Assembly: GCA_009783355.1 (NCBI GenBank)
Contig: WRHH01000002.1
Span: 62,001-126,000 of the forward strand
Length of the DNA stretch: 64,000 nt
Origin: Synergistaceae bacterium
Lineage (GTDB): Bacteria; Synergistota; Synergistia; Synergistales; Aminobacteriaceae
Direction of reading: 5' to 3'
In this document: positions 1 through 64,000 of the stretch, one piece after another
How the letters are laid out: each line of letters starts with the position of its first letter
How positions within the stretch are numbered: position 1 is the first letter of the stretch
Position numbers and translations under genes: made by a program
The notes under the pieces: model-generated
What the model saw: only the letters and a program-made list of their open reading frames with translations
Database searches by the model: none
Told to the model about the DNA's origin: nothing

Positions 1-194
1 GAAAAGGAAAGCAGCATGTTCAGGTTGAAGTTGATGGAGTCCGCTTGCTTGCATTTAATGGTTATGAAGTGCTGGATATTTATGACGGCAGAAATAAAAA
101 AAGCTTGGGATGGATATATCACCCGCGTATTGATTGTTGGCAAGGGGAAGAAAGGATTCAGTTTATCCTTGACTATATAGTTGCAGAGGATTAG
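1..194 (+). CDS. recJ: C-terminal end of a RecJ-like single-strand DNA exonuclease (partial)
   Basis: The first bases are an open frame (codons starting at base 3) that ends with TAG at 192-194, four bases before the rel start. The readable tail of about 63 residues contains LLAFNGYEVLDIYDGRN and ends WQGEERIQFILDYIVAED. This resembles the C-terminal OB-fold of RecJ, where a W-x-G-x-x-x-x-Q-x-x-x-x-D pattern closes the protein. RecJ is often encoded next to rel/spoT, so the position agrees. Only the tail is visible, so the DHH catalytic motifs cannot be checked and the assignment is moderate. Confidence 0.55.
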   Translation, partial: KGKQHVQVEVDGVRLLAFNGYEVLDIYDGRNKKSLGWIYHPRIDCWQGEERIQFILDYIVAED

Positions 195-197
195 ATT

Positions 198-2483
198 ATG
201 CAGCAACTTGATATTCAGCAAGACAATCAACGATATAGCCAACATCACAACCCGCAGTATAATATAGAACGCGGGCTTTCAAGAGACGGCTATTTTGAAG
301 CCATTTTTTCTGAAGACAGGTCTGAAGCCGTTAAAACAGCGTGGCAGGAGTTGTGGGCAAAAGTTTACGGCGAATGGACGGAGGCTCAGCTTTCTGAACT
401 GGGAAACGCTTTTGTATTTACGGCATGGGCTCATAGCGGACAGAAAAGATCTTCAGGGAAACCATATATCGTACACACTTTAAGTGTTGCGATAATACTT
501 GCGGACATGCAGTTAGACGTCTCGACCTTAGTCGCCGCCCTTCTTCATGATGTGCTTGAAGATACTAATGTACAAAAAGACGAGTTAATAAGCAAGTTTG
601 GAGAAGATGTTGCAGCGCTTGTTGACGGAGTCACAAAGCTCAACAGGCTGCCGGAAATGTCCGCTGAGGACTATAAGGCGGAAAACTTGAGGAAAATGTT
701 TATAGTTATGGGGAAAGATATTCGCGTCGTCCTCATTAAGCTTGCCGATAGACTGCATAACATGCGTACCCTTGGGGTTTTTCGCCACGAAAAACAAGTG
801 CGGATAGCAAAAGAGACTCTTGAAATTTACGCTCCGCTTGCTCATAGACTTGGAATTTATGAGATGAAATGGGAACTTGAGGATCTTGCGTTTAGATATT
901 CAGATCCTGAAACTTATGAGGATATTCGTAAAAAAGTACGAAAACGTATGCCGGACAGAGAGGCCATAGTACAAAGAGGCATAGACATTTTATCGGAGCA
1001 CCTTGAACAAGCAGATATAAAATTCCGAATAAAAGGGCGCGCAAAGCATTTTTTCAGTATTTACGGAAAAATGGAGCGAAAAAAACTCTCAGTTGAGCAG
1101 ATTTATGATCTTATTGCCATTCGTGTGCTTGTTAAGGATGTTGCAACCTGCTATGCTGCTCTTGGAGTCATTCACGCTACGTGGGTTCCTATTCCGGGAC
1201 AGTTTGACGATTACATAGCAAATCCAAAGAGCAATATGTATCAATCTTTGCATACTACTGTAATCGGCCCCGCCGGAGAACCGCTTGAGATACAGATAAG
1301 AACCGAAGAAATGAACCGCTTTGCAGAATATGGAGTTGCGGCGCATTGGCGGTATAAGACGGGGGACGCCGTCAGTAAAACTATAGAGACAAAATTAGAC
1401 TGGATAAGACAAGTGCTTGAAGGAGAACAAGAAGGAGAGGCGCCTTCTGATTTTGTTGAGCAACTCAAGACGGACATTTTTGCGCATGAAGTATGTGTTT
1501 TTACACCAAAAGGCAAGCCAATTTTAATGCCAAATGGCTCAACTATGATTGATTTTGCATACGCAGTTCACACCGAAGTCGGGAACCGGTGCGTGGGCGC
1601 TACGGTTGACGGGCGTATTGTTCCGTTATCAACAAAAGTGAAAAATGGGAATATAATAAAAATAACTACATCTCAACAGGGTACTCCGTCGCAGGATTGG
1701 CTCAAAATTGTCTACAGCAATAAAACGCGCAATAAGATAAGAACTTGGTTCAGGCAAACTGAAAAGTTCGACAGGCAGGAAAAACTGCAACGCGGAAATG
1801 AAATTCTTGAAAAAGAGCTGAAACGCAGGGAGTTGTCGCTTTCAAGCAATAAGGAGGAAATGTCTCCGCATCTCAATAAAATTGCGCGCGACCTGGGATT
1901 GGGCACGGGAGAGGATTTGATTGTCGCTATCGGAGGATCTTCTGTCAGTGTAAATACTGTTATACAACGCCTTACGCAGATATGGATTCAGCATCAGGCA
2001 AATGAAGGCGCCGCGGCGCCGGTTCCAAGGTTTAGCGGCAAAAAGAATGACTACGATGTAGTTGTATCGGGAGCGACGGGCGTTCAGGTGACGCTGTCAA
2101 ATTGCTGCGACCCCGTGCCGGGAGATCTGATAGTCGGGTATCTTACTCATCTTAGGGGGATAACGGTTCACCGCTCGGATTGTAACAGCATTCAAGATGT
2201 TCCGATGGACAGAATAACGCAAGTAACGTGGAATGATGTTGCGGGAAAGCTTTATATGGCGCGTCTCAGAATTGATGCTTTAGACAGAGGAAATTTGCTT
2301 CGCGACATTACTGACGCTATTGGACAGGGCAACAGCTGGATTTACAATATTAAGGGAAGTCTGGTCGGCAACAATATTTACAGAACCAAAGTTGAAGTAT
2401 CTGTTCGTAACCTTAGTCATCTTTTAGAGATTATGGGAAAACTGAACAATATAAAGAATGTAATAGATGTCGTTCGTGGATAG
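198..2483 (+). CDS. rel: RelA/SpoT-family (p)ppGpp synthetase/hydrolase
   Basis: Cytoplasmic stringent-response enzyme that makes (p)ppGpp from ATP and GTP/GDP and probably hydrolyses it. The 761 residues match the usual Rel length. The order is an HD hydrolase domain (HDVLED at 117-122, intact), a synthetase domain (about 240-390, including NMYQSLHTTVIGP and EIQIRTEEMNRFAEYGVAAHW), a TGS domain (about 425-485) and a C-terminal ACT domain (about 690-761). The synthetase signature that is R-F-K-D in typical bifunctional Rel and E-F-D-D in RelA reads Q335-F-D-D here. The ATG has a purine-rich stretch (AGAGGA) just upstream, and the gene follows the recJ-like stop by three bases. The intact HD motif argues for a bifunctional enzyme. 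Confidence 0.95.
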   Translation: MQQLDIQQDNQRYSQHHNPQYNIERGLSRDGYFEAIFSEDRSEAVKTAWQELWAKVYGEWTEAQLSELGNAFVFTAWAHSGQKRSSGKPYIVHTLSVAIILADMQLDVSTLVAALLHDVLEDTNVQKDELISKFGEDVAALVDGVTKLNRLPEMSAEDYKAENLRKMFIVMGKDIRVVLIKLADRLHNMRTLGVFRHEKQVRIAKETLEIYAPLAHRLGIYEMKWELEDLAFRYSDPETYEDIRKKVRKRMPDREAIVQRGIDILSEHLEQADIKFRIKGRAKHFFSIYGKMERKKLSVEQIYDLIAIRVLVKDVATCYAALGVIHATWVPIPGQFDDYIANPKSNMYQSLHTTVIGPAGEPLEIQIRTEEMNRFAEYGVAAHWRYKTGDAVSKTIETKLDWIRQVLEGEQEGEAPSDFVEQLKTDIFAHEVCVFTPKGKPILMPNGSTMIDFAYAVHTEVGNRCVGATVDGRIVPLSTKVKNGNIIKITTSQQGTPSQDWLKIVYSNKTRNKIRTWFRQTEKFDRQEKLQRGNEILEKELKRRELSLSSNKEEMSPHLNKIARDLGLGTGEDLIVAIGGSSVSVNTVIQRLTQIWIQHQANEGAAAPVPRFSGKKNDYDVVVSGATGVQVTLSNCCDPVPGDLIVGYLTHLRGITVHRSDCNSIQDVPMDRITQVTWNDVAGKLYMARLRIDALDRGNLLRDITDAIGQGNSWIYNIKGSLVGNNIYRTKVEVSVRNLSHLLEIMGKLNNIKNVIDVVRG

Positions 2484-2492
2484 GAGACAATT

Positions 2493-2939
2493 ATGAGAGC
2501 TATAATTCAGAGAGTCAGCGAAGCCAGAGCCATTTTTGAAGGAAAAGTAATAGGAGAAATAAAGACAGGCCTTTGTGTTCTCCTGGGAGTAAAGGTGAGG
2601 GATACCGAAAAAGAATCCGCATGGATAGCGGAAAAATTAGTAAACTTGCGTGTTTTTGAGGATGAAGACGAAAAGCTGAATCGCTCCTTGCTTGATATAA
2701 AAGGAGAGATGCTTCTAGTTTCGCAATTCACAGTTTACGGGGATTGCCGAAAAGGCAGGCGTCCGTCTTTTACTGAAGCCGCCCCTCCGGGAGAAGCAAA
2801 AAGGCTATATGAATTAACTGTTGAAAAAGTTAAAAATTATGGAGTACCTGTAAAAACAGGAATGTTTCAAACGCATATGGTAATAGAAATTGCAAACGAC
2901 GGTCCTGTTACTTTGATACTGGAAACTCCGGAAGGATAA
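2493..2939 (+). CDS. dtd: D-aminoacyl-tRNA deacylase
   Basis: Cleaves D-amino acids (and glycine wrongly attached to tRNA-Ala) from tRNA, a proofreading step in translation. The 148 residues are the normal family length. It begins MRAIIQRVSEA and carries both active-site signatures: SQFTVYGD (the SQ-x-T loop, about residues 77-84) and NDGPVT (the Gly-Pro loop near the C-terminus). The ribosome site TAGGAGA lies just before the ATG. The rel-dtd-metallo-hydrolase order is a common operon arrangement in Gram-positive and clostridial-type genomes. No unusual feature is seen. Confidence 0.95.
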   Translation: MRAIIQRVSEARAIFEGKVIGEIKTGLCVLLGVKVRDTEKESAWIAEKLVNLRVFEDEDEKLNRSLLDIKGEMLLVSQFTVYGDCRKGRRPSFTEAAPPGEAKRLYELTVEKVKNYGVPVKTGMFQTHMVIEIANDGPVTLILETPEG

Positions 2940-2944
2940 TCATA

Positions 2945-3583
2945 ATGAACGTAAAAAGATTTGCTCTTGGAGCTTTTTGGACGAACGGATACCTTATTTC
3001 AGACCGCCACGGAAATGCCGTTTTCATCGACCCGGCGGCAGAAACTGATATTATAATGGACTGGATAAAGGTAAATAAACTGGAACTTAAGGCTATTCTT
3101 CTTACGCATGGACATATTGATCATACGGCGGGCATGGAAGATAGAAGTTTTCGAGACATGGTAGCGGGAGAAATTTACATAAATAAAAGAGACTCTGAAA
3201 TGGTATTAAACCCGAAAAAAGAGATTAATCAAAGACTCGGGTTTATTTTCAGTGGAATATCTGCATATAAAAATTTGGAAGACGGAGACGAATTGTCTTT
3301 TGGCGAAATCAAGGTAAAAGTAATAGCGACGCCGGGACACACAGAAGGCAGCGTTTGCTTGCTTATCGGAGAAAGAGAAGGGCAAACCGCATTGTTTTCA
3401 GGCGACACGCTTTTCGCACAGAGTGTTGGAAGAACAGACCTGCCAGGCGGTAATTACTCCGCTTTAGTCGAATCGCTGGTAAAACTTTCGTCGCTTCCGC
3501 CTGAATTGGTTGTTTTTCCAGGGCATGGGCCGGGGACGACGTTATTTGATGAGATGAGAAAGAATCCATTCTGGCCGAGATGA
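2945..3583 (+). CDS. Metallo-beta-lactamase-fold hydrolase (glyoxalase II-like)
   Basis: A 212-residue cytoplasmic MBL-fold protein. The metal-binding motif THGHIDHTAGMED (H-x-H-x-D-H) is near residue 58, a second His lies in ATPGHTEGS near residue 130, the FSGDTLFAQSVGRTDL Asp is near residue 155, and the last His is in FPGHGPGT. This set is typical of the small glyoxalase-II-like/YcbL group. It starts five bases after dtd, so it is probably co-transcribed. The physiological substrate cannot be told from the sequence. Glutathione-independent hydrolases of this group often sit beside rel and dtd. Confidence 0.85.
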   Translation: MNVKRFALGAFWTNGYLISDRHGNAVFIDPAAETDIIMDWIKVNKLELKAILLTHGHIDHTAGMEDRSFRDMVAGEIYINKRDSEMVLNPKKEINQRLGFIFSGISAYKNLEDGDELSFGEIKVKVIATPGHTEGSVCLLIGEREGQTALFSGDTLFAQSVGRTDLPGGNYSALVESLVKLSSLPPELVVFPGHGPGTTLFDEMRKNPFWPR

Positions 3584-3607
3584 TGATGAAATGAGAGGGG
3601 AACAAAT

Positions 3608-4669
3608 TTGAGTTTTTTTTCTAATTTATGGGGACTTGATATTGGAATAGATCTTGGAACCACAAATATTGTAGTTTACGTTAAAGGTAAGGGAAAAGGC
3701 AAAGGAATTGTCCTCAACGAACCTTCTATGGTTGCTTTGAGAAAAAAACCCCGCGGAGGCGGGCAGGAGATAATAGCTGTCGGGCGCGAGGCAAAACTAA
3801 TGGACGGGAAGACTCCGGCGGGCGTTGAGACCATATGGCCGTTACAGGATGGAGTAATAGCTAATTTCGATATGACTGAAGAATTGCTCCGGTATTGCAT
3901 TCATGAAGCCAGTGAAGGGAAATACAATGTAAGGCCGAGAGTGGCAATATCAGTCCCTGCTGAAATAACCGAAGTAGAGAGAAAAGCGGTAATTGATGCT
4001 ACGCTCGGCGCCGGGGCCAGGGAAGCTTATGTAATTGAAGAGCCGATTTCCGCCGCTTTAGGAGTGGGATTACCAATAGACGAGCCAAGAGGATCAATGA
4101 TAATTGATATTGGAGGAGGAACGAGCGAAGTCTCCGTGATATCTCTCAGCGGAACTTCCGTTAAGAAATCTGAACGCATAGCCGGCAAGAATATGGATAT
4201 TGCCGTGATAAATATGATGAGGCAGCATTATGGACTGCTTATTGGGGAAACTACGGCGGAAGAAGTGAAGAATGCAATAGGTTCGGTTCTTCCTCTTGAC
4301 GAGGAGCTTTCCATGCATGTAAAGGGACGCGACCTGTCAGGCGGACTGCCGAGAATAGCCACTGTTACCTCTGTTGAAGTCAGAGAGTCAATAGAGCCAA
4401 TTATTTCCCGTATAGAGGACGTCATCAAATTTGCGCTTGAGCAGACTAAGCCCGAGTTGGCAAAGGACATCGCGGATCATGGCATAGTGCTTACAGGAGG
4501 GGTCGCTCAACTTAGAGGGCTTGCAGAGCGCCTTTCATGTACTTTAAATACCCCTGTTTTTGTTGCTGAAGAGCCTCTTTTTGCGGTTGCGCTTGGTCTT
4601 GGAAAATATCTTGATGATTTGGATGGAAGAAAAAGGATGATATTAACTGTGCAAAGAGGAGCGCGTTAG
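3608..4669 (+). CDS. mreB: Rod-shape-determining actin homologue MreB
   Basis: Bacterial actin that positions the cell-wall elongation machinery under the inner membrane. The start is TTG at 3608, supported by GAGAGGGG just upstream. Nucleotide-binding motifs are DIGIDLGTTN (11-20) and IIDIGGGTSEV (about 160-170), plus the late LTGGVAQLRGL loop. The 353 residues are slightly longer than the usual ~340. The excess is partly in the N-terminal hairpin, where the common VKGKGIVLNEPS is expanded to VKGKGKGKGIVLNEPS (Lys-Gly repeat at 26-33), and in KKPRGGGQEI just after it. It leads the mreBCD-mrdA group. Confidence 0.96.
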   Translation: MSFFSNLWGLDIGIDLGTTNIVVYVKGKGKGKGIVLNEPSMVALRKKPRGGGQEIIAVGREAKLMDGKTPAGVETIWPLQDGVIANFDMTEELLRYCIHEASEGKYNVRPRVAISVPAEITEVERKAVIDATLGAGAREAYVIEEPISAALGVGLPIDEPRGSMIIDIGGGTSEVSVISLSGTSVKKSERIAGKNMDIAVINMMRQHYGLLIGETTAEEVKNAIGSVLPLDEELSMHVKGRDLSGGLPRIATVTSVEVRESIEPIISRIEDVIKFALEQTKPELAKDIADHGIVLTGGVAQLRGLAERLSCTLNTPVFVAEEPLFAVALGLGKYLDDLDGRKRMILTVQRGAR

Positions 4670-4675
4670 CGGGTT

Positions 4676-5461
4676 ATGGATAACCAATCAACTTTTAAAT
4701 GGGTGCATGGAGTTGTAGCTTTATCGGTCTCTCTTGTTTTACTTGGGATTGCCCCTAGAACTGAGTCGCACTTTTATATCACTAATTTTATTTGTAACAT
4801 TCTTTACATACCGGAGTATCCGGCTTTAGTATCAAGGCATACTGCGCTTGATTTCTCCGGCTGGTATTCTGACAAGAACAGCCTTATTACGAGAATAAAC
4901 GGGCTTACAAGAGAAAATGAAAAACTTCGCATGCTTAATGCTGAAATTGTGACCCAAAAAATACTTATTGATGAAACGCGCGACTTAGAATCAGCTAAGG
5001 TTATACTGCGCGCTCCAACTGTCTGGTGGAATGAAATCAGGATAAACGCAGGTAAAAAAGATGGATTAACAGTTGGGGGAGCTGTTTTTAAGGAAGGTTA
5101 CTTAGTTGGGAGAATAAGCTTTGTTGAAGAGGATTCAGCCAGGGTCGAATTGATTACATCGTCTTCGCTTATGCTGCCGGCAGTAGTGGAAGAGACTAGA
5201 GACATCGGGGTAATTTGCGGTGATGGAGAGGGTAATGTATGGCTTCAGTTTATTCCGGAAAACAGAGGAATCGAAAGAGAAATGAATATAAGCACAGCCC
5301 TTGTAGGAGATAAACTGCCTTCAGGATTAAGAATCGGGAAAATATCTGAGGAAAGTTCCATTTCGCCTAACGGTTTTCATTCTATTCGTATAAATATCGG
5401 AGCAGACATGTCAAGGCTATATTCGGTGGACTATAAGAAAATAACGGGACGTAGACGATGA
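4676..5461 (+). CDS. mreC: Rod-shape-determining protein MreC
   Basis: Bitopic inner-membrane protein of the elongasome that links MreB and MreD to PBP2 in the periplasm. The 261 residues have one N-terminal membrane segment (about 12-30), a coiled-coil stretch (about 65-95, LTRENEKLRMLNAEI), then the beta-rich MreC core with the VWWNEIRINAGKKDGLTVGGAVFKEGYLVGRI-type pattern, here split across residues about 115-150. It begins seven bases after mreB, with no strong Shine-Dalgarno sequence, which suggests translational coupling. It overlaps mreD by four bases (ATGA). Confidence 0.92.
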   Translation: MDNQSTFKWVHGVVALSVSLVLLGIAPRTESHFYITNFICNILYIPEYPALVSRHTALDFSGWYSDKNSLITRINGLTRENEKLRMLNAEIVTQKILIDETRDLESAKVILRAPTVWWNEIRINAGKKDGLTVGGAVFKEGYLVGRISFVEEDSARVELITSSSLMLPAVVEETRDIGVICGDGEGNVWLQFIPENRGIEREMNISTALVGDKLPSGLRIGKISEESSISPNGFHSIRINIGADMSRLYSVDYKKITGRRR

Positions 5462-5934
5462 TTTTTAACTCCGTACTTTCTTGGTATATTCAGGATATAT
5501 TGGCGGTGTTGACTTTTGATGCGCTGTTGGTACCGGATATTTTCCTTTTATGTATTCTATACAACAAGTTTTCTGATTTTTCACGGGATCAAGGTTATGA
5601 AATACTATTACTGTGGGTGTTATTCCTCGGAGGTATTTTATGGGATCTTCGCTGGATAGAGATACCCGGTATATACGCATTTGTATACACCGGAACTTTT
5701 CTTTGCGCCACATGGATTTGGAGTTTGTTTCCTGAAAGCGGGCACACCGCCATCATAGTTTATATTATATTATGGATATCACAGCTACCCGGATTTTTCA
5801 CCGGGCTGTTTTTGTGGAATGTTGAAGCTGAACATTACCTTAGATCAATGCTTATTTGTCAGGCGTATTCCATTCCTCTTGCGGCGGTGTTTTCCCTGTT
5901 ATACGCCAGAAAGTTGAAGTTAAAAAATGCCTGA
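5458..5934 (+). CDS. mreD: Rod-shape-determining membrane protein MreD
   Basis: A short polytopic inner-membrane protein (158 residues, about five hydrophobic segments) placed exactly between mreC and mrdA, where MreD is expected. MreD sequences are poorly conserved. The length, hydrophobicity and gene order are the main evidence rather than a motif. The start overlaps the mreC stop (ATGA at 5458-5461), and its end overlaps mrdA by eight bases, so translation of the three genes is probably coupled. The function would be membrane scaffolding of the elongation complex. Confidence 0.8.
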   Translation: MIFNSVLSWYIQDILAVLTFDALLVPDIFLLCILYNKFSDFSRDQGYEILLLWVLFLGGILWDLRWIEIPGIYAFVYTGTFLCATWIWSLFPESGHTAIIVYIILWISQLPGFFTGLFLWNVEAEHYLRSMLICQAYSIPLAAVFSLLYARKLKLKNA

Positions 5935-7660
5935 CCTGAAAGATGTTGTGGATTCAAGGCTCAAGTTATGGTGTTTTTTTATGTTATGCACAGTAATTGT
6001 GCTGGTAGTAGGGCTTTATTTTTTTCAGGTAGTGAATACCGATAAATATGTCTCGCTTGCTACAAAAAACAGGCTGCGGCTGATAAGATTTCCGTCGGCA
6101 AGGGGAGAGATTCTCGACAAGAACGGAGCTGCCCTTGCCCTGAATGAGACTACTTATAACATCATGGGATACCCTCTTGACCTGATGAAAGGGGATATAT
6201 TGGATAAGTTCGCGGGGATTCTTACGAGGCAAGGGATAAACGTAACATCCGCTGATCTTATTAATAATATAAAGAAGCAGCATATGGCGCCATATCGTGT
6301 TGTGACAGTGGCTACAAATCTCGCCATGACTCAGATGGCTGAGATAATATCGGATCCGGATTTTGTGCCGGAGCTTTTTCCCATACCTGTTTGGCGCCGT
6401 ATTTATCCTGCGGGGACGCTTGCATCTCTAATTACGGGGTACGTTGGGGAAATAAGCGAAAATGAACTGAAGCAATATACTGATAAAGGCTATATTGGCG
6501 GCGATATAATAGGTAAAAATGGCGTGGAAAAAAGCTATGAAGATATTTTGCGCGGAGAGGTCGGGCAGGAGGCAATAGAAGTTGACGCGAGGGGAAGAAG
6601 GGTAAAAAGCATTGAGACGAGGAAAGCTATTCCGGGTAAGAACATAAATCTTACTCTTGATCTTGTTGCTCAAAAAGAGGCTTTTAGGCTGTTTGACGAG
6701 AAGGACTACCGCGGCGCTATTGTTGTAATGGATGTGCGTGATGGAGCTATAATTGTAATGGCGTCTTCTCCGGCTTTTGACAATAATCCGCTTGCATGGG
6801 GAATCTCGTCGCAGGAATGGCAAGCTCTCGTAACAAATCCTTACAAGCCGATGATAAACAGAGCCATATCCGGCACATATCCGCCTGCTTCCACTTTTAA
6901 AGCGCTTATGGCGTTGGCAGCATTGTCAGAGCAGAAAATCACGCCGCAAACGACGTTTAATTGCAGCGGCGGTTTTACCATCGGAGGAAGGACATTCCGC
7001 TGTTGGAGGCGCAGCGGGCATGGAACAATGAACGTCCTCTCAGCTCTTCAACATTCTTGCGATGTTTATTTTTATCAGGTGGGGCTCCGTCTTGGGATAG
7101 ACAATATTTTGAAATGGACTGAGCTTTTGGGGCTCGGTAGGACGAGCGGTCTTGATATGCCGGGCGAAGTGGCGGGGAATACAGCCGGACGGGACTGGAA
7201 AAGAAGTAGGTTAAAACAACCATGGTATCCGGGCGACACGGTGAATTATTCTATAGGGCAAGGATACCTCACGACAACTCCCTTGCAAATTGCGCTGCTA
7301 TATGCCACGATAGCAAATGGAGGGCGCCTTGTGACTCCGTACATCGTCGAAGGTCATTCAAAACCTCCGGTTGATTTAAAATTAGACAAGAATAATCTTG
7401 CTCTGGTTCAGAGAGGATTATCCATTGTTGTTCGTTCGGGCACAGGCTCCCGCGCCAATATCTACGGTCTGGAAATAGCGGGAAAAACAGGGACGGCGCA
7501 GAATTCTCATGGAGCGGACCACGCGCTGTTTGTAGCATATGCTCCAGCGAAGCAACCTGTTTATGTTGTTTCAATTATGATAGAGGAGGCCGGAGTTGGA
7601 GGAGGAAGCGCGGCCGCTCCGATAGCAGGTCAGCTTTTGGCTTACCTGCTTAATAAATAG
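5927..7660 (+). CDS. mrdA: Penicillin-binding protein 2 (elongation transpeptidase)
   Basis: Class B PBP that cross-links peptidoglycan during side-wall growth, working with RodA and MreB/C/D. The 577 residues have one N-terminal anchor (about 14-36), a dimerisation/pedestal domain containing ARGEILDKNG and GVEKSYEDILRG, and a transpeptidase domain. The active-site motifs are S322-T-F-K325, S377-C-D379 in the SxN position, and K520-T-G522 in GKTGTAQ. The serine loop GTYPPASTFK is the usual PBP2 form. SxN reading SCD is also common in PBP2. The start lies inside mreD. The next gene begins after a 36-base gap. Confidence 0.95.
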   Translation: MPDLKDVVDSRLKLWCFFMLCTVIVLVVGLYFFQVVNTDKYVSLATKNRLRLIRFPSARGEILDKNGAALALNETTYNIMGYPLDLMKGDILDKFAGILTRQGINVTSADLINNIKKQHMAPYRVVTVATNLAMTQMAEIISDPDFVPELFPIPVWRRIYPAGTLASLITGYVGEISENELKQYTDKGYIGGDIIGKNGVEKSYEDILRGEVGQEAIEVDARGRRVKSIETRKAIPGKNINLTLDLVAQKEAFRLFDEKDYRGAIVVMDVRDGAIIVMASSPAFDNNPLAWGISSQEWQALVTNPYKPMINRAISGTYPPASTFKALMALAALSEQKITPQTTFNCSGGFTIGGRTFRCWRRSGHGTMNVLSALQHSCDVYFYQVGLRLGIDNILKWTELLGLGRTSGLDMPGEVAGNTAGRDWKRSRLKQPWYPGDTVNYSIGQGYLTTTPLQIALLYATIANGGRLVTPYIVEGHSKPPVDLKLDKNNLALVQRGLSIVVRSGTGSRANIYGLEIAGKTGTAQNSHGADHALFVAYAPAKQPVYVVSIMIEEAGVGGGSAAAPIAGQLLAYLLNK

Positions 7661-7696
7661 TAATGTGCGGATTTATGGGTTCTAAGGGAGGAACAT

Positions 7697-8437
7697 ATGG
7701 TTAAAGACAGTTCAATCGTTCTAAAAGGCGCCAAATACGGAATTAGAATTCACATATCCGAAGACGCGCGCGATATACAAATTATAAAAGACATACGCGA
7801 GCTTCCTGCGCAAAGCTTTTTGCTTGCGACAGGGGATGGCGTCATTGTAGATTTGCAGTCAAGGAAATGCAGTGGTTCGTTAATCAGTAAGCTTTTTAAG
7901 GAGCTTGTATGGAATAAGAATCTTAACATATTGTCATGGAGTTCGTCTCATCAGGAAACTCTTGATAAACTTAAGGCGGCAAAATTCCCTGTCGGCGAGT
8001 ATTGCCCGGCGCCTGAAAAACAACCGGAAGAAGAACCTGAAAAACAACCGGAAGAAGAGCCGGAAGAAGAGCCGGAAGAAATGATTAATCAAAGAAATGA
8101 ATATGTGCTCCCTCCTCTGATTATACGCCGATCTCTAAGGTCAGGGGAGAAAATTGAACACGACGGTGATGTTACGGTATTCGGACATGTGAATAACGGT
8201 GCTGAAATCATTGCAAGCGGAAGTATTTTAATATTTGGCAAGCTTAAGGGATTGGCGCACGCCGGAGTCAATGTCCGGGGAGGCAGTGAAGCTTATATAT
8301 TCGCTCATTCATTTGAGCCTCAGCAAATAAGGCTTGGAAACCTTATGAACTCTAAAATTGGTTCTCAAATGCCCTGGTGGGGAAAATCAGTATTTATATT
8401 TTTGGAAAAAAGTTCCTTAATTATTAGGGAACTGTAA
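7697..8437 (+). CDS. minC: Septum-site-determining protein MinC
   Basis: Inhibitor of FtsZ ring assembly that is recruited to the membrane by MinD. The N-terminal domain (about 1-100) is followed by an unusually acidic, proline-rich linker (about 107-133) made of tandem PEEEPEKQ/PEEEPE units, then the C-terminal beta-helix (about 150-246) with the conserved RSGEKIEHDGDVTVFGHVNNGAEI and GKLKGLAHAG-type turns. The 246 residues are within the normal range. GGGAGG-like GGGAGGAA precedes the ATG. It is followed at once by minD and minE, a complete Min system. Confidence 0.93.
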   Translation: MVKDSSIVLKGAKYGIRIHISEDARDIQIIKDIRELPAQSFLLATGDGVIVDLQSRKCSGSLISKLFKELVWNKNLNILSWSSSHQETLDKLKAAKFPVGEYCPAPEKQPEEEPEKQPEEEPEEEPEEMINQRNEYVLPPLIIRRSLRSGEKIEHDGDVTVFGHVNNGAEIIASGSILIFGKLKGLAHAGVNVRGGSEAYIFAHSFEPQQIRLGNLMNSKIGSQMPWWGKSVFIFLEKSSLIIREL

Positions 8438-8459
8438 TTCATAGATAGGAGGGATTGAA

Positions 8460-9329
8460 TTGGGAGAACGAGTATCTGCTGAAAACTCTCAGAAGACGGA
8501 GCTTCAAATAGAACAGCAAAAGATTGAAAAAAATGAATCCCATGTGATTGTCGTTACATCTGGTAAAGGAGGAGTCGGCAAGACGACCTCTACGTCAAAT
8601 ATTGCCGTAGCATTGGCAAAACTGGGAAAAAGGGTTGTAGCTGTAGACGCCGATATTGGGCTCCGAAATCTTGATGTGATAATGGGGCTTGAAAACAGAG
8701 TTGTTTATAACTTTGTCGATGTATTGGAAGGAAACTGCAGACTAAACCAGGCTCTTGTCAGAGATAAAAGGGTTGATTCATTGTATCTGCTTCCCGCTGC
8801 TCAAACCAGGACAAAAGACGCTGTAAATCAGTCACAGATGATTAAACTTTGCGGTATGTTAAGGGAAGAGTTTGATTACATTCTGTTAGACTGTCCCGCC
8901 GGCATTGAGGGAGGATTTAAGAATGCCGCCGTTGGAGCGGATGAGGCGCTTATTGTGGTCACTCCAGAGGTGCCTTCCGTTCGTGACGCAGATAGAATAA
9001 TCGGAATGCTTGAATCTATGGGCAAGTCCCCTATCCGGCTTATCGTAAATCGATTACGCCCTGATATGGTGCGCGGCGGAGATATGCTGGACGTGCCGGA
9101 TATAATTGAAATCTTAGCGATAACACTTATTGGAATTGTTCCGGAAGACGATAATGTCATAAAAGCTGCAAACCGCGGAGAACCTATGGCTTTTGCGAGT
9201 AAATCGCCTGCCGCCCGGGCTTATATGAATATTGCCGGACGTATTTTAGGAAATGATGTTCCGTTCATCAATTTTGATACGAGACCAAGAGGTCTGCTTG
9301 GGAACATCAGAAAAATACTTGGGTTTTAG
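8460..9329 (+). CDS. minD: Septum-site-determining ATPase MinD
   Basis: Membrane-associated Walker ATPase that carries MinC to the cell membrane and is released by MinE. TTG at 8460 is preceded by AGGAGGG at 8447-8453, which decides the start. This adds about 25 polar residues before the usual MinD beginning. The deviant Walker A motif GKGGVGKTT is at 35-43, with DADIGLRNLD and LLDCPAGIEGG following. The C-terminus, GLLGNIRKILGF, is an amphipathic membrane-targeting helix. The 289 residues are a little longer than the common ~265 because of the N-terminal extension. The minE ribosome site overlaps the minD stop. Confidence 0.96.
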   Translation: MGERVSAENSQKTELQIEQQKIEKNESHVIVVTSGKGGVGKTTSTSNIAVALAKLGKRVVAVDADIGLRNLDVIMGLENRVVYNFVDVLEGNCRLNQALVRDKRVDSLYLLPAAQTRTKDAVNQSQMIKLCGMLREEFDYILLDCPAGIEGGFKNAAVGADEALIVVTPEVPSVRDADRIIGMLESMGKSPIRLIVNRLRPDMVRGGDMLDVPDIIEILAITLIGIVPEDDNVIKAANRGEPMAFASKSPAARAYMNIAGRILGNDVPFINFDTRPRGLLGNIRKILGF

Positions 9330-9342
9330 GAGGAGCTCGGAT

Positions 9343-9660
9343 ATGAACTTAAACGTTTTCTTTCAAAAGATAATAAATTCTTTCTCTAAGAAAGATCCAA
9401 AGGAAAAATCGACTCCATCCGCAAAAAAGGCTCGTGAACGCCTTCAGATTATTCTTGCTCATGACAGGACGGATATTTCGCCGGAGTTGCTTCTGACTTT
9501 ACGTCACGAAATGGTAAAAGTGCTTAAAAAATATATGGAAATTGATGAAGCCCGGATTGAAATTGAAATAGAGGACGGAGGAATGGCTCTTGCTGTCAAT
9601 ATCCCCGTCATTCACGTCAAACGCGGAAGCAGTTTAAAATTAAAGAGAAGTAAAGAATGA
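9343..9660 (+). CDS. minE: Cell-division topological specificity factor MinE
   Basis: Stimulates the MinD ATPase and restricts MinC/MinD inhibition to the poles. The open frame reaches back to 9253, but the correct start is ATG at 9343, because AGGAGG lies at 9328-9333 and the protein then begins MNLNVFFQKIINSF, a MinE-like membrane-binding N-terminus. The contact helix contains ARERLQIILAHDRTDISPELL, followed by LRHEMVKVLKKYMEID, both typical of MinE. The length is 105 residues. Its stop overlaps the rodA start (ATGA). Confidence 0.92.
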   Translation: MNLNVFFQKIINSFSKKDPKEKSTPSAKKARERLQIILAHDRTDISPELLLTLRHEMVKVLKKYMEIDEARIEIEIEDGGMALAVNIPVIHVKRGSSLKLKRSKE

Positions 9661-10775
9661 CGGAAACAGAGTTATCAATTCGCGATAAACTTCTTAAACA
9701 GGATAAATGGCTGTTTGCAGCTTTATCCTGCTTGATTTTTACCGGCATTATGACAATATTCACCGCAGCCGCCGGCTTTTCAGGAAATGGAGTAGCTTAT
9801 TCCTCTCGTCAATTATTTGTCGTAACTGTGTCAATAGCAGCTTTTATGGCAATCATTGCTATTGGGCACGAGAAAATATTTGAATATGCTTATCCTATTT
9901 ATTTTGCTCTGTTATTTGTTTTGTTGTTTACATTGCTTTTTGCTCCAAAATCGATGGGTTCACATCGTTGGTTTACGATTGCCGGGTGGGGCGTTCAACC
10001 TTCTGAGTTTTCAAAAGTAGCTGTTTGCCTGGGGCTTTCAAAGTATCTTAGCCGCAACCCTCCTATTACTTTAAAATCATATTTGGGTGCATTGCTTCTC
10101 GTATTTCCAATAGCATTTTTAGTTTTCATACAACCTGACCTTGGAAGCACAATGGTTTTCATTGCAATTACTTTAATAGCGCTCTTTGTCGCAGGGGCTC
10201 ATAAACGTTATTTGTTCACCACGATGGTATTAGGAGTTTTATTTATCCCGTTAGGTTGGAACTTCCTGAAGGAATACCAGAAAAACAGGCTTCTTGTTTT
10301 TCTTGATCCGGGAATCGATCCTCTCGGCGCTGGCTATAGCGTCATGCAATCTCGTATTGCCATCGGTTCCGGAGGACTCTGGGGAAAAGGCTACCTAGAA
10401 GGGATGCAGAGTAAACTGCGTTTTCTGCCGGAAGCGCATACTGACTTTATTTTTAGTGTATTCTCGGAAGAATTTGGTTTTGTCGGCTCCTTGATAGTCC
10501 TGTCGCTTTTCTGCTTTTTATTTATACGGATATTAATAGCGGGAATGAAGAGCCGCGACGCCCGTTCCAAAATTTTAGTGTCATGTATAAGCGCGTGGAT
10601 ATGGTTTCAGATGTTTGAAAGCATTGGGATGAGCATGGGGCTTTTGCCGGTGACTGGGCTTCCATTGCCTTTGTTCAGCTACGGAGGAAGCGCGATGGTC
10701 TCTGTTTTAATTGCTCTTGGATTTGTATCCAGTATACATATTTCCAATATAAAATTATACAAGATAGAGGCATAA
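9657..10775 (+). CDS. rodA: SEDS-family peptidoglycan polymerase RodA
   Basis: Lipid II-polymerising glycosyltransferase of the elongasome, partner of the class B PBP encoded at 5927. The 372 residues contain about ten membrane segments. Typical SEDS signatures are GSHRWFTIAGWGVQPSEFSK, FIQPDLGSTMVF, the LPEAHTDFIFSVFSEEFGF loop with the conserved Asp, and the final LPLPLFSYGGSAM. Position next to minE rather than next to mrdA is a known arrangement in clostridial-type clusters. The closeness to mrdA and mreB favours RodA over FtsW. Confidence 0.92.
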   Translation: MTETELSIRDKLLKQDKWLFAALSCLIFTGIMTIFTAAAGFSGNGVAYSSRQLFVVTVSIAAFMAIIAIGHEKIFEYAYPIYFALLFVLLFTLLFAPKSMGSHRWFTIAGWGVQPSEFSKVAVCLGLSKYLSRNPPITLKSYLGALLLVFPIAFLVFIQPDLGSTMVFIAITLIALFVAGAHKRYLFTTMVLGVLFIPLGWNFLKEYQKNRLLVFLDPGIDPLGAGYSVMQSRIAIGSGGLWGKGYLEGMQSKLRFLPEAHTDFIFSVFSEEFGFVGSLIVLSLFCFLFIRILIAGMKSRDARSKILVSCISAWIWFQMFESIGMSMGLLPVTGLPLPLFSYGGSAMVSVLIALGFVSSIHISNIKLYKIEA

Positions 10776-10782
10776 AGGCCGA

Positions 10783-12648
10783 ATGTATCCAGAATTTAAA
10801 GATCCGTACTGGAGCTTACTCGCGCAAGTCAAGCGCCCTTCCCGCTACAGCGGGAGCGAATGGGCGGTAAATCTTAAAAAAGCGGAAAGCGAACGTGCAA
10901 ATGCGGATGTAAAACTTTCAGCAGGCTTGCTCTCATCTGAAAGAAGAAGCCAAATGCTGCTGTTTTGCCTTGCATTTCCTGACGTCTATGAGATAGGAAT
11001 GAGTTATTACGGATTTCAATTGCTGGAAAATCTCTTGAATAACCTCCCAAATGTGCTTTCTGACCGTGTTTATTGCCCGTGGACGGATATGGAGACGTTG
11101 CTTCGTAAATCATCCCTTCCTCTCGTCTCCGTTGAGAATAAAATTCCATTAAATTTATTTGATGCAATTGGTTTTACGCTGCAGCACGAGCTCAGTTACA
11201 CCAATATTCTCACCATGCTGGATTTGTCCTGTATTCCTGTCAGGTCTTCCGATAGAAACTCAAAAGATCCTCTTATCATAGGAGGAGGCGTGGGCGCCTT
11301 TGTTCCGGGTATTATTTCTCCTTTTTTCGATATCTTATGTTTTGGAGATGGCGAGGAGATGCTGCCGGAGCTTTGTTCATGCATTATTGAGACAAAAGGG
11401 GAAAAGAGGGAGGCGCGCCTTGACGCGTGTTCGAAAATTCCGGGGGTGTACGTCCCTTCTATTGGCTTAAATACCGGCGTAAAGGTGAAACGCGTCTTCT
11501 CATACTGTATGCCGCCTGTTCCTGACAGCCTCATAGTTCCTTCCGCTTCCATAGTTCATGACAGAGCGGTTGTTGAATTGTTCCGCGGATGTTCTAGAGG
11601 CTGCCGTTTCTGTCAAGCCGGAATGGTGACGCGGCCCGTTCGCGAACGTAAAGTTGAGGAAGTGGTGGAAGGAGTCAATAGTTTAATTGCAAAGACAGGA
11701 TGGGAAGAAGCGGGGTTGCTTTCGCTTGCTTCTTGCGACTATACCGGTATAAAGCAAGTTCTTGAGACTCTTTCAGAGAACGCTGATAAACGCGGGAGAT
11801 TTAAGATTAGTTTACCAAGTCTCCGTATGGACGCGTTTTCCGTTGAGCTTGCAGCCGGGATGGAGAGCGTAAAGCGCGGCTCATTGACTTTTGCTCCCGA
11901 AGCGGGGACTCAAAGATTGAGAGACGTAATAAATAAAGGAATCAAGGACGAAGATATAGAGTCATCCTTAATGTTCGCTTTTTCTAAGGGCTGGAGCAGG
12001 ATAAAACTTTATTTCATGATGGGGCTTCCGACGGAGACGGAAGAAGACCTCGAAGGCATAGTGGAAATAGCGGGAAGAGCTTTGCGAATAGCGCGCGCGC
12101 AGAAGAATAAGCGAGCTGAGGTATCCGTTTCAGTGGCCGGATTTGTTCCGAAGGCGCATACTCCTTTCCAATGGGAAAGACAAAATTCCATAACTGAACT
12201 AAGGGAAAAAGGACGCTTGATAAAGGGGAAAAACAGAAACAGGAGCGTGACAATGAATTATCATTCCCCGGAACAGACTTTTCTGGAGGGAGTGTTCGCG
12301 AGAGGAGACATAAGGCTCGCCGACGCGTTGGAGTTCGCGTGGCGCGATGGCGCAAGGTTCGACAACTGGACTGAAACGTTTGATTTGGACAGGTGGAATA
12401 GAGCTTTTGAGAGAGCTCAAGTTGACACTCTGCAGTATACCGGGGAAAGGAATTTGTCAGAAAATTTCAGTTGGGATTTCATAGATATGGGGGTTACGAA
12501 AGATTTTTTGTTGAGAGAAAGAAACAGTGCGCATTCTGAAAAATATACCCCCGGCTGCAAAACTGCCTGCAGCGGCTGCGGACTGCAGGAACATGGATGT
12601 AATTTACGGGGTCAAGGAATGGAGAATAACGACAATGCCGCGTTATAG
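10783..12648 (+). CDS. Radical SAM protein, TIGR03960-like
   Basis: The 621 residues have an N-terminal part resembling a B12-binding-like fold (about 1-230) and a radical SAM domain with the cluster motif C-S-R-G-C-R-F-C (CxxxCxxC) in ELFRGCSRGCRFCQAG near residue 275. Other family signs are FAPEAGTQRLRDVINKG and KLYFMMGLPTETEEDL. It belongs to the group that is almost always encoded beside a DUF2344/TIGR03936 protein and RNase G, as here. The substrate is not known. The C-terminal cysteines (CKTACSGCGLQEHGC) suggest a further metal or cluster site. Confidence 0.88.
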   Translation: MYPEFKDPYWSLLAQVKRPSRYSGSEWAVNLKKAESERANADVKLSAGLLSSERRSQMLLFCLAFPDVYEIGMSYYGFQLLENLLNNLPNVLSDRVYCPWTDMETLLRKSSLPLVSVENKIPLNLFDAIGFTLQHELSYTNILTMLDLSCIPVRSSDRNSKDPLIIGGGVGAFVPGIISPFFDILCFGDGEEMLPELCSCIIETKGEKREARLDACSKIPGVYVPSIGLNTGVKVKRVFSYCMPPVPDSLIVPSASIVHDRAVVELFRGCSRGCRFCQAGMVTRPVRERKVEEVVEGVNSLIAKTGWEEAGLLSLASCDYTGIKQVLETLSENADKRGRFKISLPSLRMDAFSVELAAGMESVKRGSLTFAPEAGTQRLRDVINKGIKDEDIESSLMFAFSKGWSRIKLYFMMGLPTETEEDLEGIVEIAGRALRIARAQKNKRAEVSVSVAGFVPKAHTPFQWERQNSITELREKGRLIKGKNRNRSVTMNYHSPEQTFLEGVFARGDIRLADALEFAWRDGARFDNWTETFDLDRWNRAFERAQVDTLQYTGERNLSENFSWDFIDMGVTKDFLLRERNSAHSEKYTPGCKTACSGCGLQEHGCNLRGQGMENNDNAAL

Positions 12649-13240
12649 GATATTTTATGAAAAACGAGGGCCGGCTTGTTTCATTCCACACATAGTACTA
12701 CCGACGGTATTAACAAGAGCGGCCAACCGCGCTTCTCATTCAAAGAACGAAGATTGCGGGTTGATGCCCATAATTTTCCAAATGACTGAAGGATTCTCTC
12801 CTCACGCAAAAATGAGCTTCGCGTCTGAATTGCCGGTTGGAGTTGTCGCGTTGATGGAACCTGTTGATATTTGGCTCACCGGCAACCTCTCCGACTCTGA
12901 GTTTAAAGCATGGAGCGATAATATGCCAACGGGGTTTAAGCTTAATGATTTTACAGAAATTCCGGACGGAAGCCCTTCTTTGAATAAAAGCTGCCCGGTA
13001 TCAGAATATCTGTTGAAATCCAGCACGGCTGACAGGATGGATTCAGTAAGAGAAGCCCTGTTCAAAATTGCGGAGAATAAGTTCATAGATTGCCGGGATG
13101 AAGGAGAATTTATAAGGTTCACCGTCAATAATAGCGTTGTTGCGCTGGGAGCGATAGTTCGGGAACTCATAACAGAAAACGCGGTTCAGGGATGGCATGA
13201 ATTGCGCATCGTCAGGGTAAGAGTGGGAGCTCAGCAATAA
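12635..13240 (+). CDS. DUF2344/TIGR03936 family protein
   Basis: The frame is open from 12527, but family members begin with a short M-x-x-Y-R-x-x-x-x-K-x-G-P pattern, and this occurs at ATG 12635 (MPRYRIFYEKRGPACFIPH). GGAG lies 15 bases upstream. This start gives 201 residues and a 14-base overlap with the radical SAM gene. The expected EGFSPHAKMSFASELPVGV motif follows. The role is unknown. The protein accompanies the TIGR03960 radical SAM protein so consistently that a shared function in RNA modification or ribosome biogenesis has been suspected. Confidence 0.82.
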   Translation: MPRYRIFYEKRGPACFIPHIVLPTVLTRAANRASHSKNEDCGLMPIIFQMTEGFSPHAKMSFASELPVGVVALMEPVDIWLTGNLSDSEFKAWSDNMPTGFKLNDFTEIPDGSPSLNKSCPVSEYLLKSSTADRMDSVREALFKIAENKFIDCRDEGEFIRFTVNNSVVALGAIVRELITENAVQGWHELRIVRVRVGAQQ

Positions 13241-13297
13241 GCATTTAGTTATGAAAATATAAAAAGATATAAAAACAATTCCAAGAGGAGAACAAAT

Positions 13298-14776
13298 TTG
13301 GATAGAAAAATAATTGCAAATACCATAGAAAACGAGGAAGTGCGCGTTGCTATTCTGGAAGACGATCGTCTTGCTGAAGTCTTTATTGAGAGACTATGGG
13401 AAAACCAGAAAGCCGGAGAAATTTATAAAGCGCGGGTTGAAAGCGTTCTGAACGGAATAGGAGCTGCTTTTGTCAATTTAGGCGACGGGCGAAATGCTTT
13501 TTTATACCTCAATGATGTCAAAGGGTTCAGTATCAAGCAGAATCAGGAAATAATAGTTCAAGTGACAAAGACTGCGCGGAAAAACAAAGGCGCAAGGGTC
13601 ACAACGCGAGTTTCTTTAGCCGGAAGGTATATGGTGCTTATTCCCGGTGGAAAAGAGAGCGGAGTGTCAAGGCGAATATCAAGCGAAGAAGAGCGTAAGC
13701 GTTTAAAATCCATGGCGAAAAAACTCAGAGGAGAAAACTACGGCGTAATAATAAGGACTGCTGCAGAAAATATAAGCGAGGAAGCCCTTATTCAGGACGT
13801 TGAATCTTTGTGCAGCCTTTGGAGTGAAATTGAATATAACTCGAAGAAACAATCTTCCCCATGTCTTTTGTACCGTGATCCGGGGCTTCTGGGGCGTGTT
13901 CTTCGGGATGAGCTAACCGGGAATGTATCTGAGATAGTGGTTGACAATGAAGAGGAAGAGGAGAATGTAAAGAGTTACCTGTCAATCCTTTATGGAGACA
14001 ATACCCCTGAAGTGACTTTGTACGGAGGCATTACTCCGATTTTTGAATTTTACAATATAGAGCAGGATATTGAAGCCGCCCTTTCCCGGAAAGTCTGGTT
14101 AAAATCCGGAGCATGGCTTATGATCGAACAGTCTGAAGCGCTTACAGTTATCGACGTAAATACTGGAAAATATGTGGGAAAGACCGACCTCAGGCATACA
14201 ATAATGGACACCAATATTGAAGCTGCCTCTGAAATAGCGCGCCAGCTGAAACTTCGCGCAATTGGGGGCATAGTAGTCATTGACTTCATAGATATGGAGC
14301 TTGAAGAAGACAGGAAGCTGCTCATTGAAAAATTGGAATCCGTTTTTCAAATGGACAAGTGCAGAGCACGCGTCTTTAGCGTTACCCAGCTTGGATTGGT
14401 TGAGCTTACGCGAAAGCGTAGCAGAGCAGATCTGAGATCGCTTCTTATGCGTTCTTGTCCGTGTTGCGGCGAGACCGGCTATGTTTTAAATGAGGATACA
14501 ATAGCACTTTCACTAAAGCGTTTTCTTCGAAAAATAGGGCATGCCAATCATACTAAAGCCGCTTTAATAGAAACTAACCCGTATGTTGCTGAATATATAG
14601 CAGAAACTTACCTAACGCATTGGGAAGAAGAACTTGATAGAAAGATTTACATAGCTTCAGCCCCTTCGTTCCCGTGGAACAAGTACAGGCTTGATATTCA
14701 AGGAACAATAGAACGTGTTTTACAGAAAGTTACTCAGCTTGAAAAAAAGGGAATAGAGATTAAAAAGGCGCCTTGA
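13298..14776 (+). CDS. rng: RNase E/G-family endoribonuclease
   Basis: Endoribonuclease for rRNA processing and mRNA decay. TTG at 13298 follows AAGAGGAG at a good distance. The 492 residues hold an S1 domain (about 35-120, GEIYKARVESVLNGIGAAFVNLG), an RNase H-like catalytic core with the metal-binding Asp residues in VIDVNTGKYVG and VVIDFIDME, and the Zn-link cysteines SCPCCGETG. The C-terminal half of RNase E is absent, so RNase G type. It ends the long plus-strand cell-shape cluster. The ribosomal genes rplU and rpmA that often follow are absent. Confidence 0.93.
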   Translation: MDRKIIANTIENEEVRVAILEDDRLAEVFIERLWENQKAGEIYKARVESVLNGIGAAFVNLGDGRNAFLYLNDVKGFSIKQNQEIIVQVTKTARKNKGARVTTRVSLAGRYMVLIPGGKESGVSRRISSEEERKRLKSMAKKLRGENYGVIIRTAAENISEEALIQDVESLCSLWSEIEYNSKKQSSPCLLYRDPGLLGRVLRDELTGNVSEIVVDNEEEEENVKSYLSILYGDNTPEVTLYGGITPIFEFYNIEQDIEAALSRKVWLKSGAWLMIEQSEALTVIDVNTGKYVGKTDLRHTIMDTNIEAASEIARQLKLRAIGGIVVIDFIDMELEEDRKLLIEKLESVFQMDKCRARVFSVTQLGLVELTRKRSRADLRSLLMRSCPCCGETGYVLNEDTIALSLKRFLRKIGHANHTKAALIETNPYVAEYIAETYLTHWEEELDRKIYIASAPSFPWNKYRLDIQGTIERVLQKVTQLEKKGIEIKKAP

Positions 14777-14956
14777 TTTTTATCAGGAGTTCCGTTTTTG
14801 TTACAGCGCCAGCCTTTTGTTTTTTGTTGTTATTTAATATATCGCCAATTATGAAATATATTCTTTTTTTTGAAATATATTAATTAGTGTTTGTTTATAG
14901 AAAGTCATTTTATGTTATAATTATTAAACTAACTAAATCTAGAAAGGTAATAATTC

Positions 14957-17287
14957 ATGAAGAATTTTCTGCTACGTAAAAAACTAATAATTACATTATC
15001 TTCATTATTATTTATGATTGCTGCAATAATGTTAAGTTTCCTGTTGTATGAATTTGTCATTTGCATTAATTCCAATCAGATGAATTTAGGTCAAGAAAGA
15101 TTGAAAGAGACGGCGTTTCAAGGCGCCAGTTATGTAAAAAACATCATGAAAATACAGATTGAGCATATTAGAGGTTTAGCGAGCAGGCTATCGAAATATG
15201 AAAGCTTAAGTCATGATGTGGTAAAAGATTTTATAAAAGACGTTGCGAAAGGTACTCAATTTAATTATATTGTGGTTGACGTTTTGAGCTGCGACAGCTA
15301 TACGAGTGAGGGAGACGTATCAAAAATAAAAGATATTGATTATTTAAAAGACGTTGAAATTAATGGGTATAAAGTAACTGACGTTTTGAAATCAAGTTTT
15401 GATAATACTATATCAATAGAAATAATTTGCCCGATAATGAATTATGGCTCAGTAGCAGGCGCAGTGCGGGGAGTTTTATATCCGGAAGCCCTAAGACGCA
15501 ACTTGAATACCATGCTTTTTGACGGAGAAGGATACTGTACTCTGTTTGACAGCAAAGGAAAGTATTTGACTTATTCAGATAATTATAATGTATTAGTGTA
15601 TCAAGACGACTATTTAGAGATTATGAGAAAATTTACTTTTGATCAAGGATACAGTATTGAACAGCTTGAAGATAATATCTCCAATGGGCGTCCAAATTTC
15701 GCCGCGTATTCGTTTAATGATGAGCACAGATATTCTTATTCCATGCCGATTGGTATAAATAACTGGTATTTCAATTTGGTTGTTCCCAAATGGGTGATTG
15801 ACAAGAACTCAATAGACTTGAATAAAAAATGTATTACTATGGTTTTTCTGATAGCTATAATTTTTATAATACTTGCTATCGCTTTTATTTTATTTGGTTA
15901 TTTAGTAAATAGTATGATGGACGAAATATCAAAAAATAATGAAGAAATGCACTTTGAGGAGAAAAAACTGGATTTAATTCTCAAGCGTAGCGAGGACATA
16001 TTTTTTGATTACAACATAACAGATGAGGTAACAAAGTTCTCTGCAAAATTTGAAGAAGTGTTTCACAGGAAACCCATTGAGAAAGGGCTTCCATTAAGTG
16101 CAATTGAAAGCGGGGTTGTACACCCTGAAAGCTCTGCCGCTTTTATAAAATTTTTCGAAGACATAAGAAAAGGCGTTCCTGTAGTCACAGAAGAGATGAG
16201 AATAAAAGATAATTCGGGGAAATTCATTTGGTGCCTTTTCTCTTCATTTTCCTTTTTTAACAAAAAGAATATCCCTGTTAAAGGTTTGGGGATAATAGAA
16301 ATAATAAACGATAAAAAAGAGATGGAGAATAAATATAATGAAGTACAGAAGTATAAAAGCTCCATTGATTCAGAGTACATCTTTAAATGTGATATAAATC
16401 TCTCAAAGAATTTTTATTTGAGCGGATATGAAGAAATACTGTCTACAACAAATATTGAAAGCGAAAATAATTATCAAAATATTTTACGATTAATTGCGCG
16501 TGATTATTTTCATGTTGATAACATGAACGAGCTTATGCTCAAGAATAATCCGAATAACCTTATCTCTTTATTTATATCCGGTACAACTGATCCTGCTTTT
16601 GAATACAAAATAACCGAGCATGACAAAACTGAAAAATGGCTGTACTTTAGATATAAACTCTATGAATCGCCTTCGACCAAGGATATTTGCGCTATAGTTT
16701 CGATTATCGATATAAGCGAGCAGAAACGGAAAGAGGCGGAACTTATTGATAAAGCTGAAAAAGACCAAATGACAGGTCTTTATAATAAGACCACTACAGA
16801 GAAGTTAATAAATGATTGGATTCATAACTATGATAGCAGCCTGGGAGCATTGATGATAATAGATATTGACAATTTTAAGAATGTCAACGACATGTTTGGA
16901 CATCTCTACGGAGACTTGGTGCTCAAAAAACTTGCCGAAGATCTAAAATCAGTATTTCGTGCTAATGACGTTGTTGGGCGAATAGGCGGAGATGAATTTT
17001 TTGTCTTTTTGAAAAAACTGTATTCAGAGAGTTTTATTGATGAAAAAGCCAAAGAAATATGTAGACTGTTTCATAGAATATTTGAAGAAAAAGGCATTTC
17101 ATGCGAAATATCCTCAAGTATAGGCATAGCCCTTTTCCCAAAGCATGGAAATACGCTTGACGAATTATATAGGAACGCCGATACGGCTTTGTACATTAGC
17201 AAAGAAAAGGGAAAAAATAATTTTACCATATACAATTGGGAGAGCTTTAAAGGATATGGAGTAAGAACTGAAATTGATCCCTTGTAA
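14957..17287 (+). CDS. Membrane-bound diguanylate cyclase with extracellular sensor and PAS domains
   Basis: Makes cyclic di-GMP from two GTP in response to an external signal. Order in the 776 residues: membrane segment (about 9-32), periplasmic Cache-like sensor (about 35-285), second membrane segment (about 290-315), two PAS-like regions (about 345-465 and 470-590), then a GGDEF domain. The catalytic motif GGDEF is at 677-681. An inhibitory I-site R-A-N-D precedes it by the usual five residues, so product feedback is likely. No EAL domain is present. It stands alone between rng and a hybrid kinase, and the AT-rich upstream region suggests its own promoter. Confidence 0.9.
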   Translation: MKNFLLRKKLIITLSSLLFMIAAIMLSFLLYEFVICINSNQMNLGQERLKETAFQGASYVKNIMKIQIEHIRGLASRLSKYESLSHDVVKDFIKDVAKGTQFNYIVVDVLSCDSYTSEGDVSKIKDIDYLKDVEINGYKVTDVLKSSFDNTISIEIICPIMNYGSVAGAVRGVLYPEALRRNLNTMLFDGEGYCTLFDSKGKYLTYSDNYNVLVYQDDYLEIMRKFTFDQGYSIEQLEDNISNGRPNFAAYSFNDEHRYSYSMPIGINNWYFNLVVPKWVIDKNSIDLNKKCITMVFLIAIIFIILAIAFILFGYLVNSMMDEISKNNEEMHFEEKKLDLILKRSEDIFFDYNITDEVTKFSAKFEEVFHRKPIEKGLPLSAIESGVVHPESSAAFIKFFEDIRKGVPVVTEEMRIKDNSGKFIWCLFSSFSFFNKKNIPVKGLGIIEIINDKKEMENKYNEVQKYKSSIDSEYIFKCDINLSKNFYLSGYEEILSTTNIESENNYQNILRLIARDYFHVDNMNELMLKNNPNNLISLFISGTTDPAFEYKITEHDKTEKWLYFRYKLYESPSTKDICAIVSIIDISEQKRKEAELIDKAEKDQMTGLYNKTTTEKLINDWIHNYDSSLGALMIIDIDNFKNVNDMFGHLYGDLVLKKLAEDLKSVFRANDVVGRIGGDEFFVFLKKLYSESFIDEKAKEICRLFHRIFEEKGISCEISSSIGIALFPKHGNTLDELYRNADTALYISKEKGKNNFTIYNWESFKGYGVRTEIDPL

Positions 17288-17422
17288 CTATTCTCTTGCC
17301 TTAAAATCTTTTTGAATTTTCACCGCCGCGATTTTTTTCAGCACGTTGAGAAGCATGCGGCGTGAGTTTTCCACGTATTTCTATCATTTAAATAACCCCT
17401 CGTTTGTATAAAGATTAATGAC

Positions 17423-17440
17423 TATACTATGGATAGTATA
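17423..17440. promoter_or_regulatory. Palindrome upstream of the hybrid kinase gene
   Basis: Perfect inverted repeat TATACTAT-GG-ATAGTATA, about 85 bases before the kinase start. The dyad is what is seen. A protein-binding operator or overlap with a promoter -10 region (GTATAAA) is inference. Confidence 0.4.
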
Positions 17441-17525
17441 AAGTGTGGGAAAAATACTCCCGAATTAAACCTTGAACCTAATGTAATATTTTACGGAAAA
17501 CAGTATTATAAAGGGGACAAATGCC

Positions 17526-20500
17526 ATGAAACTTGTCTGGAAACTTGCAATTCCGCAAATACTCATTGTCGTATGTCTTGGCCTAATAAGCTATAGAGTT
17601 ATTGATTCTTCATTTGTCGGTATGCGCAAACAACATGTTATGGATGTTGTGGATAACTGTTTCAATCGCATAAATACTGAAATAGAAATCAACGCGCGTG
17701 AGGCAATGAAACAGACTTCGTTGTTCACGCGCCTGCCGGTAGTAATGCAGGCGTATGAATTGGCTTTCAGCGGAAATATTGACGACCCCTATTCGCCGCA
17801 ATCCCAAGCTGCGCGCGAACTGCTTCGGAAAGAACTATCCATAATGCTGGACAGCTACAGAGATATACTTGGAACTAAGCTGCAATTACATTTCCATTTA
17901 CCCAATGCCCGCAGTCTGGTTCGCTTGTGGCGCGATAAACAGACAAGGATAGACGGAGAAGATATCGATATTTCCGATGACTTGACCTCGTACCGCTCCA
18001 CGATTTTAGACGTGCTCAAGAATGGCGAAGTTGTCATGGGTATAGAGCTTGGGAGCGGCGGCTTTGCTATCCGCGGGATAATTCCCATTGTAGATAAGCA
18101 CGGTAAGCTGCTCGGAAGCGCGGAAGTACTTCAGGACTTCAATTCGATTCTTGACGTTGTAATGGAAGAAAGGAAACTAGACCTTGTCCTTTATGTGAAT
18201 AAAGAGCGGATTTCCATTGCTGCAGACGCGCAAAACCCGGTTGCCATTGCAACAGAAATGCAGGATCCGGAAAAGAACCCGCACAAGGGAGATTTTGTGC
18301 GCGCTACATTACCAAATGACAACGCCATTGATGAACTTATCACTCCCGAATTATTGTTGAGAGGACGAAACGAACGCATCTTTGAATACTATGGAACTAC
18401 TGCTCTCGCAACGCTCCCCATTAGAGATTACCGCGGGACGCAACTCGGAGTTCTGGTTTGCGCCATGAACACAGATGAAGTATCTATGCTTGCGAGAACA
18501 GCCGAGATAATTCTGACTCTTATGCTTTCGGGCATGGCCGTAGTACCTACTTTTGCGCTTCTGCTGGGAGTGCGCTTTACCGTCATACGTCCGCTAAATA
18601 TGATCAAGGCGAAAATTAAGGACATCGCAGAGGATCAGGCTGTTCTCAGCGAGCAAATTCCCAGCCGCCAGAAGGATGAAATCGGTGAATTGGCCAGATG
18701 GTTCAACACGCTGATGGCTAAACTTGATGTAATATTACTGGAACGCCAGGAAATGGCTCATTGGTATAAGTCCATTCTTGACGCAACCCCGCTTCCTATC
18801 ACGGTGACTAACGCAGATATGAATTGGACGTTTGTCAATAAAGCAGTAGAGGATTTTTTGGAGACAAAGTTCGAAGATATGATAGGCAAGCCTTGCAGTA
18901 ATTGGAATGCCCACATTTGCAATACTCAAGATTGCGGAATAGCCTGTGCAAAACGGGGTTTGAAACAGACGTATTTTAAGCAAAAAGGACGCTCTCACAA
19001 GGTCGACGTCGAGATATTGAAGAACATGGACGGTGAAATTTCGGGATTTATCGAAATTGTTCAGGACATAACGAACGTTGAAGAAATGGCAAAACAGAAC
19101 GCGGAAGCGGCAATCGCAAACCGGGCAAAGAGTAGTTTTCTGGCAAATATGAGCCACGAAATACGCACGCCAATGAACGCCATAATAGGCATGACCGCCA
19201 TAGGAAAAGCCTCGAACGATGCTGAACGCGCAAAATATGCTTTTGGAAAAATAGAGGACGCCTCGACGCATTTGCTCGGTATCATAAACGATATCCTCGA
19301 TATGTCAAAAATAGAAGCCGGCAAGTTTGAGCTGTCCGATAAAGAATTCAGCTTTGAAAAAATGCTAAAGAGGGTCTTTAGCGTCGTATCGTTTCGCTTG
19401 GACGAAAAGAAACAGAAATTCAATTTATATATGGATAGAGATGTACCTCCTGTATTGATCGGAGATGATCAGCGGTTAGCGCAAGTCATCACAAACCTGC
19501 TGGGCAATGCTATCAAATTTACGCCGCATAGAGGCTCCGTATGCCTTAATATTCATTTTCTAAATGAAGTAGACGGCGTTTGTGAAATTCAAATTGAGGT
19601 CGTCGACTCTGGCATAGGCATAAGCAATGAACAACAAAAACGTCTCTTCCAACCATTCCAGCAGGCAGAAAACAATACATCTCAGAAATTCGGCGGTACA
19701 GGTCTCGGGCTTTCAATATCAAAAAGCATTCTCGAAATGATGGGCGGAAAGATATGGGTAGAATCCGAGCTCGACAAAGGATCTACATTTGTTTTTACAG
19801 CAAAGATGAGACGAGGCGACACACAGAAATATGAGCTCGAACTCAAAAATACAAACTGGAAGAACCTTCGTATTCTCGTAGTCGACGACAATACCGGTAT
19901 ATTGGGATATGTGAAAAATTTCACGGAGAGTTTCGGCGCGATTTGTGACACCGCCTCATACGGTTCTGAAGCGTTAGACATTGTCCGTAAGAATGGAGCT
20001 TATGACCTCTATTTTATAGACTGGAAAATGGCCGACGTAGACGCTTTGCAGCTTGCTATTGGCTTAAGAGCTATAGAACCTGATAAAAAGAAGACTGTTG
20101 TAGCAATGATTTCCGCCGTTGAATGGGGAGATATCAAGGAAAAAGCAAAGAAAGCAGGTATTGACAGATTTCTGCCAAAGCCTTTGTTTCCGTCCGTTAT
20201 TACGGATGTCATCAATGAATTTCTCGGCGCTATTAAACAGCAGCTGGAAGAAGCAGCCGGAGCCAGCTCTTGTATTTTTAAGGGAAAGCATATACTGCTC
20301 GCGGAGGATGTGGAAATAAACCGTGAGATAGTTACAACCTTGCTTGCCCCCACGCTTTTGGAAATAGATTGCGCGGTAAACGGCGCTGAAGCTGTACGAT
20401 TATTCAAAAAAGAACCTCAGAAATACGATATGATAATTATGGACGTACAGATGCCGGAAATGGACGGGTATGAGGCGACGAGGCAGATACGCGGACTTGA

Positions 20501-20672
20501 TGCTCCACGGGCAAAGAAGATTCCGATTGTTGCCATGACAGCGAACGCATTCCGCGAAGATATTGAAAAATGCCTTGAAGCCGGTATGAACGATCATATA
20601 GGGAAACCCATTGATATTGACGAGGTGCTGGAAAAACTGCAGCATTTTTTAGGAAACAATTTACGTATTTGA
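17526..20672 (+). CDS. Hybrid sensor histidine kinase with two receiver domains
   Basis: Membrane sensor kinase of 1048 residues. Order: membrane segment (about 5-25), periplasmic Cache-like sensor (about 30-325), second membrane segment (about 326-350), HAMP (about 350-400), PAS (about 410-525), HisKA with phospho-acceptor H544 in NMSHEIRTPMNAIIGM, HATPase_c with GTGLGLSISKSILEMMGG, then two receivers. Receiver 1 has the acidic pair VVDDN and D832 (FIDWKM). Receiver 2 has AEDVEINRE and D973 (IIMDVQMP). Both also keep the switch Ser/Thr and Lys, so both look functional. No DNA-binding response regulator is adjacent. AGGGGAC precedes the ATG. Confidence 0.93.
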   Translation: MKLVWKLAIPQILIVVCLGLISYRVIDSSFVGMRKQHVMDVVDNCFNRINTEIEINAREAMKQTSLFTRLPVVMQAYELAFSGNIDDPYSPQSQAARELLRKELSIMLDSYRDILGTKLQLHFHLPNARSLVRLWRDKQTRIDGEDIDISDDLTSYRSTILDVLKNGEVVMGIELGSGGFAIRGIIPIVDKHGKLLGSAEVLQDFNSILDVVMEERKLDLVLYVNKERISIAADAQNPVAIATEMQDPEKNPHKGDFVRATLPNDNAIDELITPELLLRGRNERIFEYYGTTALATLPIRDYRGTQLGVLVCAMNTDEVSMLARTAEIILTLMLSGMAVVPTFALLLGVRFTVIRPLNMIKAKIKDIAEDQAVLSEQIPSRQKDEIGELARWFNTLMAKLDVILLERQEMAHWYKSILDATPLPITVTNADMNWTFVNKAVEDFLETKFEDMIGKPCSNWNAHICNTQDCGIACAKRGLKQTYFKQKGRSHKVDVEILKNMDGEISGFIEIVQDITNVEEMAKQNAEAAIANRAKSSFLANMSHEIRTPMNAIIGMTAIGKASNDAERAKYAFGKIEDASTHLLGIINDILDMSKIEAGKFELSDKEFSFEKMLKRVFSVVSFRLDEKKQKFNLYMDRDVPPVLIGDDQRLAQVITNLLGNAIKFTPHRGSVCLNIHFLNEVDGVCEIQIEVVDSGIGISNEQQKRLFQPFQQAENNTSQKFGGTGLGLSISKSILEMMGGKIWVESELDKGSTFVFTAKMRRGDTQKYELELKNTNWKNLRILVVDDNTGILGYVKNFTESFGAICDTASYGSEALDIVRKNGAYDLYFIDWKMADVDALQLAIGLRAIEPDKKKTVVAMISAVEWGDIKEKAKKAGIDRFLPKPLFPSVITDVINEFLGAIKQQLEEAAGASSCIFKGKHILLAEDVEINREIVTTLLAPTLLEIDCAVNGAEAVRLFKKEPQKYDMIIMDVQMPEMDGYEATRQIRGLDAPRAKKIPIVAMTANAFREDIEKCLEAGMNDHIGKPIDIDEVLEKLQHFLGNNLRI

Positions 20673-20718
20673 CAAAAATATAAATACATTTTAATAATTA
20701 TTAACATATATTTGAGTA

Positions 20719-20736
20719 AACTAACATGCGCTAGTT
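20719..20736. promoter_or_regulatory. Candidate TetR operator, copy 1
   Basis: AACTAAC-ATGC-GCTAGTT, an inverted repeat with one mismatch in the seven-base arms. It is related to the two sites that follow. Confidence 0.45.
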
Positions 20737-20797
20737 CTTATTTTTTTATTTTAACGAAAATTCAAATACAATTTTTGATAATATTTATCAAATTTTT

Positions 20798-20827
20798 AGC
20801 AAGAACTAACTTGCGTTAGTTCTTGCT
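20798..20827. promoter_or_regulatory. Candidate TetR operator or terminator hairpin, copy 2
   Basis: A perfect inverted repeat with 13-base arms (AGCAAGAACTAAC and its complement) around TTGC, followed by TTTTT. It can be read as an operator, as a factor-independent terminator of the kinase gene, or both. The shared CTAAC/GTTAG core with copies 1 and 3 favours an operator role. Confidence 0.5.
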
Positions 20828-20845
20828 TTTTGTTATTATTAAGAA

Positions 20846-20857
20846 ACTAACGTTAGT
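20846..20857. promoter_or_regulatory. Candidate TetR operator, copy 3
   Basis: ACTAACGTTAGT is a perfect 12-base palindrome, about 160 bases before the first TetR start. It contains the same CTAAC/GTTAG half-sites as the two upstream palindromes. Confidence 0.45.
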
Positions 20858-21016
20858 AAAATAAGAAAATACTAAAAATATATTTATTTTCTATTTCTAT
20901 AGAAATAATAGTTTAATATTTTGCACAACAGATAATATTTATTAATATTGAAATTTAAAAGCATTATTTGATTTTATAGAAATAATGAAGTAATGTTATA
21001 AAAGGGAGATATTGAA

Positions 21017-21688
21017 TTGAATAGCTTGGATAGTAGCCAGGTCAGCAACTTGGCTGAAAAGCGGAAGAAGATATCAACAAAACAAAGAATTTTGGATAGC
21101 GCCACTCATCTGTTTTCCATGAAAGGCTATACGGAGACGACCATTCGTGAAATAGCGTCACTCATAGGAGTGACGGAGGCTTCCATATACAATCATTTCC
21201 CGTCAAAGAATTCAATACTGGAATACATTCTGGAAGAGTATAGTTTGCTGGTCTCATCAAACTTCTTCAGGCAGGAAAAACTGTCCGAGCTTAAATGCAA
21301 CCCGACTGTTGATGAAATATTGTCTTGTGTGGAGCTTGTTTATCCTGACGGTAAGGCGGAGTATTATGCAAAGAAGCTTTATGTAATACTGCAAGAACAA
21401 CACCGCAACCCCATTGTTCGAAGTTTTGTGTCTGAATGCCTTATCTTGAGCACTGAGCATATTTTTTTGAACATTATAAATAGACTAAAGGAGCTTGAAG
21501 TTCTGCGTGCAGACACGGACCCTGATTTTTGGGTAAAAATTTTCTCAAGCTTGATATATACGTCTGCCAGCCGCATGTTGCTGGGTATCGGGTGTTGCTT
21601 GCCAAGTTTTGCTGAAATGGATCTGATGCGCGATATGTGCAGTATAATGCTGAAAACATGCGGCGCTGGAAACATCCAAGGCTTTTAA
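21017..21688 (+). CDS. TetR/AcrR-family transcriptional regulator (paralogue 1)
   Basis: DNA-binding repressor-type protein of 223 residues. The start is TTG with AAAGGGAG upstream. The N-terminal helix-turn-helix is clear: STKQRILDSATHLFSMKGY, then TTIREIASLIGVTEASIYNHFPSK (about 20-65). The C-terminal ligand-binding domain is specific to this pair and gives no clue to its inducer. It is closely related along its whole length to the gene at 22334. The palindromes upstream fit autoregulation, which is inference. Confidence 0.9.
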   Translation: MNSLDSSQVSNLAEKRKKISTKQRILDSATHLFSMKGYTETTIREIASLIGVTEASIYNHFPSKNSILEYILEEYSLLVSSNFFRQEKLSELKCNPTVDEILSCVELVYPDGKAEYYAKKLYVILQEQHRNPIVRSFVSECLILSTEHIFLNIINRLKELEVLRADTDPDFWVKIFSSLIYTSASRMLLGIGCCLPSFAEMDLMRDMCSIMLKTCGAGNIQGF

Positions 21689-22333
21689 CCGGAAGGAAAT
21701 ATTTGACTGCGTCAATCATTATAGTTTTGCCGGAAAAACTGTCCAATCGTCAAGAGAAACCAATCACATAGAATTCAATCCAAAGTAAACATATTGTTAC
21801 TTTTTTTAATAATCATTCCTGCTTTTTCACAATTTTGTGACCAAACATGCTATCATATAAACTAAGATTTTTTTAAATTATTAAAATAAACAATAACATA
21901 TTTAATATAATACTTCTCAGCCACCACCAACGGGCATTTGTAAATTGCGCATAGTGAATTGTCAGATGGACCTCCGCAACGTTGAAGCACGAATTGGATT
22001 TACGTTATGCACTTAAGAAAAATCAGGAACTTTCGTAAATCATCTTCCACGTGAAAAAGTTGAACACATATTTAATACTTATCAAACGTGAATTTTGTAA
22101 AAACGGTATATAAAGACATAGCGAAAACTTTCATAGGCTGAATAATAAATTTTGCTCCAGTTATTCTGTTGACGTATGCTCAGGAGCAGTTAGCGGGTAA
22201 GAATAAAGTATTGAGGGTCAAGCGTACCTCTTATTGTTCTGAATCAAAAAATGAAGCTACATAAAGCCTTTATCTGAAGAATAATTTTGTTTTGTTGGCA
22301 CGTACTTAACATAGTGAAAAGCGAGTAATCAAA
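21689..22333. other. Long AT-rich spacer between the two TetR genes
   Basis: A 645-base stretch with no convincing coding frame, RNA gene or strong hairpin. It has no obvious copy of the CTAAC/GTTAG palindromes seen before the first TetR gene. A gene lost by decay between the two regulators is possible but not shown. Confidence 0.5.
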
Positions 22334-23017
22334 TTGGATAATATAAAAGAGAAGATATCAACTAAGCAAAGAGTATTGGAGAATGCCATACATCTGTTTG
22401 CTGTAAAAGGCTATACGGAAACGAGCATTCGTGAGCTGGCGTTGTTTGTTGGTGTAAAGGAATCTTCCATATATAATCATTTCCCGTCAAAGAGCGCCAT
22501 ACTGGAATTCATACTTAACGAATATGCTGAACAAATCAGTTCCTTTGGACAGTATAAGCTGTCCTTGCTTGAAAAAAACCCGACCGCAGAAGGTATACTG
22601 TCATGTATGACGCTTATTTTCCCCGAGGGATTGGAGGAGTATTATAAAGAGGAACTTTGCGTAATTCTGCAGGAACAGTACCGCAATCCCATTGTTCGCA
22701 AATTTATGAGCGAACATATTATTAATGATACTGAGAAAGTCTTCGAGTCAATCATAAGCAAATTGAAAGAATTAAGGATAATTAACTCGGACACGAATTC
22801 TGATTTTTGGACAAAAACGCATTCCAGCTTAATATATACTTTCTCCAGCCGTTTTTTACTGGGTATCGGAGACGACTCGCCGGATTTCAGCGGCTTGGAT
22901 TTGATTGGCATGTTGCGCAACCTATATAGCTTGATGCTGAAAACGTGCTCGCAAAAACACAACGGCGACAGACGAGTGGCGAGCGGCGACAGGCGAGCGA
23001 TAAGTAAAACAGTGTGA
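22334..23017 (+). CDS. TetR/AcrR-family transcriptional regulator (paralogue 2)
   Basis: A 227-residue paralogue of the preceding regulator. The same helix-turn-helix is present (STKQRVLENAIHLFAVKGY, SIREL, SSIYNHFPSK), and the same blocks recur in the ligand domain (VILQEQ-RNPIVR, SSLIYT-SR-LLGIG). The start is TTG at 22334 with only a weak ribosome site. The last ~20 residues (GDRRVASGDRRA and on) have no counterpart in the first copy and are encoded by a short direct repeat, GGCGACAGRCGAG, that looks like the spacer repeats of this genome. Confidence 0.88.
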   Translation: MDNIKEKISTKQRVLENAIHLFAVKGYTETSIRELALFVGVKESSIYNHFPSKSAILEFILNEYAEQISSFGQYKLSLLEKNPTAEGILSCMTLIFPEGLEEYYKEELCVILQEQYRNPIVRKFMSEHIINDTEKVFESIISKLKELRIINSDTNSDFWTKTHSSLIYTFSSRFLLGIGDDSPDFSGLDLIGMLRNLYSLMLKTCSQKHNGDRRVASGDRRAISKTV

Positions 23018-23022
23018 AGTGG

Positions 23023-23068
23023 AGTGAGGAGTGAGGCCATTTTTGTTTTTAACTACTAACTCCTCACT
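23023..23068. repeat. Inverted repeat between convergent genes
   Basis: Ten-base arms AGTGAGGAGT (23023-23032) and ACTCCTCACT (23059-23068) lie around a T-rich loop between the TetR gene and the oppositely oriented aminotransferase gene. It may act as a weak two-way terminator. It also resembles the GTGAGGAGT-type short repeats of the spacers. Confidence 0.45.
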
Positions 23069-23073
23069 TCTAA

Positions 23074-24276
23074 CTATATCGTTTTCGCCCCATGCTTTAT
23101 TGCTTTTATCATGAGGTTTATACTTTCATCGCTCATATTGACGTCAATACCGAAAACGGCTGTACGCTCAAGTATTGACTGAGTTACAGGCCATTCATTC
23201 GGGCGGTAGAGCGGGTAAGAATTACATGAGTCACAGTTGCAGCCGGAATTTGCCCGAAGCTTCGCGGAATAATCCCTTAATACTTCCCAATGGCGCGCAT
23301 AATGCCAGCTATTATCGGAAAAGTTGCCGCAAGCAACTCCAAGCTCTTTTGCCGCGTTTTGGAATTTGCGGGCGATACTGGCGTCGGGAAGCAGGTAAAT
23401 TATATTCATTGCTATCTCCCCGTCCGCGTCGGAACAATTGCGGAGCTTTAGCCCGTCAATTGCTCCAACTTCATTTAGTACTCTATCCCTGTTGTTTTTC
23501 ATTCGTTCAAGAGCAGTATCAATCTTTGACAACTGAACTAATCCTAGCGCGCCTTCAATTTCGCTCATTCTGAAGTTAAAACCAAGGCAAGCCTTCCCTT
23601 CGGCGCCTCTTTCGATTATTTTACTATGAATATGTCCATGATCATGATAGTACTCCATCCTGTGATAAAGCGATTCATCGTCAGTAAGGATGAGTCCGCC
23701 CTCTCCGACCGTAATAACTTTATAAGGGTCAAGACTGTAAGCCCCCCATTTTCCTATTGTTCCGGAGAATTTACCGTGGTATTTCGCCCCTATAGCCTGA
23801 CATGCATCCTCAAACAGGGAAAGTCCGTTATCTAAACATATCTCCTGAAAAGCGTCCAAATCGGCGCACCCGCCAAACATATGAACCGGCATTATAGCGC
23901 GTGTCCTGTCGGTTATGTAATCAGCAACTCCCTCCGGGTTCAGATTAAGAGATTCGTCTATTTCGGCGAGAACCGGTATAAGCCCGCATTGCAGAATTGC
24001 CTCAATGCTGGCTATGAATGTGAAAGGAGTCGTTATGACTTCATCTCCCGGCTCAAGCCCGCTATTCTTCAACGCTATATACAAAGCCGCCGATCCGTTA
24101 TTGACTGCAAGGCAATATTTCGCCCCCATTTTCTGCGCGACGGCGTTTTCAAACTCCTCGCACTTGTATATTTCGTCTCTTGTCCTCACAAAGGAGTAGC
24201 GATGAACCATTTTTCTTTTTATTACATCAGTTACAGCGTCAATTTCTCTTTGGTCAAAAAGTTCAAATCCTGGCAT
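23074..24276 (-). CDS. DegT/DnrJ/EryC1/StrS-family PLP aminotransferase
   Basis: PLP-dependent aminotransferase fold of 400 residues, the family that aminates keto-sugars for surface glycans and antibiotics. The PLP-binding region TPFTFIASIEAI and the Schiff-base Lys in SLDPYKVITVGEGG are both present, and so is FEDACQAIGA. A cysteine cluster, GCNCDSCNSY near residue 350, is unusual for this family. AAGGGGG precedes the ATG. It is the third gene of a minus-strand run after the DUF4153 and DUF2993 genes. No other sugar genes are nearby, so the substrate is open. Confidence 0.88.
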   Translation of the reverse strand: MPGFELFDQREIDAVTDVIKRKMVHRYSFVRTRDEIYKCEEFENAVAQKMGAKYCLAVNNGSAALYIALKNSGLEPGDEVITTPFTFIASIEAILQCGLIPVLAEIDESLNLNPEGVADYITDRTRAIMPVHMFGGCADLDAFQEICLDNGLSLFEDACQAIGAKYHGKFSGTIGKWGAYSLDPYKVITVGEGGLILTDDESLYHRMEYYHDHGHIHSKIIERGAEGKACLGFNFRMSEIEGALGLVQLSKIDTALERMKNNRDRVLNEVGAIDGLKLRNCSDADGEIAMNIIYLLPDASIARKFQNAAKELGVACGNFSDNSWHYARHWEVLRDYSAKLRANSGCNCDSCNSYPLYRPNEWPVTQSILERTAVFGIDVNMSDESINLMIKAIKHGAKTI

Positions 24277-24296
24277 AATAATTCCCCCTTAAAATT

Positions 24297-25976
24297 CTAC
24301 TGTTTTTTTTCTAACATAAGCGTTCCGGAATATTTCAAAATATCATCCGATGCAATTTCGTAAAGCACCATTCCAAAAGGAGTTGCTAAAATCAAATCTT
24401 TGCTGCTTCGAGTCTTTTCCCCGGCGAAATTTCCTACGATAAAAGATATTTTAAAGTTTTTTTCTCCTTGCAGAAACGAAAGCTCTTCTTTTCCCCATCC
24501 ATCAAAAATTTGCCTTCTTATTTTTTCTGAGATAAGCTGATCATCCGGTATTATGTTGGCTAAATCCAGCATAATCCGCCGTTCTCTTTCCGTTGGAATA
24601 CGTAGCGAGTCGGGCGCCTCTGGTTTCATATTGAGGACTTCTATTACTTTAGTCCTTATCCTATCAGCGCTAACTGACCCTGTTAGCTGTTGTAACGGCA
24701 ACAGAGCTTCATATCCAAAGCGTCCCAGGTTAAAACGAACGTAACGAAAATCAAAATCGGATGGTTTTATATCTTCATTCATGAGCCGCGCAACCTGATT
24801 GTTTGCAGTGAGCCTTCGAGTATCTAAAACAGGAGTATTCATCAAAGTTATGAGCACACATAAAATCAGAATTACAGAGATATTTACTTTTCCTATCATC
24901 TTCGGCCATTTTCCTGCAGCTATCATTAACGCATAACCAATTCCCCAAATAGCTATAATTACAAGAATTGCAGCTGCTTCAATTCTATCCACGCTCCATC
25001 CGTATTGACCTATTCTCAAGCTTAGAGAATATATGCAAAGGGCTGAGTAAAATGGTAGCGTAAATAATCCGGCTTTTGCCGCAATATTTATGGATATGGC
25101 AAAAGGGATCCTGCTTCCATCAAGCCAGGCCGCGTTTGCAAGGCATATCATGGCGATTTGAAGCAAAAGCATCAGAGTGCTCGCTTGCCCGGTGTCCAAT
25201 AATGGCTTTAACCCGGAAAAAGGCAAATAACAAATGAATATGATCGAAACTATGGCAAAAGGAGGCAATAACCACGCCAGAATAGATAGTATCCACCTGC
25301 CTACAGAATCAATTCCAGGACGTTTTAGTCCAAGAGTTATTGAAACAGCAACCGTGAAACTGGTTAAAATGCAAAATATGAGCGGATCAAATATATACGT
25401 TGAAAGAGCTGTAAATCCGGTTATTTCAAAAAGTCCCGTTGAAATACGCAATAATAGCCAAAAAAGCCCTGTCGCGACGCCGGCTTGAAAAAGCAGGAAT
25501 ACATTACGGCAAAACTGAAAAAATATCTCGGAATATGGAATGCGCCAGTTCCAACTTGCTATCCTGCACTGAAAATAGGGCAACATAAAAAATACTGCTA
25601 TACAAACGGCTACAAAATTTGTGTTCGATACAGTCGCTGGAATAACAACATTCGAAACGGACACCAAAGACCAAAACCAGTGAAGCCTAAATAAGCCTAA
25701 AACTATAAATAACCCGCCGATGAAACGCGCGAGCCTTCTGCCCCAGTGATCCTGTGAAAGCCAAAGGATCAACGGTATTATAACTATAATTGAAAGCGGG
25801 ATGGAAGAAAACATGTTCATCCTGTCCGCTAAAGCGTCAGCTTGAACCTGTACCTGCACCAAATCTCGCAGCAACGGAACAACTGTTTGCCCGCTATAGT
25901 TTACCCACAGCAGAAATCCTTGAAGAAGAGCAGTCAGGCCAACCCAAAAATATCTTATTTTATCTGTGTGATACAT
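24297..25976 (-). CDS. DUF4153-family multi-pass membrane protein
   Basis: A 559-residue integral membrane protein with about ten hydrophobic segments in the first ~390 residues and a soluble C-terminal part. The hallmark DUF4153 stretch is seen around 315-440: LRIGQYGWSVDRIEA, then PVLDTRRLTANNQVARLMN, then FDFRYVRFNLGRFGYEAL. The biochemical function of the family is unknown. Its start lies two bases after the stop of the exported DUF2993-like gene, so the two are probably co-translated. The C-terminal part may face the periplasm. Confidence 0.85.
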   Translation of the reverse strand: MYHTDKIRYFWVGLTALLQGFLLWVNYSGQTVVPLLRDLVQVQVQADALADRMNMFSSIPLSIIVIIPLILWLSQDHWGRRLARFIGGLFIVLGLFRLHWFWSLVSVSNVVIPATVSNTNFVAVCIAVFFMLPYFQCRIASWNWRIPYSEIFFQFCRNVFLLFQAGVATGLFWLLLRISTGLFEITGFTALSTYIFDPLIFCILTSFTVAVSITLGLKRPGIDSVGRWILSILAWLLPPFAIVSIIFICYLPFSGLKPLLDTGQASTLMLLLQIAMICLANAAWLDGSRIPFAISINIAAKAGLFTLPFYSALCIYSLSLRIGQYGWSVDRIEAAAILVIIAIWGIGYALMIAAGKWPKMIGKVNISVILILCVLITLMNTPVLDTRRLTANNQVARLMNEDIKPSDFDFRYVRFNLGRFGYEALLPLQQLTGSVSADRIRTKVIEVLNMKPEAPDSLRIPTERERRIMLDLANIIPDDQLISEKIRRQIFDGWGKEELSFLQGEKNFKISFIVGNFAGEKTRSSKDLILATPFGMVLYEIASDDILKYSGTLMLEKKQ

Positions 25977-25977
25977 T

Positions 25978-26754
25978 TTATTTGACGTAAGTATAGGTTA
26001 TGCCTTCGATTTTGCTTGGAAGGACACGAGTTTCAAAAAGCGCTTCTTTTTCCTTAAAAGTTATCTTATTGAGCTTCAACGGAAAGGGAAGCGTTTTCAA
26101 TTTTAAAAGCGGCTGTATCTGATCAAGCGCCATATTTGTCACGTAATCGGGGACATCAAGCCTGTTTAGTCTCAATAATGGATCCAGAAGCCAGACTTCC
26201 TTGCCTTCGACAATACGCAATTTACTTTCTATCTCAATCAGTATATTAAAAGATAAAAGAAGTCTCACGCTATACTCGCCGCTGCCGCTTATACCTTTTG
26301 GCGTAATTCTAAGCTGCAGGTTGCGCCATTTATCATCGCCGTCTCCTATAACCCGCTTTTTGAGGTCGGTATTGACATCGTCTTCCAACAGGCGGCAAGT
26401 TGCATAAACTTCCAAAGCAGATAAGCACTTAACTTCACCGGACTCCCACTCGGCGGGGGAATTAAACTGGGCGTCGACCAATTTGAATGTCAATCTGTCG
26501 AGCCTGACGCCGCTTATAATGCATCCGATTATATCCATGTATACGCTTCTATAAAGCCCTGTTTCATCCGGCTCCTCTTCTATTATTAGCAGAAATGACT
26601 CCGGGTCAAACTTATTAATATAAAACTTTAGTAATTGCGAAGTTTCGTTTGTAGGTTCAACCTTTCCTTTATATGAAAAATCCGCAGAGTACACAGGCGC
26701 GGAGAATAACAGCAAAAATACCATAGTTAAAACAATACGTAAAGCTCTAAACAA
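25978..26754 (-). CDS. Exported DUF2993/LmeA-like protein
   Basis: A secreted or periplasmic protein whose frame is open to a GTG at 26763. That GTG overlaps AAGGAG, so TTG at 26754 is the better start, giving 258 residues. A signal peptide (FRALRIVLTMVFLLLFSAPVYSA) is clear. The beta-rich body with GVRLDRLTFKLVDAQFN, LQLRITPKGISGSGEYSV and the ending PFPLKLNKITFKEKEALFETRVLP resembles DUF2993 (LmeA-type lipid-binding) proteins. It is the first gene of the minus-strand run and may partner the DUF4153 membrane protein. Confidence 0.7.
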   Translation of the reverse strand: MFRALRIVLTMVFLLLFSAPVYSADFSYKGKVEPTNETSQLLKFYINKFDPESFLLIIEEEPDETGLYRSVYMDIIGCIISGVRLDRLTFKLVDAQFNSPAEWESGEVKCLSALEVYATCRLLEDDVNTDLKKRVIGDGDDKWRNLQLRITPKGISGSGEYSVRLLLSFNILIEIESKLRIVEGKEVWLLDPLLRLNRLDVPDYVTNMALDQIQPLLKLKTLPFPLKLNKITFKEKEALFETRVLPSKIEGITYTYVK

Positions 26755-26794
26755 AATGCTCACTCCTTTTCGAGTTACAATTTTACAATAAAAA

Positions 26795-26920
26795 CAGGGA
26801 TTAGGGATTAGGGATTAGGAAAAATAAAAATTTAAAGACAGGGGATTAAAGACAGGGATTAGGGATTAGGGATTAGGGATTAGAAAAGACAAAGACAAAG
26901 ACAAAGACAAAGGTAAAGAC
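26795..26920. repeat. GGGATTA heptamer and AAAGAC hexamer arrays
   Basis: Tandem copies of a heptamer (GGGATTA) occur at 26795-26820 and 26853-26883, separated by a short AT stretch, and are followed by AAAGAC units at 26885-26920. They resemble the STRR-type heptanucleotide repeats known from filamentous cyanobacteria. No gene is seen. Confidence 0.85.
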
Positions 26921-27051
26921 GCATTGGGGTCGGAAATCGGGCGCGGTTGGAAATAGTAGATGTGAAGAATCATAATATCAAATATCAACTCTTTTTAATA
27001 GTTTTCTACCAAAAATGCCGCCCCTGTCTACATTTGACAACTCAGAGTTTT

Positions 27052-27256
27052 TCGGCGCGGGTCGCCGAGGGCTGCGACCCCTACGAATCAACACGGTCGG
27101 TATGTTGCAAATTAGCATGGGCTGCATGTATTGAAGGCCGTAGGGGTCGCGCCATGAGCGACCCGCGTTTGAACCCATGATTTATCGGTTATCCGGTTTA
27201 TTGACAATATCATCGTTATCGGGCACGGGACGCCGAGGGCTGCGTCCCCTACGGTC
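27052..27256. repeat. REP-like dispersed repeat, copy 1
   Basis: GC-rich palindromic units (GGGTCGC, GCGACCC, CGCCGAGGGCTGCG with CCCCTACGG) arranged over about 200 bases. A clearly similar copy lies in the opposite orientation at 48431-48640, including the sequence around ATCAACACGGTCGG and GCGTTTGAACCCATGATTTA. The spacer 26764-27430 holds no gene; the small frames across it follow the repeats. Confidence 0.8.
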
Positions 27257-27368
27257 TAATCGGCAATTCATTGTATATGGCACGGGACGCCGACGGTCAG
27301 GAAGACCTAGTGTCGCGGAGGTCAGGAAGACCGGGAGCGACCGAGGGCTGCGACCCCTACGGCTGAAT
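27257..27368. repeat. Further GGGACGCC/GCGACCCC repeat units
   Basis: CACGGGACGCCGACGGTCAGG, GGTCAGGAAGACC units and GAGGGCTGCGACCCCTACGG follow directly after the 200-base copy. One spacing, from GAGGGCTGCGTCCC through GGCAATTCA to CACGGGACGCC, is shared with the insertion in xthA. Confidence 0.7.
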
Positions 27369-27423
27369 TTGTGCATCAATAGGTATTCGGTGTTTTTTCA
27401 TTGAACATTGTGCATTGTATTTT

Positions 27424-27454
27424 CTAATCCCTAATCCCTAATCCCTAATCCCTG
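27424..27454. repeat. CCCTAAT heptamer array at the thiT 3' end
   Basis: The same heptamer as at 26795 but in inverse orientation (four copies of CTAATCC-type units). It covers the thiT stop codon and encodes its last few residues (QGLGIRD). Confidence 0.85.
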
Positions 27455-27958
27455 TATTTTTTCAAGAGTCCTGAATAGAAGCAACGCGACGATGGTATTT
27501 ATAACTAATTGTGGAAACACGAAAGAATTATATATTAACGAATATACAAGTACGTTCTCACCTTTAGCAAATTCTGAAAAAAACACAACTCCGGCAATCA
27601 CATGAAAGGAATAACGCACAATTCCCGTTAAAACTGTGCCTGTAATCAGTGTAATCATATTTTTTCTCCATATTCCGGCAAAACCCAACACCCCGCAAGC
27701 GAGCGGATACTCCAAAAGCGCTTGAACAGGATGAACTACATACCCGCCAAACATCATGTGCAGAAATCCAACCAAAATGCCAACTTCGACTCCCCATTTC
27801 CATCCATAGCGATAAGCAAATACAAACAACGGTACAAGCTCCAAATTGATGGAACCACCCTGCGGCATTCGAAAAATGGTCAGATAGTTTAGCACAACCG
27901 ATAGCGCTGCGCACAACGCCCCCTCAGCTATTATTGAAATTCGCGGCGAATTACTCAT
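27431..27958 (-). CDS. thiT: Thiamine ECF transporter substrate-binding subunit ThiT
   Basis: Membrane S-component that binds thiamine and works with the shared ECF energy module, which is not in this window. The 175 residues contain about six membrane segments and the ThiT signature RMPQGGSINLELVPLFVFAYRYG, followed by GGYVVHPVQALLEYPLACGVLGFAG. AAGGGGAG lies just before the ATG. A TPP riboswitch upstream on the same strand confirms the link to thiamine. The C-terminal QGLGIRD is encoded by a GGGATTA repeat array, so the natural end of the protein has probably been altered. Confidence 0.92.
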   Translation of the reverse strand: MSNSPRISIIAEGALCAALSVVLNYLTIFRMPQGGSINLELVPLFVFAYRYGWKWGVEVGILVGFLHMMFGGYVVHPVQALLEYPLACGVLGFAGIWRKNMITLITGTVLTGIVRYSFHVIAGVVFFSEFAKGENVLVYSLIYNSFVFPQLVINTIVALLLFRTLEKIQGLGIRD

Positions 27959-28033
27959 AGTGAACTCCCCTTATAAATAATTTCTTCGGGGCATGGAATG
28001 GAATTCAGGAATGGGTTATAAAACTTGAAATTA

Positions 28034-28124
28034 CACCTTTCCTCCGCCGGTATTATCCGGTTCAGGTTCCATGGGTCGAGATTAACAAAGCTCTCCTCTC
28101 AGCCATACGCGGCTCCCCCGATGT
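28034..28124 (-). ncRNA. TPP (thi-box) riboswitch
   Basis: Read on the minus strand, the stretch has the conserved blocks CGGGGGAGCC, GGCTGAGAGGAG, CGACCC, GAACCTGAACCGGATAATACC and GGCGGAGGAAAG in the correct order for a thi-box. It lies between a promoter and the thiT start, so thiamine pyrophosphate would lower thiT expression. Confidence 0.95.
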
Positions 28125-28130
28125 AGTTTC

Positions 28131-28159
28131 ATCATGACAGGTTATATTCATATTGTCAA
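28131..28159 (-). promoter_or_regulatory. Promoter for the riboswitch-thiT transcript
   Basis: On the minus strand TTGACA (28154-28159) and CATGAT (28131-28136) are separated by 17 bases, just before the riboswitch. The -10 box is only a 4/6 match, and the -35 box overlaps that of the metG promoter. Confidence 0.5.
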
Positions 28160-28181
28160 GTGACGATTAGCAAGTTATAAT
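28153..28181 (+). promoter_or_regulatory. Promoter for metG
   Basis: TTGTCA (28153-28158), a 17-base spacer and TATAAT (28176-28181) precede metG. It is the clearest sigma-70-type promoter in the window. Confidence 0.65.
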
Positions 28182-28231
28182 TGATTATTTTAATGTATAA
28201 TAATAAAACACTGCCTAACAGGAGGACGACA

Positions 28232-29803
28232 ATGAATGACAAGACATATTATTTAACGACGCCGATTTATTACGTAAACGATATCCCACACATTGGACAC
28301 GCATATACCACAATAGCCGGCGACGTCATGTGCCGTTACAAAAGAATGAAGGGCTACGACGCGTTTTACCTTACCGGAACTGATGAACACGGGCAGAAAA
28401 TACAGCAGACCGCAGATGAAAAAGGAATAACCCCGCAGCAGCTTGTCGATGAAGTACATCAGAATTTCCGCGAACTCTGGGGAGTGCTTAATATATCCAA
28501 TGATGATTTCATAAGGACGACGGAACCGCGCCATGAAATTGTCGTTCAGGCAATGTTTAAGGAACTTATGGATAAAGGCGATATATATAAGGGAACCTAT
28601 CACGGGCTTTACTGCGTTCCCTGTGAGACTTATGTTCCAGAAAGCAATGTGGGAGAAGGGAACACGTGCCCGGACTGTAAAAGGCCGCTGACTCCCATGC
28701 AGGAAGAAAGTTATTTCTTTAAAGCTTCCAAATATGTAGAGGCTTTGATTGAGCACTATGAAAATAACTTAAAGGGCATAATCCCGCAGAGCCGTTACAA
28801 TGAAATCCTGAGCTTCCTGCGCAGCGGAGTGCGCGATCAATCCGTGTCGCGAACAACTCTCTCATGGGGAGTTCCTATCCCTGGAGATGAAAAGCACGTC
28901 GTTTACGTATGGTTTGACGCACTGATAAATTATGCCTCCGCAATGGGATATATCAATGACCGCGTGAAATTTGAGAAATACTGGAAAGAAGCGCGGCACC
29001 TTGTTGGCAAGGATATAATAAGATTTCACTGTGTAATATGGCCGCTCATGTTGTTAGCGCTGGGAATTACGCCGCCTGTCGCCATTATCGCTCACGGTTG
29101 GTGGACGGTCGACGGGGAAAAAATGTCAAAATCAAAAGGGAACGTTGTGGATCCCTTTAAAATGGCGGAAGTTTATGGGGTAGATCCGTTCAGGTATTTC
29201 CTCCTGCGCGAAGTTCCATTCGGAAATGACGGCGATTTTTCGGAACGAGCGCTAGTTGGCAGAATAAACTCCGACCTCGCTAATGACTTGGGCAACTTAC
29301 TGAACAGAACATTACAAATGATAGTCAATTATTTCGAAGGCAAGGTTCCAGAAGTCAAGTCTGACCCTGAAATTACTATTTTGGCGGTCACGGTGTTGGA
29401 AAAAATAGAAAAACATTACGAAGAATTTGCATTTGACGAAGTATTGAAGACAATATGGGCATTCTTAGGCAGAGGAAACAAGTATATTGACGAAACTATG
29501 CCCTGGAAGCTCGCTAAGGAAGAGCCAAACTCGGAAGGAAATATGAAACTCGCGGAGGTACTAAAGACTTTGTACGAAATATTGAGGATGAGCGCTTTGC
29601 TCATATCGCCGTTCATGCCTGATACTGCCAACAGGCTTTGGGCTCAGTTGGGACTTGCGGGAGATGTATCAAAGCTTAAAATTGACGAACAAAAATGGGA
29701 TTCCGGAGGATCTGTAGCGGTCAAGAAAGCTGAAGTGCTTTTCCCGAGAATAGATATTGCAAAATGGGAAGAGTCGAGAAATATCAAGAAAAAGGGGGAT
29801 TAA
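28232..29803 (+). CDS. metG: Methionyl-tRNA synthetase
   Basis: Charges tRNA-Met. The frame is open from 28181, but ATG at 28232 follows AGGAGGAC and gives a protein that begins MNDKTYYLTTPIYYVND, as in other MetG; 523 residues. Signature motifs are PHIGHAYT (HIGH box), KMSKSKGNVVDP (KMSKS), and a zinc knuckle with CVPCETY and CPDC near residues 127-148. The C-terminal tRNA-binding domain found in longer forms is absent. A consensus promoter lies upstream, diverging from the thiamine riboswitch. Confidence 0.96.
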   Translation: MNDKTYYLTTPIYYVNDIPHIGHAYTTIAGDVMCRYKRMKGYDAFYLTGTDEHGQKIQQTADEKGITPQQLVDEVHQNFRELWGVLNISNDDFIRTTEPRHEIVVQAMFKELMDKGDIYKGTYHGLYCVPCETYVPESNVGEGNTCPDCKRPLTPMQEESYFFKASKYVEALIEHYENNLKGIIPQSRYNEILSFLRSGVRDQSVSRTTLSWGVPIPGDEKHVVYVWFDALINYASAMGYINDRVKFEKYWKEARHLVGKDIIRFHCVIWPLMLLALGITPPVAIIAHGWWTVDGEKMSKSKGNVVDPFKMAEVYGVDPFRYFLLREVPFGNDGDFSERALVGRINSDLANDLGNLLNRTLQMIVNYFEGKVPEVKSDPEITILAVTVLEKIEKHYEEFAFDEVLKTIWAFLGRGNKYIDETMPWKLAKEEPNSEGNMKLAEVLKTLYEILRMSALLISPFMPDTANRLWAQLGLAGDVSKLKIDEQKWDSGGSVAVKKAEVLFPRIDIAKWEESRNIKKKGD

Positions 29804-29806
29804 ATT

Positions 29807-30613
29807 ATGAAGCATTCGCTGGTTGAAATGGCAAAAAAAATGCATCACTATAAATCTTACATCACATCTCCAATTGTGAAGGAAGACCCTGCGGCAAATT
29901 CATTTATCAAGGATATCGTAAAATACCCTCACGCTTTCCTGATAGCATGTTTTATTGATCCGTACAGAAAAAATAACGCCGACTGGCAGCTCCCCTACAA
30001 AATGTCGTTATCGCTCGGATTTTTCGATATTAATAGTCTATATAACACGCCTTTGGATAAATTTCACGACATCATCAAAAAGGAAGAGTTAAGTTCATTC
30101 CCGGAGGAACATGCAAAATTAGTATTTAATACGATTCATAAAATTGTCGAGACTCCTTTTATGAATGGTGACGCCTCAAAGATATGGAGCGGCAGGCCAA
30201 AAAGCAGCGAAGTCGTGCTGAGATTTTTAGATTTTGACGACTGCGGGTTTAACAGTGCGAATTCTGCCCCTATATTGCTTTGGCGTTTCTTTGGCGTTGA
30301 TTTCTCCGATTACAGCTCCATTGATATAGCGCCCGAAGCTCACGATATAAGAATATTCCAAAGGATGGGATTAATTCCGCATGTGAAAGATGAGGACGCA
30401 GCACGAATATACGTTATTTGCAAAGCAAGGGAGCTGAATCCTCCTTTCCCGGGCATAATAGACGCTATATGCAGGGATATCGGGAACAGATTTTGCTTGA
30501 ATAAGTCTCCGTTGTGCAATGAATGTCCGTTTAATACTTTTTGCGAGAACAAGCCTGAAATAAACGCATGGGCGGCTTATGCCCCCGACCCGGGATCAAG
30601 CCATATAGGTTAG
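29807..30613 (+). CDS. Endonuclease III-like protein with 4Fe-4S loop
   Basis: A 268-residue protein three bases after metG. Near its end FCLNKSPLCNECPFNTFC forms C-x6-C-x2-C-x5-C, the exact spacing of the iron-sulfur loop of endonuclease III/MutY glycosylases. The preceding segment, from CGFNSANSAPILLWRFFG to AHDIRIFQRMGL, matches the position of the helix-hairpin-helix and the conserved D-x-H-V-x-R region. However, the catalytic Lys of the GVGRKTA-type hairpin is not visible. It may be a DNA-binding relative with an altered or lost glycosylase activity. The identification of the fold is good, and the role is open. Confidence 0.65.
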   Translation: MKHSLVEMAKKMHHYKSYITSPIVKEDPAANSFIKDIVKYPHAFLIACFIDPYRKNNADWQLPYKMSLSLGFFDINSLYNTPLDKFHDIIKKEELSSFPEEHAKLVFNTIHKIVETPFMNGDASKIWSGRPKSSEVVLRFLDFDDCGFNSANSAPILLWRFFGVDFSDYSSIDIAPEAHDIRIFQRMGLIPHVKDEDAARIYVICKARELNPPFPGIIDAICRDIGNRFCLNKSPLCNECPFNTFCENKPEINAWAAYAPDPGSSHIG

Positions 30614-30623
30614 AAAAATATCT

Positions 30624-31538
30624 GTGAAAGATTTAATTAATTACATAAAAAGAACTGTTTGTAAGCGTGGCTGTTTTCCCATATGCGCCGCGCTTATATT
30701 ATTTTTTTCGCCGATAGTCTTTGCGGGTGAAATAGAGCTTCACGTCATAGACGTCGGGCAGGGGGAATCAATGCTTTTCAAGCTTCCCGCAGGCGAAATC
30801 ATACTTATTGACGGAGGGCCTACCGATGCGGGGGAACGGGTTGTAAGCTACCTCAAGAGATCGGGCGTGAAAAAAATCGATCTGCTCATAGCGACACATC
30901 CGCATGAAGACCATATGGGAGGGCTCTTGTCGGTGCTTGATTCCTTTCCCGTTACAAAAGTGTGGGACTCCGGCCATAATCTCGGCTCAGCCACTCAAAG
31001 AAAATTTCTGGAACGCGTTAAAAAGAGCGGGGCAAAATTTGAAATTGCGAGAGCAGGATTCACTCAAAAAATCGGAGATGTGTTTATTAGGGTCTTTGCT
31101 CCGGTAAATTCCCATAGAAAAAGCGATGACGCCAATAAAAGCAGCATAGTTACTCATATTTCATGGAAGAAAATGTCGTTTCTGCTAATGGGGGACGCCG
31201 AACATAAGGAGCGCAGGATTATTGACAGCTACCCGCATTCCGTTGTTCTCAAGCTTGCTCACCACGGCAGCAGAAACGGGACGATAAAGTCCCTACTGCA
31301 AAAAATTAAGCCCCGCATGGCAGTTGTCTCTTGCGGCAGAGATAATTCATACGGGCATCCGCATAAAGAGGTGCTAAAGCTGCTTGACGAATTTAAAATT
31401 AAGCTTTATTCGACTGTTGAAGGCAATATAATAATAAAATCAAACGGTGAAAATTTCTCAGTAAATTATGCGGCGCCGGACGAACAAAGCGTTATGGATG
31501 TCGTCAAATCGGTGCTTGACATATTTTTTAAATGGTAA
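30624..31538 (+). CDS. ComEC/Rec2-like extracytoplasmic metallo-hydrolase
   Basis: A 304-residue MBL-fold protein with an N-terminal membrane or signal segment (about 12-35, GCFPICAALILFFSPIVFAG), then ELHVIDVGQGESMLFKLPAGEIILIDGG and the metal motif ATHPHEDHMGG near residue 90. Later HHGSRNGT and SYGHPH complete the ComEC-type C-terminal hydrolase pattern. The transmembrane ComEC channel is missing, so this is the stand-alone secreted relative. GTG start at 30624. The DUF3006 gene that commonly pairs with such proteins follows, 30 bases later. Confidence 0.88.
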   Translation: MKDLINYIKRTVCKRGCFPICAALILFFSPIVFAGEIELHVIDVGQGESMLFKLPAGEIILIDGGPTDAGERVVSYLKRSGVKKIDLLIATHPHEDHMGGLLSVLDSFPVTKVWDSGHNLGSATQRKFLERVKKSGAKFEIARAGFTQKIGDVFIRVFAPVNSHRKSDDANKSSIVTHISWKKMSFLLMGDAEHKERRIIDSYPHSVVLKLAHHGSRNGTIKSLLQKIKPRMAVVSCGRDNSYGHPHKEVLKLLDEFKIKLYSTVEGNIIIKSNGENFSVNYAAPDEQSVMDVVKSVLDIFFKW

Positions 31539-31568
31539 CCAAAAATCAAAAGGTAAAGGTCAAAATTC

Positions 31569-31793
31569 ATGGGAAAGAGTATAAAACATATTTGCTGTGT
31601 TGATTCTATAGACGAAGGGACAGTCAGGTTATTGACGGGAACCGATGGCGATAGGGCGCATTTTTTCCCGCTAGCGCTTTTCCCCAAAGGAATAAAAGAA
31701 GGAGACTGGCTTAATCTGACAATAAGCATCGACAGCAACGCGACAAAAAGAGGCAAACAGGACGTGGAGGACTTGTACAAAGAACTGCAATGA
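31569..31793 (+). CDS. DUF3006-family small protein
   Basis: A 74-residue protein. The CVDSIDEGTVRLLTG opening and FPKGIKEGDWLNLTISID turn, then a charged helix ending, match DUF3006 proteins, which are typically encoded next to ComEC-like metallo-hydrolases, as here. The function is unknown. Its stop TGA lies inside a short repeat (CAATGATCAATGCACAATG), so the 3' end abuts the repeat. Confidence 0.75.
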   Translation: MGKSIKHICCVDSIDEGTVRLLTGTDGDRAHFFPLALFPKGIKEGDWLNLTISIDSNATKRGKQDVEDLYKELQ

Positions 31794-31796
31794 TCA

Positions 31797-31880
31797 ATGC
31801 ACAATGCACAATGAAAAACGGGAGACGCCAAAAGCTAACGGTTTTGTCTTTCATTGAACATTGTGCATTGTATTTATAGG
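31797..31880. repeat. AATGCACAATG-type repeat pair
   Basis: ATCAATGCACAATGCACAATG at the start and CATTGAACATTGTGCATTG near the end are inverse versions of one unit. Similar units are found near 27400, 53180, 62519, 63686 and 63862. No gene is seen. Confidence 0.75.
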
Positions 31881-31883
31881 TCA

Positions 31884-31913
31884 TTGACAAGATGTTGAAT
31901 TATATTGTATCAT
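31884..31913 (+). promoter_or_regulatory. Promoter for tRNA-Ser
   Basis: TTGACA (31884-31889), 18 bases, TATCAT (31908-31913), ending ten bases before the mature tRNA 5' end. Confidence 0.55.
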
Positions 31914-31923
31914 TATAAAGTTC

Positions 31924-32017
31924 GGTGGGTTGGCCGAGAGGCTGAAGGCGCTCGCCTGCTAAGTGAGTATGGGGGCTAAAACCTCCATCGAGAGTTCAAA
32001 TCTCTCACCCACCGCCA
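31924..32017 (+). tRNA. tRNA-Ser (anticodon GCU)
   Basis: The acceptor stem GGTGGGT pairs with ACCCACC, followed by G and an encoded CCA. The anticodon stem and loop CTCGC-CTGCTAA-GTGAG carries GCT, decoding AGC/AGU serine codons. A long variable arm (GGGGG...CCTCC) confirms a class II tRNA. The T loop AGAGTTCAAATCTCT is normal. Confidence 0.97.
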
Positions 32018-32036
32018 TAATTTAATAGAAATATAG

Positions 32037-32066
32037 AAAGAATCCTTGATTTTTAAGGATTCTTTT
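32037..32066 (+). terminator. Intrinsic terminator of tRNA-Ser
   Basis: AAAGAATCCTT and AAGGATTCTTT form an 11-base-pair stem with a short loop, followed by a T run. Confidence 0.85.
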
Positions 32067-32139
32067 GTGTTAGTTGTATAATAAATCATGATATGCTTCC
32101 GAGGGTTATTATTACTTTGTATTCAGATGAAAGTGGAAA

Positions 32140-32318
32140 CGGGGCTGTAACATAAGCTGGCGGCAGATAAGCAGGGAGCCAACGAGCTTGCGAGTTGTGC
32201 GAGTCGCTTAGTTTCTTCATCAATGCCGCCCCTACAACATATTGTGCATACAATACTGAACAACCACTATATATTGTGGTTTGGCTATCCAATATACTAC
32301 TTTTGTTACAGCCCCTTT
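32140..32318. repeat. Small non-coding element with terminal inverted repeats
   Basis: GGGGCTGTAAC at 32140-32150 is repeated inversely as GTTACAGCCCC at 32308-32318. Inside lie GGCGGCAGAT and ATGCCGCCCCTACAACATATTG, which recur near 63781-63825 next to a GGGGCTGAAACA copy. No coding frame is convincing. It looks like a miniature inverted-repeat element of unknown origin. Confidence 0.6.
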
Positions 32319-32342
32319 GTTTTCGATTCAGAATAATTGGGT

Positions 32343-32371
32343 ACTTGAAGTCGAAATTTTCGACTTCAAGT
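32343..32371. promoter_or_regulatory. Perfect 14-base inverted repeat before the ThiF-like gene
   Basis: ACTTGAAGTCGAAA and its exact complement are separated by one base, ending just before the GAGGAGG ribosome site. As RNA it would form a strong hairpin close to the Shine-Dalgarno sequence; as DNA it could be an operator. Confidence 0.5.
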
Positions 32372-32393
32372 TGAGGAGGAAAAAAGAATAAAG

Positions 32394-33089
32394 ATGAAAA
32401 GTATTATGCCAAATTCCCGTTACGAAAAAAATATTGGAACTATCGGAATAGACGGACAAAGTAAATTATCCGGATGTTGCGCGGCGGTCATTGGCTGCGG
32501 GGGGCTTGGAGGCTCTATTATTGAGCTCTTGGCGAGAGCTGGCATAGGCGGGCTCATTGTTGTTGACGGTGATGTTTTCTCGGAAAGCAACCTAAATAGA
32601 CAGTTGCTGTGCACAGAGGACAATATAGGTCAGAACAAATCCGAGGCGGCGGCGCGAAGGGTCGCTCAAGTGAACAGCAATGTAAAGGTCAAATCCGTGG
32701 CGCTCTTTTTGAACGAAGAGAACGCGCATGAAATTTTATCCGGCTGCGATATAGTATTTGACGCGCTTGACAACATCAGGTCGAGACTCATTCTTTGCGG
32801 GGCTGCCCGCGTTCGCAACATTCCGGTCGTGCATGGCGCCGTAGCCGGCTGGTACGGGCAAGTATCTGTAATTACGCCAGATAACAGGCTATTGCCCGAT
32901 ATTTGGGAAAAACAAAGCAACGAAGGTATTGAGACCGATCTTGGCGTCCCGACGTTCGCGCCAACGATTATAGCTTCGCTTCAGGTGAGCGAAGGAATAA
33001 AACATCTTATAGGAAAAAACACGTTGTCCTGCAACAGTCTTTTATATGTAGACATGCTTGAAAACAGGATTGATAGGATTAACCTATAA
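32394..33089 (+). CDS. ThiF/MoeB/HesA-family E1-like adenylyltransferase
   Basis: Activates the C-terminus of a small ubiquitin-like protein, or a tRNA/peptide substrate, by adenylation. The 231 residues contain the nucleotide-binding GCGGLGGSIIELLARAGIGGLIVVDGDVFSESNLNRQ and FDALDNIRSR. No C-x-x-C zinc pairs or rhodanese domain is seen, so it is the short form. No ThiS or MoaD partner is adjacent. GAGGAGG lies about 14 bases upstream of the ATG at 32394; ATG 32406 is an alternative. The last 11 bases overlap the 3' end of the convergent toxin gene. Confidence 0.88.
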   Translation: MKSIMPNSRYEKNIGTIGIDGQSKLSGCCAAVIGCGGLGGSIIELLARAGIGGLIVVDGDVFSESNLNRQLLCTEDNIGQNKSEAAARRVAQVNSNVKVKSVALFLNEENAHEILSGCDIVFDALDNIRSRLILCGAARVRNIPVVHGAVAGWYGQVSVITPDNRLLPDIWEKQSNEGIETDLGVPTFAPTIIASLQVSEGIKHLIGKNTLSCNSLLYVDMLENRIDRINL

Positions 33090-33360
33090 TATCCGAATGC
33101 GTGCCTGTTTCGGACAGGATTAGAGTAAGTATGCCTTCATTAATTCTATAAACAAGTATCCAATCACTTTTTATGTGGCAGTCCCTGAACCCTTGGTACT
33201 TTCCTCTCAACGGATGGTCGCTGTATTTTGAAGGTAACGCTTCCCCGCTCGCGAGTATGTCGATAACCGTTTGAAGCAGTGATAAGTCATAGCCACGCTT
33301 TTTTAGTGTTTTCACATCTTTTCGGAATTTTACGGTTTGGGCAATTCTATACTTGCTCAT
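33079..33360 (-). CDS. yafQ: YafQ/RelE-family mRNA-interferase toxin
   Basis: Type II toxin that cleaves mRNA on the ribosome. The frame extends to 33486, but ATG at 33360, one base after the antitoxin stop, gives a standard 93-residue protein beginning MSKYRIAQTVKFRKDVK. The YafQ pattern is present: SDHPLRGKYQGFRDCHIKSDWILVYRI and TGTHSDIIG, with the His and Asp residues in the usual active-site positions. Paired with the DinJ-like antitoxin upstream on the same strand. Confidence 0.9.
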   Translation of the reverse strand: MSKYRIAQTVKFRKDVKTLKKRGYDLSLLQTVIDILASGEALPSKYSDHPLRGKYQGFRDCHIKSDWILVYRINEGILTLILSETGTHSDIIG

Positions 33361-33361
33361 T

Positions 33362-33694
33362 TTAGTCTTCCATATCCAGCTCGGCAAATAGTTCTTCTGC
33401 ACTGCCATAGGTTTTGAGGTTAGGGTCGGCAAGTTCACGCTCGACCGATTCAAAATTAAATTTGCTGTAGTCGTGAACATGACCATACTCGCAGATATAC
33501 GAGCCGAATCCGTCGTTAATTTCTATAGGCAGGCGCTGTTTTATTTCAAAGGGCAGACCGCGGACAATACGAACCTGATGGAGCAACAAATTAAACGCCT
33601 CGCTTAAAGAAAGCCCCAAAGACGAAAGAATTTCTCCAGCTTGTTCCTTAACTTCGGCATCAACTCGTATATTTATAGTTGTATTCTTAGGCAT
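33362..33694 (-). CDS. DinJ/RelB-type antitoxin
   Basis: Antitoxin partner of the YafQ-like toxin. The chosen ATG at 33694 (GGAG ten bases before) gives 110 residues. A TTG nine bases earlier is possible. The ribbon-helix-helix N-terminus is clear: NTTINIRVDAEVKEQAGEILSSLGLSLSEAFNLLLHQV. The C-terminal half (about 60-110) is longer than in DinJ and acidic, ending SAEELFAELDMED, which probably wraps the toxin. Such complexes usually repress their own promoter. Confidence 0.88.
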   Translation of the reverse strand: MPKNTTINIRVDAEVKEQAGEILSSLGLSLSEAFNLLLHQVRIVRGLPFEIKQRLPIEINDGFGSYICEYGHVHDYSKFNFESVERELADPNLKTYGSAEELFAELDMED

Positions 33695-33721
33695 ATAATT
33701 CAACTCCGTTCTTTTGAGTTT

Positions 33722-33749
33722 ATTCTATAAGAATTGTTTACATTGTCAA
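33722..33749 (-). promoter_or_regulatory. Promoter of the toxin-antitoxin operon
   Basis: On the minus strand TTGACA (33744-33749), 16 bases and TAGAAT (33722-33727) lie just before the antitoxin gene. Confidence 0.55.
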
Positions 33750-33869
33750 CAAAGACATTGTAATTTCTCAAAAATATTATCTATGAGATCGTTACGACCT
33801 CAGAATTGCAAAAGAAGATCAGACTAAGGATAGTTTAGTTGATTTGCTCCGTTAAACCCTACGCCACTC

Positions 33870-33925
33870 GCCACTGTATTTTAATCTTTTGTTTTTCTTG
33901 CCACTCGCCACTCGCCACTGTTTTT
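33870..33925. repeat. CGCCACT short tandem units
   Basis: ACGCCACTCGCCACTG, then after a T-rich stretch TTGCCACTCGCCACTCGCC and on. The unit is the inverse of the GAGTGGCGAG sequence in the tail of the second TetR gene. No gene is seen in the rest of 33750-33976. Confidence 0.75.
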
Positions 33926-33976
33926 TGATATACTTACAAAGATGCTAACTAATTTAACGAGAGGGTGGCGGGCGAA

Positions 33977-35197
33977 ATGGCAAGGTTAAAAAATATCGGA
34001 CTCATTACATCGGGCGGCGACTGCGGCGGGCTTAACGCTGTAGTACGCGGCGCGGCGCGGATTGCCATATCCAAAGGAATTGGCGCTTATATAATTCCAA
34101 ACGGCTATGCAGGTCTATATAATCTTATCGATTTTGAGAAATTGGTTCTTATGGACGAAGAACGTACGGACCACGTAAACTCTTCCATAGCGGGCAGCGA
34201 AGCCGGACACTCGAGGGTAAAAATCTCTAAAATTGAAGATCCTCTAAAGTACCAGAGAATCTCGGAGGGACTGAAGAAATTCAACATAGGCGGCCTGGTG
34301 ATATCGGGCGGAGACGATACCGGAAGCGTTGTTGTTGACCTCACTGAAAACGGAATACCTTGCGTTCACGCTCCCAAGACGATGGATTTAGACCTTCAGA
34401 CCTATTCCGTCGGAGGAGACTCAACCATCAACAAAATTGCAAACATAGTCGATGACATAAAAACCACGGGAAAAACACATAATCGCGTTATGATATTGGA
34501 AGTTTTCGGGCGTTATGCGGGGCATACGGCATTTCGCGGCGGGGTCGCGTCCGACGCCGACTGTATTCTCATTCCTGAAATTAACGTTGATTTCAATGTA
34601 GTTTACAAGGACATAAAGCGTCATTATATCCGCAGGATAATAAACAGCGATGTACATGCGGGGACATATGTAATTGTCGTAGCTGAAGGCGTGCGCGACG
34701 ATAGCGGAGAACTTTTCTCGGATGGCGGCGGGAAGGACTCTTTCGGGCATGTAAAACTTGCCGGAGCTGCAAAATTTATTCGCAGCAAGCTTTCTTCAAT
34801 GATGAAAGAGGATCCGGAGATAGAACAATTCATGAAAAAAACCGGTATGTACGTGAAAGGCGCTTTTGAAATTCCTGAAGTCAGGGAGGTTGTTCCAGGG
34901 CATATAGTCCGATCAGGGAACTCAACTGCGTATGACGTTAATTTCGGAAAAGAGGCCGGAGGGGCGGCTGTATATTTGCTTGACGAAGGAATTACAGGCG
35001 TGACCGTTGTGGACGTTCGTGACGGAATTATCCGATATACGCCCACAAAAGAAGCGATTAAGCAGCGTTATGTCAATCTTGAACAGGTGAAGTTCTATGA
35101 ACAGATGGGAATTTGCTTCGGGCGCAACGCCACTCCTTCAAGTGATTTCAAACCTGCATTCGACCTTGCGGTCGCGCCGATAAGAAGATTCTATTAA
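33977..35197 (+). CDS. 6-phosphofructokinase, pyrophosphate-dependent type
   Basis: Phosphorylates fructose 6-phosphate in glycolysis. ATG at 33977 is preferred (GAGAGGG twelve bases upstream) over the GTG at 33965 that overlaps the ribosome site; 406 residues. GLITSGGDCGGLNAVVRG and GGDD (in VISGGDDTGS) are seen. Asp in the second GGDD and Lys in PKTMDLDL occupy the two positions that block ATP and favour PPi in this family. The usual TIDND catalytic motif reads TMDLD, keeping both Asp residues. The PPi preference is inferred from these residues only. Confidence 0.9.
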   Translation: MARLKNIGLITSGGDCGGLNAVVRGAARIAISKGIGAYIIPNGYAGLYNLIDFEKLVLMDEERTDHVNSSIAGSEAGHSRVKISKIEDPLKYQRISEGLKKFNIGGLVISGGDDTGSVVVDLTENGIPCVHAPKTMDLDLQTYSVGGDSTINKIANIVDDIKTTGKTHNRVMILEVFGRYAGHTAFRGGVASDADCILIPEINVDFNVVYKDIKRHYIRRIINSDVHAGTYVIVVAEGVRDDSGELFSDGGGKDSFGHVKLAGAAKFIRSKLSSMMKEDPEIEQFMKKTGMYVKGAFEIPEVREVVPGHIVRSGNSTAYDVNFGKEAGGAAVYLLDEGITGVTVVDVRDGIIRYTPTKEAIKQRYVNLEQVKFYEQMGICFGRNATPSSDFKPAFDLAVAPIRRFY

Positions 35198-35222
35198 TGA
35201 TTGTTTCTAAGGAGTGAATACA

Positions 35223-35621
35223 TTGAGGAAGATTTGTTTTATATTATTCTTAATTTTGGTGGTGATAATTTCAATGAGTTCGGTTAGTTACGCGTTTCGC
35301 GAGATAGCGCGAGGGTCTTTTATGGAGGCTCATACTGAGAGCGTTACTGTTCTTGAATCAAATGAAAGCACGCTCTCGGAGTTTTCCAAGTTGAATATTC
35401 CGAAATTGGAAATAGTAGACGGGTTTGATTACGCGAAAGAGCGCCTTGTGCTCGTTGTGGCTTTCGCGTGCCCGGATTCCGGTTACAGCATAGTTATCGA
35501 GACAGTTGATATTAAGGACGGCAAAACAAATGTAAATTACAAAACGGAGCGCGGCCCTGAAGGCAAGATGTACGCTCAGGTGATTTCTTATCCCTGGTTG
35601 CTTGCCGCTGTTGAGAGATGA
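35223..35621 (+). CDS. Exported PrcB-like protein
   Basis: TTG at 35223 is the better start, because AAGGAG ends eight bases before it; GTG at 35214 overlaps that site. The 132 residues begin with a signal peptide (KICFILFLILVVIISMSSVSYA), followed by a small beta-rich domain with LVLVVAFACPDSGYSIVIETVDIKDGK and a final AQVISYPWLLAAV. This resembles the PrcB C-terminal domain, a small extracytoplasmic fold. Its role is unknown. It overlaps the next gene by four bases. Confidence 0.6.
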   Translation: MRKICFILFLILVVIISMSSVSYAFREIARGSFMEAHTESVTVLESNESTLSEFSKLNIPKLEIVDGFDYAKERLVLVVAFACPDSGYSIVIETVDIKDGKTNVNYKTERGPEGKMYAQVISYPWLLAAVER

Positions 35622-37177
35622 ACATGAAAAATACAAAAAATAAAAACGAAGCGTTGCCGCGTTCAATTAGGCGCGGCATATTGGAAACCGCATCTTTTGT
35701 ATGCGGCGCTATGGTCATGGTCGTGGAAATGGCAGGCTCTCGCCTTCTTGCTCCATGGATGGGCTCGTCTCTTATCGTCTGGACTAGCCTGATAGGAATA
35801 ATTCTTGCCTGCCTCAGCGTAGGATATTGGCTCGGCGGGAAATTAGCGGATAAAACTCCCAAGATATCAAGCTTGTCAAAGATAATTCTCGCTGCGTCGA
35901 TTTCAGTAGCGATACTAGGCATATCGGCAAACCCGGTTCTTTACTATGTGTCGGACGCAATAACCAATCTTTATCTGAGTTCAGTAGTTGCGGCAATTAC
36001 CCTTTTTTCAATACCAAGCATTCTACTTGGAATGGTATCTCCGATGATAGTGCGCATAGCCCTTGAATCTAATTCTCATATCGGCGCCACCGTTGGAAGG
36101 TTTTCGGCTCTATCCTGCATAGGAAGCATACTTGGGACATTTCTGGGAGGATTTGTTTTAATTTCCCTGTTTTCTACAGGAACTATACTTATGCTCACAG
36201 CCGCCATCCTTGCTGTTACTTCGGGCATTGTCGGCTTAGAGAGCGTAAAAGCAAAAAAAGTAAAAATACCCGTCGGAATTATTATTCTTGTAATTGCGTT
36301 TATCGCTTTAGGCGCATGGCTCGAAATAAACGGGGCGCCTATGGCGACTGCCGGAATACATCTTGAGACTCCTTATAACCACATAAGGATTTATGAAGGT
36401 CTCAGGCGTGACGACTACAAACATGTAAGGGTTCTGCAGACGGACCCTGTAGGAAGCCAATCCGCCATGTATATTGATGCTCCGAACGATTACGTTTTTG
36501 ATTACATAAAATTCTATGACCTGGCATTTTACTATCGTCCTGAAATCAAAAATGTACTTATGCTCGGCGGCGGCGGATATACTGTTCCAAAAAACCTTGC
36601 AGCATATCACCCTGATGTTTTTGTTGACGTTGTCGAATTGGACCCAGGAATGACAGCGGCGGCGGAAAAATACTTTAAATTTGTGAAAAATGATAAAACG
36701 AGAATTTACCACGAAGACGCGCGTACTTTTCTAAATCGAACAAGCAAAACAAGTGATAAATATGACGCGATATTCTGGGATACTTTCAACTCCGAATACA
36801 ACATCCCTTTTCACCTCACTACGGTTGAAAGCGCCAAGTGCGCGTATGACATGCTTTCAGACGACGGAATAACGATAATGAATATTATTTCTGCTGCGGA
36901 CGGAAAAAGCGGAGGCGTCTTCAAAGGCATATATGCGGCGTTTACAAAAGTTTTCCCGCATATCAAGCTTTTTCTGTCAACTCATCCCAACGATGTAATT
37001 ACAAGACAAAACGTTGTGCTTGTAGCTTCAAAATCGGAACTTTCAAATGAAGGAGAGGCCGAAGAAAAAATTAAAAAGCTCTTATCCAATGAGCTGACAA
37101 AATCCATAACTCAAGATATCGGCGCCTTTACGGACGCTTTTGCGCCGGTTGAGTATTACGCTCTCTTGATGCATTAA
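35618..37177 (+). CDS. Membrane-fused spermidine synthase-like protein
   Basis: The 519 residues combine an N-terminal half with about seven membrane segments (about 12-225) and a C-terminal Rossmann domain of the spermidine synthase type. VLMLGGGGYTVPKNLAAYHPDVFVDVVELDPGM binds the aminopropyl donor in true SpeE, and a later FWDTFNSEYNIPFHLTT takes the place of the usual substrate loop. Whether it makes a polyamine or uses another acceptor is not clear. Its start overlaps the PrcB-like stop, and its stop abuts xthA. Confidence 0.85.
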   Translation: MNMKNTKNKNEALPRSIRRGILETASFVCGAMVMVVEMAGSRLLAPWMGSSLIVWTSLIGIILACLSVGYWLGGKLADKTPKISSLSKIILAASISVAILGISANPVLYYVSDAITNLYLSSVVAAITLFSIPSILLGMVSPMIVRIALESNSHIGATVGRFSALSCIGSILGTFLGGFVLISLFSTGTILMLTAAILAVTSGIVGLESVKAKKVKIPVGIIILVIAFIALGAWLEINGAPMATAGIHLETPYNHIRIYEGLRRDDYKHVRVLQTDPVGSQSAMYIDAPNDYVFDYIKFYDLAFYYRPEIKNVLMLGGGGYTVPKNLAAYHPDVFVDVVELDPGMTAAAEKYFKFVKNDKTRIYHEDARTFLNRTSKTSDKYDAIFWDTFNSEYNIPFHLTTVESAKCAYDMLSDDGITIMNIISAADGKSGGVFKGIYAAFTKVFPHIKLFLSTHPNDVITRQNVVLVASKSELSNEGEAEEKIKKLLSNELTKSITQDIGAFTDAFAPVEYYALLMH

Positions 37178-38062
37178 ATGAGTGTAATCAGGATTGCAAC
37201 TTTTAATGTTAATTCAATACGCACCAGGCTAGAGATACTATCGCGATGGCTTGGGGAACGGGACGCCAACTCTGAAGGGCACAATGAGGGTTGCGTCCCA
37301 TGCGATCCAAATATCAGCAATTCAAAGTTATTAGCGCGGGACGCCCATGCGCGTGTCCCATACGGCGCTATTGACGTGCTTTGTATTCAGGAGACTAAGG
37401 TTGAGGATAAGGATTTTCCGCTTCTGCGCATAAAGCAGCTCGGTTACAATTGCGTATATTGCGGGGAAAAAAGTTATAACGGCGTGGCTATTCTGTCAAA
37501 AGAGCCTTTGGAAGAGGTCTCCTTTGGATTTTGCGACGGGGAAAGGGATTTTCCGACACGGGTTGTTTACGCAAAGTATAAAGGTATTAGGATACTCAAC
37601 ACTTACGTTCCGCAGGGAAAAGAAATAACGCACCCGGATTATCAGGTGAAGCTGGAATTTTTGGATAGGGTAAAGAAATTCATGGACACTAACTCAGTTT
37701 ATGACGCCCCTTTTCTCTGGCTGGGGGATATGAACGTGGCGCCGACAGAAATAGACCTAACGAACCCGAAAGCAAACAAGGAAAATGTTTGTTTTTACCT
37801 TCCGCTTCGTGAAAAATTCTCGCGCGTCTCGAACGGCCTCGTCGATTTATTCAGGAAGTTTAATCCGGACACCCGGCATTACTCGTTCTTTTCTTACCTC
37901 GTGAAGGATTCGCTTACAAGAAATATCGGCTGGCGCGTCGATCATGTTCTTGCCACGGAGAGCGCGGCAAAAATGGCCGACGGGTGCTATATCGACACAG
38001 CCCCGAGAAGCTGGGAGCGCCCGTCTGATCATACGCCTGTAGTAGCATTGTTCAAGGTATAA
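37178..38062 (+). CDS. xthA: Exodeoxyribonuclease III with a repeat-derived insertion
   Basis: DNA-repair exonuclease and AP endonuclease. Starts right after the previous stop (TAA ATG). The 294 residues contain IATFNVNSIRTR, CIQETKVED, NTYVPQGKE, WLGDMNVAPTEIDL and the final WRVDHVLA and RPSDHTPVVA, all active-site blocks of XthA. Between residues about 29 and 63 sits a stretch (DANSEGHNEGCVPCDPNISN and on) absent from ordinary XthA, in which the first helix leads directly to DVLCIQETK. The DNA coding it is similar to the intergenic GGGACGCC/GCGTCCC repeats of this window. All catalytic blocks remain, so activity is probably kept. Confidence 0.93.
   Translation: MSVIRIATFNVNSIRTRLEILSRWLGERDANSEGHNEGCVPCDPNISNSKLLARDAHARVPYGAIDVLCIQETKVEDKDFPLLRIKQLGYNCVYCGEKSYNGVAILSKEPLEEVSFGFCDGERDFPTRVVYAKYKGIRILNTYVPQGKEITHPDYQVKLEFLDRVKKFMDTNSVYDAPFLWLGDMNVAPTEIDLTNPKANKENVCFYLPLREKFSRVSNGLVDLFRKFNPDTRHYSFFSYLVKDSLTRNIGWRVDHVLATESAAKMADGCYIDTAPRSWERPSDHTPVVALFKV
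37262..37366 (+). repeat. REP-like repeat inserted in frame in xthA
   Basis: The segment includes CGGGACGCC, GAGGGTTGCGTCCC, then AGCAATTCAAAG, and again GCGGGACGCC. The same order and spacing is found in the 27222-27285 spacer. The length is a multiple of three, and no stop is created. It is a candidate for protein-coding invasion by a palindromic element. Confidence 0.7.
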
Positions 38063-38067
38063 AATTT

Positions 38068-39966
38068 ATGCAGTTGAATAAAAGTTTTCAAAAGATAAGA
38101 AATCTGGCGATAGTGGCGCATATCGACCATGGAAAGACCACTTTGATTGATTCAATTTTTAAAGCGGCCCAGACTTTCAGAACGCGTGAAAACGCAAAAA
38201 TCGAAGAACGCATCATGGACAACAATGAGCTTGAACGCGAACGCGGGATAACAATACGTTCAAAGCCATGCACCGTCGAATGGGGCGGGTACCAGATAAA
38301 TATTATTGACACTCCAGGCCATGCGGATTTTTCGGGAGAAGTCGAGAGAATCCTTTCAACAGTTGATTCCGTAATTCTTATAGTTGACGCGAATGAAGGG
38401 CCTATGCCGCAGACGCGGTATGTCCTTCGTCATGCGCTTGGAATAGGCTTGAACCCAATTGTGTTCGTAAACAAGGTTGACAGACCGGGAGCGGAACCCG
38501 CCGACGCTTTGAATAAGACTTTCGACCTGTTTTTTGAATTGGGCGCAACGGACAGTCAAGCTGATTTTCCGGTGCTTTACGGTTCCGGTTTGGACGGCTG
38601 GGCAGTCAGCGACCTTGACAAATATGGGAGCGTTCTGGAATGCCGATCCGCTGGAATGAACGCACTTTTTGAGGCGATTATAGAATATGTTCCCGCTCCC
38701 GATGTCTCGCCGGAAGCTCCTTTTCTGATGCAGGTCAGTACGCTTGCATGGAATGAGTATGTGGGGCGCATAGGCTGCGGAAAGATTCTTCAAGGCTCCA
38801 TAAAACTGGGAGATACGTTTATAAGGACATCGACAAAATGGAACTCAAGCGATTTTTCAGGGAACGACTGGAGCATAACGGGGACTGAAACCGCGCGCGC
38901 GGCGCAGATTTGGGTCACTCGCGGACTCGAACGCGTTGCTGTCAATGAAGTATTTGCAGGAGATATAGTTTGGATAACCGGAGCTAATGAAATAATGATA
39001 GGCGATACATTTTCGTCTCCTGAACTGGAGGGCAATCCCATGAAGCCGCTTTCGATAGAGGAGCCGACCGTATCTATGTTCTTTCTTGTGAATAACGGCC
39101 CTTTTGCCGGACGCGAAGGGCAGGCCATAACTCTTCGCCAGCTGAAGGCGCGCATAGAACGCGAACTTCATGTCAATGCGGCTCTCCGGATGGAGGATCT
39201 CGGACGCCCGGACGGAGTGAAAGTTTCGGGGCGGGGGGAATTGCAGCTTGGGATTCTCATTGAGGAAATGCGCAGGGAAGGAATAGAGCTATGTATTTCA
39301 AAACCTGAAGTGATAACTATAGAAAAGGAAGGCCAAACGCTTGAGCCTTACGAGCAGCTTATAGTCGACATTCCTGAAGAGTATCAGGGGGTTGTATTTG
39401 AAAAACTCTCAAAGCGTAAAGGAAAAGTGAAAGGCATAGATAACTTTCAAAGAGGCTTGATCAGGATTGAGTTTGAAATTCCAACCCGTGGCCTTATTGG
39501 ATACAGAGGTGAGTTTTTAACCGACACGCGCGGACTTGGCATTATGTCATCCTGCTTTACCGGTTACGGAGTCTGGGCGGGAGTGGTAACCGCGCGCAAC
39601 AGAGGCTCTCTCGTCAGCCTTGACGCCGGAGAGGCAACCGCATATCAACTTGAAAACTTGCAGGAGCGAGGAGTACTTTTTATCTCTCCTCTTGAAGCAG
39701 TATATGAGGGCATGATAGTGGGAGAGAATTCCCGCCCGGGAGATATGCCGTGTAATCCAACCAAGAAAAAGCAGCAGACAAACCACCGCGCATCTACAAA
39801 GGAAGCAACGACCAAGCTTGATGTTCCGAGGCGAATGACGCTTGAGAAAGCTCTTGAGTGGATAGCGGAGGACGAACTTGTTGAGGCGACTCCTCAGTCA
39901 GTTCGCCTAAGAAAAACTATCCGGGATGAGAATGAACGCAAAAAAGCGGCAAAGAAGACTTTATAA
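38068..39966 (+). CDS. typA: Translational GTPase TypA/BipA
   Basis: Ribosome-associated GTPase used in stress and cold adaptation. The 632 residues show the G motifs AHIDHGKTTL (G1), RGITI (G2), DTPGHADF (G3) and NKVDRPGA (G4), followed by the EF-G-like domains (about 210-400) and the TypA C-terminal domain (TRGLIGYRGEFLTDTRGLGIMSSCF and ENSRPGDMPCNPTKKKQQTNHR, here shown in two parts). The length is near normal (~610). Convergent with a small secreted-protein gene 11 bases downstream. Confidence 0.96.
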   Translation: MQLNKSFQKIRNLAIVAHIDHGKTTLIDSIFKAAQTFRTRENAKIEERIMDNNELERERGITIRSKPCTVEWGGYQINIIDTPGHADFSGEVERILSTVDSVILIVDANEGPMPQTRYVLRHALGIGLNPIVFVNKVDRPGAEPADALNKTFDLFFELGATDSQADFPVLYGSGLDGWAVSDLDKYGSVLECRSAGMNALFEAIIEYVPAPDVSPEAPFLMQVSTLAWNEYVGRIGCGKILQGSIKLGDTFIRTSTKWNSSDFSGNDWSITGTETARAAQIWVTRGLERVAVNEVFAGDIVWITGANEIMIGDTFSSPELEGNPMKPLSIEEPTVSMFFLVNNGPFAGREGQAITLRQLKARIERELHVNAALRMEDLGRPDGVKVSGRGELQLGILIEEMRREGIELCISKPEVITIEKEGQTLEPYEQLIVDIPEEYQGVVFEKLSKRKGKVKGIDNFQRGLIRIEFEIPTRGLIGYRGEFLTDTRGLGIMSSCFTGYGVWAGVVTARNRGSLVSLDAGEATAYQLENLQERGVLFISPLEAVYEGMIVGENSRPGDMPCNPTKKKQQTNHRASTKEATTKLDVPRRMTLEKALEWIAEDELVEATPQSVRLRKTIRDENERKKAAKKTL

Positions 39967-39977
39967 TTAACTCGTCT

Positions 39978-40313
39978 TTATCGGTATTCCGCCGTTCCGT
40001 CGCCGTGGATGGCAACTATATGGGCAATGCCGGGGAGCGCGTACCAGTTCAAGGAGTTACCGCTGCCGTCAACCGCGCGCAAGTCGAATTGCATGTATGT
40101 ATCGTTCACCGTTAGGCAAAGAGTTTCTCCATTCACAAGAGTGTCATGCTTTAAAACTTCTTCTTCCCAATCGTTCGTCCCGCAGTCCGAAATGTAAATT
40201 TCGCATATTTCACACCCCGTACTGTTACTGATCGTTATCTCTCCTGCCCAGACCGCCAAAGAGGCGGACAGAAGCATTACGGCCACAATAAAAAACATAA
40301 GTACCTTTTTCAT
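39978..40313 (-). CDS. Small secreted protein of unknown function
   Basis: ATG at 40313 follows GGAGGT; the longer frame to 40328 is less likely. The 111 residues begin with a signal peptide (KKVLMFFIVAVMLLSASLAVWA). The mature ~88 residues read TISNSTGCEICEIYISDCGTNDWEEEV and end with a beta-rich stretch. The I-x-N-x-T-G...I-x-x-x-Y-I-S pattern resembles small secreted beta-sandwich proteins found in several anaerobes. Three cysteines could form a disulfide or carry a ligand. No function assigned. Confidence 0.75.
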   Translation of the reverse strand: MKKVLMFFIVAVMLLSASLAVWAGEITISNSTGCEICEIYISDCGTNDWEEEVLKHDTLVNGETLCLTVNDTYMQFDLRAVDGSGNSLNWYALPGIAHIVAIHGDGTAEYR

Positions 40314-40369
40314 ATTTATAACCTCCAAAATTTAGATTTCGAATGGCGCGGCTCAGTTCTCTCTTATTC

Positions 40370-41215
40370 TTAAAAACCGCCCTTTAATACTTCGTTTTTA
40401 AATGCCACCTCTAACATCATGAATTTATCAAGCACTTCATGTGAGTGCTCAAGAAGTTTTATAAGCGCTTCGAGATCCATTGTCTTGTTGAATTCAGCGG
40501 CTTCATCGTGGAACGCTTTGTGCGGTTCGTATACGGCTTCATATCCGGGCACATGTTTGTATTTTTCCTTATTCTGCGCATACCATATTCCAAACGCACA
40601 CGTATTATGGTCGGTTAACTTTGCTTTCCCTGCGTTATTAAGTAAATTACGTATAAAATCGGCGTGATTTTCAAGCCGCTTGGCAAGTGTAGTAATAATG
40701 AACCCATTTTCCTCTATTACTAAATATCTTTGAATATCCAACATAACTCTATTATTAGATTTTGAGAATCTCTCCAGATAGCTTTCCAGTTTGTCCAATG
40801 TTTCCTGATTCATTTCAGCGTTTTTAAGTATGTTTTTATTGATTTTATTAACCTCGTCGGTGCATTTTGTTGTCTGTGTTGAGAGGCTGCCGATTTCTTT
40901 GGCAACGACTCCGAACCCCTTACCCGCGTCACCCGCGCGGGCAGCCTCAATTGCCGCATTGAGTGAAAGCATTCGTGTCTTATACGAAATTTCTTCTATA
41001 TCCGATGAAGCTTTGTCGATATTGCTTACTTCCTTCTGAAATTCCTTGGAATTTTCCATCACTTCAGCTATTTTATGCCGCATTGAGTACACAACCACAG
41101 TTGACTGCACATGAACCAGGCTTAGAACTGCATTTCTAAAATCCAAGTCGCCCTTCATGAGCAACTCGGAATTCTTGTTCTCAAATGAAGATTCCATGAA
41201 ATTCATATTATCCAT
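40370..41215 (-). CDS. Soluble chemoreceptor-type protein with CZB zinc-sensing domain
   Basis: The frame is open to 41317 (TTG), but no ribosome site is visible there. ATG at 41215, after GCGAGG, is the better guess (281 residues). A short MCP signalling tip, [31 protein letters not shown], is followed by a CZB domain with [29 protein letters not shown] and [12 protein letters not shown] domains bind zinc through a 3His/1Cys core. No membrane segment or HAMP is seen, so this is a cytoplasmic receptor or regulator. No chemotaxis genes are nearby. Confidence 0.85.
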
Positions 41216-41362
41216 ATTTATATGCCTCGCTCGTGTTTTGAATTTGTTACTCTCTTTCCCTTTTATTTTCGGCAATACAATTTGTTTTGTTAGTATTTCT
41301 TTTGTGATACTTTTCAAAAAATATTTATCTTTCGTTTCAATTCACGCGCCCACACAGGGAAC

Positions 41363-41391
41363 AAAAAAACGAGCTGCAATGCAGCCCGTTC
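41363..41391 (-). terminator. Intrinsic terminator of the 41411-44793 genes
   Basis: On the minus strand ACGGGCTGCA-TT-GCAGCTCGT is followed by seven T. One G/T pair is tolerated in the stem. Confidence 0.85.
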
Positions 41392-41410
41392 AACGTGATT
41401 CAATACTCAA

Positions 41411-43780
41411 TTATTTTGAACGAATTCGCATTTCTTCTATCTGAAGGCCGTAGGTCCGGTCGTCTCTCAGTAATCGAAGCATAAGCGTTACGAGGCTGGT
41501 TTCGTCCCTGTAACTTTCTTCCATGAGCTCTTGCGGTATCGTGAATCTTGCAGTTTGGGCGGCGAACGTATTTTTGTCAATTTGCCACGTTCCTATTTCA
41601 CGGTTGTTGATGAATACCAGAATTTTAAGCTCCCGGTCATATCTCCCCGTAGTGTCGTACATGGCGCCCTTTAGAGTCAATTCCCAATCATTCTTTGGTT
41701 CTTTATTCATCGACATATAAAACTTTGCTTTGTCCGCGTAGGCCAGCCATTCGGTTACCCGCTTATAATTCATGTCAACCGTTTCAAACGGCCTCAGGCC
41801 TTCTGCCATCCTGAGCCAATGATGAGCCTCTTTATCCGCGAGTACAAGCGTTTTTTCCGGTAACGGAGGCAGTTCGCTTTTCAGGAAAATATTCACGCTG
41901 TTTTGACTGCGGGTTCCAGGTAATGAACCAAAGTTTACATTCTCAACATAAAAAGAAGTTTCCTCCGGGTTCACGTATTTTTGCTTTATTCCGTACCGGT
42001 CGAATATGCCGTGATATTCAAATATGGATTGGGGAAGCATCACAGTCTCCCCTGCGAAGGATGAACAGACTTTATTCAGGTAGTAGTAATACAGCGAGGC
42101 GTTTTCAATCGCGAAATACGATACGCCTAGAATATTGATAAATGCTGCTGAAACGGGTATCAAGAGATAGGCGCCCCTTTTTTCCGGCAGCGACAAGAGG
42201 CACGCCAACGGGAGAATCCACAAAAAAGGCGCGAAGCGCATAGCCCAGGAGTAAGGCTGCGCGAACAAAAGCGTCAAAAGCGTCAAAAGCAGCCAGCCGT
42301 TTCCTCTGAGGCGGTAAATGAACGGAATAGGGACGGATAACAGCAGGAACAGGCAGAACAACGGCCCGAGCCCGGCGGCAGTGATGTGCGACGATTCGGA
42401 AAAAGCTTTCCAGTCGGACAGCGGCAGGTCAATCGGGGACTTAATTACCGCCGGTTGCTTATCGACCGCGGTATGGGACGCAATGGAATAGAAAAGCCTC
42501 GTAAAACGGTTACCGGCGTTTGGATAAACAGCTTCCGCGCGCTTTTCCGCGTCTGTTTGCACCCAGCCGCTTTTTTCGCTGCCCATCAGATGATGAAAAA
42601 TGTTCCTGCCGTTCAGAAGGTTAGTAGCGTATGGCGCGAAGCCCCACACGGTGACCAGCAAAAGTACCGGAACACCGAGCCTTAAGCTCAGCTTAAACGC
42701 CGCCTTGCATGACGGAATAAATCGCGCCGCTTCCGGCGATTCTGAACTCTCTCGGTATTTATTAACAAAGCGGTTCATCACTATGAAAGACATTATTATG
42801 CCGCCATACCCGAACCCGCTTGTTTTCACGCAGTAAAGCATGGACAGGGAGACTATGCAAAAGAAGTGCTGAAACCGCGATATTGGTTTGCAGTTGAAAA
42901 ATAAGTACGCATAGAACAAAGATATCGTTGTCAGGCTGCTCAATGCGCCGTCCGCAAGGTAGTTGTGTATTTGAAGCAACGCTATGGGATTCAGGCAGGC
43001 TGTTATCCAAAGAATGCGTGTTACGGCGCGTTCTTTTTTAGTAGCGTCCAGCACGAAAAACAGCGCGGCAAAAATTAATAGCAGGTTATAAGCTTTTCCG
43101 GTTTGGATATCACCCAGCGCCGCTGTCACAGCAGCGCTGAAATACCACAACGCTTTCGGAAAATACGTTGCCTGATCGCTCCAATGATCGCTCGGACGCC
43201 CTAAATCCATATAGCCGTCATAGACGGGATTCAGGCCGTACGCTATACGCCTTACGGCAGGCTGATGATACGTGAAACCGTCGTATGAGCCGTCAAAGCC
43301 AAAATAGGCGTGTGCGTGGCAGATCAGAATAATAATGAAGAAAATAATGTAATCGGATATGCTGAGCTTCTTTCTGTTGTAAATAATAATTCCCGACAAG
43401 ACAAGCATCGATACCCGGTACGCCGACTGCGGAGACATGGCGCGTAAAAGAAGAAACACCGAAAGGATAAATGACGGCAAGGCGACGTAAAGCAAAGTAA
43501 ACAAAGCCAAGTAAGAAAATGACAGCCCGAAATTTACACCGCGCGCGGCGCTTTCACAATTCAGCTTTACCGCGTCCTTCATTAGGCTCGCTTCAAATCC
43601 GGACGCATTCAAAACGTACGCTTCGTTTTCTTTGCTCCCTTTACTTGACTTCGCCTTACCTGCGCCGCCAGCCGCTCTCGGTCGTCCTGACCTTCGCGGC
43701 GCTATGTCTTCCTGCCCGTCGGCTGCCTCGCCTGCGCTTAACTCTAATATAGCGTCAAGCTTTACTTTATTCTTCTGCAT
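41411..43780 (-). CDS. Large multi-pass membrane protein, GT-C glycosyltransferase-like
   Basis: The 789 residues start with a polar, basic, Ala/Gly/Ser-rich cytoplasmic tail (about 1-60), followed by about eleven membrane segments. After the first segments comes GFDGSYDGFTYHQPAVRRIAYGLNPVYDG, an acidic external loop in the place where GT-C glycosyltransferases carry their catalytic acidic residue. A final ~200-residue soluble domain of beta type is likely periplasmic. It starts two bases after the stop of the upstream secreted-protein gene. Family membership is inferred from topology only. Confidence 0.6.
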   Translation of the reverse strand: MQKNKVKLDAILELSAGEAADGQEDIAPRRSGRPRAAGGAGKAKSSKGSKENEAYVLNASGFEASLMKDAVKLNCESAARGVNFGLSFSYLALFTLLYVALPSFILSVFLLLRAMSPQSAYRVSMLVLSGIIIYNRKKLSISDYIIFFIIILICHAHAYFGFDGSYDGFTYHQPAVRRIAYGLNPVYDGYMDLGRPSDHWSDQATYFPKALWYFSAAVTAALGDIQTGKAYNLLLIFAALFFVLDATKKERAVTRILWITACLNPIALLQIHNYLADGALSSLTTISLFYAYLFFNCKPISRFQHFFCIVSLSMLYCVKTSGFGYGGIIMSFIVMNRFVNKYRESSESPEAARFIPSCKAAFKLSLRLGVPVLLLVTVWGFAPYATNLLNGRNIFHHLMGSEKSGWVQTDAEKRAEAVYPNAGNRFTRLFYSIASHTAVDKQPAVIKSPIDLPLSDWKAFSESSHITAAGLGPLFCLFLLLSVPIPFIYRLRGNGWLLLTLLTLLFAQPYSWAMRFAPFLWILPLACLLSLPEKRGAYLLIPVSAAFINILGVSYFAIENASLYYYYLNKVCSSFAGETVMLPQSIFEYHGIFDRYGIKQKYVNPEETSFYVENVNFGSLPGTRSQNSVNIFLKSELPPLPEKTLVLADKEAHHWLRMAEGLRPFETVDMNYKRVTEWLAYADKAKFYMSMNKEPKNDWELTLKGAMYDTTGRYDRELKILVFINNREIGTWQIDKNTFAAQTARFTIPQELMEESYRDETSLVTLMLRLLRDDRTYGLQIEEMRIRSK

Positions 43781-43782
43781 AT

Positions 43783-44793
43783 TTAATACTTATCCGGGTA
43801 CTCTTCCGTTTCTTCTTCTCTTTCCTTATCCTCTTCCGGCGGAAGATTTTTCATTATTTCATCATATTTTTCTCTCGCATATTCGACAAATTCCATCACG
43901 TCGGCGGATAATACGGAATACAACTCTTCCGGAAGATTCTCGCCGATGAGTCCAAGGGAAGGCATTGTCATAGGATTCATATCGACGTCTTCCCAGGTAG
44001 GTTCCGCTATTTTCACCGAGTAAATTATTTTGTCATTCGGGCCAAAAACAGTATAGCGCGTCAGGCGAATTGCTTTCTTTGAAAAACTGTAGTCCGAGTC
44101 GATGACTGCGTAGATAGCGTCCTCATATGGTTGCCTTGTGTATTGCATCACAATGCCCCCCATTTGCATTTCCCATTCGCCGTCAAAAGCTTGAACAGCC
44201 GTCGCCGTACAACCGTCAGGGGCGATTTCAATGCTGTCTCTATTGATGAAAAGCCCGCCTACCACTTCCAACGCTATGGGAATATATTTATCTGCCTCTT
44301 TCGGCCATTTATCTTCCGACAATTGAACGGGCTTCGGATAATCGCTCAGGATTTTCGTTCCCCAGCCGTCCGGCCCCGCAACTCCATCCCATATGATTTC
44401 TTCAGCAGATCCCGGCGCAACTTCCTCCAGCTCCGACTGGAGCAAAGGCTCTGAGGCGAGCGGCGTATCAAGATTTATTTTCAGCGCCATAGCGCGATCA
44501 GACAGCGATATTTTTTTGGAGTTTTTGTCAAAAACCCGTTTTTCGACAAGGGCAAGATCGCTTCTATCGTAAGCGTAGAGCATATCTTTTAAGGTTATGG
44601 TCAAGTCATTGATTACTTCATCGTCGATATCCCTAACTATAGTTGCAACATATTTATCCTGCGTTCCGACTATGAAAGTATCCACGGCTATGTTTAGGTC
44701 GCCCGACAAAATAGGCTGCAACCTGTCGCGCAGAGCCGCGTTTCCAACCGAAGCAAATAACAAAGTCAGTAGAATTGCTGTAAATCTTTTCAT
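43783..44793 (-). CDS. Secreted protein of unknown function
   Basis: AAAGGAG precedes the ATG at 44793. The 336 residues start with a signal peptide (MKRFTAILLTLLFASVGNA). The mature part has no motif I recognise. It is a mixed alpha/beta sequence with LVEKRVFDKNSKKISLSDRAMA, then VGGLFINRDSIEIAPDG and AIYAVIDSDYSFSKKAIRLTRYTVFGPNDKI, and ends in an acidic tail EDKEREEETEEYPDKY. The tail could bind cations or stay disordered. It is the first gene of a two-gene unit with the GT-C-like protein. Confidence 0.65.
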   Translation of the reverse strand: MKRFTAILLTLLFASVGNAALRDRLQPILSGDLNIAVDTFIVGTQDKYVATIVRDIDDEVINDLTITLKDMLYAYDRSDLALVEKRVFDKNSKKISLSDRAMALKINLDTPLASEPLLQSELEEVAPGSAEEIIWDGVAGPDGWGTKILSDYPKPVQLSEDKWPKEADKYIPIALEVVGGLFINRDSIEIAPDGCTATAVQAFDGEWEMQMGGIVMQYTRQPYEDAIYAVIDSDYSFSKKAIRLTRYTVFGPNDKIIYSVKIAEPTWEDVDMNPMTMPSLGLIGENLPEELYSVLSADVMEFVEYAREKYDEIMKNLPPEEDKEREEETEEYPDKY

Positions 44794-44871
44794 TTTGTTC
44801 TCCTTTAAACATGTAATTTGGTATTAAAAAAAGGGGCGGTTCATTCGCCCGCCCCTATATTTTATAACAAA

Positions 44872-47800
44872 TTAGCCTTTTCTTCTCATAAACAACGGGA
44901 AGATAACGAACAAAGCAAGCAATAAGGCGCCTGAGTTGCAGCCCGCTCCGTTAAGTATCCTGTCCCAAATGCACTCTTTCTCTCCGGAGAACTTAATTTC
45001 GATATCCTTCGTTTCAGTTGTTCCGGTTTTCTGAAGCGTAACTGTGATTACTTGATCGAATGCATCTCCTGTGAACTTCACATGAAGCTGGCCGTTTGCA
45101 AAGCTGGATTTCCAGTTTGTTCCGCTATGCGGAGTCGAGCCAATGATTTCCCAGCCGTCAAGCATGCCTTCGCACAGTATCAAGCTCGTGCCGTTCAGCA
45201 ACTCAATATATTCAAAGCCGTTCTCGGTCAGTACAGCGCCCGCAGGGAACTTGCCGTCTTTGAACAGATCGAGTATTGCGTGAGGCATAACTTCAATTAC
45301 GCGCACGCCGATAAGGTCGTCCCACGTCGGCAATGCATTAGCGAGCGTGCGGTTGCTTCCGTCAGCGACCACCGGGCGATCATTGCTGGCCATGTCGACC
45401 GTCCACGGAACATTTCCATGTTCGGCGACCGTCAATGTGGCGACATCCCATCCATACATTTTGGAATGCGGGACGAGCGGCGCGAAAGAGCCGTCCTTTT
45501 TGAGGATAAGGTATTTCTTTACGTTCGCGCTTGTCGGAAGCGTAAAGTCAAACTTGCCGTCCTTCAGCGACGGCGCCGACTGGTAGCGTCCAGCTCTCGC
45601 GTGTACCTGAATGTCCCAATCGTATACCTTAATATTGCCAAGTCCGAGTTCCGCCGCAAGCGCAGCGTTCTCATCCTTCGGGAGGAAGCTGAAGAAACGC
45701 GGCACGGCGCCTCTGTTGATCAAAGGAAGCGCGTAGTCCATATCATAGGTCTCTATTACGCCCGGGTTTCCGATGTAACGATATATGGGCATCTCCACGC
45801 CGACAAGCTGAGCGGAAAGCGTGCCTGCGCCGTTGCCTCCCAGCGCCTTGCTCATATACTGAAGCATGATGCCGTTGCCGGCGCTGCACGGCATGTCGGG
45901 CTCCATGTACAGGGGGATCATGTTGATCATTACCTGGCTCATGAATACGACATACGCGTCCTTCTTGAACACCCTGTTGTTGACGTCGAATAAGGTCACG
46001 TCGCGGTTATTCGTTCCCCACGCGCCCGCTCCTGAGTTACCGAAGTCGACAGAGGGCGTCCTGTTGTATTTCCAACCCTGAACGTTGAGCGTCGTGTCCT
46101 TGGCGAGCCGCTTAATTTCAATTCCCGCAATCAACATGCGGGTAGCGACCTCTTCGGCGTACGGCCCCTCGAAAACATAGGCGGTCGGGCGCGCGCGCTC
46201 TCTCAGGTTCCAGCCCTGCCACAGCACCTCAAACTTTATGGGCTGATATTTGCCCTCGCCCGAGTTGTCCGTGACCCACATATGCGGCTCCCCGCCCATA
46301 TCAAATGAAGCGGCTGACGACCCGTCATGCTTCTTGATGGCTTTCGTCGAGTCATACCGCGACATGCCGGAGATATCATTCACTGGTGATGTGCTTGGCC
46401 ACGCTGCGGTGGTTCCGAAGTCGGTGACCCAATACGGATAGTCCCTGTGGTGTTCGAAGCCGTCGCCATGATCAATTTTCTCATTCCAATAAGTCGGTAG
46501 CGGCGCTATCGTGATGATCGGAATCTTGACGTCCTCATCGTAGGTTTTGCCGTTTTCGATCCAGCGCGCCCTCATTGCCTCAAGCTGCGGGACTATCTCA
46601 TGCCCGCGGTTCGCGGCGGTCGTTATCGTGGAAAGCATGCAGATGAAGCCCGTAGCCACGCGGCGCTCCCACATAGCGCGGTTGCCAACGTTGTTGAACG
46701 CTTTGTTCTCGAATAACTGGCTGACCGTGCCGGGCATGGAGTTGATGTTGCGGCTGCTGCGGTGATTGTACGACGCTTCAGTTATGACAGCGTACGGCGC
46801 GTCCGGGTCAAAAGTCCTGTTGGTTACCCAAGTGCCGGTGGCGCCGCAGTTTTGATACGGCCCGAAAACAAGCGGCAGGCTCACAAGGTGCGCAAGGTGC
46901 GGCTTTCTGGCGTATTCAGGGTTTACCGACACATCATCCGGATGACGGACATAACCCGCCCAGTTTCCATATATTGAGCCGGAACCGAACGCATAAGAGT
47001 CCCGTCCTTCGCGATAAAGCCCCATGTATACGGCGTACTTCTCGCCAAATTTGGCAAGATCGGGCTCCATGTACTTGTAACGCAGATGGGTAAGTTCCTT
47101 GGGCGCCTGAAGGATCGTCGTTCCGCTGGAACCTATGTCGCCCGCGTCGTTATCGAACTTAGCGCCAAATTGAGTCGTGAGGCTTGAGTTGACGCTTGAG
47201 CCTCCGCGCTCGTGAAGGTCAATGGCGAAATGCGCTCCGTAAGCCATGTTCATCTTGCGCATCGCGCGGGTCACGTGAATGTCAAGCAGCACGTTGTCGC
47301 GGTTCAAGTCTCTGGTCTGGGGGGTCGGCGTCCACTGAAGAGCTATAAGGTCGCCCGTCTCCCTGTTGGGTATTTTCGCGCCGTCAGTGCAGACGCGGGG
47401 AACAACTATAACGTTTACATTGTCGAGAATATAGTCGTAATCTATACCCGCGAATGAGCCTCCCCTGGCTAACGCATAAGCGCAGGCAAGCGCGCCCTCG
47501 CCGCCGCTCCATTCGCCGCCGTGAATATTGCCCTGAACCCAGACGAGCGGCTTTTTGGTCTTCTTCAACTCAGCGGGGGAACGGTCCTTCGCCGCAACTC
47601 CTCCGGGGATGGTCGGATGGGGTTTGAGGTTGGAGAAAACGAGCATCGGGAATGGGAAACCTCTCGGGATCTCGCCCAAATACTCAACCGTTACTCTTCC
47701 GTCCGCTCCCGGCAAAGCTTTCATTTCTTCGACGCAACCGACTAAATCATATTGGGTGGTGAACATATGCACTCCTACCGTAGTCGGAGCGGCTGCGCCC

Positions 47801-48141
47801 CTGTTAGCTATCTGATAAGCCCAGGCTGCCTCATGCTGCGCCTGTTTTTCACCCAAAAAGCTGGGGGTGTTCCAAATCTGCAGGTCATTGGACGCGCCCT
47901 TGCCGCCGCCGAAGGTGAAGAACTCATTGTTCCAAAAACAGGCCAAACGCATATCGTCAACTCCCCTGGAGCCGCTTGTATTGCTCCAGTCTCCCGGGAA
48001 CAGGTTGTTAACGCTTCTGGAGCCTCCGCGCGCCGAAGTTCCGTCGATATCGCTCGGGTTCGGGTCATACGGGAAAGCAAACGCTGACCCCGCAAACATT
48101 AAAACTACAGTAAATATTAACAAAATTCTTTTCACTGACAT
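44872..48141 (-). CDS. Secreted M14-type metallopeptidase-like protein with Synergist-CTERM
   Basis: The 1089-residue surface protein has a signal peptide (about 1-22), an M14 carboxypeptidase-like catalytic region and a sorting signal. Zinc ligands are H207 and E210 in NIHGGEWSGGEG, and H310 in AIDLHERGG. The R-D-L-N-R-D segment (277-282) fits the substrate-binding Asn-Arg, and E455 in VITEASYN may be the catalytic acid. The last 25 residues, GAGCNSG followed by LLLALFVIFPLFMRRKG, form the Synergist-CTERM signal. TAGGAGGT precedes the ATG. It diverges from the related gene at 50158 across a repeat-rich spacer. Confidence 0.9.
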   Translation of the reverse strand: MSVKRILLIFTVVLMFAGSAFAFPYDPNPSDIDGTSARGGSRSVNNLFPGDWSNTSGSRGVDDMRLACFWNNEFFTFGGGKGASNDLQIWNTPSFLGEKQAQHEAAWAYQIANRGAAAPTTVGVHMFTTQYDLVGCVEEMKALPGADGRVTVEYLGEIPRGFPFPMLVFSNLKPHPTIPGGVAAKDRSPAELKKTKKPLVWVQGNIHGGEWSGGEGALACAYALARGGSFAGIDYDYILDNVNVIVVPRVCTDGAKIPNRETGDLIALQWTPTPQTRDLNRDNVLLDIHVTRAMRKMNMAYGAHFAIDLHERGGSSVNSSLTTQFGAKFDNDAGDIGSSGTTILQAPKELTHLRYKYMEPDLAKFGEKYAVYMGLYREGRDSYAFGSGSIYGNWAGYVRHPDDVSVNPEYARKPHLAHLVSLPLVFGPYQNCGATGTWVTNRTFDPDAPYAVITEASYNHRSSRNINSMPGTVSQLFENKAFNNVGNRAMWERRVATGFICMLSTITTAANRGHEIVPQLEAMRARWIENGKTYDEDVKIPIITIAPLPTYWNEKIDHGDGFEHHRDYPYWVTDFGTTAAWPSTSPVNDISGMSRYDSTKAIKKHDGSSAASFDMGGEPHMWVTDNSGEGKYQPIKFEVLWQGWNLRERARPTAYVFEGPYAEEVATRMLIAGIEIKRLAKDTTLNVQGWKYNRTPSVDFGNSGAGAWGTNNRDVTLFDVNNRVFKKDAYVVFMSQVMINMIPLYMEPDMPCSAGNGIMLQYMSKALGGNGAGTLSAQLVGVEMPIYRYIGNPGVIETYDMDYALPLINRGAVPRFFSFLPKDENAALAAELGLGNIKVYDWDIQVHARAGRYQSAPSLKDGKFDFTLPTSANVKKYLILKKDGSFAPLVPHSKMYGWDVATLTVAEHGNVPWTVDMASNDRPVVADGSNRTLANALPTWDDLIGVRVIEVMPHAILDLFKDGKFPAGAVLTENGFEYIELLNGTSLILCEGMLDGWEIIGSTPHSGTNWKSSFANGQLHVKFTGDAFDQVITVTLQKTGTTETKDIEIKFSGEKECIWDRILNGAGCNSGALLLALFVIFPLFMRRKG

Positions 48142-48218
48142 ATAACTAACCTCCTAATTTATATTGAGCGCGCATCATTTCATATTTGCCCGCCGTTATA
48201 TTAGTATAGTAAAGCCGG

Positions 48219-48378
48219 AGTCCATTTGTCAATGAATATAATAAAAATAAAATAGAAATCTAAAATAAATTAAATACAAAACTGAAATCATTCACCATAC
48301 GTTGCTGAATCATCAGCATTAAAAATATAATTCGTAATAAAAAACAAAAGTCTTCATGTTCCCAATTTCATCATTTAC
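48219..48378. repeat. Upstream-region duplication, copy A
   Basis: GAGTCCATTTGTCAATGAATA through TCTTCATGTTCCCAATTTC, just before the M14 gene. A second version lies at 48838-48962. Both keep ACTGAAATCATTCA and ATACGTT-CTGAATCATCAG; copy A has an extra AT-rich stretch. Confidence 0.8.
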
Positions 48379-48430
48379 TTTGAATAGCCGGAAATTATAC
48401 GCGCAGGTGACGCAGCCAAATAAGAAAACA

Positions 48431-48640
48431 GTAGGGGACGCAGCCCTCGGCGGGCTCGTGCTAGATTGCCATGATATTTTCAATTAACAAGATAACCGGT
48501 AAATCATGGGTTCAAACGCGGGTCGCCCATGGGTGCGACCCCTACGGCCTTCATTACATGGTGTCCATGTTAATTCGCAACATGCCGACCGTGTTGATTC
48601 GTAGTGGACGCAGCCCTCGGCGGGCTCGTGTCTTGTCAAT
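48431..48640. repeat. REP-like dispersed repeat, copy 2 (inverted)
   Basis: Inverse copy of the element at 27052-27256, bounded on both sides by GGACGCAGCCCTCGGCGGGCTCGTG. The spacer 48142-49271 contains no gene that I can support. Confidence 0.8.
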
Positions 48641-48837
48641 AAATATTTGAATATTTATGCGAAAGAAATATTATAAGAAATATTAAACTGCAATATATTT
48701 GTATATATTTTTTAATATGCCGTATTGTGTTGATATAATAAATATATGATGCATAATATATTATTCTTAATTATTTCGTATTTCTTAAAATATATGCTAT
48801 CATAAAATTACGAAAAAGAGCGCTACATTTGATTTCA

Positions 48838-48962
48838 GAGTCCATTTGTCAATAAATATAATAAATATATAATGAGTAATTAATATAAAGTAAATATCAA
48901 ACTGAAATCATTCATCATACGTTACTGAATCATCAGTCTTCATGTTCCCAATTTAGTCTTTA
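48838..48962. repeat. Upstream-region duplication, copy B
   Basis: Direct, somewhat shorter copy of 48219-48378, about 620 bases away. The sequence around TTTGTCAATAAATATAATAAA and GTCTTCATGTTCCCAATTTAG is shared. Confidence 0.8.
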
Positions 48963-49174
48963 ACACATTGCAAATGGACAAACGCAACTGTAGGGGCGGC
49001 TTGTAGTCGCCCGTCTGCAAAATCCACGACAACGCAACATATTACAATTATTTTTCCGTAATACCCCGCATTTCAGGGCAAGGAAATAAGGAACGTCGAC
49101 AACGGCGGATAGCCTTTTTAACTTTGGCTATTTAGAAGCATAGCAAATGGCAATATTATCTGGATCAACAGAAT

Positions 49175-49221
49175 AAAAGCGGCTTCGCATCTCAGATGAA
49201 TTTGATGCAAAGCCGCTTTTT
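49175..49221. terminator. Strong hairpin, probable two-way terminator
   Basis: AAAAGCGGCTTCGCATC and GATGCAAAGCCGCTTTTT form a 16-pair stem with one mismatch and T runs on both strands. It lies downstream of the transposase remnant at 49272 on the minus strand. Confidence 0.75.
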
Positions 49222-49271
49222 GAAACCTGTATTTAACCCCGGAAATTTGGAAAGAAAACTATTAATTTTTG

Positions 49272-49511
49272 TTACAACTTCGACTCGTTATTCAAATCAG
49301 CATCCTGTAAGGATGCGTCTTTTGGTTCCTGCTCGACATCATGAAATATATAATGCTCATCATATTCAATGCCGAATCCATCCAATAAATTCTTAAATCC
49401 CTCGCTGAATAACTTTTTCTTATGAGGATTCGTGTGATGGTTTTCTTGGGTCTTAATATAATTCACCACATCTGAAATTTTGCGATTTTCTGTCCGTTTT
49501 TGCTGTATCAA
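49272..49511 (-). pseudogene. C-terminal remnant of a Y1 (IS200/REP-associated) transposase
   Basis: A 79-residue frame. Its body, VVNYIKTQENHH, then FSEGFKNLLDGFGIEYDEHYIF, matches the usual last ~40 residues of Y1 tyrosine transposases of the REP-associated/IS200 type. The HUH and Tyr catalytic motifs are missing, so it is only the end of a gene. The stop codon falls inside TTTTTGTTACAAC, a dispersed repeat. It lies immediately next to the second remnant (49516-50025). Confidence 0.65.
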
Positions 49512-49515
49512 AACG

Positions 49516-50025
49516 TCAGTTTATCATTCCTCGTATTTGTTCCATTGGTAAACCGGTACTCTTGGCTATTATATCCAGTGGTATTCCATTAAAAAGAAGA
49601 TTCCTTGCAACTTCTTCCTTACCTTTTTCCATGCCCTTTTCCATGCCGCGCTGTTCAATTTCTCTCGCGAGTTCCCTTTCTCCAAGTGGTATGTACACGA
49701 TTTTTCCCTCCTTATTCAGCTGGCTCCTGTATTCTATGTATTTGCTTTCCAATTCTTTATCCCGCAAATCTATTATTCGCTCAAGAAAGAGCAGAAGATC
49801 CCTTTTATCTTCTCTGCTCCAGCCGCGTTCTGCAAGTAGCTCAAGCAGCGTTCGCAAGTATTTGAACTTCACTATCTCCTCTTTAGCCTTAAGCGCACAT
49901 TTCGCAGCGTACAGAGCAAGGTCTATCGGGTTGTCGCTTGCTTGCAGCTCGCCGTCGCCGAGATCCGCCACTATGAGGTTATTGTACTCGTAAGCAATTT
50001 CATTACTTTTGTTACAACCCGCTTC
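49516..50025 (-). pseudogene. Truncated Rpn-family (PD-(D/E)XK) nuclease/transposase, C-terminal part
   Basis: The frame is open from a stop at 50026 without a proper start. It reads GCNKSNEIAYEYNNLIVADL and onward: SDNPIDLALYAAKCALKA, LERIIDLRDKELESKYIEY, and a Lys/Glu-rich MEKGMEKGKEE segment. This is the second half of an Rpn protein. The N-terminal nuclease half is missing, and the junction lies at CTTTTGTTACAACCC (50006-50020), a dispersed repeat. A GTG at 49971 could start a short product, but a functional nuclease is not possible. Confidence 0.75.
50006..50020. repeat. TTTTGTTACAACCC repeat at a truncation point
   Basis: Direct copy of TTTTTGTTACAAC at 49266-49278. Together the two bracket both transposase remnants. 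Confidence 0.6.
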
Positions 50026-50157
50026 TTATATCACAGAATTATTTTCTCATATATACTAAATTTCCGAAATGCGGTGTAAGATTCCGTTGAAAACTTGAAG
50101 TGTTTTCATAATTATGATAAAGTTTCCATAATATTTATTATTCTGGAGGGGTGCATC

Positions 50158-52947
50158 ATGGTTATTGGTAGTTCAAAGAAACTGTTTTTAGCTTTCTTGT
50201 TGTTGTTGCTATTTTCCGTAGCTTCATCCGCCGCATCGTTTTCTGTCCCTGCTTCAGTTTACGACGAATACGAAGCATCCAAAATTGAACGTTTGCCGCC
50301 ATGGGAGACTTTGAAATGGATAGTGCATGATTACGTTGCCGCCGAGGAATCCGCAGCGGAACTCGCGTCAAGGCCTGAATCTCAAGGCCGCTTCAGGGTT
50401 TTTGCTGAAGATGCTGAAGAAACGGATTGGGAGCCGGCTATTCCGTACGGCGGAAATCAAAATGTTTCTGAGGCTGCATGGCCTGCCTCAATGCGTAAGG
50501 GAATGCTTCTCAATGTGCCGGCGGATGCAAAGGAAAAATTTAAGACGCCTATGTTCTGGTACGGCGCCGAAGGATCGGGGCGCGTACCCAGCTATATTGA
50601 CGCTGATGGAAATTATGTCAAGGGAACGCACGATCCTAAATCGGACGAACCGGGCAATATAGGCTACATAACGATGAACCTTGAGAACGAAATGTGGTTC
50701 AAAGAGCTCTCCGAGAATCCGCTATTTCAAGGCGAAAACAGGCGTATGCAATTCCATCTTGTAACCGGTATCCCGAATTACACCGGAAACACAAGTAATC
50801 ACGCGCTCGCAAGGACATTCAATATGATTGTCGCCGTCTTCAGCAAGCCTTCGGTCTTTACGCCGGAAGAGGTGAGGAAACTCGGAAAACCCGTTGTATT
50901 GTTACATGCCCAGATACACGGAAATGAAAACACTCCGGGAGAAGCTATGTTACAAATAGCGAAGGAACTTTCGGAAGGCAAACACGATAATATACTTGAC
51001 AAAATTACCGTTGTAATGGTGCCGCGCGTCAATCCAACAGGCGCATGGCTCAACACGAGAGGAACACAGTCGCTTGCTCCTGTCGGGCACGCGGGGCAGA
51101 GCGCAGGCGCATTTGACATGAACCGGGACAACGTTGGTTTTGAAGCGTTGGAAATCAAACTTATCCGATATTTGGCGAACGAGTATAATCCCATCGCAGG
51201 TTACGATGGACATGAGCAGGGTGGAAATTATGACTCGGGCGAGTACGCCCTGAACGCTTCGGGAGGCATGACCAGCAATGGTTACCGCAGGGGGTATGAC
51301 GCGGGCATTTCTATATCAACCGCAAACAATTTTAACGTTCATCGCGATGTTCGCGGGCTCGCCAAGTTCATATACGAGCCAATCATGATAGAAGAGCTTA
51401 ATAAAGCTAAAATTGGAGCGAACTGGTATAGGTCGGCTACCCTCAGCGGCGTCCCGAACGGCGCCTTATCGGCTGATGTTGTATCAAGCGATGGAGTCTC
51501 AGGCCCGATATCGGGAGAAATACGCTGGCCCGGCTCGCAAACCGATGCTATTCTGACTACCTCGGATGCGGTAATCATGAACGCAATAAGCCTTGGCAAC
51601 CAATCCATAAATTTCTGTTCGGAAGGTTCCAGGATGACGTCAAACAGCATAGCAAGACTGGGCGCTATGCGCATCGTATACGGGCAATACATAAGCGCAA
51701 TGACGATACTGAAAGTTTCGGCTGAGTATCTCGATACCGATGTCATGCCGACTATCAGTATGGCAAGGGATTTGGAAATAGCTAATGCGCTGCCGCTTAC
51801 CTTCTGGGGGCGTCCGCCCACTGAACACGTTGCAGCAGAATGGAATGTACTTGAATATAAGGACTGGAGGAAGGAAGACGTCCCTGAAGTTGTAGAAGCA
51901 ATAGCGCCAGGAACAAGACCGATAAGGGAAGTAAGGGCGTTTTATGCAGAGCTCGACCCCAATGCAGCGGTTACGCGCCCTGTAGCGTACATAATCGATA
52001 AAGAACACTATTTAGCGGCAGTAAGGCTCTACTACACAGGGATAGGCGCTAAAATTGAAAGATTGGCTCAAGACACGACGATTCCGGTTGAAGCATACAC
52101 CGTCCTGACCACCGGCGCTACAAATCTCAGCCCGCAAAACAGCGGCAACACGCCTCAGGTTCCCACCGGGATAAGGTCGGTTTCGAAGGCCGACAAGACG
52201 ATGACGTTCCCGAAGGACAGCTTTGTTGTGAGGATGGACTCGCTTGGAGGCATCATGTCGGCGTTGTTGCTGGAACCGATGGCCACTAACAACTTCGGTA
52301 ACATGTGGCTCAGCCGCTCTCGCGGAACGAGCGGCAACACGGCCAATATTCCGGCGTGGTACCGCGACAATTTCCTGCCCGTTGAGATAGGTAAGGAATT
52401 TCCTGCATATCGGTATGTGGGAAGCTTGGGCAGCCTTAACACATATCCTTCCAGATTGAATCTTCCTTTTGTATTGACGGCTGTAGAAAGGGTTCACTCG
52501 CTCACACAGGCGGACGTGGCGAAAATTAAGACTCAATTCGGGCTTGAAGCTGATCCAGAATACATCAGCTTGTTCGAGCTTCCGGTGCTCTCCACGGATA
52601 ATTACAAAAACACGCCGCGCGTCGAATTGAACGAGGCATTTTTGCTTCCTGACGGAGAAGTTGTCAAAATTAAAGACGAGTATATTCTTGATGGGAAAGA
52701 TTTCGATATAAAGAGCCTTTCGATCTTGCCCGCGCCCCCCGTTGTGTTGATTGTAGCTCAAAAAGGACTTGGCGATAACGAGATTTACATAGCTAAGAAT
52801 GACGGAGGCTTTGATACAATAGTACAGGAAACAACGAAACCTCCGAAGCCTACGCTGCCGCCGCCGCCGCCGGAATCAGGATGCAACGCTCCGATGTTGA
52901 TTTTGGCTGCACTTATTCCATTTATGCTGATAGTTAGGAAAAAATAG
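50158..52947 (+). CDS. Second secreted M14-type metallopeptidase-like protein with Synergist-CTERM
   Basis: ATG at 50158 is chosen because GGAGGGG lies just upstream and a signal peptide follows (SSKKLFLAFLLLLLFSVASSA); the open frame to 50095 is not needed. The 929 residues contain H254 and E257 in AQIHGNENTPGE, N322-R323 in FDMNRDN, and H352 in GYDGHEQGG, the M14 zinc and substrate residues. The C-terminus is a proline linker (KPPKPTLPPPPP), then ESGCNAPMLILAALIPFML and a basic end, the Synergist-CTERM signal. It is related in design to the gene at 44872 but diverged. Confidence 0.9.
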   Translation: MVIGSSKKLFLAFLLLLLFSVASSAASFSVPASVYDEYEASKIERLPPWETLKWIVHDYVAAEESAAELASRPESQGRFRVFAEDAEETDWEPAIPYGGNQNVSEAAWPASMRKGMLLNVPADAKEKFKTPMFWYGAEGSGRVPSYIDADGNYVKGTHDPKSDEPGNIGYITMNLENEMWFKELSENPLFQGENRRMQFHLVTGIPNYTGNTSNHALARTFNMIVAVFSKPSVFTPEEVRKLGKPVVLLHAQIHGNENTPGEAMLQIAKELSEGKHDNILDKITVVMVPRVNPTGAWLNTRGTQSLAPVGHAGQSAGAFDMNRDNVGFEALEIKLIRYLANEYNPIAGYDGHEQGGNYDSGEYALNASGGMTSNGYRRGYDAGISISTANNFNVHRDVRGLAKFIYEPIMIEELNKAKIGANWYRSATLSGVPNGALSADVVSSDGVSGPISGEIRWPGSQTDAILTTSDAVIMNAISLGNQSINFCSEGSRMTSNSIARLGAMRIVYGQYISAMTILKVSAEYLDTDVMPTISMARDLEIANALPLTFWGRPPTEHVAAEWNVLEYKDWRKEDVPEVVEAIAPGTRPIREVRAFYAELDPNAAVTRPVAYIIDKEHYLAAVRLYYTGIGAKIERLAQDTTIPVEAYTVLTTGATNLSPQNSGNTPQVPTGIRSVSKADKTMTFPKDSFVVRMDSLGGIMSALLLEPMATNNFGNMWLSRSRGTSGNTANIPAWYRDNFLPVEIGKEFPAYRYVGSLGSLNTYPSRLNLPFVLTAVERVHSLTQADVAKIKTQFGLEADPEYISLFELPVLSTDNYKNTPRVELNEAFLLPDGEVVKIKDEYILDGKDFDIKSLSILPAPPVVLIVAQKGLGDNEIYIAKNDGGFDTIVQETTKPPKPTLPPPPPESGCNAPMLILAALIPFMLIVRKK

Positions 52948-52974
52948 CGGTCAGTACAAAGACAAAAGAGATAG

Positions 52975-53006
52975 GGGGCTGTAACAGAACAAAATGGAAC
53001 AGCCCC
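52975..53006. repeat. GGGGCTGT/ACAGCCCC hairpin
   Basis: A short hairpin with the same GGGGCTGTAACAG end as the element at 32140. No T run follows, so it is more likely a repeat than a terminator. Confidence 0.6.
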
Positions 53007-53020
53007 TAATAAGCAAATAA

Positions 53021-53060
53021 AAAATCTCATTTCCGCTGTATTGGAAATGAGATTTTCCTT
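53021..53060 (+). terminator. Intrinsic terminator after the M14 gene at 50158
   Basis: AAAATCTCATTTCC and GGAAATGAGATTTT form a perfect 14-pair stem with an 8-base loop; a TTTTCCTTT tail follows. Confidence 0.75.
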
Positions 53061-53064
53061 TACA

Positions 53065-53148
53065 TTTTGCCGCCGAGGCGCCGAAAACAAGCAAAAGAGT
53101 CAATGCCAGCGCCGATAAAAAAGCTGTTTTCCTTCCGTTGCTTTTCAT
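53065..53148 (-). pseudogene. Orphan signal-peptide remnant, paralogue of the giant protein's N-terminus
   Basis: The first 28 residues of a minus-strand frame read MKSNGRKTAFLSALALTL, then LLVFGASAAK. The giant protein at 62321 starts [18 protein letters not shown], then [10 protein letters not shown]. After these residues the frame runs into the terminator hairpin and repeats. It is the 5' end of a lost or deleted relative of the giant gene. Confidence 0.65.
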
Positions 53149-53435
53149 TATTAAGCCCTCTAAGTTATCGGCTTTTTAATTGTGCATTGAACATTGTGCA
53201 TTGATAATTGCCTTTAAAAATGCCGCCAATATTAAGGATATATTTGGCAACCCGAAGTTTTCAAACGCGGGTCGCTCAGGGGCGCGATCCTTACACGCAT
53301 AAATCAAGCAGTTCATAGTCTTTAGCAGCGGGCGGCTACAAGCCGCCCCTACACGCTAAATCTTCTACGTTGCCCAAACATCCAGTCTTTTGTCTTTTTT
53401 CTAATCCCTAATCCCTGTCTTTCTAATCCCTGTCT
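53149..53435. other. Repeat-filled spacer before the giant gene's 3' end
   Basis: No gene is seen. It contains a GCATTGAACATTGTGCATTG unit, TCAAACGCGGGTCGC-type REP sequence, CGGGCGGCTACAAGCCGCCC, and at 53400-53435 CCCTAAT/CCCTGTCTTT heptamer-type units that end at the stop of the giant gene. Confidence 0.8.
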
Positions 53436-56400
53436 TTACTGGTTCACCACCGTCACCGTAAGCGAGCCTATCGGCGCCGTTACGCCGTCAACGTAGAAAT
53501 TTAGCTTATACGTTGGTTGAAAGAGAAGGCTTGCGTTGAAGCTGTAGCTTACAAGGCTTGTCGGCGCGTATATGCCCGAGCCCGGGGCCGTCTCTTTCAT
53601 CTTAATCCGGTTGGGGGACTCGACACCTTGATTATTGACGTTTACTATATAGACGTCCTGCCCGCTCAGCCCGTCAATTTTGACTTCAACTGAATTTCTG
53701 TTGGTCATCCCGTTCGCGTTGATGTTTGTTCCGCCTACCGTCGTTAGGGTGAAATCGGGCGCCGTGCCACGAATGTCGTTTTGAATCTCGCTGTAAGTCA
53801 TCGTCGCGGGGTAAACCCTCACAAGCCTCGTGAACTCCACTAATTTGACCTGTTTTTCGCGCGTCACGGGCGCGAAGTAAATAGCTCCTGAATAGCTGTC
53901 CTTATATGCTTCTTTCAGAGCTTCGTCAATTACTATGTACGGTGTTTTTTCCGCGTAATAATGACTGCGCGCGCCGCTCGTTTGCCAGCCTTCCAGATCC
54001 TCAAGCCCGTAGCCGCCTTGCGATTTCCAATTTTCATAAGCAGCGAAAACCGAAGTCCAATTAATGGGATCTCCCGCTTTAACCGTCTGCCAATAGAAGG
54101 AAGTATTAAGCTTCACGGGGCCGTTTCCGAAATCGTAATCGTAATAGCCGATGAACCCGATTGAATAGCTCGTTATCTCCTCTTCCCATTGGGCTGTCAA
54201 AGTCAAGCCGCCCGTCACAGGTTTATCGAAGCTGTAGAGAGCGCCGTCTATATACCAGCCGATGAATGTGAAACCTGCCTTTGCCGGTGCTCCTGGATTT
54301 GTCGCCGCATTGCCGTGATTCACGGTCTGGCTGGTGAACTCAACGCCGTCCGACATGAAGATTACGGTGTATTTGTTAATTTCGTACTGAGCCGTCACCG
54401 TCAGGTCTGAAGCGACGATTGAGAAATCCGCATCCCAGCCGGTGAAAGCGTAGCCTTCCCGCGCGGGATCCGCCGGAGCGGTCGCGCTTCCGCCGAAGGG
54501 TACAGTCTGCGTTTTGAGCGCCGTTCCGTTCCAGTCGGCGAAAGTTACGGTGTAGTTGATGATGCTGAACTGCGCGTACACTGTCAAATCGTTGGTGATT
54601 TCTGAGAAATCTTTGTCCCAGCCGGTGAATGTGTGGCCTGTCTTAACCGGTTCTCCCGGATCAACTGCGGACGAGCCGTGTTCCACTATTTGGCTGTTGA
54701 ACTCAACGCCGTCCGACATGAAAATTACGGTGTATGTGTTGATTTTGTATTGCGCAGTCACGAAAAGATCGTCGGTGACGTTCGAGAAATCCGCGTCCCA
54801 GCCCGCGAAGGTGAAACCCTTTCTTACGGGATCCGCCGGAGCTGTCGCGCCGGAGCCGAGTTCGACAGTCTGCTCGTCAATCACAGAGCCGTCCCAGTCG
54901 ATGAAGGTAACTATGAAAGTCTCAACGGTCGCCGCGTTCACCGTGATGGTGAAGTCCTTGATGAAATCCTTATAAACCTTTTCATGGCTGCCCCAGTCAT
55001 TGTCCGCGCCAACGCGGCCGGGCGCGTTACGGTTCGTGGTCGTTCCGTTGCCTAATTGACCGAATCGGTTATCTCCCCAAGCCCAGAGGCTGCCGTCCGC
55101 TTTCAGCGCTACAGTGTGTGCGTAGTAGTCCCAACCCGTTTTTTGCAGCGAAACGGCTTTCCAATCATTATCCGTGCCCACCCGGACTGGTGTATTTCGC
55201 CGTGCCGTCGTGCCGTCGCCCAGTTCACCGAATCGATTATCTCCCCAAGCCCAGAGGCTGCCGTCCGCTTTCAGCGCTGCAGAATAATGATAGCCCCCGA
55301 AAACAGAACTCCAGTCGTTCGCTGTTCCCACTCGTACAGGAGAGTAGCGGTTTGTGTCCGTGCCGACGCCAAGTTGACCCACACTGTTCAGTCCCCAAGC
55401 CCACAGGCTGCCGTCCGCTTTGAGGGCTATTACATGAGTGGCGCCTGCCGAGGCGGCGATCCAGTTGTAATCCGATCCTATTCGTGTGGGGGTATTGCGG
55501 TCTATGGTCGTGCCGTCGCCAAGTCGACCATTATAATTCTCTCCCCAAGTCCACAGACTGCCGTCCGTTTTAATGGCCACGGTGAAAGAGTCAATAATGG
55601 AAGGATTATTGCTACTGTAAAACCCCGACGCCGAAACTGATGCCCAGTCGTAGTCAGTTCCTATGCGAACGGGTGTGCTGCGGTTCGCGGTTGTTCCATC
55701 GCCGAGCTGTCCATATTGATTATTCCCCCAAGCCCACAGGCTTCCGTCCGTTTTAAGCGCCACGGTGTGCGCTTCGCACGCGGAAACCGCCGCCCAGTCA
55801 TTATCAGTTCCCACGCGGACGGGGGAGCTGCGGCTTGTGGTCGTGCCGTCGCCGAGCTGTCCATAATTATTGTATCCCCATACCCACAGGCTGCCGTCCT
55901 TTTTCAGCGCCGCGTTGTGATATCCGCCCACTGAAACGTTTATCCAATCGTTGTCCGTTCCGACGCGCGCGGGAGTGTTGCGGTTAGTCGTCGAGCCGTT
56001 GCCTAACTGTCCGGCGTGGTTATAGCCCCAACTCCACAGGCTGCCGTCCTTTTTCAGCGCCACGGTATGCCCGTAACCCGCCCCGATGACGGCTATATCT
56101 CCGGCCTCTAAGCCATTCTTAATAGTCGCTCTGACGATCACCGAACCCTCCGCCATGGCTGTCAGGACGTCGCCCGATAACGCCGCTCCGGTCGTTCCCG
56201 CGTCCTTGACGCTCCAGACAATGTCCTTATTGGTAGCGTTAGTCGGGATCACCGTTCCTGTCAGTATGAGAGGTTTGTTTACCTCGGTCTCGTCCGGGAC
56301 ATTGATGATGTCCGTCACCGGCACGAATTGAGCTGTTTCAAATAGCGCTGTTATCGTCAAGTCGCCTGTGATGTTCGAGAAATCCGCGTCCCAGCCGGTG

Positions 56401-59400
56401 AATACATGACCTTCCTTCGTCGGCGCGCCGGGATCGGCCGCCGCTTTTCCGTGTTCCACCGTCTGGCGATTGAACTCAATGCCGTCCGACATAAAGATTA
56501 CCGTGTATTTGTTGATTTCGTACAGCGCGTTCGCCGTCAGGTCTGCAGTTACGTTCGAGAAATCCGCGTCCCAGCTTTTGAAAGTGTAACCTTCTTTCGT
56601 CGGCGCGCCGGGGTCGGTTGCAGCTTTGCCGTGCTCCACCGTCTGGCGGTTGATCTCAATGCCGTCAGCTATGAAACTTACTGTATATGTGTTGATGTCG
56701 AACATTGCTGTAATCGTCAGGTCGCTGGTGATATACAAGAAGCTCATATCCCATCCTTTGAAGGTGTAGCCTTCCATGACAGGTATACCGGGATCGGTCG
56801 CCGCATTCCCGTGTTCAACTATCTGGCGGCTGAACTCTCCGCCTGCTGCCATGAAAATTACGGTGTATTTGTTGATATCGTACTGCGCCGTAACCGTCAG
56901 GTTGCCGATTATGTTCTTGAAATCCGTATCCCAGCCGGTGAAGGTATGACCTACCCGCGCGGGATCCGCCGGGGCGGCCGCAGCTGAGCCGTAGGGCACT
57001 ATTTGCGTTTCCAGCACTTCTCCGTTCCAGTCGGCGAAAGTCACGGTGTAGTTGATGATGCTGAAGATTGCGTTCACGGTCAAATCGCCGGTGATTTCTG
57101 AGAATACCTTATCCCAGCTATTGAATGTGTAACCTGTCTTTACCGGTATGCCGGGATCAACTGCGGCTGAGCCGTGTTCGACCTTCTGGCTGTTGAATAC
57201 AACTCCGTCGACCATGAAGACTACTGTGTATTTGTTGATTTCATACACCGCATTGACGAAAAGCTCGTCGGTGACGTTCGAGAAATCCGCGTCCCAGCCT
57301 GTGAAAGTGTAACCCGTTCTTACGGGATCCGCCGGAGCTGTCGCGCCGGAGCCGAGTTCGACAGTCTGCTCGTCAATCACAGAGCCGTCCCAGTCGATGA
57401 AGGTAACAATGAAAGTCTCAACGGTCGCCGTGTTCACCGTGATGGTGAAGTCCTTGATGAAATCACTCGGGAATATGACTTCAACAGGAGTGCTGCGCGT
57501 AGCCGTCGTTCCGTCGCCCAGCTGACCGTCGTTGTTCCTTCCCCACGCCCACAGGCTGTCGTCAGATTTTATGGCTGCAGTGTGATTAACGCCTGCTGCA
57601 ACCGCTTTCCAGTCGTTCGCCGTTCCCACGCGTTGAGGCGTGTTGCGGGCAGTCGTCGCGCCGTCGCCCAGCTGACCGTAATAATTATATCCCCACGCCC
57701 AGAGGCTGCCGTCCATTTTTAAAGCCGCAGTGTGATACCCGCCTGCTGCAATCTCCGCCCAGTCATTCGCCGTTCCCACGCGTTGGGGCGCGTTACGCGT
57801 TGTTGCCACGCCGTCGCCAAGCTGACCGTATTGGTTCAATCCCCACGACCAGAGGCTGCCGTCCGTCCTTTTGGCTATGGTGTGTTGGTTGCCTGCAGCA
57901 ACCGACGCCCAGTCATTCGCAGCTCCTATGCGTTTTGGCGTCCTGCTGGCAGTTGTCGTGCCGTCGCCAAGCTGACCGTAGAAGTTATATCCCCAAGCCC
58001 AAAGGCTGCCGTCAGTCTTTATGGCCTCAGTGTGCAGGTAGCCTGCCGTAACCGACGCCCAGTCATTAGCTGCTCCTACGCGAACGGGCGAGTTGCGGTC
58101 AGTCGCCGTGCCATCGCCAAGCTGGCCTTCAATGTTCCATCCCCACGCATAGAGGCTGCCGTCCGTTTTTATGGCCACAGTGTGCTCGTAGCCTGCCGTA
58201 ACCGCCGCCCAGTCGTTCGCCGTTCCAACTCTTACCGGCGCGTTGCGGTCATTCGCCGCGCCGTCGCCCAATTGACCGTATTGATTACTTCCCCAAGCCC
58301 AGAGGCTGCTGTCCGTTTTTATGCCTATGGTGTGATTAAGCCCCACGGCAACCGCCGCCCAGTCATTCTCTGTTCCTACGCGGACGGGTGTAACTCTGTC
58401 AGTGTTTGTACCGTCGCCTAGCTGACCGTTTTGATTCAATCCCCAAGCCCAGAGGCTGCCGTCCGTCTTTATTGCCGCCGTATGATAAATGCCTACGGCA
58501 ACAGCGGTTACTCCACAGTTCTCAAGACCGTCTTTGACAGTCGCCGTGACGACTGCCGCGCCCGCCGCCGAAGCCGTCACGACGTCGCCCGCAATAACGG
58601 CGCCGGTCGTTCCCGCGTCCTTGACGCTCCAGATTATGTCCTTGTTGGTCGCGTCACTTGGGATCACCGTTCCCGTCAGTGTAAGCGGCGCGTTTACCTC
58701 AGCCTCGTCCGGGACGTCGATGATGTCCGTCACCGGCACAAAGTTGGATTCTTTCTTAAATTGCGCGGTTATCGTCAAATCGCCTGTGATGTTCGAGAAA
58801 TCCGCATCCCAGCCGGTGAACGCATGGCCTTCCTTCGTAGGTACGCCTGGATCTGTCGCCGAAGCGCCGTGTTCCACCGTCTGGCGGTTGAACTCTATGC
58901 CGTCAGCAATGAATATTACGATGTATTTGTTGATTTCGTACTGCGCGGTAACAATCAGGTCGCTTTTTACGTTTGTGAAATCAACATCCCAGCCTGTGAA
59001 GGTATACCCTTCTCTCACGGGATCCGCAGGGGCTATGGCGTCGGCGCCGTATTCAAGCATCTGCTTATTAAGCACCGCTCCGTTCCAGTCAACAAAAGTC
59101 ACGGTGATGTCGATGCCCATAAATACCGCTGTTACGGTCAGATCGCTTGTGACTTTGGAGAAATCTATATCCCAGCCTAAGAAAGTCTTGCCTTCCTTAA
59201 CCGGTACGCCGGGATCGGCCGCCGCTCCTCCGTGTTCAACTATCTGGCGGTTGAACTCAACTTCGTCTGCAATGAAAATTACGGTGTACTTGTTTATTTC
59301 GTACTGCGCCGTCACCGTCATATTTGAAGTGACGATTGAGAAATCCGAGTCCCAGCTGGTGAAGGCGTAACCTTCCCTTACAGGATTCGCCGGTGCGGCG

Positions 59401-62321
59401 GCGCCTGCGCCGAATGGCACTGTCTGCGTTTTAAGAACATCTCCGTTCCAGTCGACGAAAGTTACGGTGTAGTAGTTGATGCTGAACTGAGCGTTCACGG
59501 TCAAATCACTGGTGATTTCTGAGTAGTCTTTATCCCAGCTGGTAAAAGTGTAGCCTGGTTTTACCGGTTCGCCCGGGTCGACTACTTTTGAGCCGTATTC
59601 GACAATCTGTCTGTTGAACACTACGTCGTCAACCATGAAAGTCACGGTGTATTTAATTCTCTCATACACAGCATTGACGTACAGGTCGTCGGTGACGTTG
59701 AAAAAGTCCTCATCCCAGCCAATGAAGGTATATCCTTCCCTCACGGGGTCGGCCGGGGCTGTCGCGGCCGACCCTTTTTCAACCCTCTGCTCTTTAAGCA
59801 CGTCGCCGTTCCAGTCCATGAACGTTACTAAGAAAGTTTCAGCGGTGCTCTCGTTTACCGTGATGGTGAAGTCCTTGGTGAAAATCTTGTCGCCCGTGCT
59901 GTCCCCGTCAACGCTAATGCGGACTGGCGAGTTTCGGATAGTATTCGTGCCGGCGCCCAGCTGACCGTAATAATTATACCCCCAAGCCCATAGGCTGCCG
60001 TCAGTTTTTATGGCTATGGTGTGAAAACTGCCCGCAGCAACCGCTGCCCAGTCATTCGTTGTCCCCACTTGTTGCGGCGTCTTGCTGTCAGCGTCCGTGC
60101 CGTCGCCCAGCTGACCTAAATCATTCATTCCCCACGCCCAGAGACTGCCGTCTGTTTTTATGGCTAATGTATGTTGGTAGCCCGAAACAATCGCCTTCCA
60201 GTCATTCGTTGTTCCCACGCGTTGCGGTGTGTTGCGGTAGAAATCGGTAGAGCCGTCGCCCAGTTGACCGTTATAATTGTATCCCCAAGACCAGAGACTA
60301 CCGTCAGTTTTTAGGGCTATGGAGTGATATTGGCCTGCAGTAACCGCAGCCCAGTCATTAGCTGTTCCCACGCGTTGGGGCGTGTTGCTGTCATTGTACG
60401 TGCCGTCGCCCAGCTGACCGTAATGATTAAATCCCCAAGCCCAGAGGCTGCCGTCTGTTTTTATGGCTATGGTGTGATATAGACCCGCAGAAGCCGCCGC
60501 CCAGTCGCTCGCTGTTCCCACGCGTTGGGGCGTGTTACTGTCAGTGTTTGTCCCGTCGCCCAGCTGACCGCTGTTATTGTATCCCCACGCCCAGAGGCTG
60601 CCGTCAGTTTTTATAGCTATTGTGTGCGCATAGCCTGCGGTAACCGCAGCCCAGTCATTCGCCGTCCCCACGCGGACGGGTTCGTCGCGGTCAATGTTCG
60701 AGCCGTCGCCAAGATGACCGTAAAAATTATCTCCCCATGCCCAGAGGCTGCCGTCGGTTTTTATGGCCACTGTGTGCAAATAGCCAGCAGCAACCGCCGC
60801 CCAGTCATTCGCCAAACCCGCGCGTATGGGTTTGTTGCTGTCATCGTTCGTGCCGTCGCCCAGCTGACCGAATTCGTTATTTCCCCACGCCCAGAGACTG
60901 CCGTCCGTTTTTATGGCCATCGTGTGAAATGCGCCCAAAGCAAGCGTCGGCATGCTAGTCGCTTTTACCACGCGGACGGGCTCTAGTCTGTCAGTGTTCG
61001 TGCCGTCGCCCAGCTGACCGAATTCGTTATTTCCCCACGCCCAGAGGCTTCCGTCAGTTTTTAACGCTACACTGTATCGGGATCCTGCGGAAACCACCGC
61101 CCAGTCGCTCGCTGTTCCTACGCGGACGGGCGCATATCTGGTAGTTCTCGTACCATCGCCCAGCTGGCCGTTTCCATTATATCCCCACACCCAGACGCTA
61201 CCGTCCTTTTTCATAGCTGCTGTGTGAAAAGCGCGCGCAGAGATCGCCGCCCAGTCAGTCGCTGTTCCTACGCGGACGGGCGCATGTCTATCAGTGTCCG
61301 TTCCGTCACCAAGCTGACCGAAATTATTCCATCCCCACGCCCAGAGGCTGCCGTCTGTTTTTATGGCTATGGAGTGATATAGACCCGCAGAAATCGCCGC
61401 CCAGTCAGTTTCTGTTCCCACGCAGACGGGTGTAAGTCTTTCGTCGGTCGTACCGTCTCCCAGCTGACCGAAATAATTTGATCCACACGCCCAGAGGCTG
61501 CCGTCGGTTTTCAACGCTACGAAGTGGTGGATGCCCGCAGCAACCGCTGTCCAGTCAGTCTCTATTCCTACGCGGGCGGGTGCAAGTTTGTCATTGTATG
61601 TTCCGTCCCCCAGCTGACCGTCGTTTCTTCCCCACGCCCAGAGGCTGCCGTCCTTTTTCAAAGCTATGCTGTATTCGTCGCCTGCAGCGACCGCCGCCCA
61701 GTCATATGCTGTTCCTACACGAGCGGGCGAATTTCTATCATTGTACGTGTCGTCGCCCAGCTGACCGTTTCCATTATATCCCCACGTCCAAAGGCTGCCG
61801 TCCTTTTTCAGCGCTATGGAGTGAAAACCCCTAGCAGCAATCGCCGTCCAGTCAGTTTCTGTTCCTACACGAACGGGCGCAAGTCTATCAGTGTTCGTGC
61901 CGTCGCCTAACTGACCGTCGCTATTCCTTCCCCACGCCCAGAGGCTGCCGTCTGTTTTTAGGGCTATAGTGTAATCTGAGCCCGCAACAACCGACAACCA
62001 GTCATTGCCATCCGGGTCGTTTGCCACCGTCGCCGTAACGGTGACTATTCCCGCCGCAGTTGTGTTGAGTGTGTCGCCGCTGATCACGGCGCCGGTTGTC
62101 CCCGCGTCCTTGACGCTCCAGATAATGTCCTTATTGGTCGCGTTACCCGGAATCACCGTACCCTTAAGAGTCAGGGGCGTGTTTGCCGTGGCCTCGTCCG
62201 GGACGTCGATGATGTCCGTCACAGGTACAAAGTCAATGTTTGCCGCAGAAGAACTGAAGATAAGAAACAGCGTCAGCGCCAATGCCGTTAATAGCGCCGG
62301 TTTACTCCCGATACTTTTCAT
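53436..62321 (-). CDS. Giant secreted RCC1/InlB-repeat protein (2961 residues)
   Basis: ATG at 62321 has GGAGGT upstream; the frame to 62357 is an extension. A signal peptide (about 1-28, [18 protein letters not shown]) is followed by three supermodules, each made of a Big-like domain beginning [13 protein letters not shown], a block of RCC1 repeats (about 50 residues; [21 protein letters not shown]) and InlB-type B-repeats (YTVTF...[15 protein letters not shown]). RCC1 repeats number 14, 7 and 7; B-repeats number 6, 6 and 4. The last ~245 residues form a unique domain with no sorting signal. Likely a secreted adhesin or matrix protein; RCC1 blades suggest propellers binding a ligand. The function is inferred. 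Confidence 0.9.
54170..56330 (-). repeat. Supermodule 3 of the giant protein
   Basis: Big-like domain (about 1997-2080), seven RCC1 repeats (about 2078-2445) and four B-repeats (about 2464-2717). The B-repeat order (DWDG, MSDG, DWNG, MSDG types) repeats that of the other modules. Confidence 0.85.
56331..58755 (-). repeat. Supermodule 2 of the giant protein
   Basis: Big-like domain (about 1190-1270), seven RCC1 repeats (about 1270-1617) and six B-repeats (about 1625-1997). Confidence 0.85.
58756..62234 (-). repeat. Supermodule 1 of the giant protein
   Basis: Big-like domain (about 30-105), fourteen RCC1 repeats (about 107-802) and six B-repeats (about 820-1190). After repeat 7 the regular [10 protein letters not shown] linker is replaced by [12 protein letters not shown]. 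Confidence 0.85.
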
Positions 62322-62445
62322 TGCGATACCTCCAATAATTGAATTTTGGCATGACAAAAAATATGTTATTTTCTATGTGTTTGAAGTGTTTTTATTATAC
62401 ACTCTGTGATTACATTTGTTAATATTATGAATATGATTTGTTATG

Positions 62446-62569
62446 CACAGTTTTTCTATTAGCGGATCGTGGTATTAAAAAGGGCGGTTCTTGATGAAAA
62501 ACAGTGATTATGGAAAGGCAATGCACAATGAAAGACTCGATTTTTCTCATCTTTATATTTTTCCGTAAA
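62446..62569. repeat. Direct repeat downstream of the Rpn gene, copy A
   Basis: From TGCACAGTTTTTCT through GCGGATCGTGGTATTAAAAA to TTTTTCCGTAAA. The matching copy B lies at 63615-63757, on the other side of the Rpn gene. The spacer 62322-62641 has no gene. Confidence 0.8.
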
Positions 62570-62641
62570 CAAACCGGTCTATCAAATCTTTCAATAACCC
62601 GTCGTATTCATGATATTCCCGCTTATCGGAGTTATTAATAT

Positions 62642-63529
62642 TTACAAGGAGCTTATGTTAAATTGTGTTTTTAATGCAACGATTTCAGCGTTTTTATCTG
62701 CAATCATTTTTTCCTTGTCTGCAATCATTTTTTCCTTGTCTGCAATAACTTTTTCTTTATCTGAGATAACCGACTGCCATTTTTCGTTCATGCGTTTCTC
62801 GACGCGTTTCTCGGTCTCTTCATCCCAGACAGCTCTTGCGTCCTCCCAATTCCATTCTCCAAACAACATGTTGACCACCTCCGACGCGTTCTTTTCTAAG
62901 TATTCAGCGAGAATACCATCATTAATGCAGCCTTCAATCGCAGCTTTTACCGCGTCCTCACGTTCCATTCCGCGCTGTTCATTTTCGCGTACCCTTGCCA
63001 CAAATGTGACGTATCCATACAGGTTTGCATCTTTCTTAACTATGGCTTCGTTATAGCCCTTATTAACATTGTAGGCCGTAACTATTAACTCAAGCGGTTG
63101 GATACCGTCTTGTTCGATTGCAAATGAATCTGAGAGCCTGTAGATTTTCTTTTCCGGGAACGGCTTAACACCGTTATACAGCACAAAGTATTCCGGAGTT
63201 GGAATACTGACGCGCCCCTCGCTATACATTGCCTTATTGCTTATCAGTTTTTCATAAACACGGGCGCAGTAAATGAGGTAGCGTAATGCCATATTTTCAT
63301 TTATTGTACTCTGCCCCTCGAAAAAGCAGACAAGCTTCCCGCCAACGGTAAACGCCAGATCGTTCACCCGTTCTTTATATAGCACATCCGTAAGCGTGTA
63401 ATCAACCACAGGAGCGTCCAGAGGAAATTGAACAGACGAAAACGCATTGTAAAGCCCGCGTTCGTTTTCCGGGTCGCAGAATAAATGTGTGAATACGCTT
63501 GCTTTAAAATTACGGTTGATTCTATTCAT
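62642..63529 (-). CDS. Rpn-family PD-(D/E)XK nuclease/putative transposase
   Basis: ATG at 63529 follows GGAGAC; the frame to 63580 is an extension. The 295 residues show the family's nuclease motifs: NDLAFTVGGKLVCFFEGQST, giving D, then E-x-Q. A central VYEKLI and EYFVLYNGVKPFPEKK follow. Near the C-terminus a heptad SDKEKVIADKEKMIADKEKMIADK is encoded by tandem 21-base repeats and would form a coiled coil (shown in part). Rpn proteins promote recombination. The whole gene lies between two ~130-base direct repeats, a sign of mobility. Confidence 0.88.
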   Translation of the reverse strand: MNRINRNFKASVFTHLFCDPENERGLYNAFSSVQFPLDAPVVDYTLTDVLYKERVNDLAFTVGGKLVCFFEGQSTINENMALRYLIYCARVYEKLISNKAMYSEGRVSIPTPEYFVLYNGVKPFPEKKIYRLSDSFAIEQDGIQPLELIVTAYNVNKGYNEAIVKKDANLYGYVTFVARVRENEQRGMEREDAVKAAIEGCINDGILAEYLEKNASEVVNMLFGEWNWEDARAVWDEETEKRVEKRMNEKWQSVISDKEKVIADKEKMIADKEKMIADKNAEIVALKTQFNISSL

Positions 63530-63614
63530 GCTACTGTCTCCATAGAATAAATAATAGCATTTTTTACTTCGAATGTACATAAATATATTGTGGTTATTTC
63601 ATTTGTATTTGTTT

Positions 63615-63757
63615 GTACAGTTTTCCTGGCGGATCGTAGTATTAAAAAGGCGGTTCGCGAAGGAAAACAGGGATTAGGGAAAGGCAATGCACAATGCTCA
63701 ATGATCAAAGTACAATGAAAGACTCGATTTTTTCTCATCTTTTTATTTTTCCGTAAA
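63615..63757. repeat. Direct repeat upstream of the Rpn gene, copy B
   Basis: Copy of 62446-62569 that has gained GGGATTAGGG and an extra CTCAATGATCAAAGTACA inside the AATGCACAATG unit, which suggests local growth of short repeats within a larger one. Confidence 0.8.
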
Positions 63758-63780
63758 ATGATAACGTCTGCCAAAAGATG

Positions 63781-63884
63781 GGGCTGAAACAAAAGATGGC
63801 GGCAGAATGCCGCCACTACAACATTTTTATTGCTTTTATCTTTGTCTTTTCGTTGAACTTTGAACAATGATCATTGTGCATTGA
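63781..63884. repeat. GGGGCTGAAACA / AATGATCATTG repeat group
   Basis: GGGGCTGAAACAAAAGATGGC, then GGCAGAATGCCGCC and CTACAACAT, as inside the element at 32140-32318, followed by TTGAACTTTGAACAATGATC and ATTGTGCATTG units. No gene is seen. Confidence 0.65.
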
Positions 63885-64000
63885 TCATTGTAAAATGTAG
63901 CACTCGCGAATCTGGGTGTTGCCTTTTGTGTCGACGTAAACTTTATACGGGCCGACGTTGTATGTGCCAGCCGCGTTATTATTGATCATGAACGATACTG
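63885..64000 (-). CDS. C-terminal end of an unidentified gene (partial)
   Basis: A minus-strand frame enters at 64000 and ends with TGA at 63885. The tail reads VSFMINNNAAGTYNVGPYKV, then YVDTKGNTQIRECYILQ. The beta-rich, Gly/Asn-rich sequence looks like a secreted or structural protein, but the family is not recognisable from 38 residues. Its stop (CAA TGA TCAATGCAC) lies in the AATGCACAATG repeat, just like the stop of the DUF3006 gene at 31793. Confidence 0.5.
   Translation of the reverse strand, partial: VSFMINNNAAGTYNVGPYKVYVDTKGNTQIRECYILQ

Follow-up and report, generated by a model that had tools for sequence, protein, structure and literature searches.

Why would a member of the Synergistaceae carry, back to back, two large secreted proteins that each combine a peptidase M14 active site with a C-terminal sorting tail? 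The question arises from a divergent gene pair in the window, by which we mean the whole stretch of DNA that was analysed (64,000 nucleotides). The pair consists of P0001 (44872..48141, minus strand, 1089 aa) and P0002 (50158..52947, plus strand, 929 aa counted from the ATG at 50158, the mechanical ORF beginning at a TTG and reaching 950 aa). An earlier note on this DNA had described both as M14-type proteins that begin with an N-terminal signal and end in a Synerg-CTERM tail, an observation that we confirm, while the interpretation attached to it is partly supported. We propose that P0001 and P0002 probably belong to a large repertoire of M14 exopeptidases, specific to the lineage, that is displayed at the cell surface via MrtS and T2SS and trims peptides for fermentation. 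The kinds of components involved were already known; the scale of the M14 expansion is the unexpected and new part.

Two homologous proteins with a complete M14 active site

Both proteins exceed the cut-off (21.6 bits) of the Pfam peptidase M14 family (PF00246), P0001 with 34.2 bits (HGGE ... DLNRDN, 47296..47598, minus strand) and P0002 with 28.5 bits (HGNE ... DMNRDN, 50866..51129, plus strand). The alignment places every position of the active site in each of them, namely the zinc-binding HxxE...H set, the NR pair, the Arg and the catalytic Glu, which bears out the former assignment to M14 on the basis of HxxE...H and NR; in P0001 the third zinc ligand and the catalytic Glu are situated downstream of the Pfam match. 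The corresponding residues of P0002 are H254, E257, R301, N322, R323, H352 and E489, of which H352 is the likely third zinc ligand and E489 the likely catalytic Glu, judging from their order and invariance. The two proteins are homologous to each other: their catalytic parts align over 129 aa with 33% identity (E 4e-15), and a stretch of 196 aa in the C-terminal halves shows 30%.

Apart from M14, the sole Pfam result for P0001 and P0002 was an AstE/AspA match under the threshold; neither protein thus shows a wall-binding domain, and no Pfam family matched the M14 proteins in their C-terminal half. Their sizes do lie above those of simple carboxypeptidases, as had been remarked, yet 560-1008 aa is usual for the M14 family elsewhere in Synergistota. 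When a profile was built from 25 of the 26 M14 proteins of the genome and searched against the PDB, carboxypeptidases were matched over the first half of the catalytic domain (37 distinct sequences at E<=0.1, the best being 1uwy at 7.9e-8); phmmer searches of the same databank gave no match for P0001 and a best E of 0.21 for P0002. An AlphaFold model of P0001, computed from a five-row alignment, reached a mean pLDDT of 41.1, and the carboxypeptidase fold is therefore not confirmed by the model.

The spacer between the divergent genes (48142..50157) is indeed rich in repeats, which are real though diverged: a 99-nt sequence occurs in two copies at 85%, accompanied by shorter repeats. What had been taken for transposase debris in this spacer turned out to come from a nuclease/transposase-like protein of the Rpn family (TIGR01784; 49516..49971, minus strand). 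What is left is its C-terminal end, which covers positions 215-271 of the 273 of the model and scores 35.5 bits, under the cut-off of 52.1.

The Synerg-CTERM tail and its sorting enzyme

The tails of P0001 (AGCNSGALLLALFVIFPLFMRRKG; 44875..44949, minus strand) and P0002 (SGCNAPMLILAALIPFMLIVRKK; 52876..52944, plus strand) both run from Gly-Cys-Asn through a hydrophobic stretch to basic residues, and both stand at the extreme C-terminus of a secreted protein. Scored with TIGR04564 (curated cut-off 22.5) in the genome scan, P0001 reaches the cut-off with 22.5 bits and P0002 falls narrowly under it with 21.4; scanned as whole proteins, they obtain 16.9 and 15.0 bits, respectively. Taken alone and against the strict cut-off, these scores would leave both tails borderline. 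They are settled by the genome, which holds 58 matches to TIGR04564 (E<=10; 21 above the cut-off), every one of them at the C-terminal end of an ORF, and which thereby supplies other genes with the same tail. Of the two findings that would have refuted the earlier note, an absence of such genes clearly does not apply; a lack of any hit to the CTERM model does not apply to P0001, and P0002 falls slightly short of the curated cut-off. At E<=0.01 the model finds 34 matches in this genome and none in 14 control genomes; at E<=10, half of the controls (7/14) give a match, none of which is above the cut-off. A single match among the 58 is doubtful, in a 98-aa ORF on contig C4.

By eye, the tail was recognized in two more M14 ORFs (C6:16283 and C2:21997), which makes 60 tail-bearing ORFs totalling 53,009 aa, or 7.6% of the assembly (C2:21997 being counted at its full 856 aa). 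A crude check of N-terminal hydrophobicity is passed by 59 of these 60 versus 8 of the 19 other ORFs of the window. Within the window the tail is confined to P0001 and P0002, the remaining three of five pattern matches having no hydrophobic stretch. Both proteins hence appear to belong to the Synerg-CTERM group by the form of the tail and by the company it keeps, with a membership that is borderline by score. Another of the 58 matches, on contig C13, lies in a 49-aa ORF (G000:C13:1937-2086; L050:338-487, minus strand) that represents what is left of the 3' end of a P0001-like M14 gene, with its tail, and that shares 62% identity with residues 1044-1088 of P0001.

The sorting enzyme anticipated by the earlier note is present. 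The genome encodes exactly one CPBP (Rce1-like) protein (G000:C14:2182-2724), carrying EExxxR and HxxxN, and this protein is MrtS (NF040589, 240.9 bits for a cut-off of 130), the enzyme already assigned by NCBIfam to the Synerg-CTERM system. The association holds at the level of the phylum: among 149 of the 185 Synergistota genomes (tail at E<=0.01, MrtS homologue at E<1e-30), 100 have both, 40 have neither, seven have the tail only and two have MrtS only. The corresponding Fisher test gives p 1.5e-26, a statistic that ignores kinship, and nine of the 149 genomes break the pairing. A T2SS operon, comprising GspD with its N0 domain, a T2SSE ATPase, an N-methylated pseudopilin and two PDZ proteins, is also found in the genome, together with one Lgt.

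Rhomboid proteases are the enzyme class of the GlyGly-CTERM system, whose tails are marked by a GlyGly signature. The one rhomboid protease of this genome was considered as the sorting enzyme and held less likely, since all 14 control genomes have one as well and the tail bears Cys instead of GlyGly.

Function suggested by the tagged proteins

The 35 tagged ORFs outside M14 include further peptidases of families M20 (five, one under cut-off), C69 (four), S8 (three), S15 (one) and M28 (one). They also include amidases (two), GH10 (two), RCC1-repeat (five) and GLUG proteins (three) and two with Ig-like repeats only, the rest being one rhodanese, one metallophosphatase and five with nothing above thresholds. 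The tag is not specific to peptidases, because its carriers include two GH10-like proteins and several repeat proteins. Nevertheless, once the 25 tagged M14 proteins are included, peptidases account for 39 of the 60 tail-bearing ORFs, and a role in protein or peptide breakdown fits for this reason. The earlier note had envisaged a surface system breaking down protein or peptidoglycan; the first half of that proposal fits, and for the second half Pfam offers no domain beyond M14 in P0001 and P0002.

Some bacterial M14 peptidases cleave wall peptides. P0001 and P0002 might likewise act on peptidoglycan, as surface enzymes that strip wall peptides from the cell itself or from foreign walls, and the digestion of peptidoglycan residues as well as peptides by soil-feeding termites (PMC8784593, in excerpt) would suit such enzymes. 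We regard this as unlikely, given that the two proteins are devoid of any wall-binding or other additional Pfam domain and that their tagged company consists mostly of ordinary protein and peptide peptidases.

For peptide trimming at the surface, the reading that we prefer, the following route can be proposed. Each tagged M14 protein would be exported by Sec and anchored in the inner membrane by its C-terminal helix, and the MrtS/T2SS route, with putative cleavage and lipidation, would then bring it to display on the outer surface. MrtX, a related myxosortase, cleaves MYXO-CTERM in a manner that needs the cysteines of the tail, also in E. coli, and T2SS export after lipidation is the model of the authors for that system (PMC11980579, in excerpt). 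Once at the surface, the M14 proteins may trim peptides together with the tagged S8 endopeptidases and the tagged M20, M28, C69 and S15 exopeptidases, and the trimmed peptides would feed the amino-acid uptake of a presumed peptide fermenter. One species of Synergistetes that ferments peptides and amino acids has been described (PMC5738826, in excerpt).

Number and history of the M14 genes

The assembly (2.1 Mb, 80% complete) contains 26 M14 genes at E<=0.1, 25 of them over the Pfam cut-off, as counted in a single-genome scan; the phylum-wide scans scored 12-15 of those 26. Together these proteins amount to 24,109 aa, or 3.5% of the assembly, and a profile built from the M14 set separates them cleanly from the other 35 proteins. 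Elsewhere M14 is scarce, with 159 of the 185 Synergistota genomes giving no match at E<=0.01. The next-highest counts are seven (G104) and five (G129, which belongs to the same genus as the window genome and is 77% complete), and the remainder have one or two. Among the 29 M14 ORFs found in other Synergistota, the end can be seen in 25, and a tail was recognized by eye in 22 of those, the exceptions lying in G097, G113 and, for one of its ORFs, G129. M14 proteins are thus usual tagged clients across the phylum, and it is their multiplication that is particular to this genome among the 185. In the congeneric G129, an assembly of 270 contigs, the tail model found nothing at E<=0.01; one S8 ORF of that genome ends in the tail (E 0.6), and its MrtS match is a 31-residue piece.

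Gene number could in principle be a by-product of tandem duplication or of transposon-rich DNA, many of the copies being unused. Tandem runs occur on contigs C4 (four genes), C15 (three) and C26 (two), the C13 remnant records at least one decayed copy, and the Rpn remnant and repeats lie near P0001 and P0002 themselves. Against this, every active-site residue (H, E, R, N, R, H, E in the alignment) is kept in all 26 proteins, a count that concerns this genome only; the row of G097, outside that count, has no alignment beyond the HxxE region. The tail is kept in 25 of the 26 (23 by model and two by eye). The M14 tree of 52 rows, to which other genomes contributed domains longer than 250 aa, requires at least 10 changes of genome label, and several old subfamilies have each expanded, with five P0001-like members, five P0002-like members and six on C4/C15/C3. 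The set is therefore not the product of one recent burst, and we judge the by-product explanation even less probable than an action on the wall.

Genes next to the pair

Downstream of P0001, at a distance of 78 bp and in the same orientation, lies the gene of a candidate partner (43783..44793, minus strand). Its product is a 336-aa protein with a signal-peptide-like start and no tail, for which searches of Pfam and NCBIfam gave no match. One homologue directly follows a P0001-like gene (L105:3040-4053, plus strand, 44% identity). Two others (L064:909-2027, minus strand, and L026:1698-2606, plus strand) were found on C15, divergent from the P0002-like trio (52%), and on C12, immediately after a tagged M20 gene (29%). 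The family thus adjoins tagged M14 or M20 genes in all four places seen, an association exposed to selection bias because the searched loci were picked around tagged genes. It is perhaps a second novelty beside the scale of the expansion.

On the other side of the pair, beyond P0002, lies the gene of a giant 2973-aa protein in which RCC1 repeats alternate with List_Bact repeats (53436-62357, minus strand). That this protein forms one system with P0001 and P0002, as the earlier note had suggested from their adjacency and as the tails of five other, smaller RCC1-repeat proteins of the genome might encourage, is very improbable and was rejected, since the giant has no Synerg-CTERM tail and its gene lies beyond P0002 from P0001 and is convergent with P0002, hence without a shared transcript. 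Just downstream of the giant gene, at about 52950-53110 (minus strand), a signal-peptide-like start, MKSNGRKTAFLSALALTLLLVFGASAA, is followed by a broken frame; it probably represents the 5' part left from a further RCC1-repeat gene.

Relatives and habitat

Searching named genomes with the P0001 group returned three loci in two MAGs, namely Synergistaceae Roe453_bin29 (L105) and Lab288P3bin103 (L106 and L107), and the scan of genome contigs with the P0002 group gave no match. Lab288P3bin103 is taken as a congener of the window genome because its M14 places equal those of the same-genus G129. Lab288 designates Labiotermes labralis, a termite that feeds on soil; in the study concerned, six MAGs of Synergistetes were recovered, from P3 and P4 of termites that eat humus or soil (PMC7024585, in excerpt). 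Roe453_bin28 was obtained from the termite Roisinitermes ebogoensis (PMC11707648, in excerpt), so Roe453_bin29 presumably has the same origin. We infer that the window organism inhabits a termite gut. Soil-feeding termites are documented to digest peptidic soil matter (Ji and Brune 2005, cited in PMC8784593, in excerpt).

The combination of a P0001-like M14 gene and a ~336-aa gene occurs in Roe453_bin29 (L105, apparently G176 by the place of its match), a genome assigned to family f2 and genus g40, the window genome being placed in family f1; genus g40 also includes G104 with its seven M14 matches. The occurrence of this combination across families may reflect either shared ancestry or exchange between gut lineages.

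As a tentative scenario, in which we place distinctly less confidence than in the surface set itself, a gut lineage of Synergistaceae may have used the MrtS/Synerg-CTERM route to build a coat of about 26 M14 exopeptidases, probably differing in their C-terminal preferences, along with tagged endopeptidases that make their substrates, and so exploit peptides bound to humus in the hindgut of termites. The ~336-aa protein would then be a dedicated partner, whether an inhibitor, a folding helper or a docking protein. At stake is an extreme, genome-specific gain of surface exopeptidases tied to a group whose nearest named relative inhabits a soil-feeding termite.

Comparison with known systems

Compared with peptidase M14 as known (PF00246; carboxypeptidase M, 1uwy; carboxypeptidase A4, 2pcu), the proteins studied here are alike in their Pfam match, their PDB profile match and the full set of active-site residues. 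They differ in size, being mostly 750-1100 aa with one of 1380, in a C-terminal half that belongs to no Pfam family, in the added C-terminal sorting tail and, in many cases, in a DxHE or DGHE around the third zinc ligand.

The MYXO-CTERM/MrtX system of Myxococcus xanthus (PMC11980579, in excerpt) shares with the present one a tail made of Cys, a transmembrane stretch and basic residues, a CPBP glutamic intramembrane protease, and the presence of T2SS and Lgt genes. MrtS and MrtX are nevertheless separate NCBIfam families, the CPBP protein of this genome scoring 54 bits on MrtX for a cut-off of 180, and cleavage was demonstrated experimentally for MrtX, whereas the system described here is known from its genes. 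Our full-text literature search on Synerg-CTERM, TIGR04564 and MrtS found no paper in the collection that it covered; a 2024 J Bacteriol paper on myxosortase discovery, cited in PMC11980579 (in excerpt), may well describe the system.

With the Synerg-CTERM/MrtS system as defined by TIGR04564 and NF040589, finally, the tail motif, the single MrtS above cut-off and the co-occurrence across the phylum are all alike, and nothing categorical differs. What distinguishes this genome is quantitative: it is among the tail-richest (34 matches at E<=0.01, a number exceeded in one of 149 genomes), and its clients are mostly peptidases. Its tagged proteins thereby offer concrete clients for a sorting system that is apparently known mostly from computation.
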